Source of the DNA: Flavobacteriales bacterium
GTDB taxonomy: Bacteria > Bacteroidota > Bacteroidia > Flavobacteriales > Schleiferiaceae
NCBI GenBank assembly: GCA_017795025.1
Contig: CP051243.1
Coordinates: 124,001-188,000, forward strand
Direction: 5' to 3'
DNA length: 64,000 nt
Shown here: positions 1-64,000 of the stretch, in pieces
Layout of the letters: every line of letters starts with the position of its first letter
Position numbering within the stretch: position 1 is the first letter of the stretch
The notes under the pieces: model-generated
Databases searched by the model: none
What the model was told of the DNA's origin: nothing
What the model saw: the letters and a program-made list of their open reading frames with translations, nothing else
Made by a program: the position numbers and the translations under genes

Positions 1-1
1 C

Positions 2-241
2 GGTAGCGGCAGTTTTTTACTAGCTCAGGCTAAATCGCTTGGGGCGGATGTTTTTCTTAGCTCTGACTTTAAGTATCATCATTTTTTTGAGGCTGATAAC
101 GAGATACTTATCGCCGATATTGGTCATTATGAGAACGAACAGTTCACTATCGACCTGATTGCCGAACATTTGCGAAAAAAATTCCCTAATTTTGCCGTTC
201 TTTTAACGGAAAACAGTACAAACCCGATCAATTATTTATAG
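2..241 (+). CDS. Nif3-like dinuclear metal centre protein, C-terminal end (partial)
   Basis: The reading frame is open from the window edge to TAG and gives the last 79 residues of a Nif3/YbgI/YqfO family protein. Seen: a GSGSFLL glycine-rich turn at the edge, then ADVFLSSDFKYHHFFEA and IADIGHYENEQF. In the family the last stretch carries conserved His and Glu residues of the dinuclear metal site (HYE...Q). Family members are hexameric toroids of uncertain activity (GTP cyclohydrolase I type 2-like). The next gene starts 4 bases downstream, and Nif3 next to a coiled-coil/zinc-ribbon gene is a common bacterial arrangement, which supports the call. The N-terminal portion lies outside the window. 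Confidence 0.88.
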   Translation, partial: GSGSFLLAQAKSLGADVFLSSDFKYHHFFEADNEILIADIGHYENEQFTIDLIAEHLRKKFPNFAVLLTENSTNPINYL

Positions 242-245
242 CTCT

Positions 246-1022
246 ATGGCTAAAGAAGTTACTGTTGAAGAAAAGTTACGCGCCCTTTACGATCTTCAGC
301 TCATTGATTCAAGAATAGATAAAATCCGAAGCATCCGCGGTGAACTGCCTCTTGAGGTAGAAGACCTGGAAGATGAAATAAGTGGACTGGAAACTCGAAT
401 CGAGAAATTGTCAGTCGACATCGATGAACTTGACCAAGAAGTGAAGGCCAAGAAAAACTTGATCAAGGACTCTGAAGAGAAGATCAAGAAATACGAAGCT
501 CAACAAAAGAACGTGCGTAATAATCGCGAGTTCGATGCCCTTTCTAAAGAGATTGAATTCCAGGAATTGGAAAACCAATTAGCGGAAAAGCGCATTAAGG
601 AGTTTAAGGCGAAAATCGATACCAAGAAGGAAACTATCGCGGCAGCCCAAGAGAAGTTAGATGAGCGTAAATCTCATTTAGAGTTTAAAAAAGGAGAGCT
701 GGATAGTATCTTAAAGGAAACCCAAGATGAGGAAGACCTTCTTCTTAAGGAATCCGCAAAACAGCAAAAAGTAATTGAAGAGCGCCTTTTAAAGGCCTAT
801 ACCCGTCTTCGTAATTCTGCTCGCAACGGCTTGGCCGTGGTAGCGGTAGAGCGTGGAGCATCCGGTGGTTCATTCTTCACCATTCCTCCGCAACGTCAGT
901 TAGAAATTGCAGCCCGCAAGAAAATTATTACTGATGAGCACAGCGGTAGAATTTTAGTGGATCCAGATTTGGCCACAGAAGAAGAAGAAAAAATGGCGAA
1001 GCTCTTTACTTCAAAAAAGTAA
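246..1022 (+). CDS. Coiled-coil protein of the C4 zinc-ribbon (DUF164) family, ribbon cysteines lost
   Basis: A 258-residue protein. Residues 30-180 are long heptad-rich Glu/Lys helices (antiparallel coiled coil) with the family motif NNREFDALSKEIE at 92-104. The C-terminal end (about 204-236) aligns with the usual ribbon, which normally carries two Cys pairs flanking a PPQ loop. Here the PPQ loop (214-216) and GRILV end are kept, but the expected cysteines are replaced by Ala/Ser/Gly and by Asp/His/Ser, so no C4 zinc site can form. The role is unknown; homologues are thought to bind nucleic acid or act beside Nif3. It is probably cotranscribed with the Nif3 gene 4 bases upstream. I am confident of the family and not of the function. 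Confidence 0.85.
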   Translation: MAKEVTVEEKLRALYDLQLIDSRIDKIRSIRGELPLEVEDLEDEISGLETRIEKLSVDIDELDQEVKAKKNLIKDSEEKIKKYEAQQKNVRNNREFDALSKEIEFQELENQLAEKRIKEFKAKIDTKKETIAAAQEKLDERKSHLEFKKGELDSILKETQDEEDLLLKESAKQQKVIEERLLKAYTRLRNSARNGLAVVAVERGASGGSFFTIPPQRQLEIAARKKIITDEHSGRILVDPDLATEEEEKMAKLFTSKK

Positions 1023-1040
1023 ATAACATTGCATCTTTGA

Positions 1041-1065
1041 GGGGTCGGAAACGATCCCTTTTTTT
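1041..1065 (+). terminator. Probable rho-independent terminator touching the next start codon
   Basis: GGGGTC (1041-1046) pairs with GATCCC (1053-1058) with one G-T wobble, loop GGAAAC, followed by seven T (1059-1065). The ATG of the TPR gene begins at the very next base. A CATCTTTG box at 1032-1039 resembles the -7 element, so a start inside the hairpin could let the next gene escape termination. Confidence 0.6.
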
Positions 1066-2529
1066 ATGCGTACGCTTATCCTCGTTTTACTTTTAATCGG
1101 TCCTTGGCATATCAATGCCCAGCAGGTGACATTTAATTCCGATATGGATGAAGGTGTCCGAGCCATCGCTGAACTGCGCTTTCGTGATTTAGACCAAATT
1201 CTAAAAACAGAAAGACTGCGCAGCCCTGAGAATCGCGTGCCAGATTATTTGGAAGCCGCAGCCCTCTGCATCAGGATGTTCTTTGCCGAAAATGAAGCTT
1301 ACTTTAATAATAAGCTCTCACGACTCGACTTCCTCTTCGACCGCCTAGAGGATTTACCGGATAGTGAACCCTATAAACGCGTTTTCCTAGCCGAATTAGC
1401 ATTGGCGCGAAGTGGAGTGTATGGTAAGTTTAAGCACAATATCAAAGCGGGATGGGGCTTTTATCAAGCGTATAATCTCTTAGAAAAAAATCTAGAGGAG
1501 CATCCCAATTTCATCCCAACCCTCATTCCCTTTGGGGTATTACAAACTGCAGTGGGCACTTTACCGGATGATTATAAATCGGTTGCTTCCCTTTTTGGCT
1601 TTGAGGGAGACATTGAAGCCGGTCTTAAGATGATTCGCAAGGCCTATTATTACAGCCTCGCGGATCCAAAGCTTAGTTTTCACCGTGATTATTTCGGCTA
1701 TGTTTATGCCTATGCCAATTTCGAACTGAAAACCAGTGAGCAAGTAAGTCTCTTTACCCTGGATATGAAGGTGAAGCAGTCTACCTTTTTCTCCTATCTC
1801 GAAGCGCAAATGCGACTGCAGCAAGGAGATGCCGAGCGTGCACTTGATTTAATGCGGAATCGCCCTAAAGGAAGTGTTTATTTAGAGGTGCCCTTTTTTG
1901 AGTATTATACAGGGAAGCTGGCGCTAATGGTAAAGCCCGACTTGGCGGTTGAACACCTCAATACCTTCTTGGAAACCAGCCGTGATAATGAGCATCGCAA
2001 ATCGGCGTATCGTTATTTGGCCTGGTACCACCTTCTCAAGGGCTCTGAGGAAAAAGCAGAAGCTTTTCGACAAAGAATTTTAACCGAGCCTGAAACCTTA
2101 ACCGGCTCCGATAAACAGGCCTTGGCTGAAGCGAAACGCGGTTTCAACTTGGCCTTGATTAAAGCTCGATTAGACTTCGATGCCGGTAGGTATGCCAAGG
2201 TGGTGGAAAACTTAAATGACAAAAGCTTTAAAAAGCATTGTAAGGAAGATTGGGAACGGCAGGAGTTTTACTATCGCAAGGCAAGAGCCTTACAAGAACT
2301 AGGGCTGGTGGATCAGGCGATTCTCAGCTTTATGCAAGCGTTAAATTATCAAGAGGTGATGAGTTTTAGTTTGGCTAACAGCACTTTGCAACTAGCCATC
2401 CTGTTTGAAGGAAAAGGGAATATTCAGAAAAGTAGACAATATTATCAGGCGGCTTTAAAGCTTAAGGATTATCCCTTCCACGAAGGAGTGCAACAAAAGG
2501 CGAAAGCAGGATTAGGACGCTTGCCTTAG
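1066..2529 (+). CDS. Secreted TPR-repeat protein, function unknown
   Basis: A 487-residue protein starting with a Sec signal peptide (MRTLILVLLLIGPWHINAQQ, cleavage near residue 19), so it is periplasmic or outer-membrane associated. The rest is helical with TPR-like pairs: Tyr/Ala-rich segments near residues 60-110, 230-330 and a clear run at the C-terminus (FYYRKARALQELG, LANSTLQLAILFEGKG, SRQYYQAALKLK). No catalytic motif is visible. The start is fixed by the signal peptide, although it lies immediately after a T-run terminator. It sits between a coiled-coil protein and lgt, which does not reveal its job. It may be a scaffold protein. Confidence 0.75.
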   Translation: MRTLILVLLLIGPWHINAQQVTFNSDMDEGVRAIAELRFRDLDQILKTERLRSPENRVPDYLEAAALCIRMFFAENEAYFNNKLSRLDFLFDRLEDLPDSEPYKRVFLAELALARSGVYGKFKHNIKAGWGFYQAYNLLEKNLEEHPNFIPTLIPFGVLQTAVGTLPDDYKSVASLFGFEGDIEAGLKMIRKAYYYSLADPKLSFHRDYFGYVYAYANFELKTSEQVSLFTLDMKVKQSTFFSYLEAQMRLQQGDAERALDLMRNRPKGSVYLEVPFFEYYTGKLALMVKPDLAVEHLNTFLETSRDNEHRKSAYRYLAWYHLLKGSEEKAEAFRQRILTEPETLTGSDKQALAEAKRGFNLALIKARLDFDAGRYAKVVENLNDKSFKKHCKEDWERQEFYYRKARALQELGLVDQAILSFMQALNYQEVMSFSLANSTLQLAILFEGKGNIQKSRQYYQAALKLKDYPFHEGVQQKAKAGLGRLP

Positions 2530-2571
2530 GCTTATATTGCTTAATTTCCCAACCCAAATCGAACCATCAAT

Positions 2572-3660
2572 ATGAATCATTTGCTGAGTGTAACTTGGGA
2601 TTTCCAAAGGGGAATCGACTTTTCTATTTTCGATTTTGATCTTAGTCTACGCTATTACAGCCTACTTTTTGCCTTAGGTTTTGTCCTGGGCTACCTCTAC
2701 ATGAAAGGGGTCTACAAAAAGGAAGGAATTGCTCAAGAGAAACTTGATACTCTTTTAACTTACACGGTAATCGCTACCATCATCGGGGCGCGACTAGGTC
2801 ATGTGTTCTTTTACCAATGGGATGTTTATGCGGCTGATCCCATTAGCATTCTATACGTTTGGGAAGGTGGTTTAGCCAGTCATGGAGCAGCTATTGCCAT
2901 TATCATTGCCATGATTCTCTACGCTCGAAAAGTAGTGAAGCGCTCGCCCTTATGGGTTTTGGATCGTGTGGTTATCACGGTAGCCTTGGCCGGCTGCTTT
3001 ATCCGCTTGGGTAATTTCGCCAATTCTGAGATCTATGGTGATATTTCCAATAGTGCCTGGGAAACGGTTTTCACCGACCCTGTTCGACAACGTATTTTAT
3101 TCAACTACGAAAATCAAATCGATGAAATCGATTTTCTGGAACTAGAGGAGTATGATATCACGGAGGATATGACTTATCCCCTCTACGATATTCAGTTTAC
3201 TTTTAGTGATAAAGTAGCGAATCGCGAAAAAGCGGAGGCTTTGGTTTTTGATAGTTTTAAACCCCTATTAGAGCGCAGCAAGAAGGAGGATTTGAACATG
3301 GTTATAACGGGCACAGACTTGGTTTGGGATGAATCGAAAGCGATGCAGGCTAAGGTGAGGGCCAGAGGTTACCCCCGCAGTCCAACCCAAATTTACGAGG
3401 CTCTAGCTTACCTAGCCATCTTCTTTATTCTGGCGCGTTTATACTTAGTAGCCGATGTGAGGCAGCGTCAAGGAATGCTATTTGGCCTATTTTTAATCTT
3501 GGTGTTTGGATTCCGTTTTGCTATCGAGTTTATCAAAGAGAATCAAGTGAGCGCCGAGGAAGGAAGGTCTTATAACATTGGACAAACCCTTAGTATACCT
3601 CTTGTTTTGGCCGGACTGTATTTCAGCATTTTTGCAAAAAAGCTAAAGAATGAAAAATAA
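2572..3660 (+). CDS. lgt: Prolipoprotein diacylglyceryl transferase
   Basis: An inner-membrane enzyme that moves diacylglycerol from phosphatidylglycerol to the lipobox cysteine of prolipoproteins. Seen: several membrane helices, the GGLASHGA segment (99-106) with His104, the signature RLGNFANSEIYG (145-156) with the conserved Arg, Asn and Glu, and RFAIEFIKE (315-323) matching the second Arg/Glu site. The protein has 362 residues, against about 260-290 in the usual family. The extra length is a hydrophilic, acidic insertion at about 160-262 between the signature and YPRSPTQIYEA, probably a periplasmic domain. The stop overlaps the start of the DUF192 gene by 11 bases. Several lipoproteins in this window are likely substrates. 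Confidence 0.95.
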   Translation: MNHLLSVTWDFQRGIDFSIFDFDLSLRYYSLLFALGFVLGYLYMKGVYKKEGIAQEKLDTLLTYTVIATIIGARLGHVFFYQWDVYAADPISILYVWEGGLASHGAAIAIIIAMILYARKVVKRSPLWVLDRVVITVALAGCFIRLGNFANSEIYGDISNSAWETVFTDPVRQRILFNYENQIDEIDFLELEEYDITEDMTYPLYDIQFTFSDKVANREKAEALVFDSFKPLLERSKKEDLNMVITGTDLVWDESKAMQAKVRARGYPRSPTQIYEALAYLAIFFILARLYLVADVRQRQGMLFGLFLILVFGFRFAIEFIKENQVSAEEGRSYNIGQTLSIPLVLAGLYFSIFAKKLKNEK

Positions 3661-4177
3661 TAAACGCCCTTGGATTGCCATTGCCCTTCTAGTGGCCTTT
3701 GGTTTATGGTTAGTTTTTACGGTCTTACCTAAAGGGACTAATAGCACTAAGGGGGGAAGGATTCCATCTCCCGAAAGGGTAGAGCCTCGCTTTACGAAGG
3801 AAGCCGAATTGAGCATTTTAGATAGCAGTGGTGCCCTACTCAAACATTTTGATATTGAGCTAGCCGAATCGGCAGCCGAAATCCAATATGGGATGATGTA
3901 TCGCAAGCAGATGGATCCTAACACGGGCATGCTATTTCTGATGGGGCAGGAGCGACGTCAATCCTTTTATATGAAGAATACCTACGTTTCTTTGGATATC
4001 ATTTACATCAACGATGCGATGGAAATCGTAAGTATTCAAAAAAATGCGAAGCCCTTGGATGAAACCAGTTTGCCTAGTACCGGCCCGGCTTCTTTGGTGT
4101 TGGAGCTTAAAGGGGGCCTTAGCGATCAACTAGGAATTGAACCGGGGATGAAAGTGCAGTGGAATAGAATACCTTAG
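3650..4177 (+). CDS. DUF192 domain protein, membrane-anchored
   Basis: A 175-residue protein with one N-terminal hydrophobic helix (about 7-25), so it is anchored with the domain in the periplasm. The DUF192 fold is recognisable from the family features ELAESAAEIQYGMMYRKQM, GMLFLM, the Phe-Tyr-Met-Lys-Asn-Thr segment FYMKNTYVSLDIIYI, then the C-terminal VLELKGG and GIEPGMKV. The function of DUF192 is not established. Its ATG lies inside the end of lgt (11-base overlap), and the next gene starts 4 bases after its stop, so lgt, this gene and the YciI-like gene are probably one operon. Confidence 0.88.
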   Translation: MKNNKRPWIAIALLVAFGLWLVFTVLPKGTNSTKGGRIPSPERVEPRFTKEAELSILDSSGALLKHFDIELAESAAEIQYGMMYRKQMDPNTGMLFLMGQERRQSFYMKNTYVSLDIIYINDAMEIVSIQKNAKPLDETSLPSTGPASLVLELKGGLSDQLGIEPGMKVQWNRIP

Positions 4178-4181
4178 AACT

Positions 4182-4604
4182 ATGAAAAAGCATCTCCTTT
4201 TCCTTCTAATATTCCTGTCTATTAGCGTAAAGGCTCAGGAACTTCAAGTTGATGAGAATGGTTTTGAAACCTTTCAGTATCAAGAAGGAGATACGACCTT
4301 TACTATGAAAAAGTATTTTCTAGTGTTTCTGAAAAGTGGAAGTCAAAGAAGTCAAGATCAGGCAGAAGCTCAAAAAATTCAGGCTGCGCATCTCGCCCAT
4401 ATGGATTCGCTAGCCCAAGCGGGACAACTGGACATTGCCGGCCCTATGGGAGATGATACGGAGCTTCGCGGCATTGTAATTTTAAGGGTGCCAAGCTTGG
4501 AGGATGCCGAGCGTTGTGTGAAGGCCGATCCGGCAGTAAAAGCAAATAGACTTAGTTACGAAATACACCCTTGGTGGGCGGCAGTGGGTTCTAAATTACG
4601 CTAA
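4182..4604 (+). CDS. Secreted YciI-like protein
   Basis: A 140-residue protein with a signal peptide (MKKHLLFLLIFLSISVKAQE). The mature part matches the YCII-related ferredoxin-like fold: a first strand KKYFLVFLKSG, the helix QAAHLAHMDSLAQAG, the turn LDIAGPMGDD, the strand GIVILRV, and a helix with the family's ERCVKADPAV pattern ending in IHPWW. The His in the AHLAH helix and the Asp after the helix are at the positions of the proposed active site, but no reaction is known. The secreted form is frequent in Bacteroidota. It ends in a 4-base convergent overlap with the NlpC/P60 lipoprotein gene. Confidence 0.82.
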   Translation: MKKHLLFLLIFLSISVKAQELQVDENGFETFQYQEGDTTFTMKKYFLVFLKSGSQRSQDQAEAQKIQAAHLAHMDSLAQAGQLDIAGPMGDDTELRGIVILRVPSLEDAERCVKADPAVKANRLSYEIHPWWAAVGSKLR

Positions 4605-5176
4605 GCTCTGTAGCGTCCACCTTTAAAGAATCGCTTCGACCAATACGAATTACTTAGCTTCGAAATCATTACGCCTCGACTTGAGCTGGTATGGGCGAAC
4701 TGCCCGTCTCCAATGTAAATCCCAACATGGTCAATTCTTCGGCCTCTTACCTTAAAAAAGACCAAGTCTCCGAACTCCAATTCATCTTGATCCAAGGCCT
4801 TCATCTCACTAAAAATATCCTCAGCCCTTCGCCCCCTAAATTCCCGTTGAAACACTTCTTGATAGGCGATAATTACAAAGCCACTGCAATCAACACCCGA
4901 TTTGGTCATTCCTCCCATACGATGCGGAGTGCCATACCAATCATCAATAAAAGCCTCTAGGTCGCCTTGAAGGGCCTTGTTCTCTTCGCTTGGGCGCTCT
5001 TCTTTCTCGCTTGCACCTGCTTCAGGAGCAGAAGGATCCTCATTTAGAAGTTCATGCTCAAAGCTTGGTTTAGATGAGGTGGAATGTTTAGGCCTGTTCG
5101 TTTGCTTTAAACCTCCGCATGCACTGAGCCCCAGTATTAAAAAACCAAGGACCGGATATTTGTAAAGCTTTTGCAT
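4601..5176 (-). CDS. NlpC/P60 family lipoprotein, probable cell-wall endopeptidase
   Basis: Probably cleaves gamma-D-Glu-diaminopimelate or similar peptidoglycan links from the periplasmic face. I chose the ATG at 5176 because it gives a lipoprotein signal (MQKLYKYPVLGFLILGLSAC, lipid Cys20); the frame is open further upstream but that stretch does not look like protein. Residues 25-70 are an acidic, low-complexity linker. The catalytic domain shows Cys97 in GVDCSGF, His150 in RIDHVGIYIG and a third polar residue, His162, in FAHTSSSRG, the Cys-His-His set of the family. The length is 191 residues. Its end overlaps convergently by 4 bases with the YciI-like gene. Confidence 0.93.
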   Translation of the reverse strand: MQKLYKYPVLGFLILGLSACGGLKQTNRPKHSTSSKPSFEHELLNEDPSAPEAGASEKEERPSEENKALQGDLEAFIDDWYGTPHRMGGMTKSGVDCSGFVIIAYQEVFQREFRGRRAEDIFSEMKALDQDELEFGDLVFFKVRGRRIDHVGIYIGDGQFAHTSSSRGVMISKLSNSYWSKRFFKGGRYRA

Positions 5177-5258
5177 TGGCGCAAATATCGAGAACAATAC
5201 GATTCCTACACTTTGCTTAATATCTAATTTATTCAGGGACCAATCTTTATAAAAAGGG

Positions 5259-5292
5259 TAAAAGAAAATCCCGCCAAGCAAAGCTGACGGGA
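5259..5292 (-). terminator. Rho-independent terminator after the M1 peptidase gene
   Basis: Read on the minus strand, TCCCGTCAG pairs with TTGGCGGGA (9 pairs, two wobbles, loop of 6), followed by TTTTCTTTT. It lies about 80 bases after the stop of the M1 peptidase. A second small hairpin, ATTAG/CTAAT, lies near 5312-5330. Confidence 0.75.
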
Positions 5293-5374
5293 CTTTAGAG
5301 GGGGAAGGATATTAGTCTATGCTAATACCCCAAAGTACGTTACATAAAGGAGCCAAGTCAATGGGGCAAATGCC

Positions 5375-7672
5375 CTATTTTTCGGCTTGTTGCATTCGGT
5401 TTAGACTGCGACCCCCGCGACCGGAGCGGTATAGCTCAAAGCGGGTGGGCTTGCGTTCCTCTGGCCAAACATTATCGTTGAGGTCGGTGTCAGCCGTTTC
5501 TAGGAAGGGGTCAAGCTCCACTTTCACTACTTCCTTTTCAAATACAAAGACCTTCTTAAATCGCTCCTCATTTTTTAACCATATCTCTGCCGGATGGCGA
5601 ATCACTTCCGTGCTACCATCAGTAAAAGTAAATCGAAGAATGACCGGCATAACCAAGCCACCTTGGTTCTCAAACTCTATTTCGTAAAAGTTCCAGCCAG
5701 CCTCTAGATAAGCACGCTCCTCTTCACTAAGGCTCTCCAAGTACTTTTTATATTGGTCTTTGTCGTAGGGAAGCACCGTATAGTCGTCGTTCTTATTGTA
5801 GAAGTCAGCCATCTCAGGATGCGCATCGGAATAGTGTTTTCCTTTCAGCTCTTTCCGGTTGCGGGTATCGCCAATAAATTCATTTTCGGCTTCCTCTCGC
5901 TTACGCGGATTTTCAACATCTGGGTTTTTAGTATCCATTTTATACCAAGTTACCTTCTCTAGAGAAATGTCTACATGATCCGTGGTGTAAAACCAACCTC
6001 TGAAAAACCAGTCTAAGTCGACCCCTGAGGCATCCTCCATCGTACGGAAGAAATCAGCTGGGGTGGGATGTTTAAACATCCATCGCTCACTGTAGGTTTT
6101 AAAGGCATAGTCGAAAAGCTCCCGTCCCATTACGGTTTCACGGAGAATATTAAGAGCCGTTGCAGGTTTGCCATAGGCGTTGTTTCCAAATTGAAGGATG
6201 CTTTCCGAATTGGTCATAATAGGGACCATATCTTGTTTTTCGGAACGCATGTAATCAGCAATTTTATAGGCTGGGCCGCGTCGACTTGGATAATCTTCCT
6301 CCCATTCTTGTTCGGTGAGGTATTGCACGAAGGTGTTTAGGCCTTCATCCATCCAGGTCCACTGACGTTCATCACTATTTACAATCATAGGGAAGAAATT
6401 ATGCCCTACCTCGTGAATAATAACCCCAATCATACCATACTTGGTTCCCTTACTATAGGTACCATCTGAAGCGGGTCGACCGCCATTAAAGCAAATCATA
6501 GGATATTCCATGCCAATTCGGTTGGTGTGTACCGAGATTGCAACGGGATAGGGATAATCGAAGGTGTATTTAGAATAGGTTTTAAGGGTGTGCGCTACCA
6601 CACGGGTGGAATAACGTTCCCATAAAGGATTTCCCTCTTTGGGATAATAGCTCATTGCCAATACGGTGCGCTCTCCAAACTTAACTGCCATCGCATCCCA
6701 AATAAATTTTCGGCTGGAGCAAAAGGCAAAGTCACGCACATTCTTCGCTTTAAAATGCCAGGTTTTTTCCCCCTTCGCACTACCTTTTTCGGCCTTACGA
6801 GCTTCGGATTCATTTACGATAAAAACGGGGTCTTCCCTATTGTTTCGGGCCTCCTCTAAACGATCTAATTGTTCTTCGCTTAAAACTTCTTCGGCATTTT
6901 GCAAGGTTCCAGTAGCGCCTACTACATGGTCGTCGGGCACAGTGATTTTAACATCGTAATCGCCAAAGGGTAGAGCAAATTCGCCCCGACCAAGAAACTG
7001 TTTATTTTGCCAGCCTTCTACATCACTATAAACCGCCATGCGCGGGAAGAATTGAGCAATGGTATAGAGGTAATTGTTTTCCTCTTCAAAATACTCTAGG
7101 CCAGAACGTCCACCATACTTGGCGCGATCATTAATATTATACCACCATTTAATACTAAAACTCACACTATCGCCTTGCTTTAAGGGCGAGTCGAGATTAA
7201 CACGCATCATGGTGTAATTAATCTTATAGTCTTGATCTTGACCTTCTTGATCGGTTACTTCATCGATTTTAAAGCCACCATCGAAGTCGTAAAAAAGCTG
7301 CTTTATTTCATAGCTGCTCATACCACGGCCTACATCTCCAGTGCGGATTAACCGAGTTTGACTATTCTGCGCCCGCATGTTTTGATCCAGCTGTACCCAA
7401 AGGTATTCTAAAGATTCTGGAGCATTATTGATATAAGTTATCGTTTGCTCACCGTAAATCCGTTGATTTTCATCATCGAGGCGAATATTCATTTTATAGT
7501 TCGCCTGTTGTTGATAATAGAAGGCTCCCGGTGCACCACCACCCGTGCGGTACATATTTGGAGTTGGAAGTAAATCCTTCATCTGCCGAAAGCGGCTTTT
7601 ATTGATATTATCGGTTTGCGCAGTTACAACGGCACCGATTATTAAGAAAAGGGATAGAATTCCTTGTTTCAT
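5375..7672 (-). CDS. Secreted M1 family zinc metallopeptidase
   Basis: A 765-residue protein with a signal peptide ending near residue 18 (AVVTAQ). The beta-sandwich N-terminal domain is followed by the thermolysin-like domain: GMEYP (387-391) in the place of the GAMEN exopeptidase motif, the zinc site HEVGH (420-424), and the third zinc ligand Glu443 in MDEGLNTF. The C-terminal third contains a charged KNPDVENPRKREEAENEF segment. The family removes N-terminal residues or acts on periplasmic peptides; substrate is unknown. There is no T9SS tail, so it is probably periplasmic. The gene stands alone with its own terminator. Confidence 0.93.
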   Translation of the reverse strand: MKQGILSLFLIIGAVVTAQTDNINKSRFRQMKDLLPTPNMYRTGGGAPGAFYYQQQANYKMNIRLDDENQRIYGEQTITYINNAPESLEYLWVQLDQNMRAQNSQTRLIRTGDVGRGMSSYEIKQLFYDFDGGFKIDEVTDQEGQDQDYKINYTMMRVNLDSPLKQGDSVSFSIKWWYNINDRAKYGGRSGLEYFEEENNYLYTIAQFFPRMAVYSDVEGWQNKQFLGRGEFALPFGDYDVKITVPDDHVVGATGTLQNAEEVLSEEQLDRLEEARNNREDPVFIVNESEARKAEKGSAKGEKTWHFKAKNVRDFAFCSSRKFIWDAMAVKFGERTVLAMSYYPKEGNPLWERYSTRVVAHTLKTYSKYTFDYPYPVAISVHTNRIGMEYPMICFNGGRPASDGTYSKGTKYGMIGVIIHEVGHNFFPMIVNSDERQWTWMDEGLNTFVQYLTEQEWEEDYPSRRGPAYKIADYMRSEKQDMVPIMTNSESILQFGNNAYGKPATALNILRETVMGRELFDYAFKTYSERWMFKHPTPADFFRTMEDASGVDLDWFFRGWFYTTDHVDISLEKVTWYKMDTKNPDVENPRKREEAENEFIGDTRNRKELKGKHYSDAHPEMADFYNKNDDYTVLPYDKDQYKKYLESLSEEERAYLEAGWNFYEIEFENQGGLVMPVILRFTFTDGSTEVIRHPAEIWLKNEERFKKVFVFEKEVVKVELDPFLETADTDLNDNVWPEERKPTRFELYRSGRGGRSLNRMQQAEK

Positions 7673-7711
7673 ATTCTTAGGCGTGTTTTGGAAGGGGTCA
7701 AAAATAGAAAT

Positions 7712-8614
7712 CTAATTGAGATAGAGCTCTCTTAGTGCGTATTCGAGCCGGGGATATTTAAATTGATATCCTGCATCCATTATTTTTTGGGCGCTGCATC
7801 GATTGCTGGAAAGGGCCGTAGCAGCCATCTCTCCTAAAATAAGCTTTAGCACGAAGGCCGGAATGGGAGGTAGCCACAAGGGACGTTTTAGGACCTTAGC
7901 GGTTTTTTTGGTGAGCTCCTCATTGGTAGCTGGTTGCGGGCCACAGGCATTGTAAACTCCCGATGGAATTAGTTCCGATAAAAGACAATGAATAAAAATA
8001 CCGGCTAAATCGTTTCGATGAATCCATGGCATCCATTGTTGCCCGTTCCCGAGAGGGGCACCAAATCCAAGTTTTATTGGTTGAGCAATCTTGGAAAGGG
8101 CGCCTTCTTTAGGGTCGAGCACAATTCCAATACGGAGGCGAACCGTTCTAATCCCGATATCTTCGAAGCGCATGGCTTCTTGCTCCCATTTCTGACAAAC
8201 CAAACTGAGAAAATCACTCCCGGGTGCTTCTTGCTCAGTAAATACTTTCTCGGGGTCATTAGGGTAATAGCCACTGGCACTTGCACTGATGAAGGCCTCA
8301 AGCTTTTTGCCTGACTTTAAAACGGCCTCGTGTAATAAACGGGTACCATCAATCCTACTGCGAAGTATTTCATTTTTATAATGCGGAGTCCAAGGTTTAG
8401 CGATGGAGGCACCTGCAAGATTAATGATTGCATCAGCAAAGGAAATGGCAGCGGGATCTAATTTTCCTGTATCTGGGTCCCACTCAAAACGTTCAATCTT
8501 TCCTTCTTTACGCGGACTCCGACTTAGCCAAGCCACCTGATGTCCGCCATCAATTAACTGTTTGGTGATTTCCCTGCCCAGTAGGCCGCTACCTCCGCTG
8601 ATTAATACCTTCAT
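7712..8614 (-). CDS. TIGR01777/YfcH family NAD(P)-dependent epimerase
   Basis: A 300-residue extended short-chain dehydrogenase. Seen: the Rossmann glycine motif GGSGLLG (7-13), the NLAGASI segment after strand four, SASASGYYP with the catalytic Tyr region, the family motif QKWEQEA, and the C-terminal DUF1731 part starting near PLWLPPIPAFVLKLILGEMA and ending AGYQFKYP. Members look like cell-division-linked sugar epimerases, but no substrate is established. The gene begins 48 bases downstream of the T9SS cargo gene's stop on the same strand. Confidence 0.92.
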   Translation of the reverse strand: MKVLISGGSGLLGREITKQLIDGGHQVAWLSRSPRKEGKIERFEWDPDTGKLDPAAISFADAIINLAGASIAKPWTPHYKNEILRSRIDGTRLLHEAVLKSGKKLEAFISASASGYYPNDPEKVFTEQEAPGSDFLSLVCQKWEQEAMRFEDIGIRTVRLRIGIVLDPKEGALSKIAQPIKLGFGAPLGNGQQWMPWIHRNDLAGIFIHCLLSELIPSGVYNACGPQPATNEELTKKTAKVLKRPLWLPPIPAFVLKLILGEMAATALSSNRCSAQKIMDAGYQFKYPRLEYALRELYLN

Positions 8615-8662
8615 AGAGTATGCTAAATTGATAATAACCTGCAGGAGGCAAGCTTGTTCGCG

Positions 8663-10255
8663 CTAGTTACGAATCCATCGTTGTAGGGAAAGTAGTTCAT
8701 CATTTAAGTAAAGCGAAACTAAATAGATCCCGGTATTAAGCTCTTGAGGATTTATATCAAAATGACCAGACAGATCGGGATTGTTGTGGATCCACTCTTC
8801 TTGCCAAATCAGCTTTCCACTTTCATCACGGAAAACTACTTTAAAAGTACCGCTTGCCTCGGGAGCAGGATACCAAATTTGAGGTCTGCCTCCGGGGTTT
8901 GGGGCTAATTGCCAGGGGAGCTTAGGTGATTTTTGTTCTATTTCAACCGCGCCAATTTGCAATTGTGATTTTATCATCCAAACCTTATATAGCTTAGCGG
9001 TCGCATTACTTTGGGTTCCTGTGTTGGTAAAGAAGATATTAGGAGCAGAGCTCTCAATTCCGCCAAAGATGTAGCCAATTAGAATGCTGTCACCGTTAAG
9101 ACGGCTGTAATCTATTATTCCAGGTTCATATTCTATAATGCCGGGGGCGATGAAAAACTCAGAACCGGAACCAAGTAAGGCCGGCATTTCAACTTGAAGT
9201 TTAGTTTCCTGAAATTGACCAAGACTATCACGACTTACCCTCGCAATGGTCTTAACAAAGGGCACATTATTGTCTTGCGTGCGAACCCCATTTTGGTCGA
9301 AGTATTGCGCCATCCCGCCAAAAAAGAGGTGGTGCATCGCCTTATTATAAGGGTCGTAAATGGCCACATTAGCACAGTGGTAATGATTGTAATACTGGCT
9401 AAAGTTTGGAATTTCGCTAATGCCAGTTTGGTTGATGCGGACCGCGTTTAAGTAGGGGAGGTCGTTTTGTACTTGAAACACTCCAGAAAAGGCTACCAAG
9501 CCCATCGTGCCGTCTTCGCGGATCTCGGGACTTACATTATAATCTCGCCGATGTAATAAATTAGGGTCAATAAAGCTGCTGTCCCATTGTACTGTAAGAT
9601 TGGGGAAATTCCCGCTCAGTTGAAACCTACGCACGGCATTGCTATAAGTTTGGGTAAAGGAAGGCCCGTTCATGGGGTTATAACGCCCATCAAAGCGATG
9701 ACCGCCGAGCAGGTAAAAGGTGCTGTCGAGCCGCTTTAAACTACCTCCGGTAATGGCGAAATCCTCATCGTAAATCTGTTGAACGGCCGCATCGGGAATG
9801 CTGTCGCCTGCCTGGAGGGAGGCCAGTTGGCTTAAATCAATAATGGAAAGATAAGGGTGACTAATGTGGTTGCCACTGGCTTGAGATATACCATAACCGC
9901 CAACTAAAAAAAGATAGTCTCCCAGTTGATAGAAATTGATATTTGTAGACCTTAACTGATCAAACTTGGTCGTGCTGATACCGGATAAGCTCAGTTTGTA
10001 GGCTGTGGTATCTGCGGCGATAACCCAAATTTCTTCATTATGCCCGGCATTATCGAAGGAAGCCCAGGGTTGACGGCGATGCAGGCCATCCAAGCGACCG
10101 CCAAAGAGATACCATTTTCCCTGATGCTCACCATGAGCATAAGATTGCAAACCACTATTTAGGGGGAGATTGACACTTTCGAGCCAAAGCTCATTTTGGG
10201 CAGGTAGACTGAGAACGGCTACTAAAAAGCCGAGGCTGGCAATAAGCTTATGCAT
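8663..10255 (-). CDS. Secreted Kelch-like protein with T9SS type A sorting tail
   Basis: A 530-residue protein with a signal peptide (MHKLIASLGFLVAVLSLPAQ). Residues 20-400 contain repeated Gly-Gly turns of Kelch/beta-propeller type (LFGGRLDG, FLVGGYG, LLGGHRFDG, FFGGMAQY, IFGGIESS), consistent with a propeller. The last 80 residues (from PWQLAPNPGG to LSLQRWIRN) have the PNP start, the GIYLVSL strand and the basic end of the type A sorting domain that routes proteins through T9SS to the surface. The ligand is unknown. No enzyme motif is visible. Confidence 0.85.
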   Translation of the reverse strand: MHKLIASLGFLVAVLSLPAQNELWLESVNLPLNSGLQSYAHGEHQGKWYLFGGRLDGLHRRQPWASFDNAGHNEEIWVIAADTTAYKLSLSGISTTKFDQLRSTNINFYQLGDYLFLVGGYGISQASGNHISHPYLSIIDLSQLASLQAGDSIPDAAVQQIYDEDFAITGGSLKRLDSTFYLLGGHRFDGRYNPMNGPSFTQTYSNAVRRFQLSGNFPNLTVQWDSSFIDPNLLHRRDYNVSPEIREDGTMGLVAFSGVFQVQNDLPYLNAVRINQTGISEIPNFSQYYNHYHCANVAIYDPYNKAMHHLFFGGMAQYFDQNGVRTQDNNVPFVKTIARVSRDSLGQFQETKLQVEMPALLGSGSEFFIAPGIIEYEPGIIDYSRLNGDSILIGYIFGGIESSAPNIFFTNTGTQSNATAKLYKVWMIKSQLQIGAVEIEQKSPKLPWQLAPNPGGRPQIWYPAPEASGTFKVVFRDESGKLIWQEEWIHNNPDLSGHFDINPQELNTGIYLVSLYLNDELLSLQRWIRN

Positions 10256-10307
10256 GGATTGGAAGTTTTGCCAAAGCTAAAGGCAAATTTCCGTTGCTTC
10301 GGTGACA

Positions 10308-10760
10308 TTAATCAGCAAGTACTAAGCGGGAGGCCACCTCTCGGTCTATCGGTAAATTAAGCTCCATTGGTCGCAATTCGGAAAGTGGCTTCCAAAATAA
10401 ATCCTGATCACCATGTTTTTTTAAGGCCTGTTTTTCGCTTCGTTGTAGCAAAGGACTTAAATCATCGCAGCTTACGCGATAGTAGATACTCATGACCTGC
10501 ATTTTATTGGAAAAGGCCGAGGGTACAAAATCTTCGGTGGTATAGAAATGTTGGTCTACTGCAATATCTAAATTGCATTCTTCCTGAAATTCACGCTTTA
10601 AGCAATCGATAGTCCCTTCACCAAATTCTAATCCCCCACCTGGGAATTTAAGGTAGATGCCACCGTAGATGTTCTCGCGCGACAAAAGAATATTTCCTTG
10701 GTGAATGAGTAAGCCGTAAACGCGAATAGTAAAGGCCTCTATGGAGTGATTTTGACTCAT
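10308..10760 (-). CDS. NUDIX hydrolase
   Basis: A 150-residue cytoplasmic pyrophosphohydrolase. The start at 10760 is supported by the ATGA shared with the upstream gene's stop and by the beginning of the fold (IRVYGLLIHQGNILLSRE). The Nudix box GGLEFGEGTIDCLKREFQEE follows the GX5EX7REUXEE pattern; the usual Gly after EE is replaced by Asn, which is tolerated in the family. A Lys-Phe-Pro-Gly precedes it. The substrate (nucleotide, sugar nucleotide or other diphosphate) cannot be told from sequence. Coupling to a secreted T9SS protein gene is unexpected and may only reflect compact packing. Confidence 0.92.
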   Translation of the reverse strand: MSQNHSIEAFTIRVYGLLIHQGNILLSRENIYGGIYLKFPGGGLEFGEGTIDCLKREFQEECNLDIAVDQHFYTTEDFVPSAFSNKMQVMSIYYRVSCDDLSPLLQRSEKQALKKHGDQDLFWKPLSELRPMELNLPIDREVASRLVLAD

Positions 10761-12700
10761 CGTATCAAATTTACGATACCCCTTTTGATTCGCAGTTCTC
10801 CTTGAGCTTGAATTTGGTAAATCAGAACATAGGTATAGGCTCCAGCATTTAATCCTTGTCCATCCCACCATTGATCATTCAAAGAGGCCTGCCGTTTTCC
10901 GTAGCGATCAAAAATTTCCATTTCAAAGTGATAAACAGCATCCGGATGTGGGCCAAAGACATCATTGAGTCCATCTCCATTAGGACTAAAGGCGTTGGGC
11001 ATATATAGTTGCGCTTCCTCAAAACGAGGGTAGAGGGTATCGGAAACTAAGCAGCCATTGGTATCGATATAGGTGGCTATAATTCCTTCTGTCATGCTGC
11101 TTAGGCTTTCCACTTGGGCTGGGTTCCCGCTTACACTTGTGTCGCCGTAGGTCCAGGTAATCTCGTTTAAATTTTCGCTTACGCTGAGAATTAAACTATC
11201 TCCTAAAAGTGGTCGCTCGGGAAAAAAGCTTGCCTCTAGCACTTCTTTTGGAAAGAAGCTGATAAAGACAGAGTCCCTTACCGTTTCAGCACCACAGGCA
11301 TTGCTTATTTCACACCAATACCAACCTTCCGTAGTTACCAAAACACTGTCTGCGGAAGCGCCGGTACTCCATAAAATTTGATAATTGGTGGCGTTAATAT
11401 TGGGGACAAGATAAACTTGGTTGTGGGCACAAACTTGGCGGTCGGGACCCAGATCCAAGCTTAGGGGGTCCACCGTTTGGCAAAAGTTGTTAAGCGATAA
11501 TAAAACCCTGCTTTCGGGAAAGGAATAGTTTTGAATAGTAAAGTCATTGTAGCGGTTTGCGCCAAAATTGGGAGGATTGGAATCCATCGTCACATTACTG
11601 GGCTCGGTAGGAATTCCGCTTAAGGTGCCGGCGCAAGTTTGTAGAGTGCTTATGTCAATAGGAAGCTTCCGAAAGACTTGAGCCTGGTAGGATGCGAAGG
11701 TGAAATCAATTAAACCGCTGATCAACATTTGATCTTCGGAGAGGAAGTCTAAATCTCGAGCATACAATTGGTCTCCGGTGTTTTTAGGAAGTAGGTAGGT
11801 ACTTTGATAGCTGCCATCAGCATTAAGCTCTAAAACTCCCCATTGGATTTGATTAGGTCCAAAATTGGTGAAGAGCATGTGAATATGGCCGTTACTGGCT
11901 ACACTTGCGGCCGTTGCATTGATGTTGAGGTATACATCACTCGACCAAATTAAATTCCCTTGAAGGTCTATTTTAAAAACCAAAGTGCGGTCGATGGCGC
12001 CAATGTACTTGCCAAAGATGAGGAAGCCATCGTTTAGGGCTATGGGCGGAATGGAGCTTTGGTAGTATCCCTGATACCTTTGAATCCACTCCACGTTTCC
12101 ATTAGCATCGAGTTTATAAATAGCTTGACCACTAATATTGAGCAGGCCACCGTTTAAACCCGGCACCGACATTCCCCATATAAAGTTATTGCTGTATTGG
12201 AAGGCGTGAATTTCTTGACCTTGCTGGTTAAGCTTGAGCACCGTATTGGCCAAGCCTGTTGTTGCGGTGGAGTTGCCACTTAGATATAAATTACCATCTA
12301 CATCAAGATGCATTTGATACCAAACGAAATTGATGGGGGCACGGATACTTTTTGAGAGGAGTATTTGGCCAAGCTCATCCATCTTGAGCAGGGCCACCGC
12401 GCTATCTTGATTTTGCCCTAATCCGGCAGCCAGCCATAAATTTGAGCCATCGGCTTGCGCTCTAAAAACCCGGTTTAAGGGAAGACTTCTAAAAATCTCC
12501 TTGCTCCAGGTGGTATCGCCGCAGGAATTAAAGCGAATGATTAAAGCCGATTCATTCCCAGTGGCAACCTGAGCATAAGAACCATCATTAAAAATTACCG
12601 TTTCGGAACCACGACTCGCGTCAAAGCCAAAAACCACTAATTCTTGCGCTCCGACTAGAGGAGCGAAAAATAGAAGTATCAAAAAGAATGCATGGCGCAT
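10757..12700 (-). CDS. Secreted protein with gliding-motility-associated C-terminal domain (T9SS type B)
   Basis: I chose the ATG at 12700, which starts a normal signal peptide (MRHAFFLILLFFAPLVGAQ); the frame is open 7 codons upstream. The central part (about 20-380) is a run of beta-propeller or PQQ-like strands (LWLAAGLG, NLYLSGNS, LNISGQAIYKLDANGN, MLISGLIDF). Next come Ig/PKD-like segments with YQILWSTGASADS and WTYGDTSVSGN. The end has the type B sorting signature: MPNAFSPNGDGLNDVF, FEMEIFDRYGK, WWDGQ, GAYTYVLIY. It is probably a large surface or adhesin-like protein. The stop shares ATGA with the NUDIX gene. Confidence 0.9.
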   Translation of the reverse strand: MRHAFFLILLFFAPLVGAQELVVFGFDASRGSETVIFNDGSYAQVATGNESALIIRFNSCGDTTWSKEIFRSLPLNRVFRAQADGSNLWLAAGLGQNQDSAVALLKMDELGQILLSKSIRAPINFVWYQMHLDVDGNLYLSGNSTATTGLANTVLKLNQQGQEIHAFQYSNNFIWGMSVPGLNGGLLNISGQAIYKLDANGNVEWIQRYQGYYQSSIPPIALNDGFLIFGKYIGAIDRTLVFKIDLQGNLIWSSDVYLNINATAASVASNGHIHMLFTNFGPNQIQWGVLELNADGSYQSTYLLPKNTGDQLYARDLDFLSEDQMLISGLIDFTFASYQAQVFRKLPIDISTLQTCAGTLSGIPTEPSNVTMDSNPPNFGANRYNDFTIQNYSFPESRVLLSLNNFCQTVDPLSLDLGPDRQVCAHNQVYLVPNINATNYQILWSTGASADSVLVTTEGWYWCEISNACGAETVRDSVFISFFPKEVLEASFFPERPLLGDSLILSVSENLNEITWTYGDTSVSGNPAQVESLSSMTEGIIATYIDTNGCLVSDTLYPRFEEAQLYMPNAFSPNGDGLNDVFGPHPDAVYHFEMEIFDRYGKRQASLNDQWWDGQGLNAGAYTYVLIYQIQAQGELRIKRGIVNLIR

Positions 12701-12762
12701 GTCTAAGGCTTTGTAAATCAAACGAAGAATGTGCTAAAAAGGTTTGATTTTCGAATTGCCAC

Positions 12763-13434
12763 TTATTGCTTTTTTGCGCGGGCCATTTCTCTTTTTCCCG
12801 GCGGACCCGGTATTTTTTCAACCTCTAAATTAGCGGCCTTCATCGCTCTGCGAACGCTTCCTTTTACACAATAAGTAAGCAGTTTTCCTCCCGATTTTAA
12901 AGCGGTTTGCATTTTCTCAAAAACCTCAACCGTCCACAAATCTGCTTGCGCTTCGGGCGAGAAAGCATCAAAATAGATTAAATCGTAAAAGTCCTTTTTA
13001 GGCTCAAATTGCTTGAGGTCTTCCTCCATCTTACAGAGCTTAAAATACGGATCTAGTGCACAGTCTTTGTTCCATTCAGCTTGATGCAGACTTAGGTAGA
13101 AGTCTCGATATTGAGGCGATTCCGTAAAAAGCTCGGGCCATTCCAGGCTTTCCCATTCTGATTTTTGAAGGGGATATTTTTCTAGGCTGTGGTAGCAAAT
13201 ATGCTGCTCAGGGTTTCCTTTTTCAAAATGGCTGAGTAAGGCATTAAGGCCTGTTCCAAAGCCAATTTCAAGAATAGAAAGGGATTCTTGCTGAGCTAAG
13301 GTTAAGAGTCCCGCTGCTATAAAAACATGGCGCGACTCTTGGAGCGCGCCATGCAAGGAATGGTAATGTTGTTGTAATTCGGGTACGTATAAGCTAGGAC
13401 TTCCGTCCTTGGTCTTTACCCAATGTCGATTCAT
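12763..13434 (-). CDS. mnmD: tRNA 5-methylaminomethyl-2-thiouridine methyltransferase MnmD
   Basis: A 223-residue SAM-dependent enzyme that methylates the wobble uridine side chain (nm5s2U34 to mnm5s2U34) of certain tRNAs. Seen: the N-terminal family segment SLYVPELQQHYHSLHGALQES, the SAM-binding glycine loop LEIGFGTGLNALL, the motif IYFDAFSPEAQADLW, and LLTYCVKGSVRRAM and GPPGKREM near the end. In E. coli this is the C-terminal-fused domain of MnmC with an oxidase; here only the methyltransferase is present, as in many bacteria with a stand-alone MnmD. Its ATGA is shared with the stop of the cytochrome gene just upstream. Confidence 0.92.
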   Translation of the reverse strand: MNRHWVKTKDGSPSLYVPELQQHYHSLHGALQESRHVFIAAGLLTLAQQESLSILEIGFGTGLNALLSHFEKGNPEQHICYHSLEKYPLQKSEWESLEWPELFTESPQYRDFYLSLHQAEWNKDCALDPYFKLCKMEEDLKQFEPKKDFYDLIYFDAFSPEAQADLWTVEVFEKMQTALKSGGKLLTYCVKGSVRRAMKAANLEVEKIPGPPGKREMARAKKQ

Positions 13435-13940
13435 AATTCCGATTCGAAGTCCTTAATCTTCATCCGGCGAATTTTGGCTAAGGGGCCTTGACAGTAAATC
13501 GTATGACAGCTTGCGCAGGTATTAACCATGGCATTATAGGCTTTTACCCCTTCCTCCGTTGTTTTAGCCTGAGTAATCGCCTCCATATTAGCGATGTACT
13601 CCTTAGCCAGAGCATCGAAAGTTTCATTGAGGTTTTCATTAGCCTGAGCGGTATGGATGTTTAGAAAATCTTCGGGGAAGCTTTCTGGTATTTTACCGGC
13701 CTTGATATCCTGCTTAAGCGCTAGATTTTTGTCATACATGCTTCGCATGAGGAGCGCCAACTCGCTGGGTTCATTTACCTCTAGGGATTTCTCATCCTCT
13801 TGGTTGGCGTCACTTTCTGCTTCGGAAGTTTGGGCTTGATTCGCTTCGGAGCTAGGCTCTTCAGCATTGGACTGGCAAGCCACAAAAAAGGATGCCCCAA
13901 TGAGGCATCCTCCTAATATTATGCGCTTAAAAATCATCAT
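13431..13940 (-). CDS. Cytochrome c-type lipoprotein, cytochrome c'-like
   Basis: A 169-residue protein with a lipoprotein signal ending FFVAC (lipid Cys22) and an acidic linker (25-58). It holds one covalent haem site, CASCH (142-146), close to the C-terminus, preceded by three or four helices. A C-terminal CXXCH after a helical bundle, and Met66 in LALLMRSMYD near the start of the fold, resemble cytochrome c' or c556. Another Cys (150) follows the haem site. It is probably an electron carrier or a gas-sensing haem on the periplasmic side. The stop shares ATGA with mnmD, and the DUF4920 lipoprotein gene lies downstream-facing at the 5' side with no spacer. Confidence 0.83.
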   Translation of the reverse strand: MMIFKRIILGGCLIGASFFVACQSNAEEPSSEANQAQTSEAESDANQEDEKSLEVNEPSELALLMRSMYDKNLALKQDIKAGKIPESFPEDFLNIHTAQANENLNETFDALAKEYIANMEAITQAKTTEEGVKAYNAMVNTCASCHTIYCQGPLAKIRRMKIKDFESEL

Positions 13941-14465
13941 TTAGCTTTTGATGATTACGCCGTTAGCGGTAAAGTTTAAGCTGATTTCGGGTTCGGTGAT
14001 TTCAGCAATCTCTTCTTCAGATTTACCGGCGTCTTCGGCTAAATGCTTTAAAAAAGCAACGTCCAAAGTATCAACGTAGGCCGTGCCTTCTACGACCGCC
14101 TTTTCGCCGTTAAGATTTTTGGGTACAAAAAAGGAGTAATCGCGGAAGCTCACTCTTAGTTCTTCTCCATTACCCATATCCATTTTCATCCAGCAACCTT
14201 TCTTTTGACAAGAAGAGTTTACCGTTCCGGCAAGCTTTACTGTGATGCTATCCTGACCATTCATCATGGCCATTAACTGACTCACTTCTACGGCACCATC
14301 TTCCGAAATGGTGTCTCCAAAATAGTGGTTTTCAAGCGTTTCTGTGCTGGCCTCAACCGCAGTTGAATCTGAGCTAGCGGGGGTTTCGCTGTCCCCGTCG
14401 TTTGTTGTACTTTTGCAAGCGCTAAGCAGGGCTATAGCAGCGAGGAAAAATGTGAATTTCTTCAT
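13941..14465 (-). CDS. DUF4920 lipoprotein
   Basis: I chose the ATG at 14465, which begins a lipoprotein signal (MKKFTFFLAAIALLSAC, lipid Cys17). A Thr/Ser/Glu-rich linker leads to the DUF4920 domain: HYFGDTISEDGAVEVSQLM, then VKLAGTVNSSCQKKGCWMKM, RVSFRDYSFFVPKNLNGE and AVVEGTAYVD. The pair of cysteines in SSCQKKGCWM is a family hallmark and may bind a metal or undergo redox chemistry, but no function is established. It is the first gene of the cluster with the cytochrome-like lipoprotein and mnmD; its stop is directly followed by the next ATG. Context hints at a periplasmic redox partnership. Confidence 0.85.
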   Translation of the reverse strand: MKKFTFFLAAIALLSACKSTTNDGDSETPASSDSTAVEASTETLENHYFGDTISEDGAVEVSQLMAMMNGQDSITVKLAGTVNSSCQKKGCWMKMDMGNGEELRVSFRDYSFFVPKNLNGEKAVVEGTAYVDTLDVAFLKHLAEDAGKSEEEIAEITEPEISLNFTANGVIIKS

Positions 14466-14556
14466 GGTTTGTTTCTCATTTAGCATAGCAAAGATAGCAT
14501 TCTCTCAAAAGCGCAAAGTAATGGAGCCGAATAAGCTCCCATAAAAAGTTAAAAGA

Positions 14557-15603
14557 ATGAAGATCACCAAAACCTCTCAGTCCCGAATTAAAGATGTGGA
14601 CTTTAATAATCTGGTGTTCGGGACCCAATTTAGCGACCATATGTTGGTGGCTGAATACAGCGATGGGGCCTGGTCCGAACCCGAGATTAAACCCTACGGA
14701 CCTTTTAGCTTCACTCCAGCCATGCACACCTTGCATTATGGTCAGGCCATTTTCGAAGGCCAAAAGGCCTATTACATGGAAAATGGTGAAATTGGTATTT
14801 TCCGTCCAGAGGCTAATGCCAAACGATTAAATCACTCTGCTCGGCGGATGTTTATGCCCGAGTTTCCCGAGGATTTATTTATGGAAGGGATTAAGGCTTT
14901 GGTTGATATTGATCGGGAATGGGTTCCAAAAGCACCCAATCATTCTTTGTACCTCCGACCTTTTATGTTCGGTAGTTCTGAGTTTGTGGCCGCTCGGCCC
15001 TCCGAGAAATACATCTTTTGTATTATCACTTCTCCGGTAGGGCCCTATTACGCTGGTGATGTTAAAGTGAAAATTGAAGAAACCTATACTCGTAGTGCAG
15101 CCGGTGGCGTTGGTTCTACCAAATGTGCGGGTAATTATGGAGGAGCCTTTTATGCTACTGATCAAGCCCGTAAAGAAGGATATACCCAAGTTATTTGGAC
15201 CGATCATAAGAACCATGAGTTGGTGGAAGAATCGGGCACTATGAATGTGGCTTTTATTATTGATGATACCTTTATTACGCCTCCTTTAAGTGATCGTATC
15301 TTAGGGGGAATCACCCGGGATAGTATCTTAACACTTTTAAGAGATAGAGGCTTTGTGAAAGTTGAGGAGCGCCCAATTAAAGTAGAGGAAGTGGTTGCCG
15401 CTGCTAAAGAAGGACGTTTACAAGAAGCTTTCGGAATGGGAACGGCGGCTGTTATTAGTCCAATTTCCACTATCGGCTTCCGCGGAACAGACTTCTCAAT
15501 TTCCACACCAGAGGATGGATATGCAATGCGCATCAAAAAGGAACTAACCGAATTACGAAGCGGTTTAGCCGAAGACCCTTACGGTTGGATGGTTAAGTTC
15601 TAA
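14557..15603 (+). CDS. ilvE: Branched-chain amino acid aminotransferase
   Basis: A PLP-dependent fold-IV transaminase that converts between branched-chain amino acids and their 2-oxo acids (last step of Val/Leu/Ile synthesis, first of breakdown). The length (348) and motifs match the longer BCAT type: LHYGQAIFEGQKAY near the N-terminus, YLRPFMFGSSEF, the Schiff-base Lys189 in GVGSTKCAGNYGG, ELVEESGTMN, and ITRDSILTL. It is transcribed alone, divergent from the DUF4920 cluster, and ends before a strong bidirectional terminator. Confidence 0.96.
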   Translation: MKITKTSQSRIKDVDFNNLVFGTQFSDHMLVAEYSDGAWSEPEIKPYGPFSFTPAMHTLHYGQAIFEGQKAYYMENGEIGIFRPEANAKRLNHSARRMFMPEFPEDLFMEGIKALVDIDREWVPKAPNHSLYLRPFMFGSSEFVAARPSEKYIFCIITSPVGPYYAGDVKVKIEETYTRSAAGGVGSTKCAGNYGGAFYATDQARKEGYTQVIWTDHKNHELVEESGTMNVAFIIDDTFITPPLSDRILGGITRDSILTLLRDRGFVKVEERPIKVEEVVAAAKEGRLQEAFGMGTAAVISPISTIGFRGTDFSISTPEDGYAMRIKKELTELRSGLAEDPYGWMVKF

Positions 15604-15640
15604 GACTTAAATACATTTTTCCATTTCTATGGATCATTAA

Positions 15641-15668
15641 AAAGCCTTCCTTTTGCGAAGGCTTTTTT
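15641..15668. terminator. Bidirectional rho-independent terminator between ilvE and a lipoprotein gene
   Basis: AAGCCTTC (15642-15649) pairs with GAAGGCTT (15657-15664), loop CTTTTGC, T-run to 15668 on the plus strand and five T on the minus strand. It can end both convergent transcripts. Confidence 0.88.
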
Positions 15669-15689
15669 TTGGTCTATAAAAAGTGTTCA

Positions 15690-16376
15690 TCACTCCTCGT
15701 CTTCGCGCCAAACGGTTTCCACAAATAAAGAGTCCAAATCCGGATCCATACATCCAAACATCCAAGTGCTATCCTGATCGCTTAAGGTGTAGTAGGCTCC
15801 GCCATTGATATACAGGCCGTAGGTCTTGCCACCTTGACTTATGGAGCCACGCAAATCGCAAGGCAATACGCTAAAAAGGTAGTGCCACTCCCGACCACTA
15901 ATAGCTTTTCCGGAAGCTATTACGGTTTTTACTTGATCCTCATTTAAGGTCCATCCGCTGCACATATCCTGCTGAGGGGCCGAGGAGTTGGTAGAGTCTG
16001 TGCTTCGGAGACTTTGGATGCTAAAACTCTCTCGCGGATTAAAATTCAGTTTTAAGGGGTCTTTGGCTTTTGGCTGAAGTTGAAGGGTATCCCTAAACCC
16101 GTTTTTTAAATGGAAGGTGTCGGCCTTAAAGTGCGGGTGATCTATCCAAAAGCTTCGCTGATTGCAAGTACCCGAGATCTCTTGATATTCAAATTGTCCA
16201 TCGAGGCCGCTTAGGAGGGTATCCCGCGGTATATCGTTGTAGGCGCAAATTATTTGAGCTTCGGAGATGGCTTTTTGGTCCAATGATGATACTAAGTTCA
16301 CGTCAACAGAAAAGTAACAATCGCAGGCCCCAAGCATAAATAGCGATAGAATTAAGAGTGCCGTCTTCTTCATCAT
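15690..16376 (-). CDS. Lipoprotein of unknown function
   Basis: A 228-residue protein with a lipoprotein signal (MKKTALLILSLFMLGAC, lipid Cys18 in the 228-residue form). Directly after it lies DCYFSVDVNLVSS, then a segment that looks like a carboxypeptidase-regulatory or CNA-B-like beta-sandwich (QKAISEAQIICAYNDI, LSGLDGQFEYQEI, FWIDHPHFKADTF). The C-terminal half has no pattern I recognise (GGAYYTLSDQDSTWMFGCMDP). Two adjacent ATG codons could serve as start. It is a single-gene unit convergent with ilvE. Confidence 0.7.
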   Translation of the reverse strand: MMKKTALLILSLFMLGACDCYFSVDVNLVSSLDQKAISEAQIICAYNDIPRDTLLSGLDGQFEYQEISGTCNQRSFWIDHPHFKADTFHLKNGFRDTLQLQPKAKDPLKLNFNPRESFSIQSLRSTDSTNSSAPQQDMCSGWTLNEDQVKTVIASGKAISGREWHYLFSVLPCDLRGSISQGGKTYGLYINGGAYYTLSDQDSTWMFGCMDPDLDSLFVETVWREDEE

Positions 16377-16449
16377 TCCCCTAAGTTAAGGAGTCATTTA
16401 CTTAGAGCATATTACTCTTTTTAGTTTAATTTTTAATGAGTGGACAGAA

Positions 16450-16626
16450 ATGAGAATCACCTCAGCTGATTTTCTTCCAGTTAAGCTGCAAACATTCATT
16501 CAAAATTTCTCCGCAATCTCGCAAGGGGACATTAGCCTAATCCTTAGCAGAAACTTAAAGGATTACCGCAAGTCGGAATTGCTGATTATGAGTCCTCAAG
16601 AATACTGCAAAGCGCATCTGCACTAG
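16450..16626 (+). CDS. Possible 58-residue small protein
   Basis: An open frame from ATG to TAG encoding MRITSADFLPVKLQTFIQNF and ending SPQEYCKAHLH. A five-codon frame MSGQK (16436) overlaps its start as ATGA. No ribosome-binding site, family or signal peptide is visible, and it overlaps the converging T9SS gene by 4 bases. It could be chance or the remnant of a longer gene. Otherwise the 246-base gap 16377-16622 holds nothing that I recognise. Confidence 0.25.
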   Translation: MRITSADFLPVKLQTFIQNFSAISQGDISLILSRNLKDYRKSELLIMSPQEYCKAHLH

Positions 16627-18056
16627 CGCACCTGAATTTGGAAGAGCTGTTTGGCATCGCTGGAGTCCCTTACTTCTAACCAATAATTACCAACACTTAA
16701 GGTGCTTAAGGATAGGCGAGAAGCTTGCTGAGGCATTACCAATAGTCGGCCTTCCCATATCGTTTGTCCACTCGCATTTATAATTGCCCAATCTAAATAT
16801 TGCACCTTTTCTACATCAAGCTTTAGGTAAAGCTCATTCTTTAGTGGATTGGGATAAACCTGTCCCTGTTTTACTAGGGCAGATTCGTTTAAATCAAAAT
16901 AAGGCTGGTGCTCAACAGCTCCGATGTCCACCTTAGCGCCTACAATTCGGGGCTGATTATGAAAGTCATTAGGGTCTAAACCCAAATTGCTAGCATTCGC
17001 TTTTCCGGCATTTACCGCCGGTGAGTTTCCAAAAAGGCGGTAATTACTCTGGGCGGTATCAATAAAATTAGGATTCGAAAATTTAATATTATTCGCCACC
17101 AAGCTAATGCGAGAGTCGAACTCGATGCTGTTGGTTAAGCAGTTTTCGAAGCTTACGTTAATTGCCCTTGGGTCAAAGTTTAAATCGTTATAGGCGAAAA
17201 TGCAGTTAATAAAGGTGCTATTGCCAGGGTATAGCAGACGCATGCCCACCTTATTTTGCACAAAGGTGTTATTGTAGCTTCTCAATTGATTTTGGCTTCT
17301 ATATGCCCAAGCGTAAAGCCCATTGCTGTTAAGATGATGAATGATACTATTAACAATTAAAACATCGGAGCTATACATGCGAACCCCAGCATTTACGCGG
17401 GACCCTGAGGGGGCGGTGGAATAGGCGATCTCGCTTTGACGGATTTGCACTTCGGAATCGATAATGTTGATTCCACTTTGATTGAAGTTCAAAATATGAT
17501 TGTCTTGAATTCGCAGATAGTCGGTATTCATCGCACAGATCCCATCGTAGGTACAATCGTAAAAGGAATTGTGCTCTGCTATTCCTGTTTTTTCATAGAA
17601 ACTTAATGCTCCGCTTAAATCCTTATTTCTGGCAATTTGCACATTTCTTAATCCGTTTCCATATCGAAAAACACAGTACTTAAGTACAGAATGCGCTGGT
17701 GACTTTCCGAGTAAAATTACCGCTCCCCAACTTCCAGAATTTCCCTCGCGGGTAAAGAGGATCGAATCGTTTTCATTGCCTACGGCATTCAAGCTGCCTA
17801 TTACTTCTAAAATGCCTAAGCCGTTGCCATAGTAGTAGCTATACAATTGACCTTGAAAGGGTATCGCTGCCAATCGAATTTCTACCCCAGGTTCAATGCT
17901 CAGGCTCGAGTCTTCGGGAACCGTAGCTCTACCCTGCAGCACATAGGGTGAGTTTGATAAGGACCAAACACCTGATACATCGGTGTTATGCGGAATGATG
18001 GTTTGCGCCAAAAGAGGAACCTGGAGCAAACTGAAAAGGACGAACCAGCGAAGCAT
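16623..18056 (-). CDS. Secreted right-handed beta-helix protein with T9SS type A sorting tail
   Basis: A 477-residue protein with a signal peptide (MLRWFVLFSLLQVPLLAQ). Residues 35-330 carry short repeats of parallel beta-helix type: SLSIEPGVEIRL, GSLNAVGNENDSILF, HNSFYDCTYDGICAMN, LRIQDNHILNFNQSGINII, VRMYSSDVLIVNSIIHHLNS. A choice-of-anchor segment then reads LGLDPNDFHNQPRIVGAKVDIGAVEH, a common end of such helices in Bacteroidota. The last 80 residues (GQVYPNPLKNELYLKL to LFQIQVR) are a type A sorting domain. Parallel beta-helices of this type often bind or cleave polysaccharides, but no active-site residues can be assigned. Confidence 0.87.
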   Translation of the reverse strand: MLRWFVLFSLLQVPLLAQTIIPHNTDVSGVWSLSNSPYVLQGRATVPEDSSLSIEPGVEIRLAAIPFQGQLYSYYYGNGLGILEVIGSLNAVGNENDSILFTREGNSGSWGAVILLGKSPAHSVLKYCVFRYGNGLRNVQIARNKDLSGALSFYEKTGIAEHNSFYDCTYDGICAMNTDYLRIQDNHILNFNQSGINIIDSEVQIRQSEIAYSTAPSGSRVNAGVRMYSSDVLIVNSIIHHLNSNGLYAWAYRSQNQLRSYNNTFVQNKVGMRLLYPGNSTFINCIFAYNDLNFDPRAINVSFENCLTNSIEFDSRISLVANNIKFSNPNFIDTAQSNYRLFGNSPAVNAGKANASNLGLDPNDFHNQPRIVGAKVDIGAVEHQPYFDLNESALVKQGQVYPNPLKNELYLKLDVEKVQYLDWAIINASGQTIWEGRLLVMPQQASRLSLSTLSVGNYWLEVRDSSDAKQLFQIQVR

Positions 18057-18064
18057 ATTGCAAA

Positions 18065-18094
18065 ATAAAAAAGGTCCTCACAACCGAGGACCTT
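18065..18094 (-). terminator. Rho-independent terminator after metK
   Basis: AAGGTCCTC (18071-18079) pairs perfectly with GAGGACCTT (18086-18094), loop of 6. On the minus strand a T6 run follows (18065-18070 read as AAAAAA on plus). It lies 23 bases after the metK stop and just before the next minus-strand gene's start. Confidence 0.9.
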
Positions 18095-18116
18095 AATAAG
18101 TTAAATCTCAGAAATA

Positions 18117-19409
18117 CTATAAACCGAAGGCTGACTTAACATCTTCCACACGGTCCAATTTTTCCCAGGTAAACAGTTCTACTTCCATTTCCTTTCGTTC
18201 GATACCAATGCCATCGGGGCGCTCGAAGCTGGCTTTTACCACTTCATTTTTACGTCCCATATGACCGTAGGCCGCCGAGGAAGAATAAATAGGATTTCGC
18301 AGTTTAAGGTTCTTTTCGATCAAACCGGGACGCAAATCAAAAAGCTCGCGCACTTTGGCCGCAATTTGACCGTCATTCAGATTCACTTTGGCGCTGCCGT
18401 AAGTGTCCACAAAAACACCCATGGGCTCCACAACTCCAATCGCGTAAGAAACCTGCACTAAAATTTGATCGGCTACACCGGCAGCCACTAAATTTTTAGC
18501 AATATGTCGAGCGGCATAAGCAGCGGAGCGGTCTACTTTACTAGGATCTTTTCCACTAAAAGCACCACCGCCATGAGCACCTTTTCCACCGTAGGTATCT
18601 ACGATGATTTTCCGTCCGGTTAGGCCGGCATCTCCATGTGGTCCGCCAATCACAAATTTCCCGGTAGGATTGATATGGTATTTGATATCCTCTCCGAATA
18701 AAGCTTGCAGCTCTGGGCTTAATTGCGCCTTTACCTTGGGAATTAAAATCTTGATGATATCCTCCCGAATTTTACTGAGCATTTGCTCATCAGCTTGTTC
18801 CTGACTAAGGCCATTTCCAGCTTGCACAAAATCATCGTGTTGGGTAGATACAACAATCGCCTCAATGCGTTGCGGCTTGTGGTCATCATCGTACTCAATA
18901 GTTACCTGGGCCTTGGCATCAGGACGTAGGTAGCTAATCTCCGAACCATCGCGACGTAAGTCGGCAAGGGTTTGTAAAATACGATGACTAAGGTCTAAAG
19001 CCAAAGGCATGTAATTGGCTGTTTCATTAGTAGCATAGCCAAACATCATTCCTTGGTCTCCGGCACCTTGCTCTTCGATATTGCCGCGATCTACACCTTG
19101 GTTAATATCCTGACTTTGCTCGTGAATGGCCGAAAGGATTCCGCAAGAATTCCCTTCAAACATGTAGGCACTTTTGGTGTAGCCGATTTTATTAATCACG
19201 TTACGTGCAATCTGCTGCAGGTCGAGATAAGTTTCGGATTTAACCTCGCCGGCTAATACTACCTGACCAGTAGTAACCAAAGTTTCACAGGCTACTTTTG
19301 AGTTGGGGTCAAAGGCCAAAAAATGATCGAGGATGGCATCCGAAATTTGATCGGCAATTTTATCGGGGTGTCCTTCAGAAACGGACTCAGAGGTAAATAG
19401 GTAAGACAT
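18117..19409 (-). CDS. metK: S-adenosylmethionine synthetase
   Basis: Makes SAM from methionine and ATP. It is 430 residues, the long Bacteroidota form, against about 384 in E. coli. Seen: the N-terminal [20 protein letters not shown], the methionine-site loop [32 protein letters not shown], and [19 protein letters not shown] with the phosphate-binding residues. The ATG at 19409 begins the conserved first strand, so the start is sure. It is a single-gene unit with its own terminator. Its leader holds a SAM-II-type riboswitch, so it is probably repressed by its own product. Confidence 0.98.
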
Positions 19410-19463
19410 AGCTTCTTTGAGTTTTGTAATCTAAGAGAGGTGGCTAATTGCTTACCGAGAAAC

Positions 19464-19516
19464 ACTGGTTTAGCATTTTTTAGGGTGGTTGCAATCAGCC
19501 AAATTTTTCCACTCAG
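19464..19516 (-). ncRNA. SAM-II-type riboswitch in the metK leader
   Basis: Read on the minus strand, the leader contains the class II order of elements. The P1 arm GTGG is at 19512-19509. Loop 1 has ATTTGGC and ATTGCAA. The second P1 arm CCAC is at 19488-19485, followed by an A-rich strand TAAAAAATG and then GCTAAA at 19474-19469. These are the invariant pieces of the metA-type (SAM-II) pseudoknot as I know it. The second helix (loop 1 CTG with the CAG after GCTAAAC) is short. Loop 1 (19501-19492) is also complementary over 10 bases, with one G-U pair, to CAATTAGCCA at 19450-19441. That gives a competing stem upstream of the metK start, a plausible switch. SAM-V is an alternative class with a similar core. 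Confidence 0.8.
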
Positions 19517-19520
19517 GCGG

Positions 19521-19528
19521 CAAATGTA
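19521..19528 (-). promoter_or_regulatory. -7 promoter element of metK
   Basis: TACATTTG on the minus strand matches the Bacteroidota -7 consensus TAnnTTTG exactly. It places transcription start at about 19515, so the RNA would begin at the riboswitch aptamer. No convincing -33 TTG lies at the usual distance. Confidence 0.6.
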
Positions 19529-19608
19529 GAAAATTTTCAAAGTGATGCGATAGGGCTTTGATTCTTTCTTGGCATCGACTTTGAGTATTTGAAAGTAAAA
19601 CCCCTAAA

Positions 19609-20526
19609 ATGCGAATACCCCGGTTCTTTATTTTCTTCTTACCCCTACTCACTTCCTGTATAACCTTTCAAGCGGTGCCCCCACTTCCCCAAAATCAAAT
19701 TAGCAGTCCTCCCTACCCAGTAAATCCCCAGGTTTTTGAAATAGATGGTAAACTACCGAAGCAGACCCTTGTCGCTTTATCGAACGAGGAAATTAATACG
19801 GAAGGCAATTTGAAGGCCAACCTAATCACAGAGCTGCATGCTCGATCTTTGGACGGCGCTATACTTTTACACCGCGATTATGCCAGTCATGAGGCTGGCA
19901 GAACCCTAGCTTCCGGAGGGGTCGAATACTATACTAAGCACACGCACTTTGCCGAGTATATTCCATTTATGTATCTCGAAAGTATAGAGGACCGGGCCAT
20001 TCTCGATTCTATTGTTTTAGAAATTGAAGGTCCAGCACAAAGTAAGCAGGAGCTGTACTTTTTATTTGATTGGCAAGAGCAACTGCGCTATATACCTGCT
20101 CAATTGGAGTCGGAACACTTTACTGCATTGGCTATCCAACCTTGGTTCTTTTTACGCCAAACCGGCTCCGCTTGGTTCAAGGCCCATTCGAACCATCCAA
20201 ACTTTAATCAGCGACGCTATCAAAGCGGACCTACAGCCCTTCGATACGTTCCATCTTTAAATCTTAATAATGTGTTTTACCTCCGTAAGCCCGGTGTTGA
20301 TTATAAACTTTGGATATCCTTAGATGAGACCCAGCGCTATCGCCTGGACTCCCTTTCTATTCAAGGCCGTGTAGCTCAGGTGAAGCGAATTGATTTCTTT
20401 GGTCGACTCGTCAGCGAAAGCATAGAGATGCCCAGTGGCCTTACTTATACATTTCGTTATTTCTATAAACGGAAGGAGGACGTACCGGCAAATTGGATTA
20501 TTGAAGCCAAGAGCTTGCAACATTAG
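19609..20526 (+). CDS. Lipoprotein of unknown function
   Basis: A 305-residue protein with a lipoprotein signal (MRIPRFFIFFLPLLTSC, lipid Cys17). After a Pro-rich linker (PPLPQNQISSPPYPVNPQ) the mature part is mixed alpha/beta with many aromatic residues (FAEYIPFMYLESIEDRA, LYFLFDWQEQLRYIPAQLES, RLDSLSIQGRVAQVKRIDFFG, LTYTFRYFYKRKED). I recognise no family. It lies between divergent metK and the metH operon, and its last codons contain the -33 element of the metH promoter. Nothing links it to methionine beyond position. Confidence 0.7.
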   Translation: MRIPRFFIFFLPLLTSCITFQAVPPLPQNQISSPPYPVNPQVFEIDGKLPKQTLVALSNEEINTEGNLKANLITELHARSLDGAILLHRDYASHEAGRTLASGGVEYYTKHTHFAEYIPFMYLESIEDRAILDSIVLEIEGPAQSKQELYFLFDWQEQLRYIPAQLESEHFTALAIQPWFFLRQTGSAWFKAHSNHPNFNQRRYQSGPTALRYVPSLNLNNVFYLRKPGVDYKLWISLDETQRYRLDSLSIQGRVAQVKRIDFFGRLVSESIEMPSGLTYTFRYFYKRKEDVPANWIIEAKSLQH

Positions 20527-20545
20527 AACTTGCAGATTACATTTG
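20515..20545 (+). promoter_or_regulatory. Promoter of the metH1-metH2-metF operon
   Basis: TTG (20515-20517), a 20-base spacer, then TACATTTG (20538-20545), matching the Bacteroidota TTG-N19/20-TAnnTTTG pattern. The -33 box lies inside the end of the preceding gene. Predicted start is about 20552, one base before the SAM-I aptamer. Confidence 0.7.
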
Positions 20546-20552
20546 CTTTATA

Positions 20553-20651
20553 CTTATCCAGAAAGACGGAGGGAATGGGCCCGGTGATGTCTTAGCAACC
20601 CCTTAGGGCGGGTGCTACTTCCCACCTTGTATTCTTACAAGGGCAGATGAG
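20553..20651 (+). ncRNA. SAM-I (S-box) riboswitch
   Basis: All core elements are visible in order. P1 is CTTATC (20553-20558) with GATGAG (20646-20651). P2 with kink-turn is AAGAC...GTCTT around GGAGGGAATGG. The invariant AGCAACC is followed by P3 (CCC TTA GGG), GGTGCTA, then TTCCCACC, and P4 CTTGT-loop-ACAAG. It controls the metH/metF operon, which starts 61 bases after P1. I see no strong terminator between P1 and the ATG (only a short CGTTT/AAACG stem near 20655-20667), so control of translation or a non-canonical platform is possible. Confidence 0.95.
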
Positions 20652-20712
20652 AGGCGTTTCGAAAACGATTCCATTTCTAAAATCTTTCGGGGTAGTTGCT
20701 AGTAAAAGCACT

Positions 20713-21720
20713 ATGACCAAAAAAGAAATTTTCGATTTACTGGATAGCCGTATTCTGGTTTTGGATGGCGCTATGGGAACTATGATTCAGCGTTATAAAC
20801 TCGAAGAAAAGGACTATCGTGGCGAGCGTTTTGCCGACTGGAAGAGCGACCTCAAAGGGAACAACGACCTCCTCAGCCTCAGTCAGCCAGAAATAATTAA
20901 GGATATACACCGGGCCTACCTCGAAGCTGGAGCCGATATTATTGAGACCAATACCTTCAACAGCACCCGTGCATCCATGGCAGATTACGGGATGGAGGAT
21001 TTGGTGCCCGAAATTAACCGCGCTGCGGCAAGAGTTGCGAAGGAGGCTGCCCTTGAGTATACCTCGGAAAATCCAGCGAAACCGCGTTTGGTGGCAGGCT
21101 CCATCGGGCCAACCAGTAAGACGGCAAGCTTAAGTCCGGATGTAAACAATCCCGGCTTTCGAGCCATCGATTTCGATACCCTAGCCGAGAACTATTATGA
21201 ACAGGCCAAGGCTTTAATAGAAGGTGGAGCCGATGTTTTATTGGTCGAAACGGTTTTTGACACGCTTAATGCCAAAGCTGCCCTTTTTGCCCTGCAAAAC
21301 TTATTCGATGATTTGGAGAGGGAGTACCCCATTATGGTTTCCGGAACGATCACCGATGCTTCGGGGCGCACCTTATCTGGGCAAACCACCGAAGCTTTTT
21401 TAACCAGCATTAGTCATGTTCCGCTCCTATCTATCGGACTTAACTGCGCCCTAGGTGCCGACCAATTACGGCCTTATGTGCAAACCCTCGCACATGCAGC
21501 GCCTTTTGCTGTATCAGCCCATCCCAATGCCGGTTTACCCAATGCTTTTGGTGAATACGATCAAGGTCCCGAAGAAATGAAGGCCTTAATTAAAGAGTAT
21601 CTCGAACGCAATATTGTGAATGTCATTGGGGGCTGTTGTGGTACCACTCCAGAGCATATTCGGGCTATTGCTGATTTAGTCCAAGACTTTGAACCTCGCG
21701 AAATTCCTAGCCTAGTATGA
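20713..21720 (+). CDS. metH: Methionine synthase, homocysteine-binding subunit (split MetH, first part)
   Basis: A 335-residue protein equal to the first domain of cobalamin-dependent methionine synthase. It binds homocysteine on zinc for methyl transfer. I chose the ATG at 20713 because an upstream in-frame ATG (20647) lies in the 3' strand of riboswitch P1. Seen: [10 protein letters not shown] near the start, ETNTFNST, and the three zinc cysteines, Cys245 in GLNCALG and Cys308-Cys309 in [10 protein letters not shown]. The stop and the next start share ATGA (21717-21720), so the two halves of the enzyme are translationally coupled. Confidence 0.95.
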
Positions 21721-24362
21721 GATTATCGGGTTTAGAACCACTTGTAATTTCCTCCGCCTCCAATTTTGTGAATGTTGGTGAACGCACCAATGTTACGGGT
21801 TCTAGGAAATTTTTACGCCTTATAAAGGAAGATCGCTACGACGAAGCCTTGGAGGTAGCTCGCGACCAAGTGGAGGGTGGTGCCCAAATTTTGGATGTGA
21901 ATATGGATGAGGGAATGCTCGATGGTAAGGCCGCCATGGTGAAGTTTTTACACCTCATTGCGGCTGAGCCTGATATCGCGCGAATTCCGATTATGATCGA
22001 CTCTTCCAAATGGGAAATTATTGAAGCGGGCTTGAAGTGTGTGCAGGGGAAGTCGGTGGTTAACTCCATAAGCCTAAAAGGAGGTGAAGAGGAATTTATT
22101 CGCCAGGCGCGATTAGTTCGACGTTACGGTGCGGCCGTAATTGTGATGGCTTTTGACGAAGAGGGGCAAGCCGATACCTATGCCCGACGCATCGAAATTT
22201 GCGAGCGATCCTACCGGATACTGGTGGATAAGGTGGGCTTTCCTTCCGAGGATATCATTTTTGATCCGAATATTTTTCCAGTAGCCACTGGGATTGAAGA
22301 ACATCGACGCAATGCCTTGGATTTCTTCGAAGCCACCCAATGGATCAAAGAAAACTTACCCGGCGCCAAAGTTAGCGGCGGGGTAAGCAATGTGTCCTTC
22401 AGCTTTAGAGGCAATCAGTTAGTACGTGAAGCGATGCATAGTGCCTTTCTTTATCATGGCATTCGTCATGGTATGGATATGGGTATCGTAAACCCTAGCA
22501 TGTTGGAGGTGTACGAAGAAATTCCGGCGGAGCTCCTAGAAAGGGTAGAAGACGTTTTACTAGACCGCAGGGACGATGCTACCGAAAGGCTGCTAGAGTT
22601 TGCGGATACCGTTAAAGGGGAGGCCCGCAGTAAGGAGAAAGATTTAGCCTGGCGTGACTTAGCGGTAGAAAAGCGGATTGAGCATGCATTGGTAAAAGGT
22701 ATTGTTGATCACATCGAAGCGGATGTAGAAGAGGCGCGACCCCAGTTTGAGAAGGTTCTTGGTTTAATCGAGGGCCCCTTAATGGATGGTATGAATGTGG
22801 TAGGAGACTTGTTTGGATCCGGAAAAATGTTCTTACCTCAAGTGGTGAAATCGGCTCGGGTGATGAAACGAGCGGTAGCCTATTTAGAACCGTATTTGGA
22901 GGCCGAAAAGGCCCTAAGCTCCGATGTGAGCAAAAAGGGTAAAATCTTACTGGCCACTGTTAAGGGGGATGTGCATGATATTGGAAAAAACATTGTGGGG
23001 GTTGTTTTGGCCTGCAACAACTTCGATATTGTGGACCTTGGCGTGATGGTACCCCTGCAAGAAATAATTAGCAAGGCCAAGGAAGAGGAGGTCGATATTA
23101 TTGGCTTGAGCGGATTGATTACCCCTTCATTAGATGAAATGATTGAGGTGGCGAAGGAGATGGAAAGGCAGGAAATGGATATTCCCCTGATGATTGGCGG
23201 GGCGACTACTTCCCGTGCCCATACGGCCGTGAAGATTTTTCCAGAATACTCCCAGATTGTAGTGCATGTAAATGATGCTAGTCGAAGTGTGCCCATTGCA
23301 CAAGCCTTGGCCAATAAGGAAAGTCGAGCTAAGATTAAGGACTCCATCGCCGAAGAATACACCGATTTAAGAAGCAAGTATCTAAATCGTTCTGCCGCCA
23401 AGAATTTAATCAGTTTGGCAGAAGCCCGCGAGAACGCCTTTAAGATAGATGACAGCCAGAAAGCTGAAGCTCCTAAGGTTTTGGGTCGGCAGGAGCCCTT
23501 AAATTTTGATCTAAAGGTTTTAAGGGAATACATCGACTGGACGCCCTTCTTTCAAACTTGGCAATTGCATGGTAAATATCCGCGCATCTTAAACGACGAA
23601 GTTGTGGGCAAGGAAGCCCAAAAGTTATTTGCCGACGCTCAAGAGATGCTGGATAGCATTGTTGAGGAGAATTGGTTGGAAGCCAAAGGAGTATTCGGGA
23701 TTTGGGAAGCGCAGCGCTCGGGGGCAGATGATATTACCCTCCTTGAAGCGGGTCATGAGCGGGCTCGGTTTTATAGTCTGCGCCAGCAAACGAAAAAGGC
23801 CAAGGCCGCCGCGAATCTGGCTTTAGCCGATTTTATTAGTGCCGAGAATGATCACCTGGGCTGTTTTGCTGTTTGTGCCGGATTGGGGATAGAGTCGAAA
23901 CTGAAGGAGTTTGCGGCAAATCACGATGATTACTCCGCGATTCTATTAAAGGCTTTGGCAGATAGATTGGCGGAAGCGGCGGCTGAGTATTTACATGCCG
24001 AGGTCCGTAAAAAGTACTGGGCTTATTCCGACGATGAAGAGCTCAGCAATCAAGAATTAATCGCGGAGGCCTACCGCGGTATAAGACCGGCTCCCGGCTA
24101 CCCGGCTTGTCCAGACCATCTAGAGAAAATCACCATTTTCGAATTATTACAAGCGGAGGAAATAGGCATGGGCTTAACCGAGAGCTTAGCTATGAATCCT
24201 GCCGCCAGTGTATCGGGTTATTATTTCGGTCATCCTCAAGCGAAATACTTTGGCTTGGGAAAAATTAATCGCGACCAGGTCGAAGACTATGCCCAACGCA
24301 AAGGCATCAGCCTTAAGGAAGCGGAGAAATGGCTTCGTCCAAATTTGAATTACGATTTATGA
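21717..24362 (+). CDS. metH: Methionine synthase, folate/cobalamin/activation subunit (split MetH, second part)
   Basis: An 881-residue protein carrying the remaining MetH domains. The pterin-binding barrel starts with [14 protein letters not shown]. The cobalamin cap and Rossmann domain hold [11 protein letters not shown], where His420 is the lower cobalt ligand, plus [10 protein letters not shown] and [16 protein letters not shown]. The C-terminal reactivation domain includes [15 protein letters not shown] for SAM binding. Together with the first part (335 residues) the length matches the about 1,230 residues of single-chain MetH, so nothing is missing. Splitting after the homocysteine domain is known in Bacteroidota. 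The stop shares ATGA with metF. Confidence 0.96.
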
Positions 24363-25312
24363 AAGTTACAGAGCATATAAATAAGGCAAAAGACACCTTA
24401 TTCTCCTTCGAAATCTTACCTCCTCTAAAGGGACAAAAGATTGAGGATATCTACAATGTGATTGATCCCTTGATGGAGTTTAATCCCCCTTGGATTAATG
24501 TTACCTATCATCGTGAAGAGGTTATTTACAAAAGGTTACCCAATGGGCTTTTGGAGCAGAAAACCGTTCGCAAGCGCCCGGGAACTGTAGGGATTTGCGC
24601 CGCTTTACAATACCGCTACAAGGTAGATACCGTGCCGCATATGCTCTGCGGAGGTTTTAGTAAGGAGGATACCGAAAATGCCCTGATTGATCTCGATTTC
24701 TTAGGCGTGCAAAATATCATGGCCCTGCGGGGGGATAGCATGAAAAACGAGCGCTTTTTTGCTCCGGAGGCAGATGGTCATCAATTTGCAAAGGATTTGG
24801 TCGGTCAAATTCGAGGGATGAATGAAGGACAATATCTGGATGAAGACTTAAAGAACAGTAGTAAAACTGACTTTGCCATCGGGGTGGCTGGCTATCCCGA
24901 AAAACATTTTGAGGCGCCAAGCCCTAATCAGGATATTGAATATTTAAAGGAGAAAGTAGACTCAGGAGCAGACTACATTGTAACCCAATTGTTTTTTGAT
25001 AATCAGAAGTATTTCGACTTTGTAGATCGCTGTCGGGCGGCGGGAATTACGGTACCCATCATTCCTGGTTTAAAGCCAATAGCTACCAAGCAACATCTAT
25101 CTTTTTTACCGCATTTCTTTAAAGTAGATTTACCAGATGCCTTAGTAAAAGCAGTGGTGGATTGTAAGGACAATGCCGCGGTAAGGCAGGTCGGCGTGGA
25201 ATGGGGTATTCAACAGGCTAAGGAACTGAAAGCAGCGGGAGTACCCGCCATCCATTTTTACAGCATGGGACGGCCTGACAATATAGTGGGTATTGCTCAA
25301 GAAGTGTTTTAA
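24359..25312 (+). CDS. metF: 5,10-methylenetetrahydrofolate reductase
   Basis: A flavoenzyme that makes the 5-methyltetrahydrofolate used by MetH. I chose the ATG at 24359 since it forms ATGA with the MetH stop and gives the normal N-terminus ([19 protein letters not shown]). Length is 317 residues. Seen: [31 protein letters not shown], a segment [13 protein letters not shown] (the folate/FAD signature NILALRGD), and [21 protein letters not shown]. With metH1 and metH2 it forms a SAM-I-controlled operon that completes the methionine-regeneration half of the methyl cycle. Confidence 0.97.
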
Positions 25313-25420
25313 TTTTTTCAACAGGAGCAAGCCGATTTTGTGAATAGAAGAATTGGCTATCAGGTAGTGCGCAAAGACAGCTTCCGTAAATTAGAAAGGT
25401 TCAAACTCTAAACTCTCTTT

Positions 25421-26854
25421 ATGCCCGCGAAAGCCACTAGCAAGAGCAATGCAAAAACCAAAGCCGCTACTTCCAAACCTGCGACTAGAAAGAAATCCAC
25501 AGCCCCCAAAAAGACCACCAAAGAACGCAAGATTTTTGTGCTCGACACTTCTGTGATTCTCTACGATCACAATTCCATCATGAATTTTGATGAGCATGAT
25601 GTAGCCATTCCGATTACGGTTTTAGAGGAGCTTGATGAGTTTAAAAAAGGCTCCGATACCAAGAACTATGAGGCGCGTCAGTTTATTCGTTTGCTTGATC
25701 GTAAAGCGGGAGAGCAAAACATCAACGATTGGATATCCTTAAACGGTGGAACTAAAGGGAGCTTTAAGGTGGTAATGGAAACCCGTGGGCAAGGGGAAGA
25801 CGCCCAAAGGATTTTCGGTGCGGGCAAGAATGATCATAAAATTTTAAACGCCGCTCTAAATATTGAATTGGCTGAGCCTAAGCGCAAAGTTATCCTAGTA
25901 ACCAAGGATATTAACCTCCGTTTAAAGGCTAAAGCTTTAAATATCACCGCTGAGGATTATGAAACTGGGAAAATTAAAGACGTTGAAAGTTTATATACCG
26001 GCAAAACGAATATTGAGGACTTTGATCAGGATTTAATTGATGAGCTATATAAGAAGAAATCCTTGGCCATCGAAAAGGTGGAGAAAAAGTATCCCAGTTT
26101 TGAAAAGCTGAACAATCATTTCTACATTCTAAAAGCCAGCAAAAGCAGCACCCTTTCCTTTTACAATGCCAATTTGGAAAGCCTGGATCAATTGGAAAAG
26201 AAGAGCTATTATGGCATCAAACCCCGTAATGCGGAACAAACCTTTGCCTTGCATGCTATAAGTAATCCGGATGTTAAGCTGGTAACCTTGAGTGGGGTAG
26301 CGGGGACAGGAAAAACTTTACTGGCTTTGGCGGGGGCTCTGGAGCAAAGAAGAGAATTTAAACAGATTTACCTGGCGCGACCTATCGTGCCCTTAAGTAA
26401 TAAGGATATAGGTTATCTGCCTGGTGATATGAAGGCGAAGATCAATCCGTATATGCAACCTCTTTGGGATAATTTGAAATTCATCAAAAATCAGTTTAAA
26501 GAGCAGGACAAAGAGTACAAGCAAATTGATGAAATGGTGAACTCTGAGAAGTTGCTGGTTACCCCTTTAGCTTACATCCGTGGTAGAAGTTTATCGAATG
26601 TAATTTTCATCGTTGATGAAGCGCAGAACCTCACACCCCACGAGGTTAAAACGATTATTACGCGCGCGGGAGAAAATGCCAAGTTTATTTTTACAGGAGA
26701 TGTAAATCAAATCGACACGCCCTATTTGGACGAACAGTCCAATGGCTTAAGCTATTTAATTGACAAGATTAAGGGGAATAAGCTTTTTGCCCACGTTTTA
26801 CTGGAGAAAGGCGAACGTTCCGAACTTGCCAATTTGGCTAATGAATTGCTTTAA
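25421..26854 (+). CDS. PhoH-like ATPase with N-terminal PIN domain
   Basis: A 477-residue protein. Residues 1-37 are Lys/Ala/Thr-rich and probably disordered. A PIN ribonuclease-like domain starts at FVLDTSVILYDHNS (Asp42 first acidic ligand) and continues with ITVLEELDEFKKG. The PhoH ATPase part has Walker A GVAGTGKT (292-299), RPIVPLSNKDIGYLPGD, and Walker B VIFIVDEAQN (394-403). PIN-PhoH fusions (YlaK type, PhoH2) are thought to be RNA helicase/nucleases. The gene stands alone, and its end overlaps convergently by 4 bases with the next gene. Confidence 0.93.
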   Translation: MPAKATSKSNAKTKAATSKPATRKKSTAPKKTTKERKIFVLDTSVILYDHNSIMNFDEHDVAIPITVLEELDEFKKGSDTKNYEARQFIRLLDRKAGEQNINDWISLNGGTKGSFKVVMETRGQGEDAQRIFGAGKNDHKILNAALNIELAEPKRKVILVTKDINLRLKAKALNITAEDYETGKIKDVESLYTGKTNIEDFDQDLIDELYKKKSLAIEKVEKKYPSFEKLNNHFYILKASKSSTLSFYNANLESLDQLEKKSYYGIKPRNAEQTFALHAISNPDVKLVTLSGVAGTGKTLLALAGALEQRREFKQIYLARPIVPLSNKDIGYLPGDMKAKINPYMQPLWDNLKFIKNQFKEQDKEYKQIDEMVNSEKLLVTPLAYIRGRSLSNVIFIVDEAQNLTPHEVKTIITRAGENAKFIFTGDVNQIDTPYLDEQSNGLSYLIDKIKGNKLFAHVLLEKGERSELANLANELL

Positions 26855-27210
26855 ACATTATCCTGCTTAAAGGCTAAAAAGCTGTAGATGCCTAAGATTA
26901 GTTCTATGGTAGAATAAAGCATCAGTCCAGGGTTGGCGAAGTCGACAATAAGCAGGGTAGTGAAAAAGGCCGGCTGCAGCATGCGGTAGTTAATGATCCA
27001 ACGGAATAAGCCATCTACTTCAAAGAAGCTGCTCTTATAACTAATAAGACCTTCAATAAACATAAAATACCCTAGGGTGCGCAGCCAGTAATCGGCAACA
27101 GTGTCCTTCCAAAAAAACAAGGCCACATCCTGCGGAAAGAAGACTAATGTCAGGCCAGCGATCATTAACACCCAGCCCGAATGGTTAATTGTTTTAGCAG
27201 TTCTACTCAT
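26851..27210 (-). CDS. Small multi-pass membrane protein, unknown
   Basis: I chose the ATG at 27210 (MSRTAKTINHSG); a GTG 15 bases upstream is also possible. The protein has 119 residues with about four hydrophobic helices (VLMIAGLTLVFFPQDVALFF, LRTLGYFMFIEGLISY, FFTTLLIVDFANPGLML, TIELILGIYSFLAF). It contains no motif I recognise. Related small proteins in Bacteroidota are annotated hypothetical. It overlaps the end of phoH by 4 bases and lies 3' of pckA's terminator. Confidence 0.7.
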   Translation of the reverse strand: MSRTAKTINHSGWVLMIAGLTLVFFPQDVALFFWKDTVADYWLRTLGYFMFIEGLISYKSSFFEVDGLFRWIINYRMLQPAFFTTLLIVDFANPGLMLYSTIELILGIYSFLAFKQDNV

Positions 27211-27305
27211 TCCCTCTGTCCCCACAAAATTAGCTTAAGCAAATCAATAAAATAGAAAATACCCTTATCAGTTTATTTATTGACCAATATAGCTTGGATA
27301 GAACG

Positions 27306-27348
27306 CAAAAAAAAAACTCCCGACTTTAAAGCGTTTTAAAGTCGGGAG
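27306..27348 (-). terminator. Strong rho-independent terminator after pckA
   Basis: A perfect 14-bp stem CTCCCGACTTTAAA (27317-27330) / TTTAAAGTCGGGAG (27335-27348), loop GCGT. On the minus strand it is followed by ten T (27316-27307). It lies 22 bases after the pckA stop. Confidence 0.95.
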
Positions 27349-27369
27349 CTAGAATATAGGGTTAAAGAT

Positions 27370-28986
27370 CTAGCTTACGCTTTCTGAAACTTTTGGCGCT
27401 CCAGCCATTATCTCATCACTAGCGTAGTCGGAGAATTTCTCAAAATTGCTTAAGAACTTCTTCGCAAGATTATTCGCGGTTTTATCGTAATCCGCCTTAT
27501 CTGCCCAAGTGTTGCGAGGGAATAATATTTCATTCGGAACATTCGGACATTCGGTTGGCATTGCCAAACCAAACACCTCATGGGTTTGATAATCTACCTG
27601 ATCAAGATCGCCTTCAAGGGCAGCTGTAATCATGGCACGGGTATACTTTAAGCTCATACGTTTACCTACGCCGTAAGCACCACCGGACCAACCGGTATTC
27701 ACCAACCAAACATTAACATTAGAATGCTGCATTTTCTCACTTAGCATATCTGCGTAAGCGGTTGGGTGTAAAGGCATGAAAGGTGCTCCAAAACAAGCTG
27801 AGAAAGCTACTTGTGGCTCGGTAATACCTTCCTCGGTACCTGCAACCTTAGCGGTATAGCCACTAATAAAGTGGAAAGCCGCCTGACCAGGAGTAAGTTT
27901 GGAGATGGGAGGTAATACACCGTAGGCATCACAGGTTAGGAAAAACACGTTCTTAGGATTTTCACCAACTGAAGGAACTTGGATATTATCGATGTGATTG
28001 ATAGGATAGCTTACACGAGTATTCTCGGTTTTGCTGCTATCGTGGAAGTCCACTTCCTTACTGCCATCTTTAAAGATGATGTTTTCCAAAAGTGCTCCGG
28101 GCTTGATGGCGCGGAAGATATCGGGTTCCTTTTCTTCACTGAGGTCGATAACCTTGGCATAGCAACCTCCTTCAAAGTTAAAGATGACATCATCTGCGGT
28201 CCAGCCATGCTCGTCATCACCAATTAACTTTCGGTGAGGATCTGCACTTAAGGTAGTTTTACCGGTACCGGAGAGGCCAAAGAAGAGAGCGGTGTCACCA
28301 GCTTGTCCCACGTTCGCGGAACAGTGCATGCTGAGAACGTTTTTTTGATGAGGTAAAATAAAATTGAGGGCCGAGAAGATTCCTTTTTTGATCTCTCCAG
28401 TATAACCGGTGCCACCAACCACAGCCATTTGATCGCTGAAGTTTAAGATGGCGAAGTTGGATTGCCGGGTGTGGTCCACTTCTGGATTCGCTTTAAATCC
28501 AGGTGCATTGAATACCACCCAGTCGGGTTCAAAGTCTTTAAGCTCCTCCTCACTAGGGCGGAGGAACATGTTGTTGGCGAAAATATTCGACCATGGCAAT
28601 TCGGTGATAACCCGAATTTTAAGGCGATAGCGGTCGTCTGCACAAGCGTAAACATCACGCACGTAAATTTCTTTACCGCTGAGGTAATCGGCTACCTTAC
28701 CTTTTAAACTGTTGTAATGATTGGGTTCGAAAGGAATGTTGATGTTACCCCACCAAACGGCGTCTTCGGTAATTGCATCCTTTACAATAAAACGATCTTT
28801 GGGTGAACGACCCTTAAAATCTCCCGTGTCAATGGCTAAGGCACCGCTGTCCGCTAATTCACCTAAACCTTTTTCCACAGTAATTTTTTCTAGATCAGAG
28901 GGAGAGAGGTTCCACTTTGCCTGGGCATTTTTAATACCGTAGTGCTCTAGGGAATCCTGAGCTGGTCTCACTTCTTTGAAACTCAT
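27370..28986 (-). CDS. pckA: Phosphoenolpyruvate carboxykinase (ATP)
   Basis: Converts oxaloacetate and ATP to phosphoenolpyruvate, the entry step of gluconeogenesis. The length (538) fits the ATP-dependent family. Seen: the substrate-site segment GDFKGRSPKDRFIV, the signature LIGDDEHGW with metal-binding Asp, the kinase P-loop FGLSGTGKTTLS, and VWLVNTGWSGGAYGVGKRM. The gene is monocistronic with its own terminator. A near-perfect copy of the alpha-glucan operator (29082-29096) lies 96 bases upstream of the ATG, suggesting control in step with glycogen metabolism. Confidence 0.98.
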   Translation of the reverse strand: MSFKEVRPAQDSLEHYGIKNAQAKWNLSPSDLEKITVEKGLGELADSGALAIDTGDFKGRSPKDRFIVKDAITEDAVWWGNINIPFEPNHYNSLKGKVADYLSGKEIYVRDVYACADDRYRLKIRVITELPWSNIFANNMFLRPSEEELKDFEPDWVVFNAPGFKANPEVDHTRQSNFAILNFSDQMAVVGGTGYTGEIKKGIFSALNFILPHQKNVLSMHCSANVGQAGDTALFFGLSGTGKTTLSADPHRKLIGDDEHGWTADDVIFNFEGGCYAKVIDLSEEKEPDIFRAIKPGALLENIIFKDGSKEVDFHDSSKTENTRVSYPINHIDNIQVPSVGENPKNVFFLTCDAYGVLPPISKLTPGQAAFHFISGYTAKVAGTEEGITEPQVAFSACFGAPFMPLHPTAYADMLSEKMQHSNVNVWLVNTGWSGGAYGVGKRMSLKYTRAMITAALEGDLDQVDYQTHEVFGLAMPTECPNVPNEILFPRNTWADKADYDKTANNLAKKFLSNFEKFSDYASDEIMAGAPKVSESVS

Positions 28987-29081
28987 AGTGCTAGTTTTTG
29001 ATCAGCAATTATTTAAGTGCAAAATTAAGACTAATAGCGGGTCATACTCTGATTTTTATCACAAAATATTAAAAATCAAAA

Positions 29082-29096
29082 GCGTACTTTTTACAC
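29082..29096. promoter_or_regulatory. Candidate operator upstream of pckA (one mismatch)
   Basis: GCGTACTTTTTACAC on the plus strand, followed by TTAG; on the minus strand GTGTA-N5-TACGC. It differs from the GTGTA-N5-TACAC operator of the alpha-glucan genes at one base and has the same TTAR flank as three of the other four. It begins directly beside the stop of the DUF423 gene and 96 bases before the pckA ATG. Confidence 0.5.
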
Positions 29097-29492
29097 TTAG
29101 TTACTACTGTCCTTATCCCTTAAAGTACCTATTACCAAAAGAGTCCAGCCGCCTATCATCGCTAATCCACCAAGGGGAGTTAGTGGGCCTAAAAAAGATA
29201 ATTTTAAATCGAATAATTCGTCGATGCTAAGAAGATAAATACTGCCCGAAAAAATAATTACTCCGCTAAACCATAAGCGATAAATCCACCTAAACAGCTT
29301 TAGGTCTTTACGCCAATTTAGTATCGCGAGCATGGCCAAAGCATGCCACATTTGGTAGCGTACCGCTGTTTCAAAGCTGGCAATTTGTTCGGCTGGGAGC
29401 ACCTCTTTTAAGGCATGAGCACCTAGAGCTCCGAAGATTACGGCCGTCCCGCCTAAAACACCTGCAATCCGTAATTGAGATTTTAATGCCAT
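29097..29492 (-). CDS. DUF423 small membrane protein
   Basis: A 131-residue inner-membrane protein with four hydrophobic helices. Seen: the DUF423 N-terminal pattern GVLGGTAVIFGALGAHALKE, then the conserved ETAVRYQMWHALAM, WFSGVIIFSGSIYLL and LTPLGGLAMIGGW. Function is unknown (YgdD/YwdK group). It starts in a TAATG overlap with the DUF4476 gene, so the two are probably cotranslated. Confidence 0.93.
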   Translation of the reverse strand: MALKSQLRIAGVLGGTAVIFGALGAHALKEVLPAEQIASFETAVRYQMWHALAMLAILNWRKDLKLFRWIYRLWFSGVIIFSGSIYLLSIDELFDLKLSFLGPLTPLGGLAMIGGWTLLVIGTLRDKDSSN

Positions 29493-30451
29493 TACTTAAA
29501 AAGTTTTTTAGCCTGTTGTATGCTTAATTCATAGTCGAAACAGGATAAGAGTTCCGCTTTTGCCTCGCCAAGATTATCCTGTTTTGACAGTAAGTATTGT
29601 AAAAAATCCAGTCGGCTTTGATCGTATTTTAAACCCTTTAAAACCCTTACAGACAGCTCTGCACTCATGGGGTATTTACTTACAAAGTCCTTAGCCAGCT
29701 TTAGCTTGTCAAACTCAAATTGACTGAGTTTAAATTGTTGCTCAAAGCTTTCGTAGGCTTGCGCTTCATTTAGCTTCTCAGGAGCATCAGCAGCAAGGGT
29801 CACTTGACTTTCCAATTCCTCGTCGCTAACCAGTTTTTCTTGCGGATCGTCTTTCCCCTTTAGGCTATCTACGATGGCTACTCCTTTCTCTGCTTGGTCG
29901 GGCTCCACAACCTCAGCTTCTACAACTGCATTATCTTTGATAACTGCATTATCCGCTACAGCTGCAGCGTCTGCTTTCGGTAAAGAGTCATTTGCAGCTA
30001 TAGGGTCAGCTTGGGCTTCCTGCCACTCCTCAAATCGGGAAAGTGTGTCGGCCTGAACAATAGTCCTGGCGCTTGGGTCCACATGGGCTAAATCGTCGTG
30101 GTAATCTATCATGATTGCCGACTGACTTAAACTGCCGGAACTACCGCGATAGCGGATTTTAAAGTCGCCGCGAAAGGTTTTATAAATCACGTATTTATGA
30201 ATCCCTTTTTCTAGCTTGGGTATTTTCCGACGAATTTGAAATCCATTCTCTAAGAGAATCAAAACTTGGTTCTCGCCCTCCGGAAACTTCTGCAAATTTA
30301 GCTTCGGTAGGGCGGTTTCGTTTTGGACGAAGCCATTCATCACTAATTTAAAACCGCTCTTGGTTTCATCTTCAATCATCAGAATTACCTGAGCGTCGGT
30401 AACTTGCGCGAACAGAAAAAAAAGAAGAAGGAGTTTAAGCCCCTTGCGCAT
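29492..30451 (-). CDS. Secreted DUF4476 protein
   Basis: A 319-residue protein with a signal peptide (MRKGLKLLLLFFLFAQVTDAQ). The N-terminal part (20-110) is a small beta domain (FKLVMNGFVQNE, LILLENGFQIRRKI, HKYVIYKTFRGDFKIRYRG). The middle (140-220) is an Ala/Val/Asp/Glu-rich low-complexity linker with repeats of the type DNAVIKDNAVVEAEVV. The C-terminal 90 residues are the DUF4476 helical domain (FEFDKLKLAKDFVSKY, SVRVLKGLKYDQSRLDFLQY, LLSCFDYELSIQQAKKLF). The function is unknown; the family is restricted mainly to Bacteroidota. The stop/start overlap with the DUF423 gene is TAATG. Confidence 0.85.
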   Translation of the reverse strand: MRKGLKLLLLFFLFAQVTDAQVILMIEDETKSGFKLVMNGFVQNETALPKLNLQKFPEGENQVLILLENGFQIRRKIPKLEKGIHKYVIYKTFRGDFKIRYRGSSGSLSQSAIMIDYHDDLAHVDPSARTIVQADTLSRFEEWQEAQADPIAANDSLPKADAAAVADNAVIKDNAVVEAEVVEPDQAEKGVAIVDSLKGKDDPQEKLVSDEELESQVTLAADAPEKLNEAQAYESFEQQFKLSQFEFDKLKLAKDFVSKYPMSAELSVRVLKGLKYDQSRLDFLQYLLSKQDNLGEAKAELLSCFDYELSIQQAKKLFK

Positions 30452-30520
30452 GACTATTTAATTTTAATCAAAGGTAGGGCGCTTCCTGATAATTTTAAAT
30501 TTGTCGCCCAAATTCACCTC

Positions 30521-31867
30521 ATGCAAAAGATTCTTCTCATTGGTGCAGGTCGTTCCACCAACTCGTTTATCGAATACATCAAATCCAAAAGTGAAGCTAA
30601 TGATTGGTTTTTAACCATTGCCGATCAGGATTTTGAATTGGCCCAAAGAAAGGCCTCAGGCCATCCGCGTATGGAGGCGGTTAGCTTTGATGTGCGCGAC
30701 GAAATTAATCGAGTAAATGCCATTTCGAAGGCGGATATTGTTGTAAGTATGTTACCAGCACATATGCATATACCGGTGGCTACGGATTGTATTGCTCTGG
30801 GTAAACACATGCTTACCGCCTCTTACATCAGCGATGAAATGAAAGCCCTTGATGAGAGAGCGAAAGAGGCGGGGGTTATCCTCATTAATGAGATTGGCGT
30901 TGATCCCGGAATTGATCATTTGAGCGCAATGAAGGTTTTGGATGAAATTCGAGAAGCCGGTGGTGAGATGTTGCTTTTTGAAAGTTTTACCGGAGGCTTA
31001 GTGGCACCAGAGCATGATAATAATCCTTGGAATTACAAGTTTACCTGGAACCCGAGAAACGTTGTTTTAGCGGGCAGTGGTGGAGCAGTTAAGTTTATTC
31101 AAGAAGGTAAATACAAGTATATACCTTATCATCAACTGTTTCGCAGAACAGAATTGATATCAATTGATGGCTTCGGAAAATTTGAGGGTTATGCCAACCG
31201 TGATTCGCTCAAATACCGGGAAGTTTACGGTTTAAAGGAAATACCAACTATTTATCGCGGAACCTTCCGGAGACCCGGTTTTTGCAGGGCTTGGGATGTT
31301 TTTGTGAAGTTGGGTATGACGGATGACTCCTATCAATTGGAGCTTGAACCGGGAATGACCTACCGTGATTTTATAAACCTCTTTTTAGCTTATAATCCAA
31401 ATGATTCGGTGGAGCTTAAGCTGATGCATTACCTGAATATTCCTCAGGATAGCGAGCTAATGGAAAAGCTCACCTGGTTAGGGATTTTTGAAGATACGCC
31501 CATCGAATTGGAAAAGGCGAGCCCAGCGCAAGTCTTGCAAAAGATTTTGGAAGCCAAGTGGACTTTAGGTCCAGAGGAAAAGGATATGATTGTGATGTTC
31601 CACAAATTCGGTTACCGCTTAAATGGTGAGAATCGAATGATTGAGTCTTCCATGGTTACGCTTGGGAAAAACCAGAACGAAACCGCGATGGCTCGAACCG
31701 TAGGCTTGCCCTTGGCCATTGCTACCTCTCATATTTTGAATGGTAATATTAGCACGCCAGGAGTGCAAATTCCCATAAGCAAGGAAATCTACATGCCCAT
31801 GTTAGCGGAGCTGGCGGAATATGGTATTTCCTTTAAGGAGAAGGAAGTGCCCTACAAAGGCTACTAA
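30521..31867 (+). CDS. Saccharopine dehydrogenase-like reductase
   Basis: I chose the ATG at 30521, where the Rossmann fold begins (MQKILLIGAGRSTNSFI); the frame is open upstream but overlaps the start of the divergent DUF4476 gene. Length is 448 residues. Seen: the NAD(P)-binding GAGRSTN loop, the segment DVRDEINRVNAISKADIVVS, TASYISDEMKALDERAKEAG, and the family motif NEIGVDPGIDHLSAMKV followed by FESFTGGLVAPEHDNNPWNY. This matches saccharopine dehydrogenase (LYS9-type, glutamate-forming), which acts in lysine breakdown. Carboxynorspermidine dehydrogenase is a related alternative but is less likely by the motifs. No lysine-ketoglutarate reductase gene is next to it. Confidence 0.88.
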   Translation: MQKILLIGAGRSTNSFIEYIKSKSEANDWFLTIADQDFELAQRKASGHPRMEAVSFDVRDEINRVNAISKADIVVSMLPAHMHIPVATDCIALGKHMLTASYISDEMKALDERAKEAGVILINEIGVDPGIDHLSAMKVLDEIREAGGEMLLFESFTGGLVAPEHDNNPWNYKFTWNPRNVVLAGSGGAVKFIQEGKYKYIPYHQLFRRTELISIDGFGKFEGYANRDSLKYREVYGLKEIPTIYRGTFRRPGFCRAWDVFVKLGMTDDSYQLELEPGMTYRDFINLFLAYNPNDSVELKLMHYLNIPQDSELMEKLTWLGIFEDTPIELEKASPAQVLQKILEAKWTLGPEEKDMIVMFHKFGYRLNGENRMIESSMVTLGKNQNETAMARTVGLPLAIATSHILNGNISTPGVQIPISKEIYMPMLAELAEYGISFKEKEVPYKGY

Positions 31868-31874
31868 GCCCTCT

Positions 31875-32606
31875 TTATTTTTTGGCCTTTTGATCAAGCA
31901 TAATTCCCTGTACGAGCCTTTGCCATTGCGCACTTCGGAGAGTGGTTCCAGCTTGCTCGTGTAAAATGATTTCATCCATTTGGGCTTCGGCGCTATGGCC
32001 CTTGCGGAGATGGATTAATAAACGGGAGACAGGAGCCAAGGGGTGGTGGCGTACCTTAGTCATGCGAATAAGTGTAAAGTACTCCGAAAAATCATCATGG
32101 TGATTAGACCATAATTCAGGAGGTAGAATTAGACTCAGTTCACCATTCGACTTTAATGCCTTGCTCCAGGCCGAAATCCAATTTTTAAAATGGTGACCAG
32201 CCGTACTGCGGGCGCGGGCGCGATTAAAATCAGGAGAGGTGCTTCCCGTATCAAAATAAGGGGGATTACTGACTATTAAATCAAAGGTATCGGGACAGTC
32301 TAAACCGAGAAAATCGCCTTGGAGAAATTGGATGCGCTCCCGAAAAGGACTTCCTTCTTGGTTTTCCAAGCTCTGATGGTAAGAGGCTTTATCCAGTTCT
32401 ATCCCGGTGATTTTGCATTCCGGATACCGGTCGGCTAGTAGGAAGGAGATTAATCCGCTACCATGCCCGAAATCCAGGATGTTTTTTGCCTTGCTTGCAT
32501 CTATCCAAACTCCAAGAAGAATACCATCGGTGCCTACGCGGTGAGCACAGTGCTGATGGGCAACTGAAAAGTTTTGAAATTGGAAGGGCTCTGGCGGTTT
32601 AGCCAT
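31875..32606 (-). CDS. trmN6: tRNA1(Val) adenine-37 N6-methyltransferase
   Basis: A 243-residue SAM-dependent enzyme (YfiC type) that methylates A37 of tRNA1(Val). Seen: the N-terminal HRVGTDGILLGVWID segment, the SAM loop LDFGHGSGLISFLLA, the acidic ITGIELD, and the N6-adenine motif IVSNPPYFDTG, followed by ARARSTAGHHFKNW. It overlaps rimM by 8 bases on the same strand, so it is the third gene of the rpsP-rimM-trmN6 transcript. Confidence 0.92.
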   Translation of the reverse strand: MAKPPEPFQFQNFSVAHQHCAHRVGTDGILLGVWIDASKAKNILDFGHGSGLISFLLADRYPECKITGIELDKASYHQSLENQEGSPFRERIQFLQGDFLGLDCPDTFDLIVSNPPYFDTGSTSPDFNRARARSTAGHHFKNWISAWSKALKSNGELSLILPPELWSNHHDDFSEYFTLIRMTKVRHHPLAPVSRLLIHLRKGHSAEAQMDEIILHEQAGTTLRSAQWQRLVQGIMLDQKAKK

Positions 32607-33132
32607 TACCTTGATATAGTTCTAAAAGTCCTTCTGGTAGTTGCAGTTCTATCTGCTTATTCTCCCGGTCGATGCGAACAATGAAATCATCAATGGCCGG
32701 AATCAGGATTTCGCGATTTTCGTGATCTATCGCCTTAAAGAGAGGTTGTGCGCTGCTGTCGAGAATATCCACGCAGGAGCCAATTTCGACCCCTTCTTGC
32801 ATAAGCTTAAAGTCAATGACTTCATGAAAGTAAAATTGCTTGCCTTGCAAAGGGGGGAGGGCCTCAAGGGGCAGCCATAATTCGCGGCCAATTAAACTAC
32901 GCGCCGCCTCTTCCGTATCCGTTTCTTCTAATTTTAAAATGAAATGACCTTTGGAGTTGCGACTGATGGCATCAATAAAAAAAGGAATCAGTTCTCCTCG
33001 ATCTTCGATGAAAACTGATTCCAATGTTTCGTAGGCTTCGGGTCGGTCTGTATCGAATACCGCTACAACCTCACCTTTAAAACCATGTAGGCGACTGATG
33101 TGTCCCAATTGAAAACAATCGTCTGTACGCAT
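32599..33132 (-). CDS. rimM: Ribosome maturation factor RimM
   Basis: Binds ribosomal protein S19 and helps assemble the 30S head. The length (177) is normal. Seen: the N-terminal beta-barrel start FQLGHISRLHGFKGEVVAVF, the linker LEETDTEEAARSLIGRELWLP, and a C-terminal PRC-barrel with YFHEVIDFKLMQEGVEIG, ILIPAIDDFIVRIDRENKQI. It lies 15 bases after rpsP and overlaps trmN6 by 8 bases, as part of a ribosome/tRNA operon. Confidence 0.95.
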   Translation of the reverse strand: MRTDDCFQLGHISRLHGFKGEVVAVFDTDRPEAYETLESVFIEDRGELIPFFIDAISRNSKGHFILKLEETDTEEAARSLIGRELWLPLEALPPLQGKQFYFHEVIDFKLMQEGVEIGSCVDILDSSAQPLFKAIDHENREILIPAIDDFIVRIDRENKQIELQLPEGLLELYQGNG

Positions 33133-33147
33133 CAGCCAACTAAAATT

Positions 33148-33717
33148 TTAGCCTTGTTTTTCCTCCTCAGAAGCGGCTTCTTCAGCGGGAGCTTCTTCGG
33201 TGGCAGCTTCTTCAGCACTTGCTTCGGCGGCAGGAGCTTCTTCTTCAGTAGCTTCCTCAGCAGCTTCTTCTTCGGCTTCTTGAGCTTTACGGGCTTCATT
33301 AACTGCACGCTCCGCTTCTAGGGCCTTCGCTTTAGCTTCTTCTTGAGCTTTGCTCAAACCGTCTCTTTTCGCGTCGATTTTGTTGGTTTTATCTTCCAAC
33401 CAAGCTTCGAAACGCTTTTCAGCTTCTGCTTCGTCAAATGCGCCTTTGCGTACACCTTCTAAAAGGTGTTTCTTCATCATTACACCCTTGTAGCGTAAAA
33501 TCGCACGGGCAGTATCGGTTGGCTGAGCACCTTTCATCATCCAATCCAAAGCGCTATCGAAGTTTAATTCGATGGTGGCAGGGTTGGTGTTGGGGTTGTA
33601 CTGTCCTAAACGCTCGATGTACTTACCATCACGCTTAACACGAGAATCAGCTACTACGATAGTGAAGATTGGGCGGCCTTTGCGGCCATGACGTTGCAAA
33701 CGAATTTTTGTTGCCAT
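33148..33717 (-). CDS. rpsP: 30S ribosomal protein S16 with long acidic C-terminal tail
   Basis: Residues 1-80 are a normal S16 ([51 protein letters not shown]). Residues 80-120 are a helical linker, and the last about 70 residues are nearly all Ala, Glu and a few Ser/Thr/Pro ([20 protein letters not shown]). Total 189 residues, more than twice E. coli S16 (82). Tails of this kind occur in Bacteroidota S16; the role is unknown. First gene of the rpsP-rimM-trmN6 operon; the usual trmD-rplS partners are absent. Confidence 0.96.
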
Positions 33718-33768
33718 GATTAATTGTTAAAGGGTTCTCGACCCGATTAATTAATTTAAAAAGGGCCG

Positions 33769-33776
33769 CAAAGATA
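33769..33776 (-). promoter_or_regulatory. -7 promoter element of the rpsP operon
   Basis: TATCTTTG on the minus strand, an exact TAnnTTTG match, about 52 bases before the rpsP ATG. No clear TTG is present at -33. The predicted leader (about 45 bases) holds a small GGGT/ACCC hairpin. Confidence 0.55.
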
Positions 33777-33823
33777 CAGCTTTATCATATTGGAAGTGTG
33801 GGTGCTGCGAAAAATATTTTCGC

Positions 33824-34711
33824 CTAGCCACCATAGTTTTCGGCCTGACTACTTTCCCGAATTTGCTCTTCATAGGCCAGTCGGCCAACCTCCACTAAAT
33901 TTTTTGCATGATGGAAGTCAAAAACCCCGCAAGTACTGCGTGGTATCCTGATGAGATAATCGGGCTTATAGATTTCTAAATCTCTTAAGATTAGCTGGTT
34001 TTGCATATGCTCAAAACTGGTTTGAATCACATCCATCAAACCTGGTTCGGAGTCTTCATTAGAGCCGCGTAGGAAGTTCAGATTTAAGTTTAACCAGGAG
34101 CGTTCGTTTTCATCTTCTTCTGGTTTCATGAGGCGAGGTTTGGGGCCAGTGGAATTGATATCCACCGCAACAACTACATGGCCTTCTTTAGGATTGACTT
34201 GGTTTAGGGGAAGCGGATTAATCACCCCACCATCTACTAAAAGGTGACCTTTCTTTTGTTCGTAATTAACCGGCGTGAATATGCCCGGAATAGAGACAGA
34301 GGCACGCATGGCTTGGTACAGGTCTCCATCCTTAAAAATTACTTCCTCGCCCGTTTTTAGATCGGTCGCCACGGCGGTAAAGGGGATTTGTAGGTTTTCG
34401 ATTTTCTGTGGGCCAATTAAATCGGTAATGGTGCTAAAAATTTTTTCTCCTTTTAAGAATCCATGACGGGCAAAAGTGAAATCCATTTGCCGCAAAACAT
34501 CAGCACGCTGCAAGCCAGTTAGCCAGTCGGTATATTCCTTAAGTTTTCCAGCGGCATAAAGACCACCAACCACCGCTCCCATGGAGCATCCGGCTACTTC
34601 CACAATTTCATTTCCGTCGGCTTCCAGTTGTTCGATAACCCCAATATGTGCTACACCACGAGCGCCTCCGGAGGCTAGAACTAAATGGACTTTCTTGTTT
34701 TTAAGGCTCAT
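33824..34711 (-). CDS. Patatin-like phospholipase
   Basis: I chose the ATG at 34711 (MSLKNKKVHLVLASGGARG). Length 295 residues. Seen: the oxyanion loop SGGARGVAHIGVIEQL, the nucleophile elbow GCSMGAVVGG (catalytic Ser), and the catalytic Asp in LLVDGGVINPLPL, the Ser-Asp dyad of bacterial patatins (RssA/YlbK group). There is no signal peptide, so the enzyme is cytoplasmic or membrane-associated and probably cleaves phospholipid acyl chains. A single-gene unit downstream-facing from the rpsP promoter. Confidence 0.93.
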   Translation of the reverse strand: MSLKNKKVHLVLASGGARGVAHIGVIEQLEADGNEIVEVAGCSMGAVVGGLYAAGKLKEYTDWLTGLQRADVLRQMDFTFARHGFLKGEKIFSTITDLIGPQKIENLQIPFTAVATDLKTGEEVIFKDGDLYQAMRASVSIPGIFTPVNYEQKKGHLLVDGGVINPLPLNQVNPKEGHVVVAVDINSTGPKPRLMKPEEDENERSWLNLNLNFLRGSNEDSEPGLMDVIQTSFEHMQNQLILRDLEIYKPDYLIRIPRSTCGVFDFHHAKNLVEVGRLAYEEQIRESSQAENYGG

Positions 34712-34842
34712 TGCATTTTTTAAGGATTCGCAAGGTATCAAAAGCTTAGGGGATTACTTAAGCTGGGAATTAGATAGCGGGTCCAGAATCAACAAAAAAA
34801 TAGCGGTATTTTCGCCAAGTTCTTGAGGACCAAACCGAATTC

Positions 34843-36705
34843 ATGCGCTATTTAGTTTTAGTTGCCTTATTAGTAAATTTCTCTTTCAGTTTTGGAGCGG
34901 TAAAGCCGGGTAAAAACCGGCGGAATCCAATGGAAAAGAAACAGCGGAGCATGATGATGGAACTCAAGGGAAGTTCCAATCTAAGTGAGTATTCCAAGGC
35001 CATTGAGTACAGTACCGATTTAGGTCTTTACACTAAAGCCGACTCCCTCGTAAATGTGAGCATTGCCATTTCTAGGCGCACTACCGACTCGGTAGCCTAT
35101 TATGAGTTTTTAAGAGTTCAGGCGCGACTTTACACCATTTTGGATCGCTATTCCGAAGCCTTAAAATTGTTTAAAAAAAGCCTCAGCTTTCAGCGGCAAA
35201 AGGGCTTTTGGCAAAATGAGGGTTTGGTTACGGTTAACCTGATTGAGTTTTACCGTAGTATCAATCAACACGACCTTGCGCTCGAGGAAATTCATCATTT
35301 GCTGCGACACCCTAGGTTTGAGGAATTAAGTCCCAAGGTTAAAGCTATTGCCTACCATCGTTATGCGGCGGTAATGAGTGAGCATAAGCATGATCAAGAT
35401 AGCACCATAATCTTATCTAATATTTCCCTTAGTTATTCGGAACCCGACTCGCTATTAAACCCCATGGGTACTTCCTATCTCGAGCTTGGATATGCCTACA
35501 CACTGCTTAAAGAGGCTAGGGCAATCGTTTATTACGAGAAGGCTTATGAAGTATTTAAAAAGGAGCAACGCATTCATTATATGTGCAATGCCTTAATGCA
35601 TATTGCCAGTTATCATTTACGGGTAAGGAACGATAAAATGGCATTAAGCTATTTAGACTCCGCCCTAAGCTTAGCCAAGCCTTATTATCTTCCTGGTTTT
35701 AGACATACGGCTTACGAGAAAAAATCGAAGGCTTTATACCGTTTGGGTTATCCTAGTCAGGCTTATGTATTAAGGGACTCCGCGGCAATTTTACGGGACA
35801 AAGATATTAGTCAGCGCTTTTCCGATCAATTAGCCTTACAGGCCAGAAGGTTTCAAACGGATTTAGCTTTAAGCCGATTGAAAGCCGCTGAAAGCGAGCA
35901 ACTGCAAATTATGGAGGAGGCCCGCGCCAAGGAGCAGCAACAACGTTTTGGACTGGTGATTTTGGGTGTTTTACTGCTTATCGTGATTGGTCTCTTTTAT
36001 TTTTTCCGTAGACTTTCGCGCAGTAAGCAGCATTTGGAGGAATCGCAATCAGCTTTATTTGGAGCGAATCAGGAGCTGATTAACACCCTTAATGAAAAGG
36101 ACGGACTTATTGAAGAGGTACATCATCGGGTTAAGAATAATTTGCAATTGATAACCTCCATGATCCGGGTGCAACAGTTTCAGCAGCAGGATAAAATGAC
36201 GGAGGAATCCAAGGCCATGGTGAATGAAATACTTAACCGGGTTAGTGCCATGGCTGTGGTTCATGAGAAACTCTATGCCCAGCAGCAAATTTCACAATTA
36301 CGGGCTAAGGAATATTTTGCCGAATTGGTGCAGGAGCTAAAAACCTTGGGCGGTAGTTTTCAAAAGTCTCTACAGGTAGAAGTGGAGGCGGAAGATGTTA
36401 TCTTAGGAGTTACACAAGGTATTGCCTTGGGGATGATTTTATCGGAATTGGTTGCGAATTCCCTCAAGCATGCTTTTGTGATGCAGGACAAGCCAAGCAT
36501 AAAAATTCTGATCCGAAAGGACGACATTGAAGGCAAGTCCAAAGTAATCTTCTCTTACGAAGACAATGGGAAGGGTTATGATCAGAAGCGCGCGATGGGA
36601 ATGGGAAATCGATTAGTGATGCTCTTCATTCGTCAGCTGGAGGCTGAGCATGAACTAGATACAAAGGGACGATTTTACCTTAACTTAGCTTATTGGGAAG
36701 ATTGA
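34843..36705 (+). CDS. Membrane histidine kinase with TPR sensor and HisKA_2 domain
   Basis: A 620-residue protein with an N-terminal signal peptide or anchor (MRYLVLVALLVNFSFSFGA). Residues 40-330 are TPR-like helices, probably a periplasmic sensor (QARLYTILDRYSEALKLFKK, YLELGYAYTLLKEARAIVYY). A coiled coil leads to one membrane helix (about 368-386, FGLVILGVLLLIVIGLFYFF). Then comes the HisKA_2 phosphoacceptor EEVHHRVKNNLQLITSM (His427/428) and an HATPase with LSELVANSLKHAF and a reduced glycine box YEDNGKGYD. This type pairs with LytTR regulators in Bacteroidota. The response regulator gene follows after 22 bases. Confidence 0.93.
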   Translation: MRYLVLVALLVNFSFSFGAVKPGKNRRNPMEKKQRSMMMELKGSSNLSEYSKAIEYSTDLGLYTKADSLVNVSIAISRRTTDSVAYYEFLRVQARLYTILDRYSEALKLFKKSLSFQRQKGFWQNEGLVTVNLIEFYRSINQHDLALEEIHHLLRHPRFEELSPKVKAIAYHRYAAVMSEHKHDQDSTIILSNISLSYSEPDSLLNPMGTSYLELGYAYTLLKEARAIVYYEKAYEVFKKEQRIHYMCNALMHIASYHLRVRNDKMALSYLDSALSLAKPYYLPGFRHTAYEKKSKALYRLGYPSQAYVLRDSAAILRDKDISQRFSDQLALQARRFQTDLALSRLKAAESEQLQIMEEARAKEQQQRFGLVILGVLLLIVIGLFYFFRRLSRSKQHLEESQSALFGANQELINTLNEKDGLIEEVHHRVKNNLQLITSMIRVQQFQQQDKMTEESKAMVNEILNRVSAMAVVHEKLYAQQQISQLRAKEYFAELVQELKTLGGSFQKSLQVEVEAEDVILGVTQGIALGMILSELVANSLKHAFVMQDKPSIKILIRKDDIEGKSKVIFSYEDNGKGYDQKRAMGMGNRLVMLFIRQLEAEHELDTKGRFYLNLAYWED

Positions 36706-36727
36706 TTATAGAAATAGGGAACGAAGT

Positions 36728-37408
36728 ATGAATAAGGTACTAATTGTGGAGGATGAGGCATTGATTGCGGAGCACCTTCATTTAATTCTTCAAAAGGACT
36801 TAGGCATAGATGCCGACATTGTTTATAAAGCAAAGGCCGCTCGTGAATTGCTGCAACAGAAAGCTTACGATTTAATTCTTCTTGATATCCACCTCGAAAG
36901 TGAACGAAGTGGTTTAGAATTGGCCGAGGAGATTGAAGCGAATGAGTGGGGGGAATACCTCTTTCTCACCGCACAAACCGATCAAGGGGTTTTAGAACAA
37001 GCTCGAAAAATGCATCCACGCGCCTATTTGGTAAAACCCTTTAAGGATATCGAACTTTCCATGGCTGTTAGTTTGGCCTTAAAAGATGATGACGACGAAT
37101 TAGGTAATTTGGTGTTTAAGGACGGGTGGACCACCGTAAAGCTCCCAATCAGCTCCATTCGATTTGCAGAAGCCGATGGTAATTATATTAAGCTTTTCAG
37201 CAGCGAGCGCAGCTACCTTATCCGTTACTCTCTTAGCTGGTTTTTTGATCAGGTTAAGGATAAAGGCTTCTTGAAAATTCACCGCGCTCGGGTGGTAAAT
37301 ACCCGAATAATTAAGCAGTATAACCGAAATACCGTTGACATAGGAAGCGAAGAATTACCTGTTTCCAAAAGTGGCTATCTGGCATTAGCCGAACACTTTG
37401 AGGCTTAA
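36728..37408 (+). CDS. LytTR-type response regulator
   Basis: A 226-residue protein. The receiver domain (1-115) has the acidic pocket EDE (8-10), the phosphoacceptor Asp53 in LILLDIHLE, the Thr in FLTAQTD and Lys in YLVKPF. A LytTR DNA-binding domain follows (about 130-226): VKLPISSIRFAEADGNYIKL, YLIRYSLSWF, FLKIHRARVVNTRIIKQYNR, LPVSKSGYLAL. It is the partner of the histidine kinase 22 bases upstream. Its targets are unknown; LytTR proteins bind paired direct repeats. Confidence 0.95.
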   Translation: MNKVLIVEDEALIAEHLHLILQKDLGIDADIVYKAKAARELLQQKAYDLILLDIHLESERSGLELAEEIEANEWGEYLFLTAQTDQGVLEQARKMHPRAYLVKPFKDIELSMAVSLALKDDDDELGNLVFKDGWTTVKLPISSIRFAEADGNYIKLFSSERSYLIRYSLSWFFDQVKDKGFLKIHRARVVNTRIIKQYNRNTVDIGSEELPVSKSGYLALAEHFEA

Positions 37409-37410
37409 AA

Positions 37411-37439
37411 GAAAAAAGCCGGCTCCTCGCGGAACCGGC
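37411..37439 (-). terminator. Rho-independent terminator after the GH31 gene
   Basis: GCCGGcTCC (37418-37426) pairs with GGAaCCGGC (37431-37439) with one mismatch, loop TCGC. On the minus strand it is followed by TTTTTTC. It lies 26 bases after the GH31 stop and convergently faces the response-regulator gene. Confidence 0.8.
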
Positions 37440-37465
37440 CCTCACCTCTCAAAAAAGCGCGCTAA

Positions 37466-39847
37466 TTAACCCCAGCGCAGGGTTATCTGTTTAAAGTCTT
37501 CGGGAACCTTAAAGCTGAAGCTGGATCCCGACTTTTCAATTTCTACGGAATAATCATCGGAGTTTAGTTCTACCTTTTTCGGCAATTCCTCAAAACCATG
37601 GTAAACCAAACGAAGCTCTTTTACCGAGCTTGGCATACGCCCTTCCTTATGTTGGGTAATGCGGTATTTCTCCTCGGTGGGTAAAACCGTGAAGTTGCGA
37701 CTAATGTAGTAGCCTTGTTTATGGTTGTAACCATCCCCCGAATCATCGTACAATAGGCTTTCTACCGTTTCGGTACCACGGTAAATATGTAAGTCAAGTG
37801 CTTCGTACTGATTGGAAACATGTTGCTTCACCGGAGCCATTGGAATAATAGCTCCCGCCTTGATCATCATCGGAATTTCCTCCAAACTGGTTTCAAGGAA
37901 AATCTCTCGACCGCCATCATAAACCGTGTCGTTAAAGAAATTATACCACTGTCCTTTGGGGAGGTAAATTCTACGACCTTGTCGGTCTGGCTCTAGGATA
38001 GGACAAACCAAAATATGGTCGCCAAAAACAAACTCATCCTGACGATACCAGGTTTGAGGATCGGTATGATCGTAGAAGGATAGGGGCCGCAGCATGGGCT
38101 TTCCTTCTCGGGTATATTGATAAAAGTTGGTGTAATGATAGGGAAGAAGTCGGTAGCGCAATTCAATCGCTTTCCGTACCAGGTCCGTAGCTTCCTCACC
38201 AAAGCTCCAAGGCTCTTGATCGCCATGATCCCCAGAGGAATGCGTACGCATTAAGGGATGGAATACGGCGAGCTGCATCCAACGAACAAATAATTCCATG
38301 GTTGGATGCTCGGTGAATCCGCCAATATCAGTGCCCACGTGCGAAAAACCGCTAATGCTTAAGCGCTGACATTGCACATTTGCAACCCAAAGATGTTCCC
38401 AGGTGGCGATATTATCACCCGTCCAAACCGAGCTATAACGTTGACCACCGGAATAGGTACTACGGGTGATGATAAAAGGACGATTTGGGAAAGCAAATTT
38501 TTTCACCCCTTCGTAGGTAGCCCGGCTCATTTGCATTCCGTAAACGTTGTGGGCCTTACGGTGACTACAATGGTGTCCGTCGTAATTATGGCGAATATCT
38601 AGCGGGAAGGTTTTAGTAGGCACATCCATAATGGCGGGCTCATTCATATCGTTCCAAACACCGGCTAAACCAACCTCCGAAATCAATTCCTTAAATAGGC
38701 CACTCCACCATTCCCGTACTTCTGGATTGGTGAAATCAGGGAAATAACAGTCGCCAGGCCAAACCTTTCCTTTGTATAATGGACCATCAGCATGTTTGCA
38801 GAAGTAGTCTTTTTCAAAACCTTCTTTACATACCCAATAATCCATGTCAATTTTAATACCCGGATCGATAATGGCGACGGTCTTAAAGCCCATATCCTTG
38901 AGCTTCTTTACCATACCCTTAGGATCGGGGAAATTCTTTTTATCCCAAGTAAAACAGCGGAAGCCGTCCATGTAGTCGATATCCAAATAAATGGCGTCGG
39001 TGGGAATTTTAAGCTCACGTAGCTTAGTGGCAATTTCCATCACTTCTTCTTCCGAAGAATAGCTCCATTTACATTGATGATAACCTAAACTCCATTTTGG
39101 AGGCATTTCGGGTTTGCCGGTTAAGCGCACATAGCGCTGAGCGACATTCATCAAGCTAGAGCCAGCAATGAAATAGTAGTTTATCTCACCGCCCTCGGCC
39201 CAAAAGCTGGTTACATTCTTTCTTTCGGAAGCAAAATCGAAAAAGGTGCGATAGCTATTGTCGAAGAAAATGCCATAACAACCTTCTTTATGTAAGCCGT
39301 AATAAAAGGGAATATTCCGATAAAGGGGATCGCGATTTTTAGCAAAGCCGTATTCATCCGTTCCCCAATTTTGAAAACGCTGATCACGTAAATTTAAATT
39401 GCTTGCTTTATCGCCTAATCCGAAGTAATGCTCTCCATTAATAGAGCGCTTACTCATCTTTACAATATTGTCGCCTCGCTGGGAGTCTTCTTCCCAGTGA
39501 AAGCCCTTTTCATCTTCATTTAAAAGATGCCCCGCTTCATTATAAAGCGAAACTTTAAGGTCTTCTTTGGCTACTTTACATTGAACTTTTGGAGTTTGGA
39601 GCAAGTAATACTCCTCTTCCTCGCTAAGCTTGAAATACTCAAAGCCACTGCGGTGCTCTTCATCCATCGCATAGGAGAAGTCGGGCGAAAAGTAACCTTT
39701 GGCACTATAACGCAAGCGCAAAACATGATTGGTAATCGCTTCCACTTGAAGCATCACACCATTGATTGTGTGAAATGTTACCGCCGAGCTGCTTTCTTCA
39801 ATTCGCGCTACCGGGCTTGGAAAATGTTCGTTAACTAAGGTTTGCAT
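37466..39847 (-). CDS. Glycoside hydrolase family 31, probable alpha-glucosidase
   Basis: A 793-residue protein without a signal peptide, so it is probably cytoplasmic. Seen: the N-terminal beta-sandwich with HYFGLGDKASNLNLR, then the barrel: GYHQCKWSYSSEEEV, PTDAIYLDIDYMDGFRCFTW, the nucleophile Asp400 in VWNDMNEPAI, and GFSHVGTDIGGFTEHP, RTHSSGDHGDQEPWSF. These are the alpha-glucosidase signatures of GH31. It probably removes terminal alpha-linked glucose from maltodextrins; alpha-xylosidase is less likely. The operator at 39893-39907 is 46 bases upstream, as for other alpha-glucan genes here. Confidence 0.95.
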   Translation of the reverse strand: MQTLVNEHFPSPVARIEESSSAVTFHTINGVMLQVEAITNHVLRLRYSAKGYFSPDFSYAMDEEHRSGFEYFKLSEEEEYYLLQTPKVQCKVAKEDLKVSLYNEAGHLLNEDEKGFHWEEDSQRGDNIVKMSKRSINGEHYFGLGDKASNLNLRDQRFQNWGTDEYGFAKNRDPLYRNIPFYYGLHKEGCYGIFFDNSYRTFFDFASERKNVTSFWAEGGEINYYFIAGSSLMNVAQRYVRLTGKPEMPPKWSLGYHQCKWSYSSEEEVMEIATKLRELKIPTDAIYLDIDYMDGFRCFTWDKKNFPDPKGMVKKLKDMGFKTVAIIDPGIKIDMDYWVCKEGFEKDYFCKHADGPLYKGKVWPGDCYFPDFTNPEVREWWSGLFKELISEVGLAGVWNDMNEPAIMDVPTKTFPLDIRHNYDGHHCSHRKAHNVYGMQMSRATYEGVKKFAFPNRPFIITRSTYSGGQRYSSVWTGDNIATWEHLWVANVQCQRLSISGFSHVGTDIGGFTEHPTMELFVRWMQLAVFHPLMRTHSSGDHGDQEPWSFGEEATDLVRKAIELRYRLLPYHYTNFYQYTREGKPMLRPLSFYDHTDPQTWYRQDEFVFGDHILVCPILEPDRQGRRIYLPKGQWYNFFNDTVYDGGREIFLETSLEEIPMMIKAGAIIPMAPVKQHVSNQYEALDLHIYRGTETVESLLYDDSGDGYNHKQGYYISRNFTVLPTEEKYRITQHKEGRMPSSVKELRLVYHGFEELPKKVELNSDDYSVEIEKSGSSFSFKVPEDFKQITLRWG

Positions 39848-39892
39848 TCAATGTTCTGTTCGAAGCAACGAAAGTAGTAATATTATAGGTTC

Positions 39893-39907
39893 GTGTACTA
39901 TATACAC
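39893..39907. promoter_or_regulatory. Candidate alpha-glucan operator, GH31 site
   Basis: GTGTACTATATACAC, a perfect GTGTA-N5-TACAC inverted repeat followed by TTAG, 46 bases before the GH31 ATG (minus strand). A TACTTTCG (one mismatch to TAnnTTTG) lies between it and the gene, which places the repeat close to the -33 region. Confidence 0.65.
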
Positions 39908-39989
39908 TTAGAATTTTTTTCGAAATAGACTAAAATTTGAATAAGTGTCATGCTTACAATTAATTGATAATCAAAACTTAACACTGGCT

Positions 39990-40021
39990 ATTGACTTAGT
40001 GTGAAAAATACACCATCTTTG
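39990..40021 (+). promoter_or_regulatory. Promoter with embedded operator, glycogen-binding-type gene
   Basis: ATTG (39990-39993), a 20-base spacer and CATCTTTG (40014-40021), one base off TAnnTTTG. The spacer contains GTGTGAAAAATACAC (39999-40013), the third GTGTR-N5-TACAC copy, ending exactly where the -7 box begins. A bound regulator should block RNA polymerase. The divergent GH31 operator is about 90 bases away. Confidence 0.65.
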
Positions 40022-40040
40022 TTCCTTCAAACTAAATGAT

Positions 40041-40340
40041 ATGGCAATTCGTAAAAAATTCCTGAAATCAAAACCTGTTTGTAAGGTGAGTTTTGATTTA
40101 AGCCCAGATCGATTACCAGAAACTACCGATAGTGTAGAAATTCTAGGTTCATTTAGCGACTGGGAACCCATCGCAATGCGCAAGGTGAAAGGTAGCTTTA
40201 CCCGCACCCTAGATTTAGAAACCGGTTCCAGCTATGAGTTCCGCTATCGCTTTAATGGCGAAATCTGGGAAAATGATGAGGCAGCTGATGCATATGTAGC
40301 AAATGGTATTTCCGGAGATAACTCCGTGGTAGCGCTATAG
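40041..40340 (+). CDS. Free-standing isoamylase-type early-set (glycogen-binding-like) domain
   Basis: A 99-residue protein that is a single E-set/CBM48-like domain: CKVSFDLSPD, VEILGSFSDWEPIAMRKV (the aromatic GSFxDW motif that holds alpha-glucan in AMPK and branching enzymes), SFTRTLDLETGSSYEFRYRF, and GEIWENDEAADAYVANGISG. No catalytic domain is present. It probably binds glycogen or maltodextrin, and may target or sense it. It has its own promoter with an operator and a strong terminator, so it may be strongly expressed. Free-standing copies occur in other Bacteroidota. Confidence 0.88.
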   Translation: MAIRKKFLKSKPVCKVSFDLSPDRLPETTDSVEILGSFSDWEPIAMRKVKGSFTRTLDLETGSSYEFRYRFNGEIWENDEAADAYVANGISGDNSVVAL

Positions 40341-40360
40341 TATTAGTTTTTTTGAGAGGG

Positions 40361-40405
40361 ACAAAGGCATTCCGGTTCTTCTACTGGGATGCCTTTGTTA
40401 TTTTT
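40361..40405 (+). terminator. Rho-independent terminator after the small glycogen-binding-type gene
   Basis: ACAAAGGCAT (40361-40370) pairs perfectly with ATGCCTTTGT (40389-40398), followed by TATTTTTC. The rest of the gap (40406-40553) holds no signal I can support. Confidence 0.88.
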
Positions 40406-40553
40406 CAGTACCTAAAACAATTAACCAAGTCTATCTCTAGTGTGCTTGGCGGTTTTGGTCTCTCTTCCAGCCCAAAGGCCAAAGCTATTTGCGGCCTGCA
40501 AGTCCACCTAATGAAGGCGAAAAAGCGCTTAGAGCTAGCTAAGCTTAAGCCAA

Positions 40554-41378
40554 CTACCCTTCACTTAAAGCATCCAGACTGCTTTTAGAATTCGGGTCCA
40601 TCGTAAGGACCGGTATGTTGTACTGATTAGTGATGAGGTTTTGGTCGAAATTGCTACCAAACAAATTACGGTAAGCTTCCTCCCCTTTATTGATGATGGC
40701 AATGAGGCCAGCGTCAATTTCTTGGGCATAGTCCATTAAATACTGGTCGAAGTGCTTCGTTTGGGCGGCAAATTTTACCGTAGCTTCAATACCTCTTTCC
40801 TCAAAAAAATCCTGGGCAAAATTCGCAATCTGATGGCTGAGGTTTTGCTTGCTTTTTTCGGGGTACCAAGAGGCGAGAATATGCACTGAAGAATTTAAGC
40901 TTTTGGCTAGGGCTCCGGCCGCTTCCAAGATTCTAGGATCCTCACTTCGCAGGTCTATTGGCACTAAAATATTTCCTACTTCATCCCGCAGCCGGTGGTA
41001 TAACTGGGTAATGATAAAAGGGGTATCGGCAGATGTAATCACTTTGATGGCATAACTCCCAAAAACCTTTTGACTGCCTTTCATGCCATGCGTGCCCATA
41101 ACGACTAAACCGGCATTTTCTTCCCGTGCAAAAGCTCCGATATCCTCAAATATGCTTCCTTTTCGGACCACCGAACGCCAAGGACGATCTTTTAGCACTA
41201 TCTCCTCGCCAAGTAGGGTGAGTCGACGATGAATGTCTTCCTCTTCATCAGCTTTGATCTTATTTTTAACGATATGTAGCAGAATAAGATCAGCCTTCAT
41301 TTTCTTGGCAATATTCACCGCATAACGAAGGGCGTGGATCGTAACATCCGTGAAGTCGATAGGTACAACAATATTCAT
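40554..41378 (-). CDS. Universal stress protein, tandem UspA domains
   Basis: A 274-residue protein with two UspA folds. The first (1-145) starts MNIVVPIDFTDVTIHALRYA and holds the ATP-binding-type loop VVMGTHGMKGSQKVFGSYA. The second (145-270) starts GNILVPIDLRSEDPRILEAA and ends DAGLIAIINKGEE with a degenerate loop. Tandem UspA proteins bind ATP or AMP and are linked to stress survival. The start codon shares ATGA with the HD gene, so both are translated from one message. Confidence 0.93.
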   Translation of the reverse strand: MNIVVPIDFTDVTIHALRYAVNIAKKMKADLILLHIVKNKIKADEEEDIHRRLTLLGEEIVLKDRPWRSVVRKGSIFEDIGAFAREENAGLVVMGTHGMKGSQKVFGSYAIKVITSADTPFIITQLYHRLRDEVGNILVPIDLRSEDPRILEAAGALAKSLNSSVHILASWYPEKSKQNLSHQIANFAQDFFEERGIEATVKFAAQTKHFDQYLMDYAQEIDAGLIAIINKGEEAYRNLFGSNFDQNLITNQYNIPVLTMDPNSKSSLDALSEG

Positions 41379-41956
41379 ATTTCAATCAGTTTAGTGAGTT
41401 TTAGGATGTGATTATTTCTCGTGGCTTGGAGTTTTTCTTCCACCCGATTTAAAAAAAAGGTCTGTTGCCTTAAAAAGTTCAATTGAAAGGTATTCCACTC
41501 TTTGTCCGTAAAGTTTTGACCAGCATCGGTTAATTCTTGACGATATAATTCGGCTTGCTCCCAGTAGTCAGCGGTGCCGATATAAAACAAATCGGCATCT
41601 CGCATAAGTTTTTCCTCAAAAGTCTCAGGAGTAGTAGTGATGTCGGTGGCCCTAATGTATTGGGCTATACTTTCTTGGCTAGCCTTATCAAAGCACTGTT
41701 CGTCTAAAAAAGGCTGAAGTATGTCAATCGAGTTTTGCTCGTGATTTTTAGGACCCTTAAGATGCCCTAGGTCGTGTCCTAAAGCGGCAATTTTTAGGGT
41801 AATGCGATCTGCTTCCGGGACGGCATACCAATCGCAAATTTTCTCTAATGCAGCTAAGACCTCTACACTGTGCCACCAATTGTGATAAACAGGATAGTCA
41901 TGCTTATCATAATAGGCTTTACAAAAGGAATAGGCTTCTTGGTACTGCTTGTTCAA
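41375..41956 (-). CDS. HD-domain phosphohydrolase
   Basis: A 193-residue protein. The HD motif is visible: the first His in YHNWWHSVEVLAALE, then HDLGHLKGPKNHEQNS, where the His-Asp pair binds metal, and the later Asp in MRDADLFYIGTADYW. It probably acts on nucleotides or a phosphate ester; the substrate is unknown. It is coupled to the universal stress gene by ATGA. The 81-base gap 41957-42037 up to glgB shows no signal. Confidence 0.86.
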   Translation of the reverse strand: MNKQYQEAYSFCKAYYDKHDYPVYHNWWHSVEVLAALEKICDWYAVPEADRITLKIAALGHDLGHLKGPKNHEQNSIDILQPFLDEQCFDKASQESIAQYIRATDITTTPETFEEKLMRDADLFYIGTADYWEQAELYRQELTDAGQNFTDKEWNTFQLNFLRQQTFFLNRVEEKLQATRNNHILKLTKLIEI

Positions 41957-42037
41957 AGCAAAATTTTAGCCTACAATATACTTTAAGTCACTTTGTATTC
42001 AAAGCTTTAGACTAGCTCGAATTCTGGTTTATTTGCG

Positions 42038-43945
42038 CTAGGCTTTAGCTTTATATACTATTACGCCCAAGGGCGGAAGGTCTAGTAATAAGGAGTTCTG
42101 GCGACCATGCCAAGGCTCCTTTTCCGTTTTCAGCTTCTTTTTACAGGGGTAGTCGCTGCCCCAGTATTCCTTAGCATCGCTATTAAACAGTAATTCGTAA
42201 CTACCTTCTGTGGGGGCTCCTATACGGTATTGATCACGGGGCTGAGGAGTGAGGTTTACTACACACACTAAGGTTTCTTCGCCACTAATCCTCAAAAAGC
42301 TCAGTACCGAGTTTTCATGGTCGTTTAATCCGAGCCATTCAAAACTCTGGTAGTGGTAATTATCCTGATGTAAACTTGCTTCGCTGCGGTATAGCTTGTT
42401 TAGCGCCTGAATGGTTTTGAATATTCCACGATGCGAGTCATACTCCGATTCTTCCCAGTTTAAGCTTTCTTCAAATTGCCATTCGCTCCGTTGACCAAAC
42501 TCCCCACCCATAAAGAGAAGTTTAGCTCCGGGGTGCAAGAACATCCACGAATACAAGGTGCGCAAATTGGCAAATTGCTTCCAGCTGTCGCCCGGCATTT
42601 TATCCAACAGCGACTTCTTGCCATACACTACTTCATCATGCGAAAGCGGAAGCATAAAGTGCTCCGTAAAGGTATAAGCTAAGCTAAAGGTGATTTCGTT
42701 GTGGTGGTAGCGACGGTGAATAGGGTCTTTTTTGAAATACTCCAAGTTGTCATTCATCCAGCCCATCATCCACTTTAAGCCAAAGCCCAATCCGCCATCA
42801 AAGGTGGGAAAGCTTACTCTATTAAAGGAGGTCGACTCCTCCGCAATGGTTTGCACATCTGGAAAGTGTGCGTATACCGCTTCATTAAATTCTTTGATAA
42901 ACTGGATGGCCTCTAGGTTTTCGTTGCCACCGTACTGATTGGGTTCCCACTGACCATCCTCTCGTGAGTAATCCAAATAAAGCATAGAGGCTACGGCGTC
43001 TACTCGCAGGCCATCGACATGATACTGATCGAGCCAAAACAGGGCATTGGAGATTAGGAAGGAACGGACCTCGGGACGACCGTAGTTGAAAATCAAACTT
43101 TTCCAATCGGGATGGTAGCCTTTGCGTGGATCCGGATGTTCGTACACACAAGATCCATCGAAATTACCCAAGCCGTGCTTATCATTTGGAAAGTGGGAGG
43201 GAACCCAGTCGAGAATAACGCCAATGCCGGCCTGATGAAAAGCATCAATTAAAAACTTCAGATCTTCAGCTTCTCCAAAACGGCTGCTGGCGGCATAATA
43301 TCCAGTTATCTGGTAACCCCAAGAAGGTTCGTAAGGATATTCCATTACCGGCATGAACTCTACATGGGTAAAGCCCGCTTCCTGTACGTAGCTCACCAAG
43401 TCTTCGGCTAATTCGCGGTAACCCAGTACATCCCCATTTTCCTTGCGTTTCCAAGAGGCTAAATGCACTTCGTAAACACTCATGGGGGCCTGCAGGCTAT
43501 TTTTATCCGCCCGAGACTTCATCCACTTTTTATCCTTCCATTGGTGATGTCCACCCGGGTAAATTACCGAAGCAGTTTTAGGAGGGTGCTCGGCCTGACG
43601 AGCATAGGGATCCGCCTTTTCCAGAGCCTCCGGATAGTTTTCATTGTAGATCTTAAACTTGTACAGGTCTCCTGCTTTGGGGCCGGGAATAAAACCTTCC
43701 CAAATACCGGAACTGTCCCAGCGCACATTTAAGTTGTAATCGCTACCATTCCAATCATTAAAGCTGCCAATCACCTCTACCTTTTGGGCGGCGGGAGCAT
43801 AAACAGCGAAGTATACTCCCTCTTGCCCTTCCACTTTCGTGGGATGGGAACCAAAATGCTCGTACAAGCGGTAATGCCTGCCTTCGCGGAAGAGGTGGAT
43901 ATCCTGCTCACTGAAAAAACTGTGGGGAATGGTTTTAGTTGGCAT
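42038..43945 (-). CDS. glgB: 1,4-alpha-glucan branching enzyme
   Basis: A 635-residue GH13 enzyme that makes alpha-1,6 branches in glycogen. Seen: the CBM48-type N-terminus (VEVIGSFNDWNG), PMSVYEVHLASWKR, FTHVEFMPVMEYPYEPSWGY, the catalytic Asp316 in LRVDAVASMLYLDYSRE, the acid/base Glu369 in TIAEESTSF, and LPLSHDEVVYGKKSLLDKMPG. The start overlaps the maltokinase gene by 11 bases. With glgE and maltokinase it forms the GlgE pathway operon, transcribed from the promoter before glgE. Confidence 0.97.
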   Translation of the reverse strand: MPTKTIPHSFFSEQDIHLFREGRHYRLYEHFGSHPTKVEGQEGVYFAVYAPAAQKVEVIGSFNDWNGSDYNLNVRWDSSGIWEGFIPGPKAGDLYKFKIYNENYPEALEKADPYARQAEHPPKTASVIYPGGHHQWKDKKWMKSRADKNSLQAPMSVYEVHLASWKRKENGDVLGYRELAEDLVSYVQEAGFTHVEFMPVMEYPYEPSWGYQITGYYAASSRFGEAEDLKFLIDAFHQAGIGVILDWVPSHFPNDKHGLGNFDGSCVYEHPDPRKGYHPDWKSLIFNYGRPEVRSFLISNALFWLDQYHVDGLRVDAVASMLYLDYSREDGQWEPNQYGGNENLEAIQFIKEFNEAVYAHFPDVQTIAEESTSFNRVSFPTFDGGLGFGLKWMMGWMNDNLEYFKKDPIHRRYHHNEITFSLAYTFTEHFMLPLSHDEVVYGKKSLLDKMPGDSWKQFANLRTLYSWMFLHPGAKLLFMGGEFGQRSEWQFEESLNWEESEYDSHRGIFKTIQALNKLYRSEASLHQDNYHYQSFEWLGLNDHENSVLSFLRISGEETLVCVVNLTPQPRDQYRIGAPTEGSYELLFNSDAKEYWGSDYPCKKKLKTEKEPWHGRQNSLLLDLPPLGVIVYKAKA

Positions 43946-45557
43946 ATTCTTTTATTTCGTCGGTAATGTCTATAATTCCTTCTAAGGGAATAATGGCCCA
44001 ATCGGGACGTCCATTAAGCTCATAGCCCAATTCGTAAATGGCCTTTTCCAGAAGGAAGTAGTGCAGTAAGTACGTTATTTCTTTGCGATAACCAATATCG
44101 AGCTGCTCCCTAAAAGCAATGTTGAAATAGGTTTTTAGAAAAATTCCGCTTAGATATTGATAGAGGCGTTGGCCGGCTAAAGGAGCCCGCCGATCCTTGT
44201 GATTATTATTCTTTTGTACCGCGTGGATGGCGTAGTGGAAAGACCGTAATAGGCCGGCCACATCTTTTAAAGGCGACTGCTTTACTTTACGGTCCCGAAT
44301 AGTGCTTTCGGGTTCTCCTTCATAATCCAAAATAAAAAAGTCGTCGCCCTGAATTAAAATCTGCCCCAAATGGTAATCGCCATGAATGCGAATGCGCAAG
44401 CTTCGTAATTGCTCTTCATCAAAACCTAAAATAAAGTTGATGATGAGGTCTTTACGATTGAGCACTTCTTGGGCTAGTTTTTGGGCATCTGCCGGAAGGC
44501 TTTCTAATTTTTTATTGAGGAGGTTGTAGCGGGCATCAAATTGGTAAATCAGGCGATTTTTGAGCCACACGGTAAAATCTCCATTGTAATTTATAGGGGC
44601 AAAATTGCGGTCCCGCTTTTCGGAGGCTAAGGCCAAATGCATTTCGGCCGTGCGCTTCGCTAAGGTTTGAATACGATGGAAAAAGTGGGTACCGGGAAAT
44701 TCACGTAAATCGTTTGGCAGGCGCTTTAACTTAATAGGAAAAATTAAAGGCAGCTTGGCGGTGCTTTCCGGTACATCAGGGTTTTGGGCAAAGTATTGCT
44801 CTACTTCCTTTAGCATCCAGGTCCAGGCTTCCCCTTCATTGTCGACCTTCTCCTGCATCAGCCCCAGCGAAATATTTAAACCAGGATTAGGTTCCCACCA
44901 AATAAGACCAGCCAATTTGGGAAAGTGCTTAAAATGGTCCTGATGAGCTAAAAACTCATTCATTTCGAAATCGGGATTCTTATCGCGGAAAAGGCGGCGA
45001 AAGACCTTTAAAAAATAGCGGTCCTTTAAAATTAGGGTGCTATTACTTTGCTCTGCCGCCAAGAGCTTAGAATGAAAGGAATCACCATCCTCCAAACTTA
45101 GGGCGGCCCTAAAAAATACCCGATTGGAGCCCTCCGAAAGCATTTCATCTTTCAGTAGTTTATGGTAAAGCGCCTGATGAAAAGCTTCATCATAAACCGC
45201 GTCGATCAAAAGGTAATCCCCTTCTGCTAGGCTGATATTCCCAAGGATGGCCTGCTCTGGTAGTTCCTTTTCCTCTTTACAAATAGCTAAGGGAAGGAAA
45301 TAGTTATGGGCATAGCTTTCGCGAAAAAAGACTTCTAAAAGGAGTAGCCTAAAATGGTGATGGCCCTCTTCTAGACCTATATTATCATTGAGGTAAACTT
45401 GCTGAATAACCGAGGCTTTTCCGCCAAACCAACGGCATTTGTATAGATGTTCGGGCAGTACTTCATCGGCCAGTTTTTGCCAAAAGTTTTGGTCTCCTTG
45501 AAGTTCTGCCCAACTAAGGGAGCTGCGGTAATTTAAGGCTCCCATGGCTTTACTCAA
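43935..45557 (-). CDS. mak: Maltokinase
   Basis: A 540-residue protein of the aminoglycoside-phosphotransferase-like fold that phosphorylates maltose to maltose 1-phosphate, the substrate of GlgE. Seen: the N-terminal maltokinase cap KCRWFGGKASVIQQVY, ILKDRYFLKVFRRLFRDKNPDFE with nucleotide-binding Lys, the catalytic loop RIHGDYHLGQILIQGDD and the metal site ILDYEGEP. It overlaps glgE by 8 bases and glgB by 11 bases. In many bacteria maltokinase is fused to or beside trehalose synthase (TreS), but no TreS domain is present in or next to this gene. Confidence 0.9.
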   Translation of the reverse strand: MSKAMGALNYRSSLSWAELQGDQNFWQKLADEVLPEHLYKCRWFGGKASVIQQVYLNDNIGLEEGHHHFRLLLLEVFFRESYAHNYFLPLAICKEEKELPEQAILGNISLAEGDYLLIDAVYDEAFHQALYHKLLKDEMLSEGSNRVFFRAALSLEDGDSFHSKLLAAEQSNSTLILKDRYFLKVFRRLFRDKNPDFEMNEFLAHQDHFKHFPKLAGLIWWEPNPGLNISLGLMQEKVDNEGEAWTWMLKEVEQYFAQNPDVPESTAKLPLIFPIKLKRLPNDLREFPGTHFFHRIQTLAKRTAEMHLALASEKRDRNFAPINYNGDFTVWLKNRLIYQFDARYNLLNKKLESLPADAQKLAQEVLNRKDLIINFILGFDEEQLRSLRIRIHGDYHLGQILIQGDDFFILDYEGEPESTIRDRKVKQSPLKDVAGLLRSFHYAIHAVQKNNNHKDRRAPLAGQRLYQYLSGIFLKTYFNIAFREQLDIGYRKEITYLLHYFLLEKAIYELGYELNGRPDWAIIPLEGIIDITDEIKEYAN

Positions 45558-47469
45558 TTACTTTAAAGAGGTGGAAGGGGCGCGCCGGATCTAAACGAAC
45601 ATAATTCCATTCTTCCCGCCAGGGGTACTCGGCTCCTGATATGTAATCGCGCATGCGGTAGCCATTTTCGCGCAACGGCATTTTATCGTGAGGAATTTGC
45701 AACCAACCTTCATGGGCATTGTAGGGGTCGAGATTGACCACGCACACTACTTTCTCATCACCTTCCCATTTTAAGTAGGCAAAAAGACTTTGGTTTTCCA
45801 TTTCTAGGTATCGGAAATTTCGAGTCTGTTGCAAGGCACTGAGCTCCTTACGCGCTTTGTTTAAGGTGCGCATCAGCCAGGTGACCTTATTCTCTACTTC
45901 CCAGTTATGATTTTGCACTTCATACTTTTCGGAGTTCGCATATTCCTCCTTACCGGGAACAGCCTCATGCACTAAGTGCTCATAAACTGGACCGTAAACA
46001 CCGTAATTAGAGCTCAGGGTTCCGGCCATAAAGAGGCGAGTAAGATAGAGCGACTCATTTCCACTTTGGAGGTTAAAAGGCAAAATATCAGGGGTATTGG
46101 GCCAAAAGTTGGGTCGGAAATATTCGGCTTGCGGACCATGGGTCAATTCCTCCATGTATTCGATCAATTCATGTCGGAAGTTTCGCCAGGTGTAATAGGT
46201 ATAGCCTTGGGTAAAGCCCACTTTTGCTAAAGCTTGCATAAGGGCAGGTTTGGTAAAGGCTTCGGCCAAGAAAATTACTTCGGGGTGCTTCCTTTGCGTT
46301 TCCGCGATGGCCCATTCCCAAAAACGAATTGACTTGGTATGGGGGTTGTCTACCCGGAAGATCTTCACCCCACAATCGACCCAATAGAGAATAACCGATA
46401 GGAGCTCATCCCAAAGGTTTTCCCAATCTTCACTTTCAAAGTAGATGGGTAAAATGTCCTGATATTTCTTGGGCGGGTTTTCGGCGTATTGCACCGTACC
46501 ATCAGACCGCCATTTAAACCATTGTGGATGTTCCTTCACCCAAGGGTGATCGGGGGCCGCTTGATAGGCTAGGTCTAAAGCTACTTCAATTCCTAAATGC
46601 GCCGCCTTGTGAATCAAGGCTTTATAGTCTTCAATGCCGCCTAGGGCTGGATGTATGTTTTTGTGGCCACCTTCTTTAGAGCCAATCCCCCAGGGTGAGC
46701 CTACATCGCCCTCTTGTGCATCGGTACTATTGTTTTTTCCTTTGCGGTTTACCTCGCCAATGGGGTGGATAGGGGGGAGGTAGAGCACATCGAAACCAAG
46801 ATCGGCCACCCGAGGCAAAAGTTTCTCTACATCGGCAAAAGTACCATGTCCTTCTGCAGCTGCACTCCGCGGGAAAAACTCATACCAGGCGGAGAAGCTT
46901 GCTTTCTTCCGATCGCAATAAGCTGGGAAACTCGGAGTTTCGCTTAAAAACTGTTTTTCGGGAAATTTGTGGAATGCTTCATTTAGCCAAGGCTCTAGGG
47001 CCATTTGAGCCGCTTCCACAGTATTTTCGGTAAGGCGCTTTAAAAGAGCATCAACCTCTTTTACTTTATGCTTTTGCAGATGTTGCAAGTGAGGAATACC
47101 GTCTTGCAGGTGTACCGAAACATCTTGCCCGTCCTTAAATTTCTTTTCCAGTCCATGAAGCCAGCTTAGGGCATAATCTACCCAGCCTTGAATTTTATAC
47201 TCTTGGGCACCTATCGCTTCAAAGGCAATCTCGGTTTCAAAACTATCGTTCTGGCCCCAGCTTAGGGCTTTGTACTGCCAAGCCTTTCCCCCTATTTTAC
47301 GCCAAGCTACTGCTCCGGCCACTACATCATGACCATCAGCCACAAGGGTAGCGCTTACTTTAAGACTTTCGTTTACAATTCTTTTTATAGGATATTTCCC
47401 GTGCTCAATAAGAGGTTTAACATCGCTGATAATTACGCGACTACGTCCTTGTTTAGGTTTGCTGCTCAT
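45550..47469 (-). CDS. glgE: Alpha-1,4-glucan: maltose-1-phosphate maltosyltransferase
   Basis: Transfers maltosyl units from maltose 1-phosphate to growing alpha-glucan, an alternative to GlgA glycogen synthesis. I chose the ATG at 47469; a TTG two codons upstream is possible. Length 639 residues. Seen: the N-terminal beta domain (VKPLIEHGKYPIKRIVNESL), YEFFPRSAAAEGHGTFADVE, FDVLYLPPIHPIGEVNRKGK, the nucleophile Asp374 in FRVDNPHTKSIRFWEW, and the acid/base Glu in VIFLAEAFTKPALM. It heads the operon glgE-mak-glgB. The promoter is TTTG-N19-TAATTTTG, with an operator filling the spacer. Confidence 0.96.
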   Translation of the reverse strand: MSSKPKQGRSRVIISDVKPLIEHGKYPIKRIVNESLKVSATLVADGHDVVAGAVAWRKIGGKAWQYKALSWGQNDSFETEIAFEAIGAQEYKIQGWVDYALSWLHGLEKKFKDGQDVSVHLQDGIPHLQHLQKHKVKEVDALLKRLTENTVEAAQMALEPWLNEAFHKFPEKQFLSETPSFPAYCDRKKASFSAWYEFFPRSAAAEGHGTFADVEKLLPRVADLGFDVLYLPPIHPIGEVNRKGKNNSTDAQEGDVGSPWGIGSKEGGHKNIHPALGGIEDYKALIHKAAHLGIEVALDLAYQAAPDHPWVKEHPQWFKWRSDGTVQYAENPPKKYQDILPIYFESEDWENLWDELLSVILYWVDCGVKIFRVDNPHTKSIRFWEWAIAETQRKHPEVIFLAEAFTKPALMQALAKVGFTQGYTYYTWRNFRHELIEYMEELTHGPQAEYFRPNFWPNTPDILPFNLQSGNESLYLTRLFMAGTLSSNYGVYGPVYEHLVHEAVPGKEEYANSEKYEVQNHNWEVENKVTWLMRTLNKARKELSALQQTRNFRYLEMENQSLFAYLKWEGDEKVVCVVNLDPYNAHEGWLQIPHDKMPLRENGYRMRDYISGAEYPWREEWNYVRLDPARPFHLFKVIE

Positions 47470-47485
47470 AGACAAATGCTTGCCT

Positions 47486-47516
47486 CAAAATTAATTAAGT
47501 GTACAAAATACACAAA
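47486..47516 (-). promoter_or_regulatory. glgE operon promoter with operator in the spacer
   Basis: On the minus strand TTTG (47516-47513), a 19-base spacer and TAATTTTG (47493-47486), the exact Bacteroidota consensus. The inverted repeat GTGTATTTTGTACAC (47513-47499) occupies almost the whole spacer. Predicted transcription start is only about 10 bases before the glgE ATG. A bound protein would exclude RNA polymerase. Confidence 0.8.
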
Positions 47517-47586
47517 GTTATTTTCCCTAATAGATTAGAGGCTTAAATATAGCTGATTATAAGCGCAATAAACAAGTAGATGTTTC

Positions 47587-49083
47587 CTAATAATCGCGGA
47601 TAAGAAGCTTTTCCAGCAGCAAACTTTCACCGGAGGCCTTTTTAATTTCTAAAAGGTAGATACCGGCCGCAAGTTCCAGTTTTATATTCGGTTCCAAGCT
47701 TCCTGCCGCTACAGGCTTTCCGCTTACAGATTTAATTTGATAAGTAGTTCCTGGAGTATAGCCCCTAAAGTTTAACTGGCCCGAGCTGGGGTTTGGATAC
47801 CAGGAGAGGGCTGATTTACTTTCGTTCAAACTTAAGGGAGCACAATCCTGAATGGTGAAGCCCAAAGTGTCGAGCGGGAAGTCGACCCCGCAAAGGGATT
47901 GGATTTTTTTACCGGAGTTAAGGTCGGCCCGAATTTGTAAACTATAAGTCTGATTTACGTTTAAGGCTTGTGGACTGCGTAAGCGGATGCTATCGGGGCC
48001 CAATTGCAAGACTTCCACAATAGGGTATACTTGTCCATTTGCCCCTTGAAGCCAAAACTGACTTCCCTGAGGATCGAGGCTAGGAGGATAGATACTGGTA
48101 TTGGTTTTTAAATAGAGTAGTGAATCTCCGCAGCTCGGACTAAAACCACTGTTGCTAAGGGGAGAAAATTGGGCCTGTAGCGAGACATTCATAGTGCTAT
48201 CCTGTCCGAGGTAGTTAAAATCATGTTCACTACTGCCAACTTCAATCCAGCTTTGGCTTTGACTATCATACCTTTTCACACTCATGCGCACCACCACCAT
48301 ATATTCCTCTTCATCTTCAATTCGAAAGCGAAAGGGTAATTGTGTTCGAGGAAGTAATACGCTGCGATTGGCTCCTAGTGGTTGCTGGGCCGTGTAGCCT
48401 GGCTGATAAGGTAAAGGGGCGTAAACGCCATTGAGGTAAAAGTTTCCATGATAGAACTCCATGGAAAAGCTATCGCCGGGCATTAGGTAAGAAGTATCCA
48501 CCTGTCCTTTCCAAAGCCATTGATTGATGGGTAGGAATTGGTCGAGCATATCGCGACTCATAAGCGGTAAATTAACCGGTCCGAAGCGATGATCAATGAC
48601 GGCATAGATGCGCTGAGCGCCATTATTTGCAACGGTATTTGCTTTTTGGGTAGAAGGGTTTAACTGCTTAGTTATAGTATACTTAGCATTGTTCGGTAAA
48701 CGGATGGTATCTCGATAAACGTAGTAGTGATTCTTGTAATGTTGCTGATTGCCATTGATGAGGAGGCAATTATCGGAAGCGGCCCACCAAGCATGGTTAG
48801 CAATATTATGCTGTAAGTAGGCGGGAGGATTTATAAGTTGTAAAGTATCAAAGACGCTATACTGCTGGCCATCGCTGATATGGATTTCGCCATAAGATGG
48901 AAATAAGGCGTTGGAAGGCGTGCTTACAGTCACATAGAGGGTAACGACGTAGTCGCGCTGGCTGTTAGCCAAATGCTCAAAGTGTATCCAACCATCATCG
49001 AGATGAGAGGCCTGACTACTTAAAGAAGTGATTGCAATTATAAGAAGGGCAATTAAGCGGTTTTTTAAAGTTCCTTGGTACAT
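47587..49083 (-). CDS. Secreted protein with T9SS type A sorting tail
   Basis: A 498-residue protein with a signal peptide (KNRLIALLIIAITSLSSQA). The mature N-terminus SHLDDGWIHFEHLANSQRDY and VVTLYVTVSTPSNALFP resemble the first domain of large gliding or PKD-type adhesins of Bacteroidota. Beta-rich domains follow (YRDTIRLPNNAKYTITKQL, FRFRIEDEEEYMVVVRM, FWLQGANGQVYPIVEVLQLG). The last 80 residues (LSWYPNPSSGQLNFRGY to LLLEKLLIRDY) are a type A sorting domain. The ligand is unknown. A single-gene unit. Confidence 0.85.
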   Translation of the reverse strand: MYQGTLKNRLIALLIIAITSLSSQASHLDDGWIHFEHLANSQRDYVVTLYVTVSTPSNALFPSYGEIHISDGQQYSVFDTLQLINPPAYLQHNIANHAWWAASDNCLLINGNQQHYKNHYYVYRDTIRLPNNAKYTITKQLNPSTQKANTVANNGAQRIYAVIDHRFGPVNLPLMSRDMLDQFLPINQWLWKGQVDTSYLMPGDSFSMEFYHGNFYLNGVYAPLPYQPGYTAQQPLGANRSVLLPRTQLPFRFRIEDEEEYMVVVRMSVKRYDSQSQSWIEVGSSEHDFNYLGQDSTMNVSLQAQFSPLSNSGFSPSCGDSLLYLKTNTSIYPPSLDPQGSQFWLQGANGQVYPIVEVLQLGPDSIRLRSPQALNVNQTYSLQIRADLNSGKKIQSLCGVDFPLDTLGFTIQDCAPLSLNESKSALSWYPNPSSGQLNFRGYTPGTTYQIKSVSGKPVAAGSLEPNIKLELAAGIYLLEIKKASGESLLLEKLLIRDY

Positions 49084-49220
49084 GCGAAGATTGATTTGAT
49101 CTAAAAGTAAAAAGATCAGTTGGAGGGTAAAGATGCGATGATTCCGATGGCCCTATGAATGAGCAAGTGATTAAGCTTAAATGAGTGAGCCCGCTTCCCG
49201 CCGTAAACTCATTCTGCTAA

Positions 49221-49256
49221 AAAAGCAAAAAGCCGAAGCATATTTACTTCGGCTTT
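49221..49256 (-). terminator. Rho-independent terminator after rsgA
   Basis: AAAGCCGAAG (49229-49238) pairs perfectly with CTTCGGCTTT (49247-49256), loop of 8. On the minus strand TTTTTGCTTTTTT follows. It lies 10 bases after the rsgA stop. Confidence 0.88.
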
Positions 49257-49265
49257 AAAAATGGT

Positions 49266-50348
49266 TTAGGGCTTATCTCGATTTCGATTAATCGCTCGGA
49301 TATGTTTATGCAAGCGCTTATCATCAGCCTTTTTCTCTAAGTAGGATTTTTGGTCTACCCGACTGCGATGGTATTCCTCCTCTGCTCGTAGCTTGAGGAA
49401 ATTAGTGTATACCTCGGGGCTTATTTGATGCTCCTCCAAAGCTTTTAACACGGCACAACCGGGTTCACTTTGATGACTGCAATCCTTAAACTTACAGGCT
49501 TTGGCGATCTCCGGAATTTGTTCCAAACTGCGCTCAATCCCGCTCTCGGTCGACCATAATTGCAATTCCCGCATACCTGGATTATCGATTATTAAACCGC
49601 CATTAGGAATTTGATGCATTTCTCTACGCGTGGTGGTATGCCTTCCTTTAGCATCATTATCACGAACCGAGCCGGTTGAAAGGAGCTCTTCCTCCAATAG
49701 GCGATTCATCAAACTTGATTTACCCACACCCGAGGATCCAATCAATACTGCAGTAGTGCCTTCGGGGATAGCGCTTTTAACTTGCTCTATACCCTGGTTT
49801 TGGCTCACACTTATTGCCAAACAGGGCGTAGTGGGTAAAGCCGCTTTAACGGCATCTAGGTAAGCTTGGGCCTGCGGCACCAAATCCATCTTATTAAGGA
49901 CAACTAGGGCAGCAATCCCTTGATCGCGCACCATAACCGAAGTACGAATGATACGATTGAGATTGTAGTTTTGATCCAAACCTTGTACAATCAGGGCGAT
50001 ATCTACATTGGCGGCTATGAGCTGCTCTTGGGTTTTGCTACCGGCAGCATTTCTGCTGATGCATTTTTCCCGCGATAGCCGCTGCATGATGTATGCCTTT
50101 TGTTCCCCTTCAAAAACCTGGACCAAAACCCAATCACCAGTTTTGGGTAGTTCGGAAGGGTCTTCAGCGCTGTAGAGTATCCGCCCGGTGCATTCGGCGG
50201 GAAAGCTGCCCCGCTCGGGAATAATAACTTGATAGTTGTTTTTGTTCTCGATGCTCACCCGAGCAATTTGCCAATCCTGAGGATAGTCTTCAATTTCAGA
50301 GTTGCGAGAATGGCGCCAACCAAGCGCTTCTTTGCTAAGCTTTTTCAT
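49266..50348 (-). CDS. rsgA: Ribosome small-subunit-dependent GTPase A
   Basis: A 360-residue circularly permuted GTPase that checks late 30S assembly. Order of parts: the OB-fold (VIIPERGSFPAECTGRI, GDWVLVQVFEG), G4 VVLNKMDLV, the P-loop GSSGVGKSSLMNRLL, the G2/G3 region with GRHTTTRREM and LIIDNPGMRELQLW, and the C-terminal zinc finger CKFKDCSHQSEPGC. The tail KKADDKRLHKHIRAINRNRD is basic and fits rRNA contact. A single-gene unit divergent from dnaE. Confidence 0.96.
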   Translation of the reverse strand: MKKLSKEALGWRHSRNSEIEDYPQDWQIARVSIENKNNYQVIIPERGSFPAECTGRILYSAEDPSELPKTGDWVLVQVFEGEQKAYIMQRLSREKCISRNAAGSKTQEQLIAANVDIALIVQGLDQNYNLNRIIRTSVMVRDQGIAALVVLNKMDLVPQAQAYLDAVKAALPTTPCLAISVSQNQGIEQVKSAIPEGTTAVLIGSSGVGKSSLMNRLLEEELLSTGSVRDNDAKGRHTTTRREMHQIPNGGLIIDNPGMRELQLWSTESGIERSLEQIPEIAKACKFKDCSHQSEPGCAVLKALEEHQISPEVYTNFLKLRAEEEYHRSRVDQKSYLEKKADDKRLHKHIRAINRNRDKP

Positions 50349-50660
50349 TGCTAAAATTTAAATGGGATGTGAAAAGTCACTGCCTTCAAGAGAGGCAGAA
50401 ATTTGAAGATGCTCTGCGTTAATTTCTTAACCCAAAGCCCTTAGGCCAGCTCAGGCCCGATGAAGCAATTAGAAATAGTGCTTAACATAAGGGGCAAAGT
50501 TACGAACCAGCTGGCAGAAACACTTGGAGGTCCCAATAAGAAGGCCTCCATAACCGAGGGTAAAGGGAGTTATCCAATCTTATAAACAAGCCCCTTGTTG
50601 ACCTGAAAAGCTTCTTATTTTTAAGTTCTATTCCAGGAATACTTAAAGAGCTCAAGTCCA
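50349..50660. other. 312-base gap between rsgA and dnaE
   Basis: No gene or tRNA is visible. It holds two hairpins, CTGCCT/AGGCAG near 50380-50398 and GGAGG/CCTCC near 50526-50549, neither with a T-run, and the probable dnaE promoter. The hairpins could be leader structures or chance. Confidence 0.5.
50595..50623 (+). promoter_or_regulatory. Probable dnaE promoter
   Basis: TTG (50595-50597), an 18-base spacer and TATTTTTA (50616-50623), one base off TAnnTTTG. Transcription would start about 30 bases before the GTG start codon. Confidence 0.45.
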
Positions 50661-53600
50661 GTGTTTTTAATTTTTGATACCGAAACAACCGGTCTCCCCA
50701 TTCGGGATGACGCCCCTTTAACCGACTTTGATAATTGGCCCCGAGCGGTACAAATCGCTTGGCAGTTGCATGATGATGAAGGTAAGCTTATTGAGGCCAA
50801 GGACTTCGTTATCAAGCCAGATGGATTTGATATTCCCTTTAATGCGGCTAAGGTTCACGGTATTACTACCGCCGTAGCTGAGGCCTATGGGGTGCCCCTC
50901 GAAGAGGCGATGGCCGAGTTTTCCGAGGCCGTAAAAAAATCGAAATTTTTAGTAGGGCATAACCTGCAATTCGATAACAATATTTTGGGTTGTGAGTACC
51001 TGCGTCTGGAGCAAGAGAACATCTTAGAAGGCCGCCCGGTTTTGGATACGGGCGAAGAAACCCGAGAATACTGTCAGCTTCCCGGTGGTAAAGGAGGGGG
51101 CTTTAAAATGCCGCGCCTGGAAGAATTACACGAGAAGCTATTTGGGCACAAATTTGCCGAAGCGCATAATGCGGCGGCGGACGTGGAAGCGACCACCCGC
51201 TGTTTTTTTGAAGCCGTTCGTCTAGGGATTTTTAATAATTCCCGATTAGAATGGACAGAGGCCGAGCGTGATGCTTTTGCTAGGGCGAACCCTGAACTGA
51301 TAAAGCCCATCGGTCTTAAGGTAGAAAGCTTTAAGGAGCTCGCGCGGAAACTGGAGGCGGAGCGCTCCTCTGGAGATGCATCAGGCGAAAGCCGAGACTT
51401 GAAACTGGATGCCGACCTTAAATTTACGCACCTCCATGTTCATACCCAGTACTCTATTTTACAGGCTACCTGCGATGTCGATAGCCTTATAGCGAAAGCG
51501 AAGGAGGATGGGATGCCGGCGGTGGCCATGACCGATATCGCTAACCTTTACGGAGCTTTCAAATTTGTTTCAGCAGCCCGAGCGGCAGATATCAAGCCGA
51601 TTGTGGGTATGGAGGTTTACCTCTGTCGTAAGCACGACGATAAATCGGTAAAAGACAATGGTTTTCAGATCGTGCTTCTGGCTAAAAATAAGGCTGGTTA
51701 TCACAACTTGGCCAAGCTCTCCTCTCTGGGCTTTACCGCCGGATACTACTATGTACCACGAATTGACCGCGACTTACTCTTACAGTATAAAGAGAATTTA
51801 ATTGTTACCACTGGTAGCCTTGGCGGCGAAATTCCACGGTTGATTTTGAACGTTGGGGAGAAGCAGGCGGAGGAAGCCTTTATTTGGTACAAGGAAAACT
51901 TTGGAGAGGATTTTTACGTCGAGCTCGTAGATCATGGCCTGGAAGAGGAAAAGGTGGTAAACCAAACCTTAATTCGCTTTGCTCAAAAGCACGGTGTGAA
52001 GTATTTCGCCAGTAATGATGTTTACTATTTAGGTCAGGGAGACGCCAATGCCCACGATATTTTACTCTGTGTAAAAGAAGGCGAGTATCAAAGTACACCC
52101 ATTGGTCGCGGTAGAGGTTACCGTTTTGGCTTCCCCAATGATCAATATTACTTTAAGTCGGATGCGGAGATGAAACAGCTCTTCGCCGATCGTCCGGAAG
52201 CCATTGCCACCACCCAAGAAATTGTCGATAAAATTGAGGCTTACGATCTAGCCCGAGATGTGCTCTTACCGGCTTTTGACATTCCCGAAGAATTCCGTGA
52301 TGCCGAAGACGACAAGGATGGTGGTAAACGCGGAGAGAACAATTACTTGCGCCATCTCACTTATGAAGGGGCCAAAGAGCGCTACGGTGAAATTACAGAG
52401 GAGATTAAGCAGCGCTTGGATTTCGAACTGGAAACCATTGCCAATACCGGATATCCAGGATACTTTTTAATTGTTCAGGATTTCACTTCGCAAGCTCGGA
52501 AGATGGGCGTAAGTGTGGGGCCGGGAAGGGGTTCGGCGGCCGGATCGGCAGTGGCCTACTGCATTGGTATTACCAATGTGGATCCTATTAAGTACGATTT
52601 ACTTTTTGAGAGATTCTTAAACCCTGATCGGGTATCCTTACCGGATATTGATATCGACTTTGACGATGAAGGCCGGGGTCGCATTATCGACTGGGTGGTA
52701 AATAAATACGGGCAAAATCAGGTAGCGCAAATCATTACCTATGGCACCATGGCCGGCAAATCCGCTATTCGTGATGCCGGTAGAGTTTTGCAGTTACCCC
52801 TTTCTGATACAGACCGCGTAGCCAAATTGGTGCCGGATGTAAAGCTTAATAAGCTCTTTAGCTGGAGCGACAAGGAAATGAACGAGAAGCTCAATGGTGA
52901 TTTATTACCACTGGGCAAACAACTCAAGGAGCTCGCTACCCAAAATAGCTTGGAGTCGGAGGTGGTAAACCAGGCTCGCATTTTAGAGGGTTCGGTTCGA
53001 AATACGGGAATTCATGCTTGCGGGGTGATTATTACACCCGACGATATTACCAAGTTTGTTCCCGTATCGGTAGCCAAGGATTCGGATTTATACGTTACCC
53101 AATTCGACAACTCGGTAGTTGAGAATGCCGGGATGTTAAAGATGGATTTCCTCGGGCTTAAAACTTTGAGTATCATCAAAGATGCGATTGCGATTGTAAA
53201 GGATCGCCACGGGCGGGAAATTGATACCGATGAAATCCCCTTAGACGACCCTAAAACTTTTGAGCTTTATCAACGAGGCGCAACCAATGGAACCTTTCAG
53301 TTTGAGAGTCCTGGGATGCAAAAACACCTCAAGGCGCTAAAGCCCGATAAATTTGCCGATCTGATTGCCATGAATGCCCTTTATCGTCCGGGGCCCTTGG
53401 AATACATTCCCAATTTTATTGCCCGTAAACACGGTCAGGAAGAAATAAGCTACGACCTCCCAGATATGGAGGAATACTTAGCGGAGACTTATGGGATTAC
53501 CGTTTACCAGGAGCAAGTGATGCTGCTTTCGCAGAAGTTGGCGGGCTTTACCAAAGGGGAAGCCGACGTTTTGCGGAAAGCAATGGGTAAGAAGAAGCGC

Positions 53601-54968
53601 GACGTTCTCGATAAAATGAAGCCTCAGTTTATCGAACAAGGGAAGGAGCGCGGTCACGATGAGGAAAAGCTGAATAAAATTTGGAAAGACTGGGAGGCTT
53701 TTGCCGCTTATGCCTTTAATAAATCGCATTCCACTTGTTATTCGGTGGTTGCCTTCCATACCGGTTATCTCAAGGCGAATTACCCGGCCGAGTACATGGC
53801 TTCGGTGCTTACCCATAACATGAACGATATAAAGAAGGTCACCTTCTTTATGGAGGAATGCAAGCGCATGGGGATTCCGGTTTTAGGACCGGATGTAAAT
53901 GAATCGCAATTTAAATTTACCGTAAACGATGAAGGCGCTATACGCTTTGGCCTTGGCGGGATGAAGGGTGTAGGAGAAGGAGCGGTGATGGCCATTGTGA
54001 ACGAACGTTTGGAAAGTGGCTCCTTTAAAAACTTCTTTGACCTTTTAAAGCGGATCGACCTTAGGGCGGTAAACAAAAAGACTTTAGAAAGTTTAGCCTT
54101 AGGTGGTGCCTTCGATAATTTCCCCCAGGTGCATCGCGCCACCTTCTTCCACGAAGGTCAGGACGGTAAAAGCTTTTTAGAAAGGGCCCTGCGCTATGCC
54201 CAAATGCATAAGGCCCAGGAAGAGTCGGCGCAAGTATCGCTCTTCGGCGAAAGCCAAGAAGTGGATATGCCCGAGCCAGAGGTGCCGGTGGTTCCCAGTT
54301 GGCCACGTATGTTTTTACTGGGTAAAGAGAAAGAGGTAAACGGTCTCTATTTAAGTTCTCATCCTTTGGATGACTTTAAGTACGAAATGGATCATGTGGT
54401 AAGCAATCGCTTGAGCGAGTTTCAGCAGATTGAGCGGATGAATGACTTTACCATTGCGGGGATTATTTCCGATGCCTTGCATTTAACCGCCCGTAGCGGT
54501 AAGCCCTTTGGTCGTTTTACGCTCGAGGACTATAGCGGAAAGCATGAGTTTGCCCTTTTTGGTGATGATTATTTAAAGTTTAAGTCTTACATCGAAACCA
54601 ACCTCTTAGTCTTGATTCGAGGCAAGGTAAGTCGTTACACTCCGCGTTGGGAAGGGGCCACCGAGCGTATTGAGGCTAAGATTCATCAAATCAGTTTAAT
54701 ACAGGATGCCTTGGATCGGCATGCTAAAGGCATCGAACTGCAGTTGCCCGTGCAAGCGGTGAGCCCCGAAAATATAGAAACCATCAATAAAATAATTGCT
54801 GAATATAAAGGAGAGAAGCAGGTGAATTTCCTGGTTTACGATGGCGACAATCCGAAGATAAACCTACGTATGCCGCGGCGTGGCAAGGGAGGCATTACTT
54901 TAAATAAACAAAGTTTGGATGCCTTTAAAGGTCTTTCCTTTGCCCGAATGCAACTGAAATCCGAGTAA
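50661..54968 (+). CDS. dnaE: DNA polymerase III alpha subunit with fused N-terminal proofreading exonuclease
   Basis: The replicative polymerase, 1,435 residues against 1,160 in E. coli. It starts with GTG (no in-frame ATG fits), directly at the first exonuclease strand (FLIFDTETTGLP). Residues 1-200 form a DnaQ-type DEDDh exonuclease: DTE, the Asp in GHNLQFDNN and HNAAADVEATTR. Then come the PHP domain (THLHVHTQYSILQATCDVDS, MTDIANLYGAFKF), the catalytic core with LPDIDIDFDDEGR and GPGRGSAAGSAVAY, and a C-terminal OB fold (FTIAGIISDALHLTARSG). A separate epsilon subunit may therefore not be needed. Fused forms are known in Bacteroidota. Confidence 0.96.
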   Translation: MFLIFDTETTGLPIRDDAPLTDFDNWPRAVQIAWQLHDDEGKLIEAKDFVIKPDGFDIPFNAAKVHGITTAVAEAYGVPLEEAMAEFSEAVKKSKFLVGHNLQFDNNILGCEYLRLEQENILEGRPVLDTGEETREYCQLPGGKGGGFKMPRLEELHEKLFGHKFAEAHNAAADVEATTRCFFEAVRLGIFNNSRLEWTEAERDAFARANPELIKPIGLKVESFKELARKLEAERSSGDASGESRDLKLDADLKFTHLHVHTQYSILQATCDVDSLIAKAKEDGMPAVAMTDIANLYGAFKFVSAARAADIKPIVGMEVYLCRKHDDKSVKDNGFQIVLLAKNKAGYHNLAKLSSLGFTAGYYYVPRIDRDLLLQYKENLIVTTGSLGGEIPRLILNVGEKQAEEAFIWYKENFGEDFYVELVDHGLEEEKVVNQTLIRFAQKHGVKYFASNDVYYLGQGDANAHDILLCVKEGEYQSTPIGRGRGYRFGFPNDQYYFKSDAEMKQLFADRPEAIATTQEIVDKIEAYDLARDVLLPAFDIPEEFRDAEDDKDGGKRGENNYLRHLTYEGAKERYGEITEEIKQRLDFELETIANTGYPGYFLIVQDFTSQARKMGVSVGPGRGSAAGSAVAYCIGITNVDPIKYDLLFERFLNPDRVSLPDIDIDFDDEGRGRIIDWVVNKYGQNQVAQIITYGTMAGKSAIRDAGRVLQLPLSDTDRVAKLVPDVKLNKLFSWSDKEMNEKLNGDLLPLGKQLKELATQNSLESEVVNQARILEGSVRNTGIHACGVIITPDDITKFVPVSVAKDSDLYVTQFDNSVVENAGMLKMDFLGLKTLSIIKDAIAIVKDRHGREIDTDEIPLDDPKTFELYQRGATNGTFQFESPGMQKHLKALKPDKFADLIAMNALYRPGPLEYIPNFIARKHGQEEISYDLPDMEEYLAETYGITVYQEQVMLLSQKLAGFTKGEADVLRKAMGKKKRDVLDKMKPQFIEQGKERGHDEEKLNKIWKDWEAFAAYAFNKSHSTCYSVVAFHTGYLKANYPAEYMASVLTHNMNDIKKVTFFMEECKRMGIPVLGPDVNESQFKFTVNDEGAIRFGLGGMKGVGEGAVMAIVNERLESGSFKNFFDLLKRIDLRAVNKKTLESLALGGAFDNFPQVHRATFFHEGQDGKSFLERALRYAQMHKAQEESAQVSLFGESQEVDMPEPEVPVVPSWPRMFLLGKEKEVNGLYLSSHPLDDFKYEMDHVVSNRLSEFQQIERMNDFTIAGIISDALHLTARSGKPFGRFTLEDYSGKHEFALFGDDYLKFKSYIETNLLVLIRGKVSRYTPRWEGATERIEAKIHQISLIQDALDRHAKGIELQLPVQAVSPENIETINKIIAEYKGEKQVNFLVYDGDNPKINLRMPRRGKGGITLNKQSLDAFKGLSFARMQLKSE

Positions 54969-55004
54969 TGAATGAAAATCGGTCTCGTATATAAATTGAA
55001 TAAC

Positions 55005-55012
55005 TAATTTTG
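55005..55012 (+). promoter_or_regulatory. -7 promoter element of trxA
   Basis: TAATTTTG, an exact TAnnTTTG match, 26 bases before the trxA ATG and after the dnaE stop. No good TTG lies at -33. It suggests that trxA is transcribed separately from dnaE. Confidence 0.5.
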
Positions 55013-55037
55013 CTAACCTCAATAAAGGACATTAAAC

Positions 55038-55355
55038 ATGGCATTAGAAATTACGGAAACCAATTTTGAAGAATTGGTAATTAACTCAGACAAGCCCGTA
55101 TTAGTAGATTTTTGGGCAGAGTGGTGTGGACCTTGTCGTATGGTAGGCCCGATCGTTGAAGAACTGGCCCAAGAGTACGACGGTAAAGCCGTTATTGGAA
55201 AAGTGAATGTTGACGAGCACGGCGGTATCAGCATGAAATATGGCATCCGCAATATTCCTACCCTTCTTGTATTTAAAAACGGAGAAGTGGTAGATAAGCA
55301 GGTAGGGGTAGCCCCGAAAAATGCTTTAGCTGCGAAGTTGGACGCGCAAATGTAA
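55038..55355 (+). CDS. trxA: Thioredoxin
   Basis: A 105-residue cytoplasmic disulfide reductase. Seen: the active site WAEWCGPCR with Cys30 and Cys33, the buried Asp in VLVDFWAEW, the cis-Pro in RNIPTLLVFKNGE, and KQVGVAPKNAL. Length and motifs are fully normal. It lies 69 bases after dnaE with its own -7 box and ends in a strong terminator, so it is a single-gene unit. Confidence 0.98.
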   Translation: MALEITETNFEELVINSDKPVLVDFWAEWCGPCRMVGPIVEELAQEYDGKAVIGKVNVDEHGGISMKYGIRNIPTLLVFKNGEVVDKQVGVAPKNALAAKLDAQM

Positions 55356-55375
55356 AGCGACCGTTAAAGAATAGG

Positions 55376-55404
55376 AACCCCGACCATTGTGTCGGGGTTT
55401 TTTT
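55376..55404 (+). terminator. Rho-independent terminator after trxA
   Basis: AACCCCGAC (55376-55384) pairs perfectly with GTCGGGGTT (55391-55399), loop of 6, followed by an unbroken T-run to 55404. A possible ATG in the DUF58 frame begins at the next base. Confidence 0.93.
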
Positions 55405-55458
55405 ATGCTTCAAAGCGCCTTTTTAGTATTATTGTTACTTAGTCCTAGCAAAGTCTTT

Positions 55459-56397
55459 ATGTCGGAAATCCAAAGTTTTGAGCCTGTAGAATACCGCAAT
55501 TTTGAGCATCTCGAAATGTTGGCTAAACAGGTGGTTGAAGGCTTTATTACCGGTTTGCATAAAAGTCCATTTCACGGCTTTTCGGTGGAGTTTTCCGAAC
55601 ATCGCATTTATCATCCAGGAGAATCGGTACGGAATATCGATTGGAAGTTATACGCACGTACCGACCGAATGTATACCAAGCGCTACGAGGAGGAAACTAA
55701 TTTGCGCTGTCGTATTCTATTAGATACTTCCGGTAGTATGTTCTATCCCCGGGAGCGCATGCGAACGGTTAATCAACCTGCAAAGTTTTTATTTGGTGCC
55801 ACAGCCATGCTGGCCATCATGAATTTACTGAAACGACAGCGAGATGCGATTGGCTTAAGCTTATTTGGCCGGGAAGACTATCACAGTCAAACCGGGTCCA
55901 CCTACCAACATCACAAGGCAATAGCCACAAAACTTTCACAGGTTTTAACAGAGAAAAGTTTGGCCGGTGAGGAGGTGGTTCCACTAGCACAGCAATTGCA
56001 CTTAATGGCGGAGCGAACCGAGCGACGTTCTTTGATAATCATTTTTTCGGACCTCTTGGACGTTCTCGAAAATCCGGAGGAGTTTTGGAATGCCCTGCAA
56101 CATTTGAAGCATGGCAAGCATGAGGTAATCCTATTTTGGACCTTAGACCATAACACGGAACAAGCCTTTGATTTTAAAGCCGGTCCGCACAAGTTTGTGG
56201 ATTTAGAAAGTGGCGCGATCATTCGGTTAAATCCGGCAGATGTTCAAAAGCGTTACCGTGAACAGATTGCCTCCTTTAGGGAAGACTTGATTCGCAAATG
56301 CCTGCAGTACCGCATCGATTTGCATGAGGTAGATGTGGCCGAGGGCTACAATAAGGTCCTACAATCTTATCTGATCAAACGTAAAAAACTATTCTAA
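55459..56397 (+). CDS. DUF58 domain protein
   Basis: I chose the ATG at 55459 (MSEIQSFEPVEYRNFEHLEM), the usual start of this subfamily. An in-frame ATG at 55405 directly after the terminator would add a hydrophobic stretch (MLQSAFLVLLLLSPSKVF). Length 312. Seen: the DUF58 core PFHGFSVEFSEHRIYHPGE, SVRNIDWKLYARTDRMYTKR, and a von Willebrand A-like part with a MIDAS-type DTSGSMFYP and IIFSDLLDVLE. DUF58 proteins often sit beside MoxR ATPases, but no MoxR gene is here. The stop shares TAATG with the alkaline phosphatase gene. Confidence 0.92.
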   Translation: MSEIQSFEPVEYRNFEHLEMLAKQVVEGFITGLHKSPFHGFSVEFSEHRIYHPGESVRNIDWKLYARTDRMYTKRYEEETNLRCRILLDTSGSMFYPRERMRTVNQPAKFLFGATAMLAIMNLLKRQRDAIGLSLFGREDYHSQTGSTYQHHKAIATKLSQVLTEKSLAGEEVVPLAQQLHLMAERTERRSLIIIFSDLLDVLENPEEFWNALQHLKHGKHEVILFWTLDHNTEQAFDFKAGPHKFVDLESGAIIRLNPADVQKRYREQIASFREDLIRKCLQYRIDLHEVDVAEGYNKVLQSYLIKRKKLF

Positions 56398-57509
56398 TGA
56401 ATTTCCTAATCTTGGTTTTGAGCACCATCTTGAGTCTTTTTCCCCAGACTAAAACCACTCAAAAAGTTGAAAAGAAACCAAGGCAGGCGCCCAATATCAT
56501 TTTAATGATTGGCGATGGGATGGGACATGCCCAATTGTCGTCGGCTTTGTACTATGGTAAGTCCGAACCCAATTATGTGCGCTTCCCTATCGTGGGATTA
56601 AGTCGTACTTCTGCAAGCTCCCATAAGATTACCGATTCGGCCGCTGGGGCCACCGCCTTTAGCTGCGGCGTAAAAACGTATAATGGGGCCATCGGAATGG
56701 CAGCCGATACAACAGCAGTAGAGACCATCTTGGAGTACCTCGCGCAAAGGGAATGGAAAACGGGCCTTATCGCCACCTCCTCTGTAACCCACGCCACTCC
56801 GGCATCCTTTTACGCGCATGTTCCTTTGCGAAAGCAAGAGTTCGAAATTGCAGAGCAGTATTTACAGTCTAAGGTGGATTTCCTCGCCGGTGGAGGTCAG
56901 CGATTTTTCTTTAATCGTTTAGATGAACAAAACCTTTACCCTGAATTTAGTCGCAAGGGCATTCAGCTTGATACTAATGGCTTAAATCCCTATCAGTGGG
57001 AAGGGAATAAGCGATATGCCTATATCTTGGCGAAAGACGGTATGCCGCCCATGCATAAGGGAAGGGGCGATTTTTTACCTCGCGCCACCACCATGGCTTT
57101 GGATTATTTTGATCAAACGGCTGGCGATAAACCCTTCTTCCTAATGGTGGAAGGCTCTCAAATTGATTGGGGAGGGCATGCCAATGATGGTGACTATTTA
57201 GTAGGCGAAATGCTCGATTTTGATGCGGCTATTGGCGCGGCCTTGGATTATGCCGAAAAGGATGGCAATACGATTGTGATTGTAACTGCCGACCATGAAT
57301 GCGGGGGCTTCGCTATGGTGAGTGAGGAGGTTGAGGTGCCTTTTAGAGGAAGGCAAAGTGATTACGATTCCCTGCGGTTTAGCTTTGGTAGCGGTGGGCA
57401 TTCGGGCGCAATGGTGCCTGTTTTAGCCTATGGACCCGGTGCGGAGGTTTTTAGTGGCATCTACCAGAACAATAGCATACATGCTAAAATGATGGGCCTA
57501 TTAAAATGA
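56397..57509 (+). CDS. Secreted alkaline phosphatase
   Basis: A 370-residue protein of the PhoA superfamily. The N-terminus (MNFLILVLSTILSLFPQ) is a signal peptide. Seen: the first metal Asp40 in ILMIGDGMGHAQ, the nucleophile Ser81 in KITDSAAGATAFSCGVKT, TSSVTHATPASFYAHV, EGSQIDWGGHAND and VTADHECGGFAM, and SGGHSGAMVPVLAYG, which supply the metal ligands. It releases phosphate from monoesters in the periplasm or outside. Translational coupling (TAATG) to DUF58 is odd for an exported enzyme. No Pho-box is visible. Confidence 0.95.
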   Translation: MNFLILVLSTILSLFPQTKTTQKVEKKPRQAPNIILMIGDGMGHAQLSSALYYGKSEPNYVRFPIVGLSRTSASSHKITDSAAGATAFSCGVKTYNGAIGMAADTTAVETILEYLAQREWKTGLIATSSVTHATPASFYAHVPLRKQEFEIAEQYLQSKVDFLAGGGQRFFFNRLDEQNLYPEFSRKGIQLDTNGLNPYQWEGNKRYAYILAKDGMPPMHKGRGDFLPRATTMALDYFDQTAGDKPFFLMVEGSQIDWGGHANDGDYLVGEMLDFDAAIGAALDYAEKDGNTIVIVTADHECGGFAMVSEEVEVPFRGRQSDYDSLRFSFGSGGHSGAMVPVLAYGPGAEVFSGIYQNNSIHAKMMGLLK

Positions 57510-57540
57510 AAAAACGCGCCAAATTAATGACGCGTTTTTG
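57510..57540 (+). terminator. Rho-independent terminator after the alkaline phosphatase gene
   Basis: AAAACGCG (57511-57518) pairs with CGCGTTTT (57531-57538), loop of 12, followed by T. The gap to 57654 also holds a hairpin GCTTCGGT/ACCGAGGC (57614-57632) without a T-run. Confidence 0.75.
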
Positions 57541-57654
57541 GTGTATACCCCCTCGAATGTTTTTATATGGTCCGATTATCTATTACCCACTAAACTTCGA
57601 ACCAAACATTCACGCTTCGGTGTTACCGAGGCTGGTATTACATATTGCAAGGCA

Positions 57655-58002
57655 TTACACTGCCGGACGAAGCAATATTCGGTTCATGGAATCCAACAGA
57701 GCCTGAACCTTAAACTTTAATTCAAATTCTGGTAAATCAAGATCTAAACGATGATATAAGGCTTCGTTATCCGAGACCTTTAATTCGAAATGAGGATCAT
57801 CCCGACGAAATTCGCGCATGCGCACAATCACTTCGTAGGTGGTATCACCCATCCGATCTTTAACATGATAAAATGATAGACGAGGCATCTTGTTGCCTCG
57901 CATTTCGATTTCTTTTTCCTTGCGAGATAACTTCGCAATACCTTGGACATGATCGAACCGAGCCGTCAGTAGCTCCAAGGCTTCTTCTTTATCTATACCC
58001 AT
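57655..58002 (-). CDS. Small cytoplasmic protein, unknown
   Basis: A 115-residue protein without a signal peptide or membrane segment, strongly charged (Arg/Glu/Asp/Lys). The helical N-terminus GIDKEEALELLTARFDHVQG is followed by a beta part (KMPRLSFYHVKDRM, TTYEVIVRMREFRRDD, HFELKVSDNEALYH) and a helix ending LLDSMNRILL. I recognise no family; the fold could be a small RNA- or protein-binding domain. Its promoter region has a 21-base-spaced direct repeat. It is isolated between convergent and same-strand neighbours with terminators on both sides. Confidence 0.65.
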   Translation of the reverse strand: MGIDKEEALELLTARFDHVQGIAKLSRKEKEIEMRGNKMPRLSFYHVKDRMGDTTYEVIVRMREFRRDDPHFELKVSDNEALYHRLDLDLPEFELKFKVQALLDSMNRILLRPAV

Positions 58003-58018
58003 AATCTAACCCTCTATA

Positions 58019-58050
58019 CGTCCACAAATATATGCATTTCGTCCACAAAT
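58019..58050. repeat. Direct repeat, two copies with 21-base period, before a small orphan gene
   Basis: CGTCCACAAAT occurs at 58019-58029 and 58040-58050, 21 bases apart (two helical turns). On the minus strand each copy reads ATTTGTGGACG. The gene-proximal copy supplies TATATTTG, an exact TAnnTTTG box. The arrangement suits binding of an activator or repressor on one DNA face. Confidence 0.55.
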
Positions 58051-58173
58051 TTGCTAATCCTCAGGACTTTGAGATGGTATAAATTATCGGGTATGTGTGT
58101 AAATGCTTGATATTCAGCGGTTAAGGGTTTGAAAAATATAAGAATCGGAAAATCAATTATTTAGAGAATCAAT

Positions 58174-58201
58174 AAAAAACCCGACCATTTGGCCGGGTTT
58201 T
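58174..58201 (-). terminator. Rho-independent terminator after the secreted amylase gene
   Basis: On the minus strand AAAACCCGgCC pairs with GGtCGGGTTTT with one mismatch, loop of 4, followed by six T (58179-58174). It lies 21 bases after the amylase stop. Confidence 0.8.
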
Positions 58202-58221
58202 AAAGATTTCGCAAATCTTAA

Positions 58222-61011
58222 TTATTGGATAACAATACGTTCTCTTTGTAACTGTCCATCCCTTTCAGTTTGGATCATGTATACTCCGGCAGGAATATCA
58301 TTCACATCAATGCTTAGATACTCTGAGCTACTTGCGCGGTTCATTGTACTTTCCAGGATGAGACTACCGCTTAGGTCATACATTTTAACGGTAGCATTAG
58401 ACTTGCCGTGACCGTTCCATTCAATGGTAATTTGATCATCGGCAGGATTAGGGTAAACCATTATTCCGGCTTGGAAAATAGGATTTGGTCCGACTGATAC
58501 ATTGTTTTGAACCGATACCTTTTTAGTGGTGTATAAACGGTATTCGCCAGGTTGTAGGTTAATACTTGCATTTACATTACCTACGTTAATGCTATCGCCA
58601 CTAAAGTACTCATACCACCATCCTGTGGATTGGAAGTTAGGGTCGATGTTTTGGGCTACCACATCAAAGTTTCCTAATACCGTAGCGTCAAAATCACTGT
58701 GATCGAGGTTGATGCGCTTGGTAGCACCATTTAAACTGTAACGGTAATTATTACTGTTAAAGGTTGGGTTTTGAACTCGTAAGTTGATAATCTCAGAGGT
58801 GATGTTGTATAAGCGGGCACGATTTACATCATTCTGGTAGTTCCAACGAATCGGCTTATTACATACTCTACATGGGTCGTTAATACCCACATCGTAACCC
58901 AGTTCGCCAAACTGCCAAAGCATTTTTGGTCCGGGTACAAAGTAGAGGAACAAGGAGGTAAGTTCTTTACGGGCTAAGGCTGTGGCCAATACTTGGGTAT
59001 CGTAATTACCAGATGAGTTACCAAAGTTCTTCAAACGATAAAGGATTCGTTCTTCATCATGACTTTCTTGATAACCTACCAAATGCTTATAGGTCCAACC
59101 GCGCTGAGAGTGAAATACTCCTGAGAAGTTGGAGGAAGAAACCCAGCCCATAGCCGCTTCGCTATAATCGTGATTATGGTTGCCCCAAAGCATAAAGCCC
59201 TGATCCGATAAAGCTTTCTCCTCGGCATTATCAGCAAAGTGCTCTAATATCATATAAGAGTTAGGGTTGGCACTTTCCATTTGACTTTTAAGACGGTTTA
59301 GAATATCTACCCGACTTTGGTCGTACTGTCCCCAAGCGCCTACATTACCCAAGGTGTTATTTTGGGTGAACCCTTTCGAAAGGTCCATTCGGTATCCGTC
59401 TACCTTGTATTCGTCAACCCAATACTTTACAATGCGTTCGCAAAAATCCTTTGTTGCTTGAGACTCGTGATCAAAATCGAAGCCTACGTTAAAATCATGT
59501 TTTGGATCTACGTTCATCCAAGGGTTTTGGGGGGTGGGCTTGCCGTACTGACCAGCAGTTGGATCAAAGTAAAGTTGTACTAAAGGACTTTGACCAAAAG
59601 CATGGTTAAGCACGACATCAATAAGTACTGCGATGCCTCTGCTGTGGCAAGCATCTACAAACTCCTTGAATTTTTCGGGGGTTCCATAATACTTATCTAA
59701 GGCCATATGGAAGCTAGGGTTGTACCCCCAACTTTCGTTGCCCTCAAATTCATTAACCGGCATCAACTCAATCGCATTAATGCCCAAGCGCTGTAAGTAG
59801 TCGAGGGTGTCGATTAAGGTTTGATAATTATGCGCGGCCACAAAATCGCGAATCAACAATTCGTAGATAATCAGTTCGTCTTTTGCGGGCGGAGTGAAGT
59901 TGGGATTTTGCCAGTTGTAAGGCTGACGATCCATTTCAATTAATGTGGCAATTCCGGTCGTTTTTCCCGTGGGGTAGGCGGGTAAGTTTGGCCAGGTAGC
60001 CGCATCAACAAAAGGATCATTCCAAGGGTCTAAAATAAGCTCAGAATAAGGGTCGGCTACCTTAATCTCGCCGTCTACCCAATATTGAAAGGCGTAAAAA
60101 TCACCTGGGTTTAAGCTATCAATGGTAATCCACCAATCGCTGCCATTAGGATCCTTCTTCATGAAGTAATCTGGATGCGGTTGCCAATCGTTGAAGTCCC
60201 CAATTACATAAACGTAGTTTTTAAAGGGGGCATGGAATTTCAAGGTGATTTGACTAGGACTATCATAGTTAATTCCTAATTCAGCACCAGCAGGTACAGC
60301 TTGGGTTTGCACCGCTCCATTAACTACATAGTATACTGTATCTCTTACGGTGGTGCTGCCATCATCGGCAACCAACTCTACGGTATGTAAGCCGGCCGAG
60401 CCTGCCGCAAAGGTGGCATTAATGCTGCGGGCACTAGTTACAGAGCTTTTTAAAACGCCATTGTCATAGATGTCGATGTCGGCATCTAAACTAGTGGCAG
60501 CGCTAAAGGAAAGGTTTTGACCACTAGTGGCAATTTGAGTGCTCGAAGGACTTAAGAAGGCGGCAAGTAAACCAGCATTAGCGGGGTATATAGGATAGAA
60601 GATATCGCTGCCATCTGCGGCGCGACCTACATTGTTTCCTTGAGCATCACGAAATACAAAGGATAATTCGGTTACTACCGTACCCGCTGCAACATTGTAA
60701 AAGGTCGGAATATGATAGGTAATGGTATGCTTGTTATTCCCGATGGGAGTCATCACCACATTAGGGTCGGCAGTGCCCCAATTACCTTGTACATTTTGCC
60801 AGTTACCAGGACCTCCGGCTTGAGTAATGATACCAGTGTGAGCATATACCGGAACAAACCCGGTAAGCGCGCCATTGCCTTCGGTGGCATCAAAGGTGAT
60901 GGTTACGGTGTCGTTTTGCGTGGGGAACGCTGGATCCACAGAAACTACCTGCGCCGACATAAAGGCGGGTAGTAATCCAAGCATCCAAAGCTTCATAATC
61001 TTCCAGTTCAT
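58222..61011 (-). CDS. Secreted GH13 alpha-amylase with T9SS type A sorting tail
   Basis: I chose the ATG at 61011, which gives a signal peptide (MNWKIMKLWMLGLLPAFMSA); the open frame upstream is not protein-like. Length 929. Domains in order: an N-terminal Ig-like segment (PAFPTQNDTVTITFDATEG), a region with GLHTVELVADDGST, an E-set/CBM48-like part (YVIGDFNDWQPHPDYF), the GH13 barrel (YELLIRDFVAAHNYQTL, GINAIELMPVNEFEGNESWG, AVLIDVVLNHAFGQS, the nucleophile Asp in VDGYRMDLSKGF, the acid Glu in MILEHFAD, GYQESHDEERILY), and a sorting tail (NPIFQAGIMVYPNPADDQIT to QRERIVIQ). It breaks down external starch or glycogen. Confidence 0.94.
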   Translation of the reverse strand: MNWKIMKLWMLGLLPAFMSAQVVSVDPAFPTQNDTVTITFDATEGNGALTGFVPVYAHTGIITQAGGPGNWQNVQGNWGTADPNVVMTPIGNNKHTITYHIPTFYNVAAGTVVTELSFVFRDAQGNNVGRAADGSDIFYPIYPANAGLLAAFLSPSSTQIATSGQNLSFSAATSLDADIDIYDNGVLKSSVTSARSINATFAAGSAGLHTVELVADDGSTTVRDTVYYVVNGAVQTQAVPAGAELGINYDSPSQITLKFHAPFKNYVYVIGDFNDWQPHPDYFMKKDPNGSDWWITIDSLNPGDFYAFQYWVDGEIKVADPYSELILDPWNDPFVDAATWPNLPAYPTGKTTGIATLIEMDRQPYNWQNPNFTPPAKDELIIYELLIRDFVAAHNYQTLIDTLDYLQRLGINAIELMPVNEFEGNESWGYNPSFHMALDKYYGTPEKFKEFVDACHSRGIAVLIDVVLNHAFGQSPLVQLYFDPTAGQYGKPTPQNPWMNVDPKHDFNVGFDFDHESQATKDFCERIVKYWVDEYKVDGYRMDLSKGFTQNNTLGNVGAWGQYDQSRVDILNRLKSQMESANPNSYMILEHFADNAEEKALSDQGFMLWGNHNHDYSEAAMGWVSSSNFSGVFHSQRGWTYKHLVGYQESHDEERILYRLKNFGNSSGNYDTQVLATALARKELTSLFLYFVPGPKMLWQFGELGYDVGINDPCRVCNKPIRWNYQNDVNRARLYNITSEIINLRVQNPTFNSNNYRYSLNGATKRINLDHSDFDATVLGNFDVVAQNIDPNFQSTGWWYEYFSGDSINVGNVNASINLQPGEYRLYTTKKVSVQNNVSVGPNPIFQAGIMVYPNPADDQITIEWNGHGKSNATVKMYDLSGSLILESTMNRASSSEYLSIDVNDIPAGVYMIQTERDGQLQRERIVIQ

Positions 61012-61097
61012 AGTAGTATAATTTGAGCCCCAAATTAATGAAAAAATGTATTCCTTTTTAGGTATTTTCGCGCTGTATCCCTTTAGGGGATTGGTTT

Positions 61098-61112
61098 GTG
61101 TCATTTTTACAC
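61098..61112. promoter_or_regulatory. Candidate alpha-glucan operator, amylase site
   Basis: GTGTCATTTTTACAC on the plus strand, followed by TTAA and preceded by TTT, so the 22-base context closely resembles the glgE site (TTTGTGT...TACACTTAAT). One half-site base differs (GTGTC). It lies 87 bases before the amylase ATG (minus strand) and 150 bases before rdgB. The remainder of the 251-base gap shows no gene. Confidence 0.6.
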
Positions 61113-61262
61113 TTAATCCTAGAGCTGGCTTGAGTTTCGGGCAGAAGGCAGAAGTAATCTTTTTGCTTAAATCCCGACTTTCTTTCAAAATGAATGGGAA
61201 ATTTTAAGGCGAATTTTTTCTTAAAGTCCTTTCTTTGAAGCTCAAAATGCTCCTCTTTTACA

Positions 61263-61838
61263 ATGGAATTGATTTTTGCTTCTCACAACGAAAACAAGAC
61301 CCGCGAAATACGGGACCTTTTACCTCAATATCAGATTCGCTCCTTACGCGATTTGGATTTTAGGGAGGAGATTCCAGAGACCGGAGATACCCTGCAAGAA
61401 AATGCGGCAATTAAAGCCGAGGTGATTTATAAGCAATTTGGTTTGCCGGTTTTTGCCGATGATACCGGTTTAATTGTTCCCAGTTTAGATGGAGCTCCTG
61501 GGGTTTACTCGGCTCGTTATGCTGGCCCCGAGGCGAATGCCCAAGCGAATATGAACTTGCTCCTCGAAACCTTAAAGTCGCAAACCGATCGCCAAGCTTA
61601 TTTCGAAACCTTAATCTGCTATATAGACGGTAAGGGCAAAAGTCATTTCTTTAGCGGACAGGTGGAAGGGGAAATTTTAGAAAGCCGCCGGGGAGAGGGA
61701 GGTTTTGGTTACGACCCCATTTTTAGGCCCAATGGCTATGAATTAAGTTTTGCGCAAATGGAGGCTTCCGAAAAAAATAAGATTAGTCACCGAGGTCGGG
61801 CCCTGGAGCGTTTTATTCAGTTTCTTCAGATAAGCTAA
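61263..61838 (+). CDS. rdgB: XTP/dITP diphosphatase (RdgB/HAM1 family)
   Basis: Removes non-canonical purine nucleotides (ITP, XTP and deoxy forms) from the pool. Length 191. Seen: FASHNENKTREIRDLL at the start, FADDTGLIVPSLDGAPGVYS, SARYAGPEA, EGEILESRRGEGGFGYDPIF and MEASEKNKISHRGRALERF, all standard substrate and metal positions. The 3' end overlaps convergently with rsmD by 26 bases. Confidence 0.97.
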   Translation: MELIFASHNENKTREIRDLLPQYQIRSLRDLDFREEIPETGDTLQENAAIKAEVIYKQFGLPVFADDTGLIVPSLDGAPGVYSARYAGPEANAQANMNLLLETLKSQTDRQAYFETLICYIDGKGKSHFFSGQVEGEILESRRGEGGFGYDPIFRPNGYELSFAQMEASEKNKISHRGRALERFIQFLQIS

Positions 61839-62367
61839 AGAAACTAAAGGCCACCTTACCGTATTTACGGAGCTCGTAAAAATTTTCTAATTCCGAAAGG
61901 TCCGTTTCACGGTCGTGTTCAATCACTAAAAAGCCATCTTCCGCTAAAAGCTTTTTAAAGAAGACTTGGTCTACGAGGTTTTGGTAGTCGCTGTAATCGT
62001 AGGGCGGATCAGCAATAATTAAATCGTATTGTCGGTAATCGCGCTTTATAAAGTCCAGGGCTTCGGAGCGATGCATCTCTAATACCTCATCAAAACCTAA
62101 ACTCTGACTAGTCTTCTCAATAAAGTTGCAGCATTTTGGGTTTTGATCGACCGCCGTAATCGAAGTACATCCTCGACTGGCAAACTCATACGATAGGTTC
62201 CCGGTCCCAGCAAAAAGATCTAAGACGCTTATTTCCTCAAAGTAGAAGTGATTATTCAGAATATTGAATAAGGCCTCTTTAGCGAAATCGGTAGTCGGTC
62301 GAACTGGAAGGTTGAGGGGAGCTTTTATAAACTTGCCTCTGAATTTTCCGCTAATAATGCGCGTCAT
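61813..62367 (-). CDS. rsmD: 16S rRNA guanine-966 N2-methyltransferase
   Basis: A 184-residue SAM-dependent enzyme. Seen: the start MTRIISGKFRGKFIKAP, RPTTDFAKEALFNIL, the SAM loop VLDLFAGTGNLSYEFASRG, and the N-methylation motif LIIADPPYDYSDY. The start shares ATGA with the DUF3822 gene upstream, a frequent pairing in Bacteroidota. The last 26 bases overlap the end of rdgB on the other strand. Confidence 0.95.
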   Translation of the reverse strand: MTRIISGKFRGKFIKAPLNLPVRPTTDFAKEALFNILNNHFYFEEISVLDLFAGTGNLSYEFASRGCTSITAVDQNPKCCNFIEKTSQSLGFDEVLEMHRSEALDFIKRDYRQYDLIIADPPYDYSDYQNLVDQVFFKKLLAEDGFLVIEHDRETDLSELENFYELRKYGKVAFSFFSLSEETE

Positions 62368-63221
62368 AAAATACCTAGAAGATTAATGTTTTCCCGCATT
62401 TCCTTTTCGCTTATCATGGGTGAAAGCTTGAAATTAGAAGGGATGGGCAAATCCTTTACATCCGAAATGTATCGGTCCAAGAGCTGTCGAAGCTTATCGC
62501 CTTTAAGGCTGTGGCCACCGATTTTTAATTGCAATTCGGTGGGTAAAAATCGATTCTGCTCCAAGCAGTATAAGATAAAGTAAAGGAGATCCTCTTCGGT
62601 TTGATATTCAAACTTATTGTACCACTGTAGCTTAGCCTTGTTGGCCAGAAAGAAGTCTGCTTCCGTTTTATCCACATAGAGAATTCCACTGAAATCACCT
62701 TTGGGGAAAAGTTGATGTAAGGCCTCAATGGCGGTGGACTGATGATGCACTAGGGCTTGGGGAAAGCGCTTTTTAATCCAGTCGATTATTTCGACCGGTA
62801 AGGCGTGAATCAATATGGATTCGCTCCCTACCCAATGGTCGGTATATATATGATCTCCTTTTTGCAGCTTGGCGGTATAGGATAGTAAGGTTTGACCTTC
62901 TCCTTTTTGGTAGAGATGCTCCGGTACCAAACTAAATTTCTGGAAATTAACCAAGCAGCGAATTCCTTGGCAAAGGTCAACCTGCACTGGAATTTGATCC
63001 AAGCACTGTTCAAAACGTGCGATAAGCTTGGAATAACTTTTCTCGCTAGGCCAATGGGCGTGGGCCGAAAGACGAATATCTTGCTTGTTTCCGGAAGCGA
63101 TAATAATGGAAAAGCCTGTCTTGGACAGGCTTAACACGGAGTGAAAATCTTTGAGCGATTCGCGGTTTAAGCCTTGGTCGACTTTGAGCGAGAGCTCAAT
63201 TGTATTATTTCCAGTTACCAC
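62364..63221 (-). CDS. DUF3822 family protein
   Basis: A 285-residue cytoplasmic protein. The pattern and neighbourhood fit DUF3822: two similar halves with actin-like ATPase fold strands (FHSVLSLSKTGFSIIIASG, FSGILYVDKTEADFFLANK), TDHWVGSESILIHALPVE, ALVHHQSTAIEAL, and the end FKLSPMISEKEMRENINLLG. Function is unknown; the family almost always adjoins rsmD. It shares ATGA with rsmD and overlaps the upstream gene by 17 bases, so three genes form one unit. Confidence 0.85.
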   Translation of the reverse strand: MVTGNNTIELSLKVDQGLNRESLKDFHSVLSLSKTGFSIIIASGNKQDIRLSAHAHWPSEKSYSKLIARFEQCLDQIPVQVDLCQGIRCLVNFQKFSLVPEHLYQKGEGQTLLSYTAKLQKGDHIYTDHWVGSESILIHALPVEIIDWIKKRFPQALVHHQSTAIEALHQLFPKGDFSGILYVDKTEADFFLANKAKLQWYNKFEYQTEEDLLYFILYCLEQNRFLPTELQLKIGGHSLKGDKLRQLLDRYISDVKDLPIPSNFKLSPMISEKEMRENINLLGIL

Positions 63222-63816
63222 TTAAAGTTGGTTCGTTCATATTACCTACCTGGAGGGCGTAGTCTTCATCGATATACTGACTATACTTATCTAATACATC
63301 GAAGAAAATTGAGGTATTTGGGGCACGTGCTTCAAAAACAGGAACTACTATGTCGTTCACGTCTAGTTTTCCAGCTTGCACTTCAAATTCATGTTTCTTT
63401 TCTGTGAAAGGAATGTACCGCAAGCTTTCGGGGTCGAAATCAGGACCAAACAACTTTTCTTTCACCGATTCATAACCCAAGATTCGGGTAATGATGGTGT
63501 CTTTAGTCATTTCTTGCTGGTAAGTTTCATTATAGTATAAGAAGCTCGAGTCCTTCCGTGAAACGATGGCCGCCTTGCCAGTATCAACAAAGGCAATCAC
63601 CGCATTTAAATCAGCCGCAAAGCTGCGGTATTCCGTACGGTAAGCTTTTTGAACATCACGAATTTGCTCTAACTTGGCTTTAGTAGCATCGTAACGACGC
63701 TCTTTCAATTTTTCGAAATTAATCGGATCTTGAATTATGGAGTAAAGTCGGTAACCCAAGAAAAGGATTAAAAGAAAAAGACCAATTTTAATCAGCGTGG
63801 AAGTGGTTGAATTCAT
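63205..63816 (-). CDS. Membrane-anchored protein of unknown function
   Basis: A 203-residue protein with one N-terminal membrane helix (about 9-27, IKIGLFLLILFLGYRLYSI) and a periplasmic part. The helical segment RRYDATKAKLEQIRDVQKAYRTEYRSFAADL resembles the stalk after a type IV pilin-like helix, but I see no pilin cleavage site. The rest (FTEKKHEFEVQAGKLDVNDI, PVFEARAPNTSIFFDVL) is not a family I know. It is first in the unit with DUF3822 and rsmD (17-base overlap). Confidence 0.75.
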   Translation of the reverse strand: MNSTTSTLIKIGLFLLILFLGYRLYSIIQDPINFEKLKERRYDATKAKLEQIRDVQKAYRTEYRSFAADLNAVIAFVDTGKAAIVSRKDSSFLYYNETYQQEMTKDTIITRILGYESVKEKLFGPDFDPESLRYIPFTEKKHEFEVQAGKLDVNDIVVPVFEARAPNTSIFFDVLDKYSQYIDEDYALQVGNMNEPTLSGNWK

Positions 63817-63907
63817 TCTTTTTACGGACGTTTGGTGTTCGTGCTTGCGACAAAACTACAATTTTTTTTAGTTGGCAAACTTCTTTTTTCCACCCTACTT
63901 TTGAGGG

Positions 63908-64000
63908 ATGAACAAGGAATGGAAAAGGGCCTTTTATACTTACCTCAAGAGGGCTTTTCCGCATCAGCCAACTGCTGGGCAGCTTGAAGCTTTTAAACAG
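63908..64000 (+). CDS. Probable DNA helicase/ATPase, N-terminal start (partial)
   Basis: The ATG at 63908 opens a frame to the window edge, 31 residues. The segment FPHQPTAGQLEAFKQ resembles the PTxGQ entry of Bacteroidota RecD2/UvrD-like ATPases, which continue into a P-loop beyond the window. The rest is missing, so the call rests on a short match. Confidence 0.4.
   Translation, partial: MNKEWKRAFYTYLKRAFPHQPTAGQLEAFKQ

Follow-up and report, generated by a model that had tools for sequence, protein, structure and literature searches.

A SAM-II leader of metK in a Flavobacteriales bacterium and its candidate strand-exchange platform at the start codon

In the 64,000-nucleotide stretch of Flavobacteriales DNA analysed here (the window), metK is preceded by a SAM-II aptamer, and loop 1 of this aptamer is complementary to a strand in the linker that leads to the gene. 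The leader is probably a riboswitch in which, according to the predicted folds, the linker strand would be exchanged between loop 1 and the start codon, with translation of metK turned off by SAM. Computation supports the aptamer, the loop 1 partner with its covariation and, within this genus, an alternative fold that covers the AUG. The scheme, in which we infer that SAM is bound, that it acts as the OFF signal and that control is translational, would run as follows. When SAM is scarce, the linker strand (19451-19441) would be held by loop 1, the AUG would be open and SAM synthase would be made. When SAM is plentiful, loop 1 would be locked into the pseudoknot and the strand would be freed to pair around the AUG (19412-19400), so that ribosomes could not start. 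The pseudoknot, which is transcribed first, would presumably form first, and the strand would then capture the AUG. The product of metK makes SAM, and control of the SAM-OFF type is thus to be expected.

Bacteroidota are described as lacking Shine-Dalgarno sequences, and the structure of the start region as tuning initiation in F. johnsoniae, in the available part of one report (PMC6847099). How the SAM-II leaders of this phylum control metK thus needs explaining, and the present proposal is specific and testable. If it is true, a translational riboswitch can work on access to the start codon alone.

The metK leader and its aptamer

The metK gene, encoding methionine adenosyltransferase, lies at 18117-19409 on the minus strand (TIGR01034, 503.5 bits against a cut-off of 309.4). 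The initial annotation had recognized a class II core in its leader, and the Rfam model agrees: RF01726 matches 19460-19518 of the minus strand with 61 bits (gathering score 44), covering model positions 1-60 of 60. Of the two models that the annotation had named for a search, SAM-II thus scored above its gathering score and SAM-V below it; identity with SAM-V was rejected. In the window, SAM (SAM-I) was the only other class to reach gathering. By its model score the aptamer is an ordinary SAM-II member, which would be expected to bind SAM. Read from the sequence, helix P1 is formed by GTGG (19512-19509) and CCAC (19488-19485), and the pseudoknot P2 by CTG of loop 1 (19498-19496) and CAG (19467-19465). 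The fold energy of the whole leader is unremarkable (z -1.51; 14 of 200 shuffles equally good).

Just before the aptamer, at 19521-19528 on the minus strand, the sequence reads TACATTTG, which matches TAnnTTTG, given as the -7 consensus of Bacteroidota in the available parts of two reports (PMC9723704, PMC7366714). Of 109 related leaders, 99 have such a box in the 40 nt that precede P1, against 3.2 expected from shuffles. Given this position and frequency, transcripts probably begin at the aptamer, a few bases downstream of the box. At the other end, 50 nt separate the aptamer from the AUG in the window, and 47-112 nt do so across the 49 nearest leaders.

The leader is common. SAM-II was found in 49 of the 59 nearest genomes (own genome included), with metK downstream of all 49 matches, in 64 of the 88 genomes of the family and in 266 of the 395 sampled from the order. 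For comparison, 221 loci were collected, from which 182 SAM-II-metK leaders were extracted by pattern and reduced to 109 at 80% similarity. This sequence set draws on 61 of the 64 family matches. The matches in the 266 genomes of the order were sampled through 30 listed loci and 40 places picked by hand for genus diversity, together with loci fetched earlier. The own-family subset (36 leaders) and the list of Bacteroidales were likewise assembled by hand. The pattern yielded no SAM-II-metK leader at 39 of the 221 loci, namely L163, which is truncated by a contig end, and 38 of the 80 loci named MetK; 30 of these 39 metK loci, negative by pattern search, served as the SAM-II-negative control set.

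Among the 109 leaders, a strict search found the 3-bp pseudoknot partner in 73 (65 with CTG/CAG, six with CCG/CGG and two with TGT/ACA) and no partner in 36. When loops were swapped between leaders, the partner was found in a mean of 52.3 and a maximum of 61 over 300 trials.

In six aptamers of the set (L048-L049, L067, L086, L087 and L102), a stretch much longer than that of the window separates P1 from GCTAAA and seems capable of forming an additional hairpin.

Loop 1 and its partner in the linker

In the window, the loop 1 segment TGGCTGATTGC (19501-19491, minus strand) is complementary to GCAATTAGCCA (19451-19441, minus strand), the putative anti-aptamer or switch strand, over 11 bp with one G-U pair. 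The 10-bp pairing that had been described at this place therefore exists, with coordinates that were one base off: its core joins GGCTGATTGC (19500-19491) to GCAATTAGCC (19451-19442), and the pair 19501/19441 extends it to 11. All ten tested pairs of this helix have a probability of 1.0 in the unconstrained fold. The duplex of loop 1 with the linker is predicted at -18.3 kcal/mol, the shuffle mean being -9.2, and its p value lies at the floor of the test (1/301, 1/501).

Related leaders lend support to this pairing partner. With 500 dinucleotide shuffles per leader, pairing of the own loop 1 with the own linker reached p <= 0.05 in 46 of the 109, and the combined p was 2e-40; a decoy made from the reversed loop reached that level in seven, with a combined p of 0.59. 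No significant loop 1 partner was found individually in the remaining 63 leaders by this test. Because the leaders are related, the combined p values overstate their independence; in a stricter set of 32, ten leaders were significant with a combined p of 2.7e-10, as were three decoys. SAM-II-negative metK leaders compared with the consensus loop 1 showed no clear enrichment (2/30, combined p 0.09). The signal was found in five of the 19 leaders on the Bacteroidales list and in 41 of the other 90.

A swap test bears on covariation, which the initial annotation had proposed as a check. After removal of row and column effects, the own loop 1 fits its own linker 2.22 kcal/mol better than do the loops of other leaders, a value reached in 0 of 20000 permutations, while the reversed-loop decoy gave 0.29 (202 of 5000). 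Loop 1 and the linker thus co-vary. The annotation had proposed a candidate switch in which loop 1 cannot serve the aptamer and the linker at once, and had named as refuting it the lack of a model match in either class or of a loop 1 partner in relatives. Neither result was obtained, since SAM-II scored above gathering and relatives carry a partner that co-varies with loop 1. Exact partner sequences follow the class of the loop. GCAAGC is found in 5 of 26 leaders with a GCTTGC loop and in 0 of 78 with a GATTGC loop, whereas GCAATY is found in 1 of 26 and 21 of 78, respectively. Similarly, CCAAAT accompanies ATTTGG in 6 of 24 leaders and ATTTGA in 1 of 57, and TCAAAT occurs in none of the former and in 14 of the latter. 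The register of the pairing on loop 1 thus differs between leaders.

The alternative fold over the start codon

Folding with and without the pseudoknot had also been suggested. With the aptamer barred from pairing, a crude model of the SAM-bound state, the linker strand pairs instead across the start codon, 19456-19449 with 19408-19400 and 19446-19443 with 19412-19409. The predicted helix comprises 12 pairs between the strand 19443-19456 and the start region 19400-19412 (both minus strand), and all three bases of the AUG (19409-19407) are paired in it. Seven of the twelve strand bases belong to the anti-aptamer, and the predicted ON helix (19501-19491 with 19451-19441) and OFF helix (19456-19443 with 19412-19400), the two folds of a platform as prediction gives them, are thus mutually exclusive. 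The 62-nt segment of linker and start region (19459-19398) forms the same helix when folded alone (z -1.92; 8 of 200 shuffles equally good). A pairing of GGTAAG (19456-19451) with CTTACC just inside the coding start (19405-19400) had been noticed before, with correct positions, and had been thought able to hide the ATG. It does form in the fold with the blocked aptamer; however, it is only part of the start-region helix, in which the anti-aptamer strand also pairs with the AUG.

In six genus-mates this start region is closed as well, partly by different pairs, and their linkers differ. The GGTAAG:CTTACC pairing is kept in the sister genome G004. It is shortened to GTAAG:CTTAC in G002 and G003, which add CTTCTT with AAGAAG; G001 and G005 use CTTCTTTAA with TTAAAGAAG, and G006 uses CATACTGC with GCAGTATG. 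The shuffle p of the start-region helix is 0.090 in the window and 0.004-0.028 in the six genus-mates. When the aptamer is blocked, the start region (-15 to +12) is predicted to become less open in all seven members of the genus, with a fall from 0.63 to 0.36 in the window. When a shorter coding part was folded, the change in the start region was at the floor of the test (p 0.024) in five of the seven, with p 0.073 in L036 and 0.146 in L032. With this shorter part, the AUG is mostly paired already without blocking in L024 and L032 (openness 0.14 each), and in L032 its openness rises to 0.29 on blocking. Within this genus, the models make the start-codon step likely.

Across the 109 leaders, the start-region signal is present but weaker than that of loop 1. 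The linker pairs with the start region at p <= 0.05 in 21 leaders (combined p 4.6e-8), against 8 for the reversed decoy (p 0.13); among SAM-II-negative metK leaders the count is 1 of 30. The two-state change in openness exceeds that of shuffled linkers for the AUG (p 0.002) and the start region (p 0.0005), and for the AUG also in the 36 leaders of the own family (p 0.004). The raw change in openness over the 109 leaders is not significant (p 0.15), nor does openness in the blocked state alone fall below shuffles (p 0.14 and 0.23). The start-region swap test is only partly specific, with -1.84 for the real sequences and -0.85 for the reversed decoy, both at 0 of 10000 permutations. Overlap between the segment that binds loop 1 and the one that binds the start region is at chance level (71 against 69.4 by random placement). 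The exact GGTAAG:CTTACC pairing was rejected as a general element, the value of the swap test on coding sequence only being reached in 843 of 10000 permutations. Outside this genus, the start-codon step is plausible and as yet unproven.

Two other outputs would leave the anti-aptamer real. In the first, pairing of loop 1 would act as an antiterminator and SAM would cause intrinsic or Rho-dependent termination in the linker or early coding region. Putative terminators in many proteobacterial SAM-II leaders, described in the available portions of two reports (PMC1273637, PMC2258182), lend it some weight, as do terminator-like hairpins at about twice the expectation (10 of the 109 leaders, 5.3 in shuffles). 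However, the same scan left 99 leaders free of such a hairpin, and the sole terminator-like site within 19200-19900 is on the plus strand. An intrinsic terminator as the general output was rejected on these counts, and we regard transcriptional output as a whole as unlikely. In the second, the linker strand would open the aptamer while the start-region helix would be incidental outside a few leaders, control being exerted at another step, such as mRNA stability or ribosome standby in the linker. The weaker start-region signal and its partly specific swap test fit such an arrangement, and SAM-II of S. meliloti is reported, in the part of the source available, to stabilise its mRNAs at high SAM (PMC9373788). 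Yet six of the seven members of the genus have a start-region helix at p <= 0.028 and the openness change is larger than with shuffled linkers, which makes this second output improbable. Finally, a chance origin of the loop 1 complement is strongly disfavoured and can hardly be credited: it would suit the 63 leaders with no individually significant partner, but not the combined p (inflated by relatedness, and still 2.7e-10 in the stricter set), the swap test (0 of 20000), the near-chance result of the reversed-loop decoy in the shuffle test or the 2 of 30 among SAM-II-negative leaders.

The strand-exchange platform may extend beyond this genus. In a wider reading, which we put forward tentatively and hold to be somewhat on the doubtful side, metK SAM-II leaders across Flavobacteriales and relatives would share a platform independent of Shine-Dalgarno sequences. 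The linker strand would have been re-evolved many times against the loop 1 registers GATTGC, GCTTGC, ATTTGA and ATTTGG, toggling between aptamer and start codon. As part of the same reading, some leaders would use their aptamer as a decoy start site, since in L002 and L024 the A-rich AAUGCUAAA segment of the aptamer and the real AUG region can each pair with the strand. Several linker motifs exceed expectation in the 109 leaders, namely TTTAG (34 vs 14.8 in shuffles), TTTAGC (13 vs 6.4), AGCAT (14 vs 7.8), GCATT (14 vs 9.8) and TTAGCAT (6 vs 1.1). These counts hint at pairing with the 3' pseudoknot strand and speak only weakly for start-codon mimicry.

A second linker element, TTTAG or TAGCATT (e.g. 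in L002, L010 and L145), can pair with the 3' pseudoknot strand AATGCTAAA. Pairing of that strand with the linker is found in 20 of the 109 leaders (combined p 2e-12) and is weaker than that of loop 1. This element may help to open the pseudoknot when SAM is absent.

Known systems and neighbouring elements

The aptamer is already known and the predicted strand-exchange platform would be a new variation on known ones, the evidence being computational throughout. With SAM-II of RF01726 the leader shares the aptamer sequence, the fold model and the placement before a gene of the SAM pathway. A current review assigns direct occlusion to SAM-II, its pseudoknot containing the ribosome-binding site (PMC10907184). 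Here, in contrast, 50 nt lie between the aptamer and the AUG, and the link would be made by a separate strand. The metA and metZ leaders of S. meliloti also carry SAM-II, and translation of metA is controlled from a distance. Their predicted output, however, is a terminator for metZ and, for metA, a Shine-Dalgarno sequence that lies in the pseudoknot, and the available part of that paper shows no exchange of a strand from loop 1 to the AUG (PMC9373788). The add adenine riboswitch, described as a sequester/antisequester system in the review passage (PMC10907184), likewise has one strand with two alternative partners, one on the aptamer side and one in the start region. It differs in its aptamer and in its sign, since the ligand opens the start; in the metK leader the AUG region alone would be hidden, with no Shine-Dalgarno site.

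For Bacteroidetes, 'SAM-II long loops' (RF01726) were listed together with marine samples by Weinberg and colleagues (Weinberg et al., 2010; PMC2864571, available part). Corbino and colleagues, in the portion available, described putative terminators in many SAM-II leaders and also a few occurrences of SAM-II in the Bacteroides group (Corbino et al., 2005; PMC1273637). In the open-access literature searched, which gives partial coverage, no paper dealing with the expression platform of SAM-II in Bacteroidota was noticed; two further papers (PMC12121620 and PMC13273304) do not treat it in their available parts.

The window also contains a SAM-I riboswitch before metH/metF, at 20551-20653 (RF00162, 75.6 bits). 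It lies on the plus strand, opposite to that of the SAM-II aptamer and roughly 1 kb away from it. Of the 59 nearest genomes, 44 have both classes; Barrick and Breaker, in the available part of their report, list no species with both SAM-I and SAM-II (Barrick and Breaker, 2007; PMC2258182). Between the two riboswitches, an ORF of 305 amino acids (19609-20526, plus strand) reads away from metK and has no NCBIfam match at 1e-5. Methionine synthase is encoded by two adjacent ORFs at 20647-24362 (plus strand), of which 20647-21720 holds the N-terminal part and 21717-24362 the remainder. The first ATG listed for the former ORF is overlapped by the SAM-I match, and the real start of this ORF thus probably lies further in.
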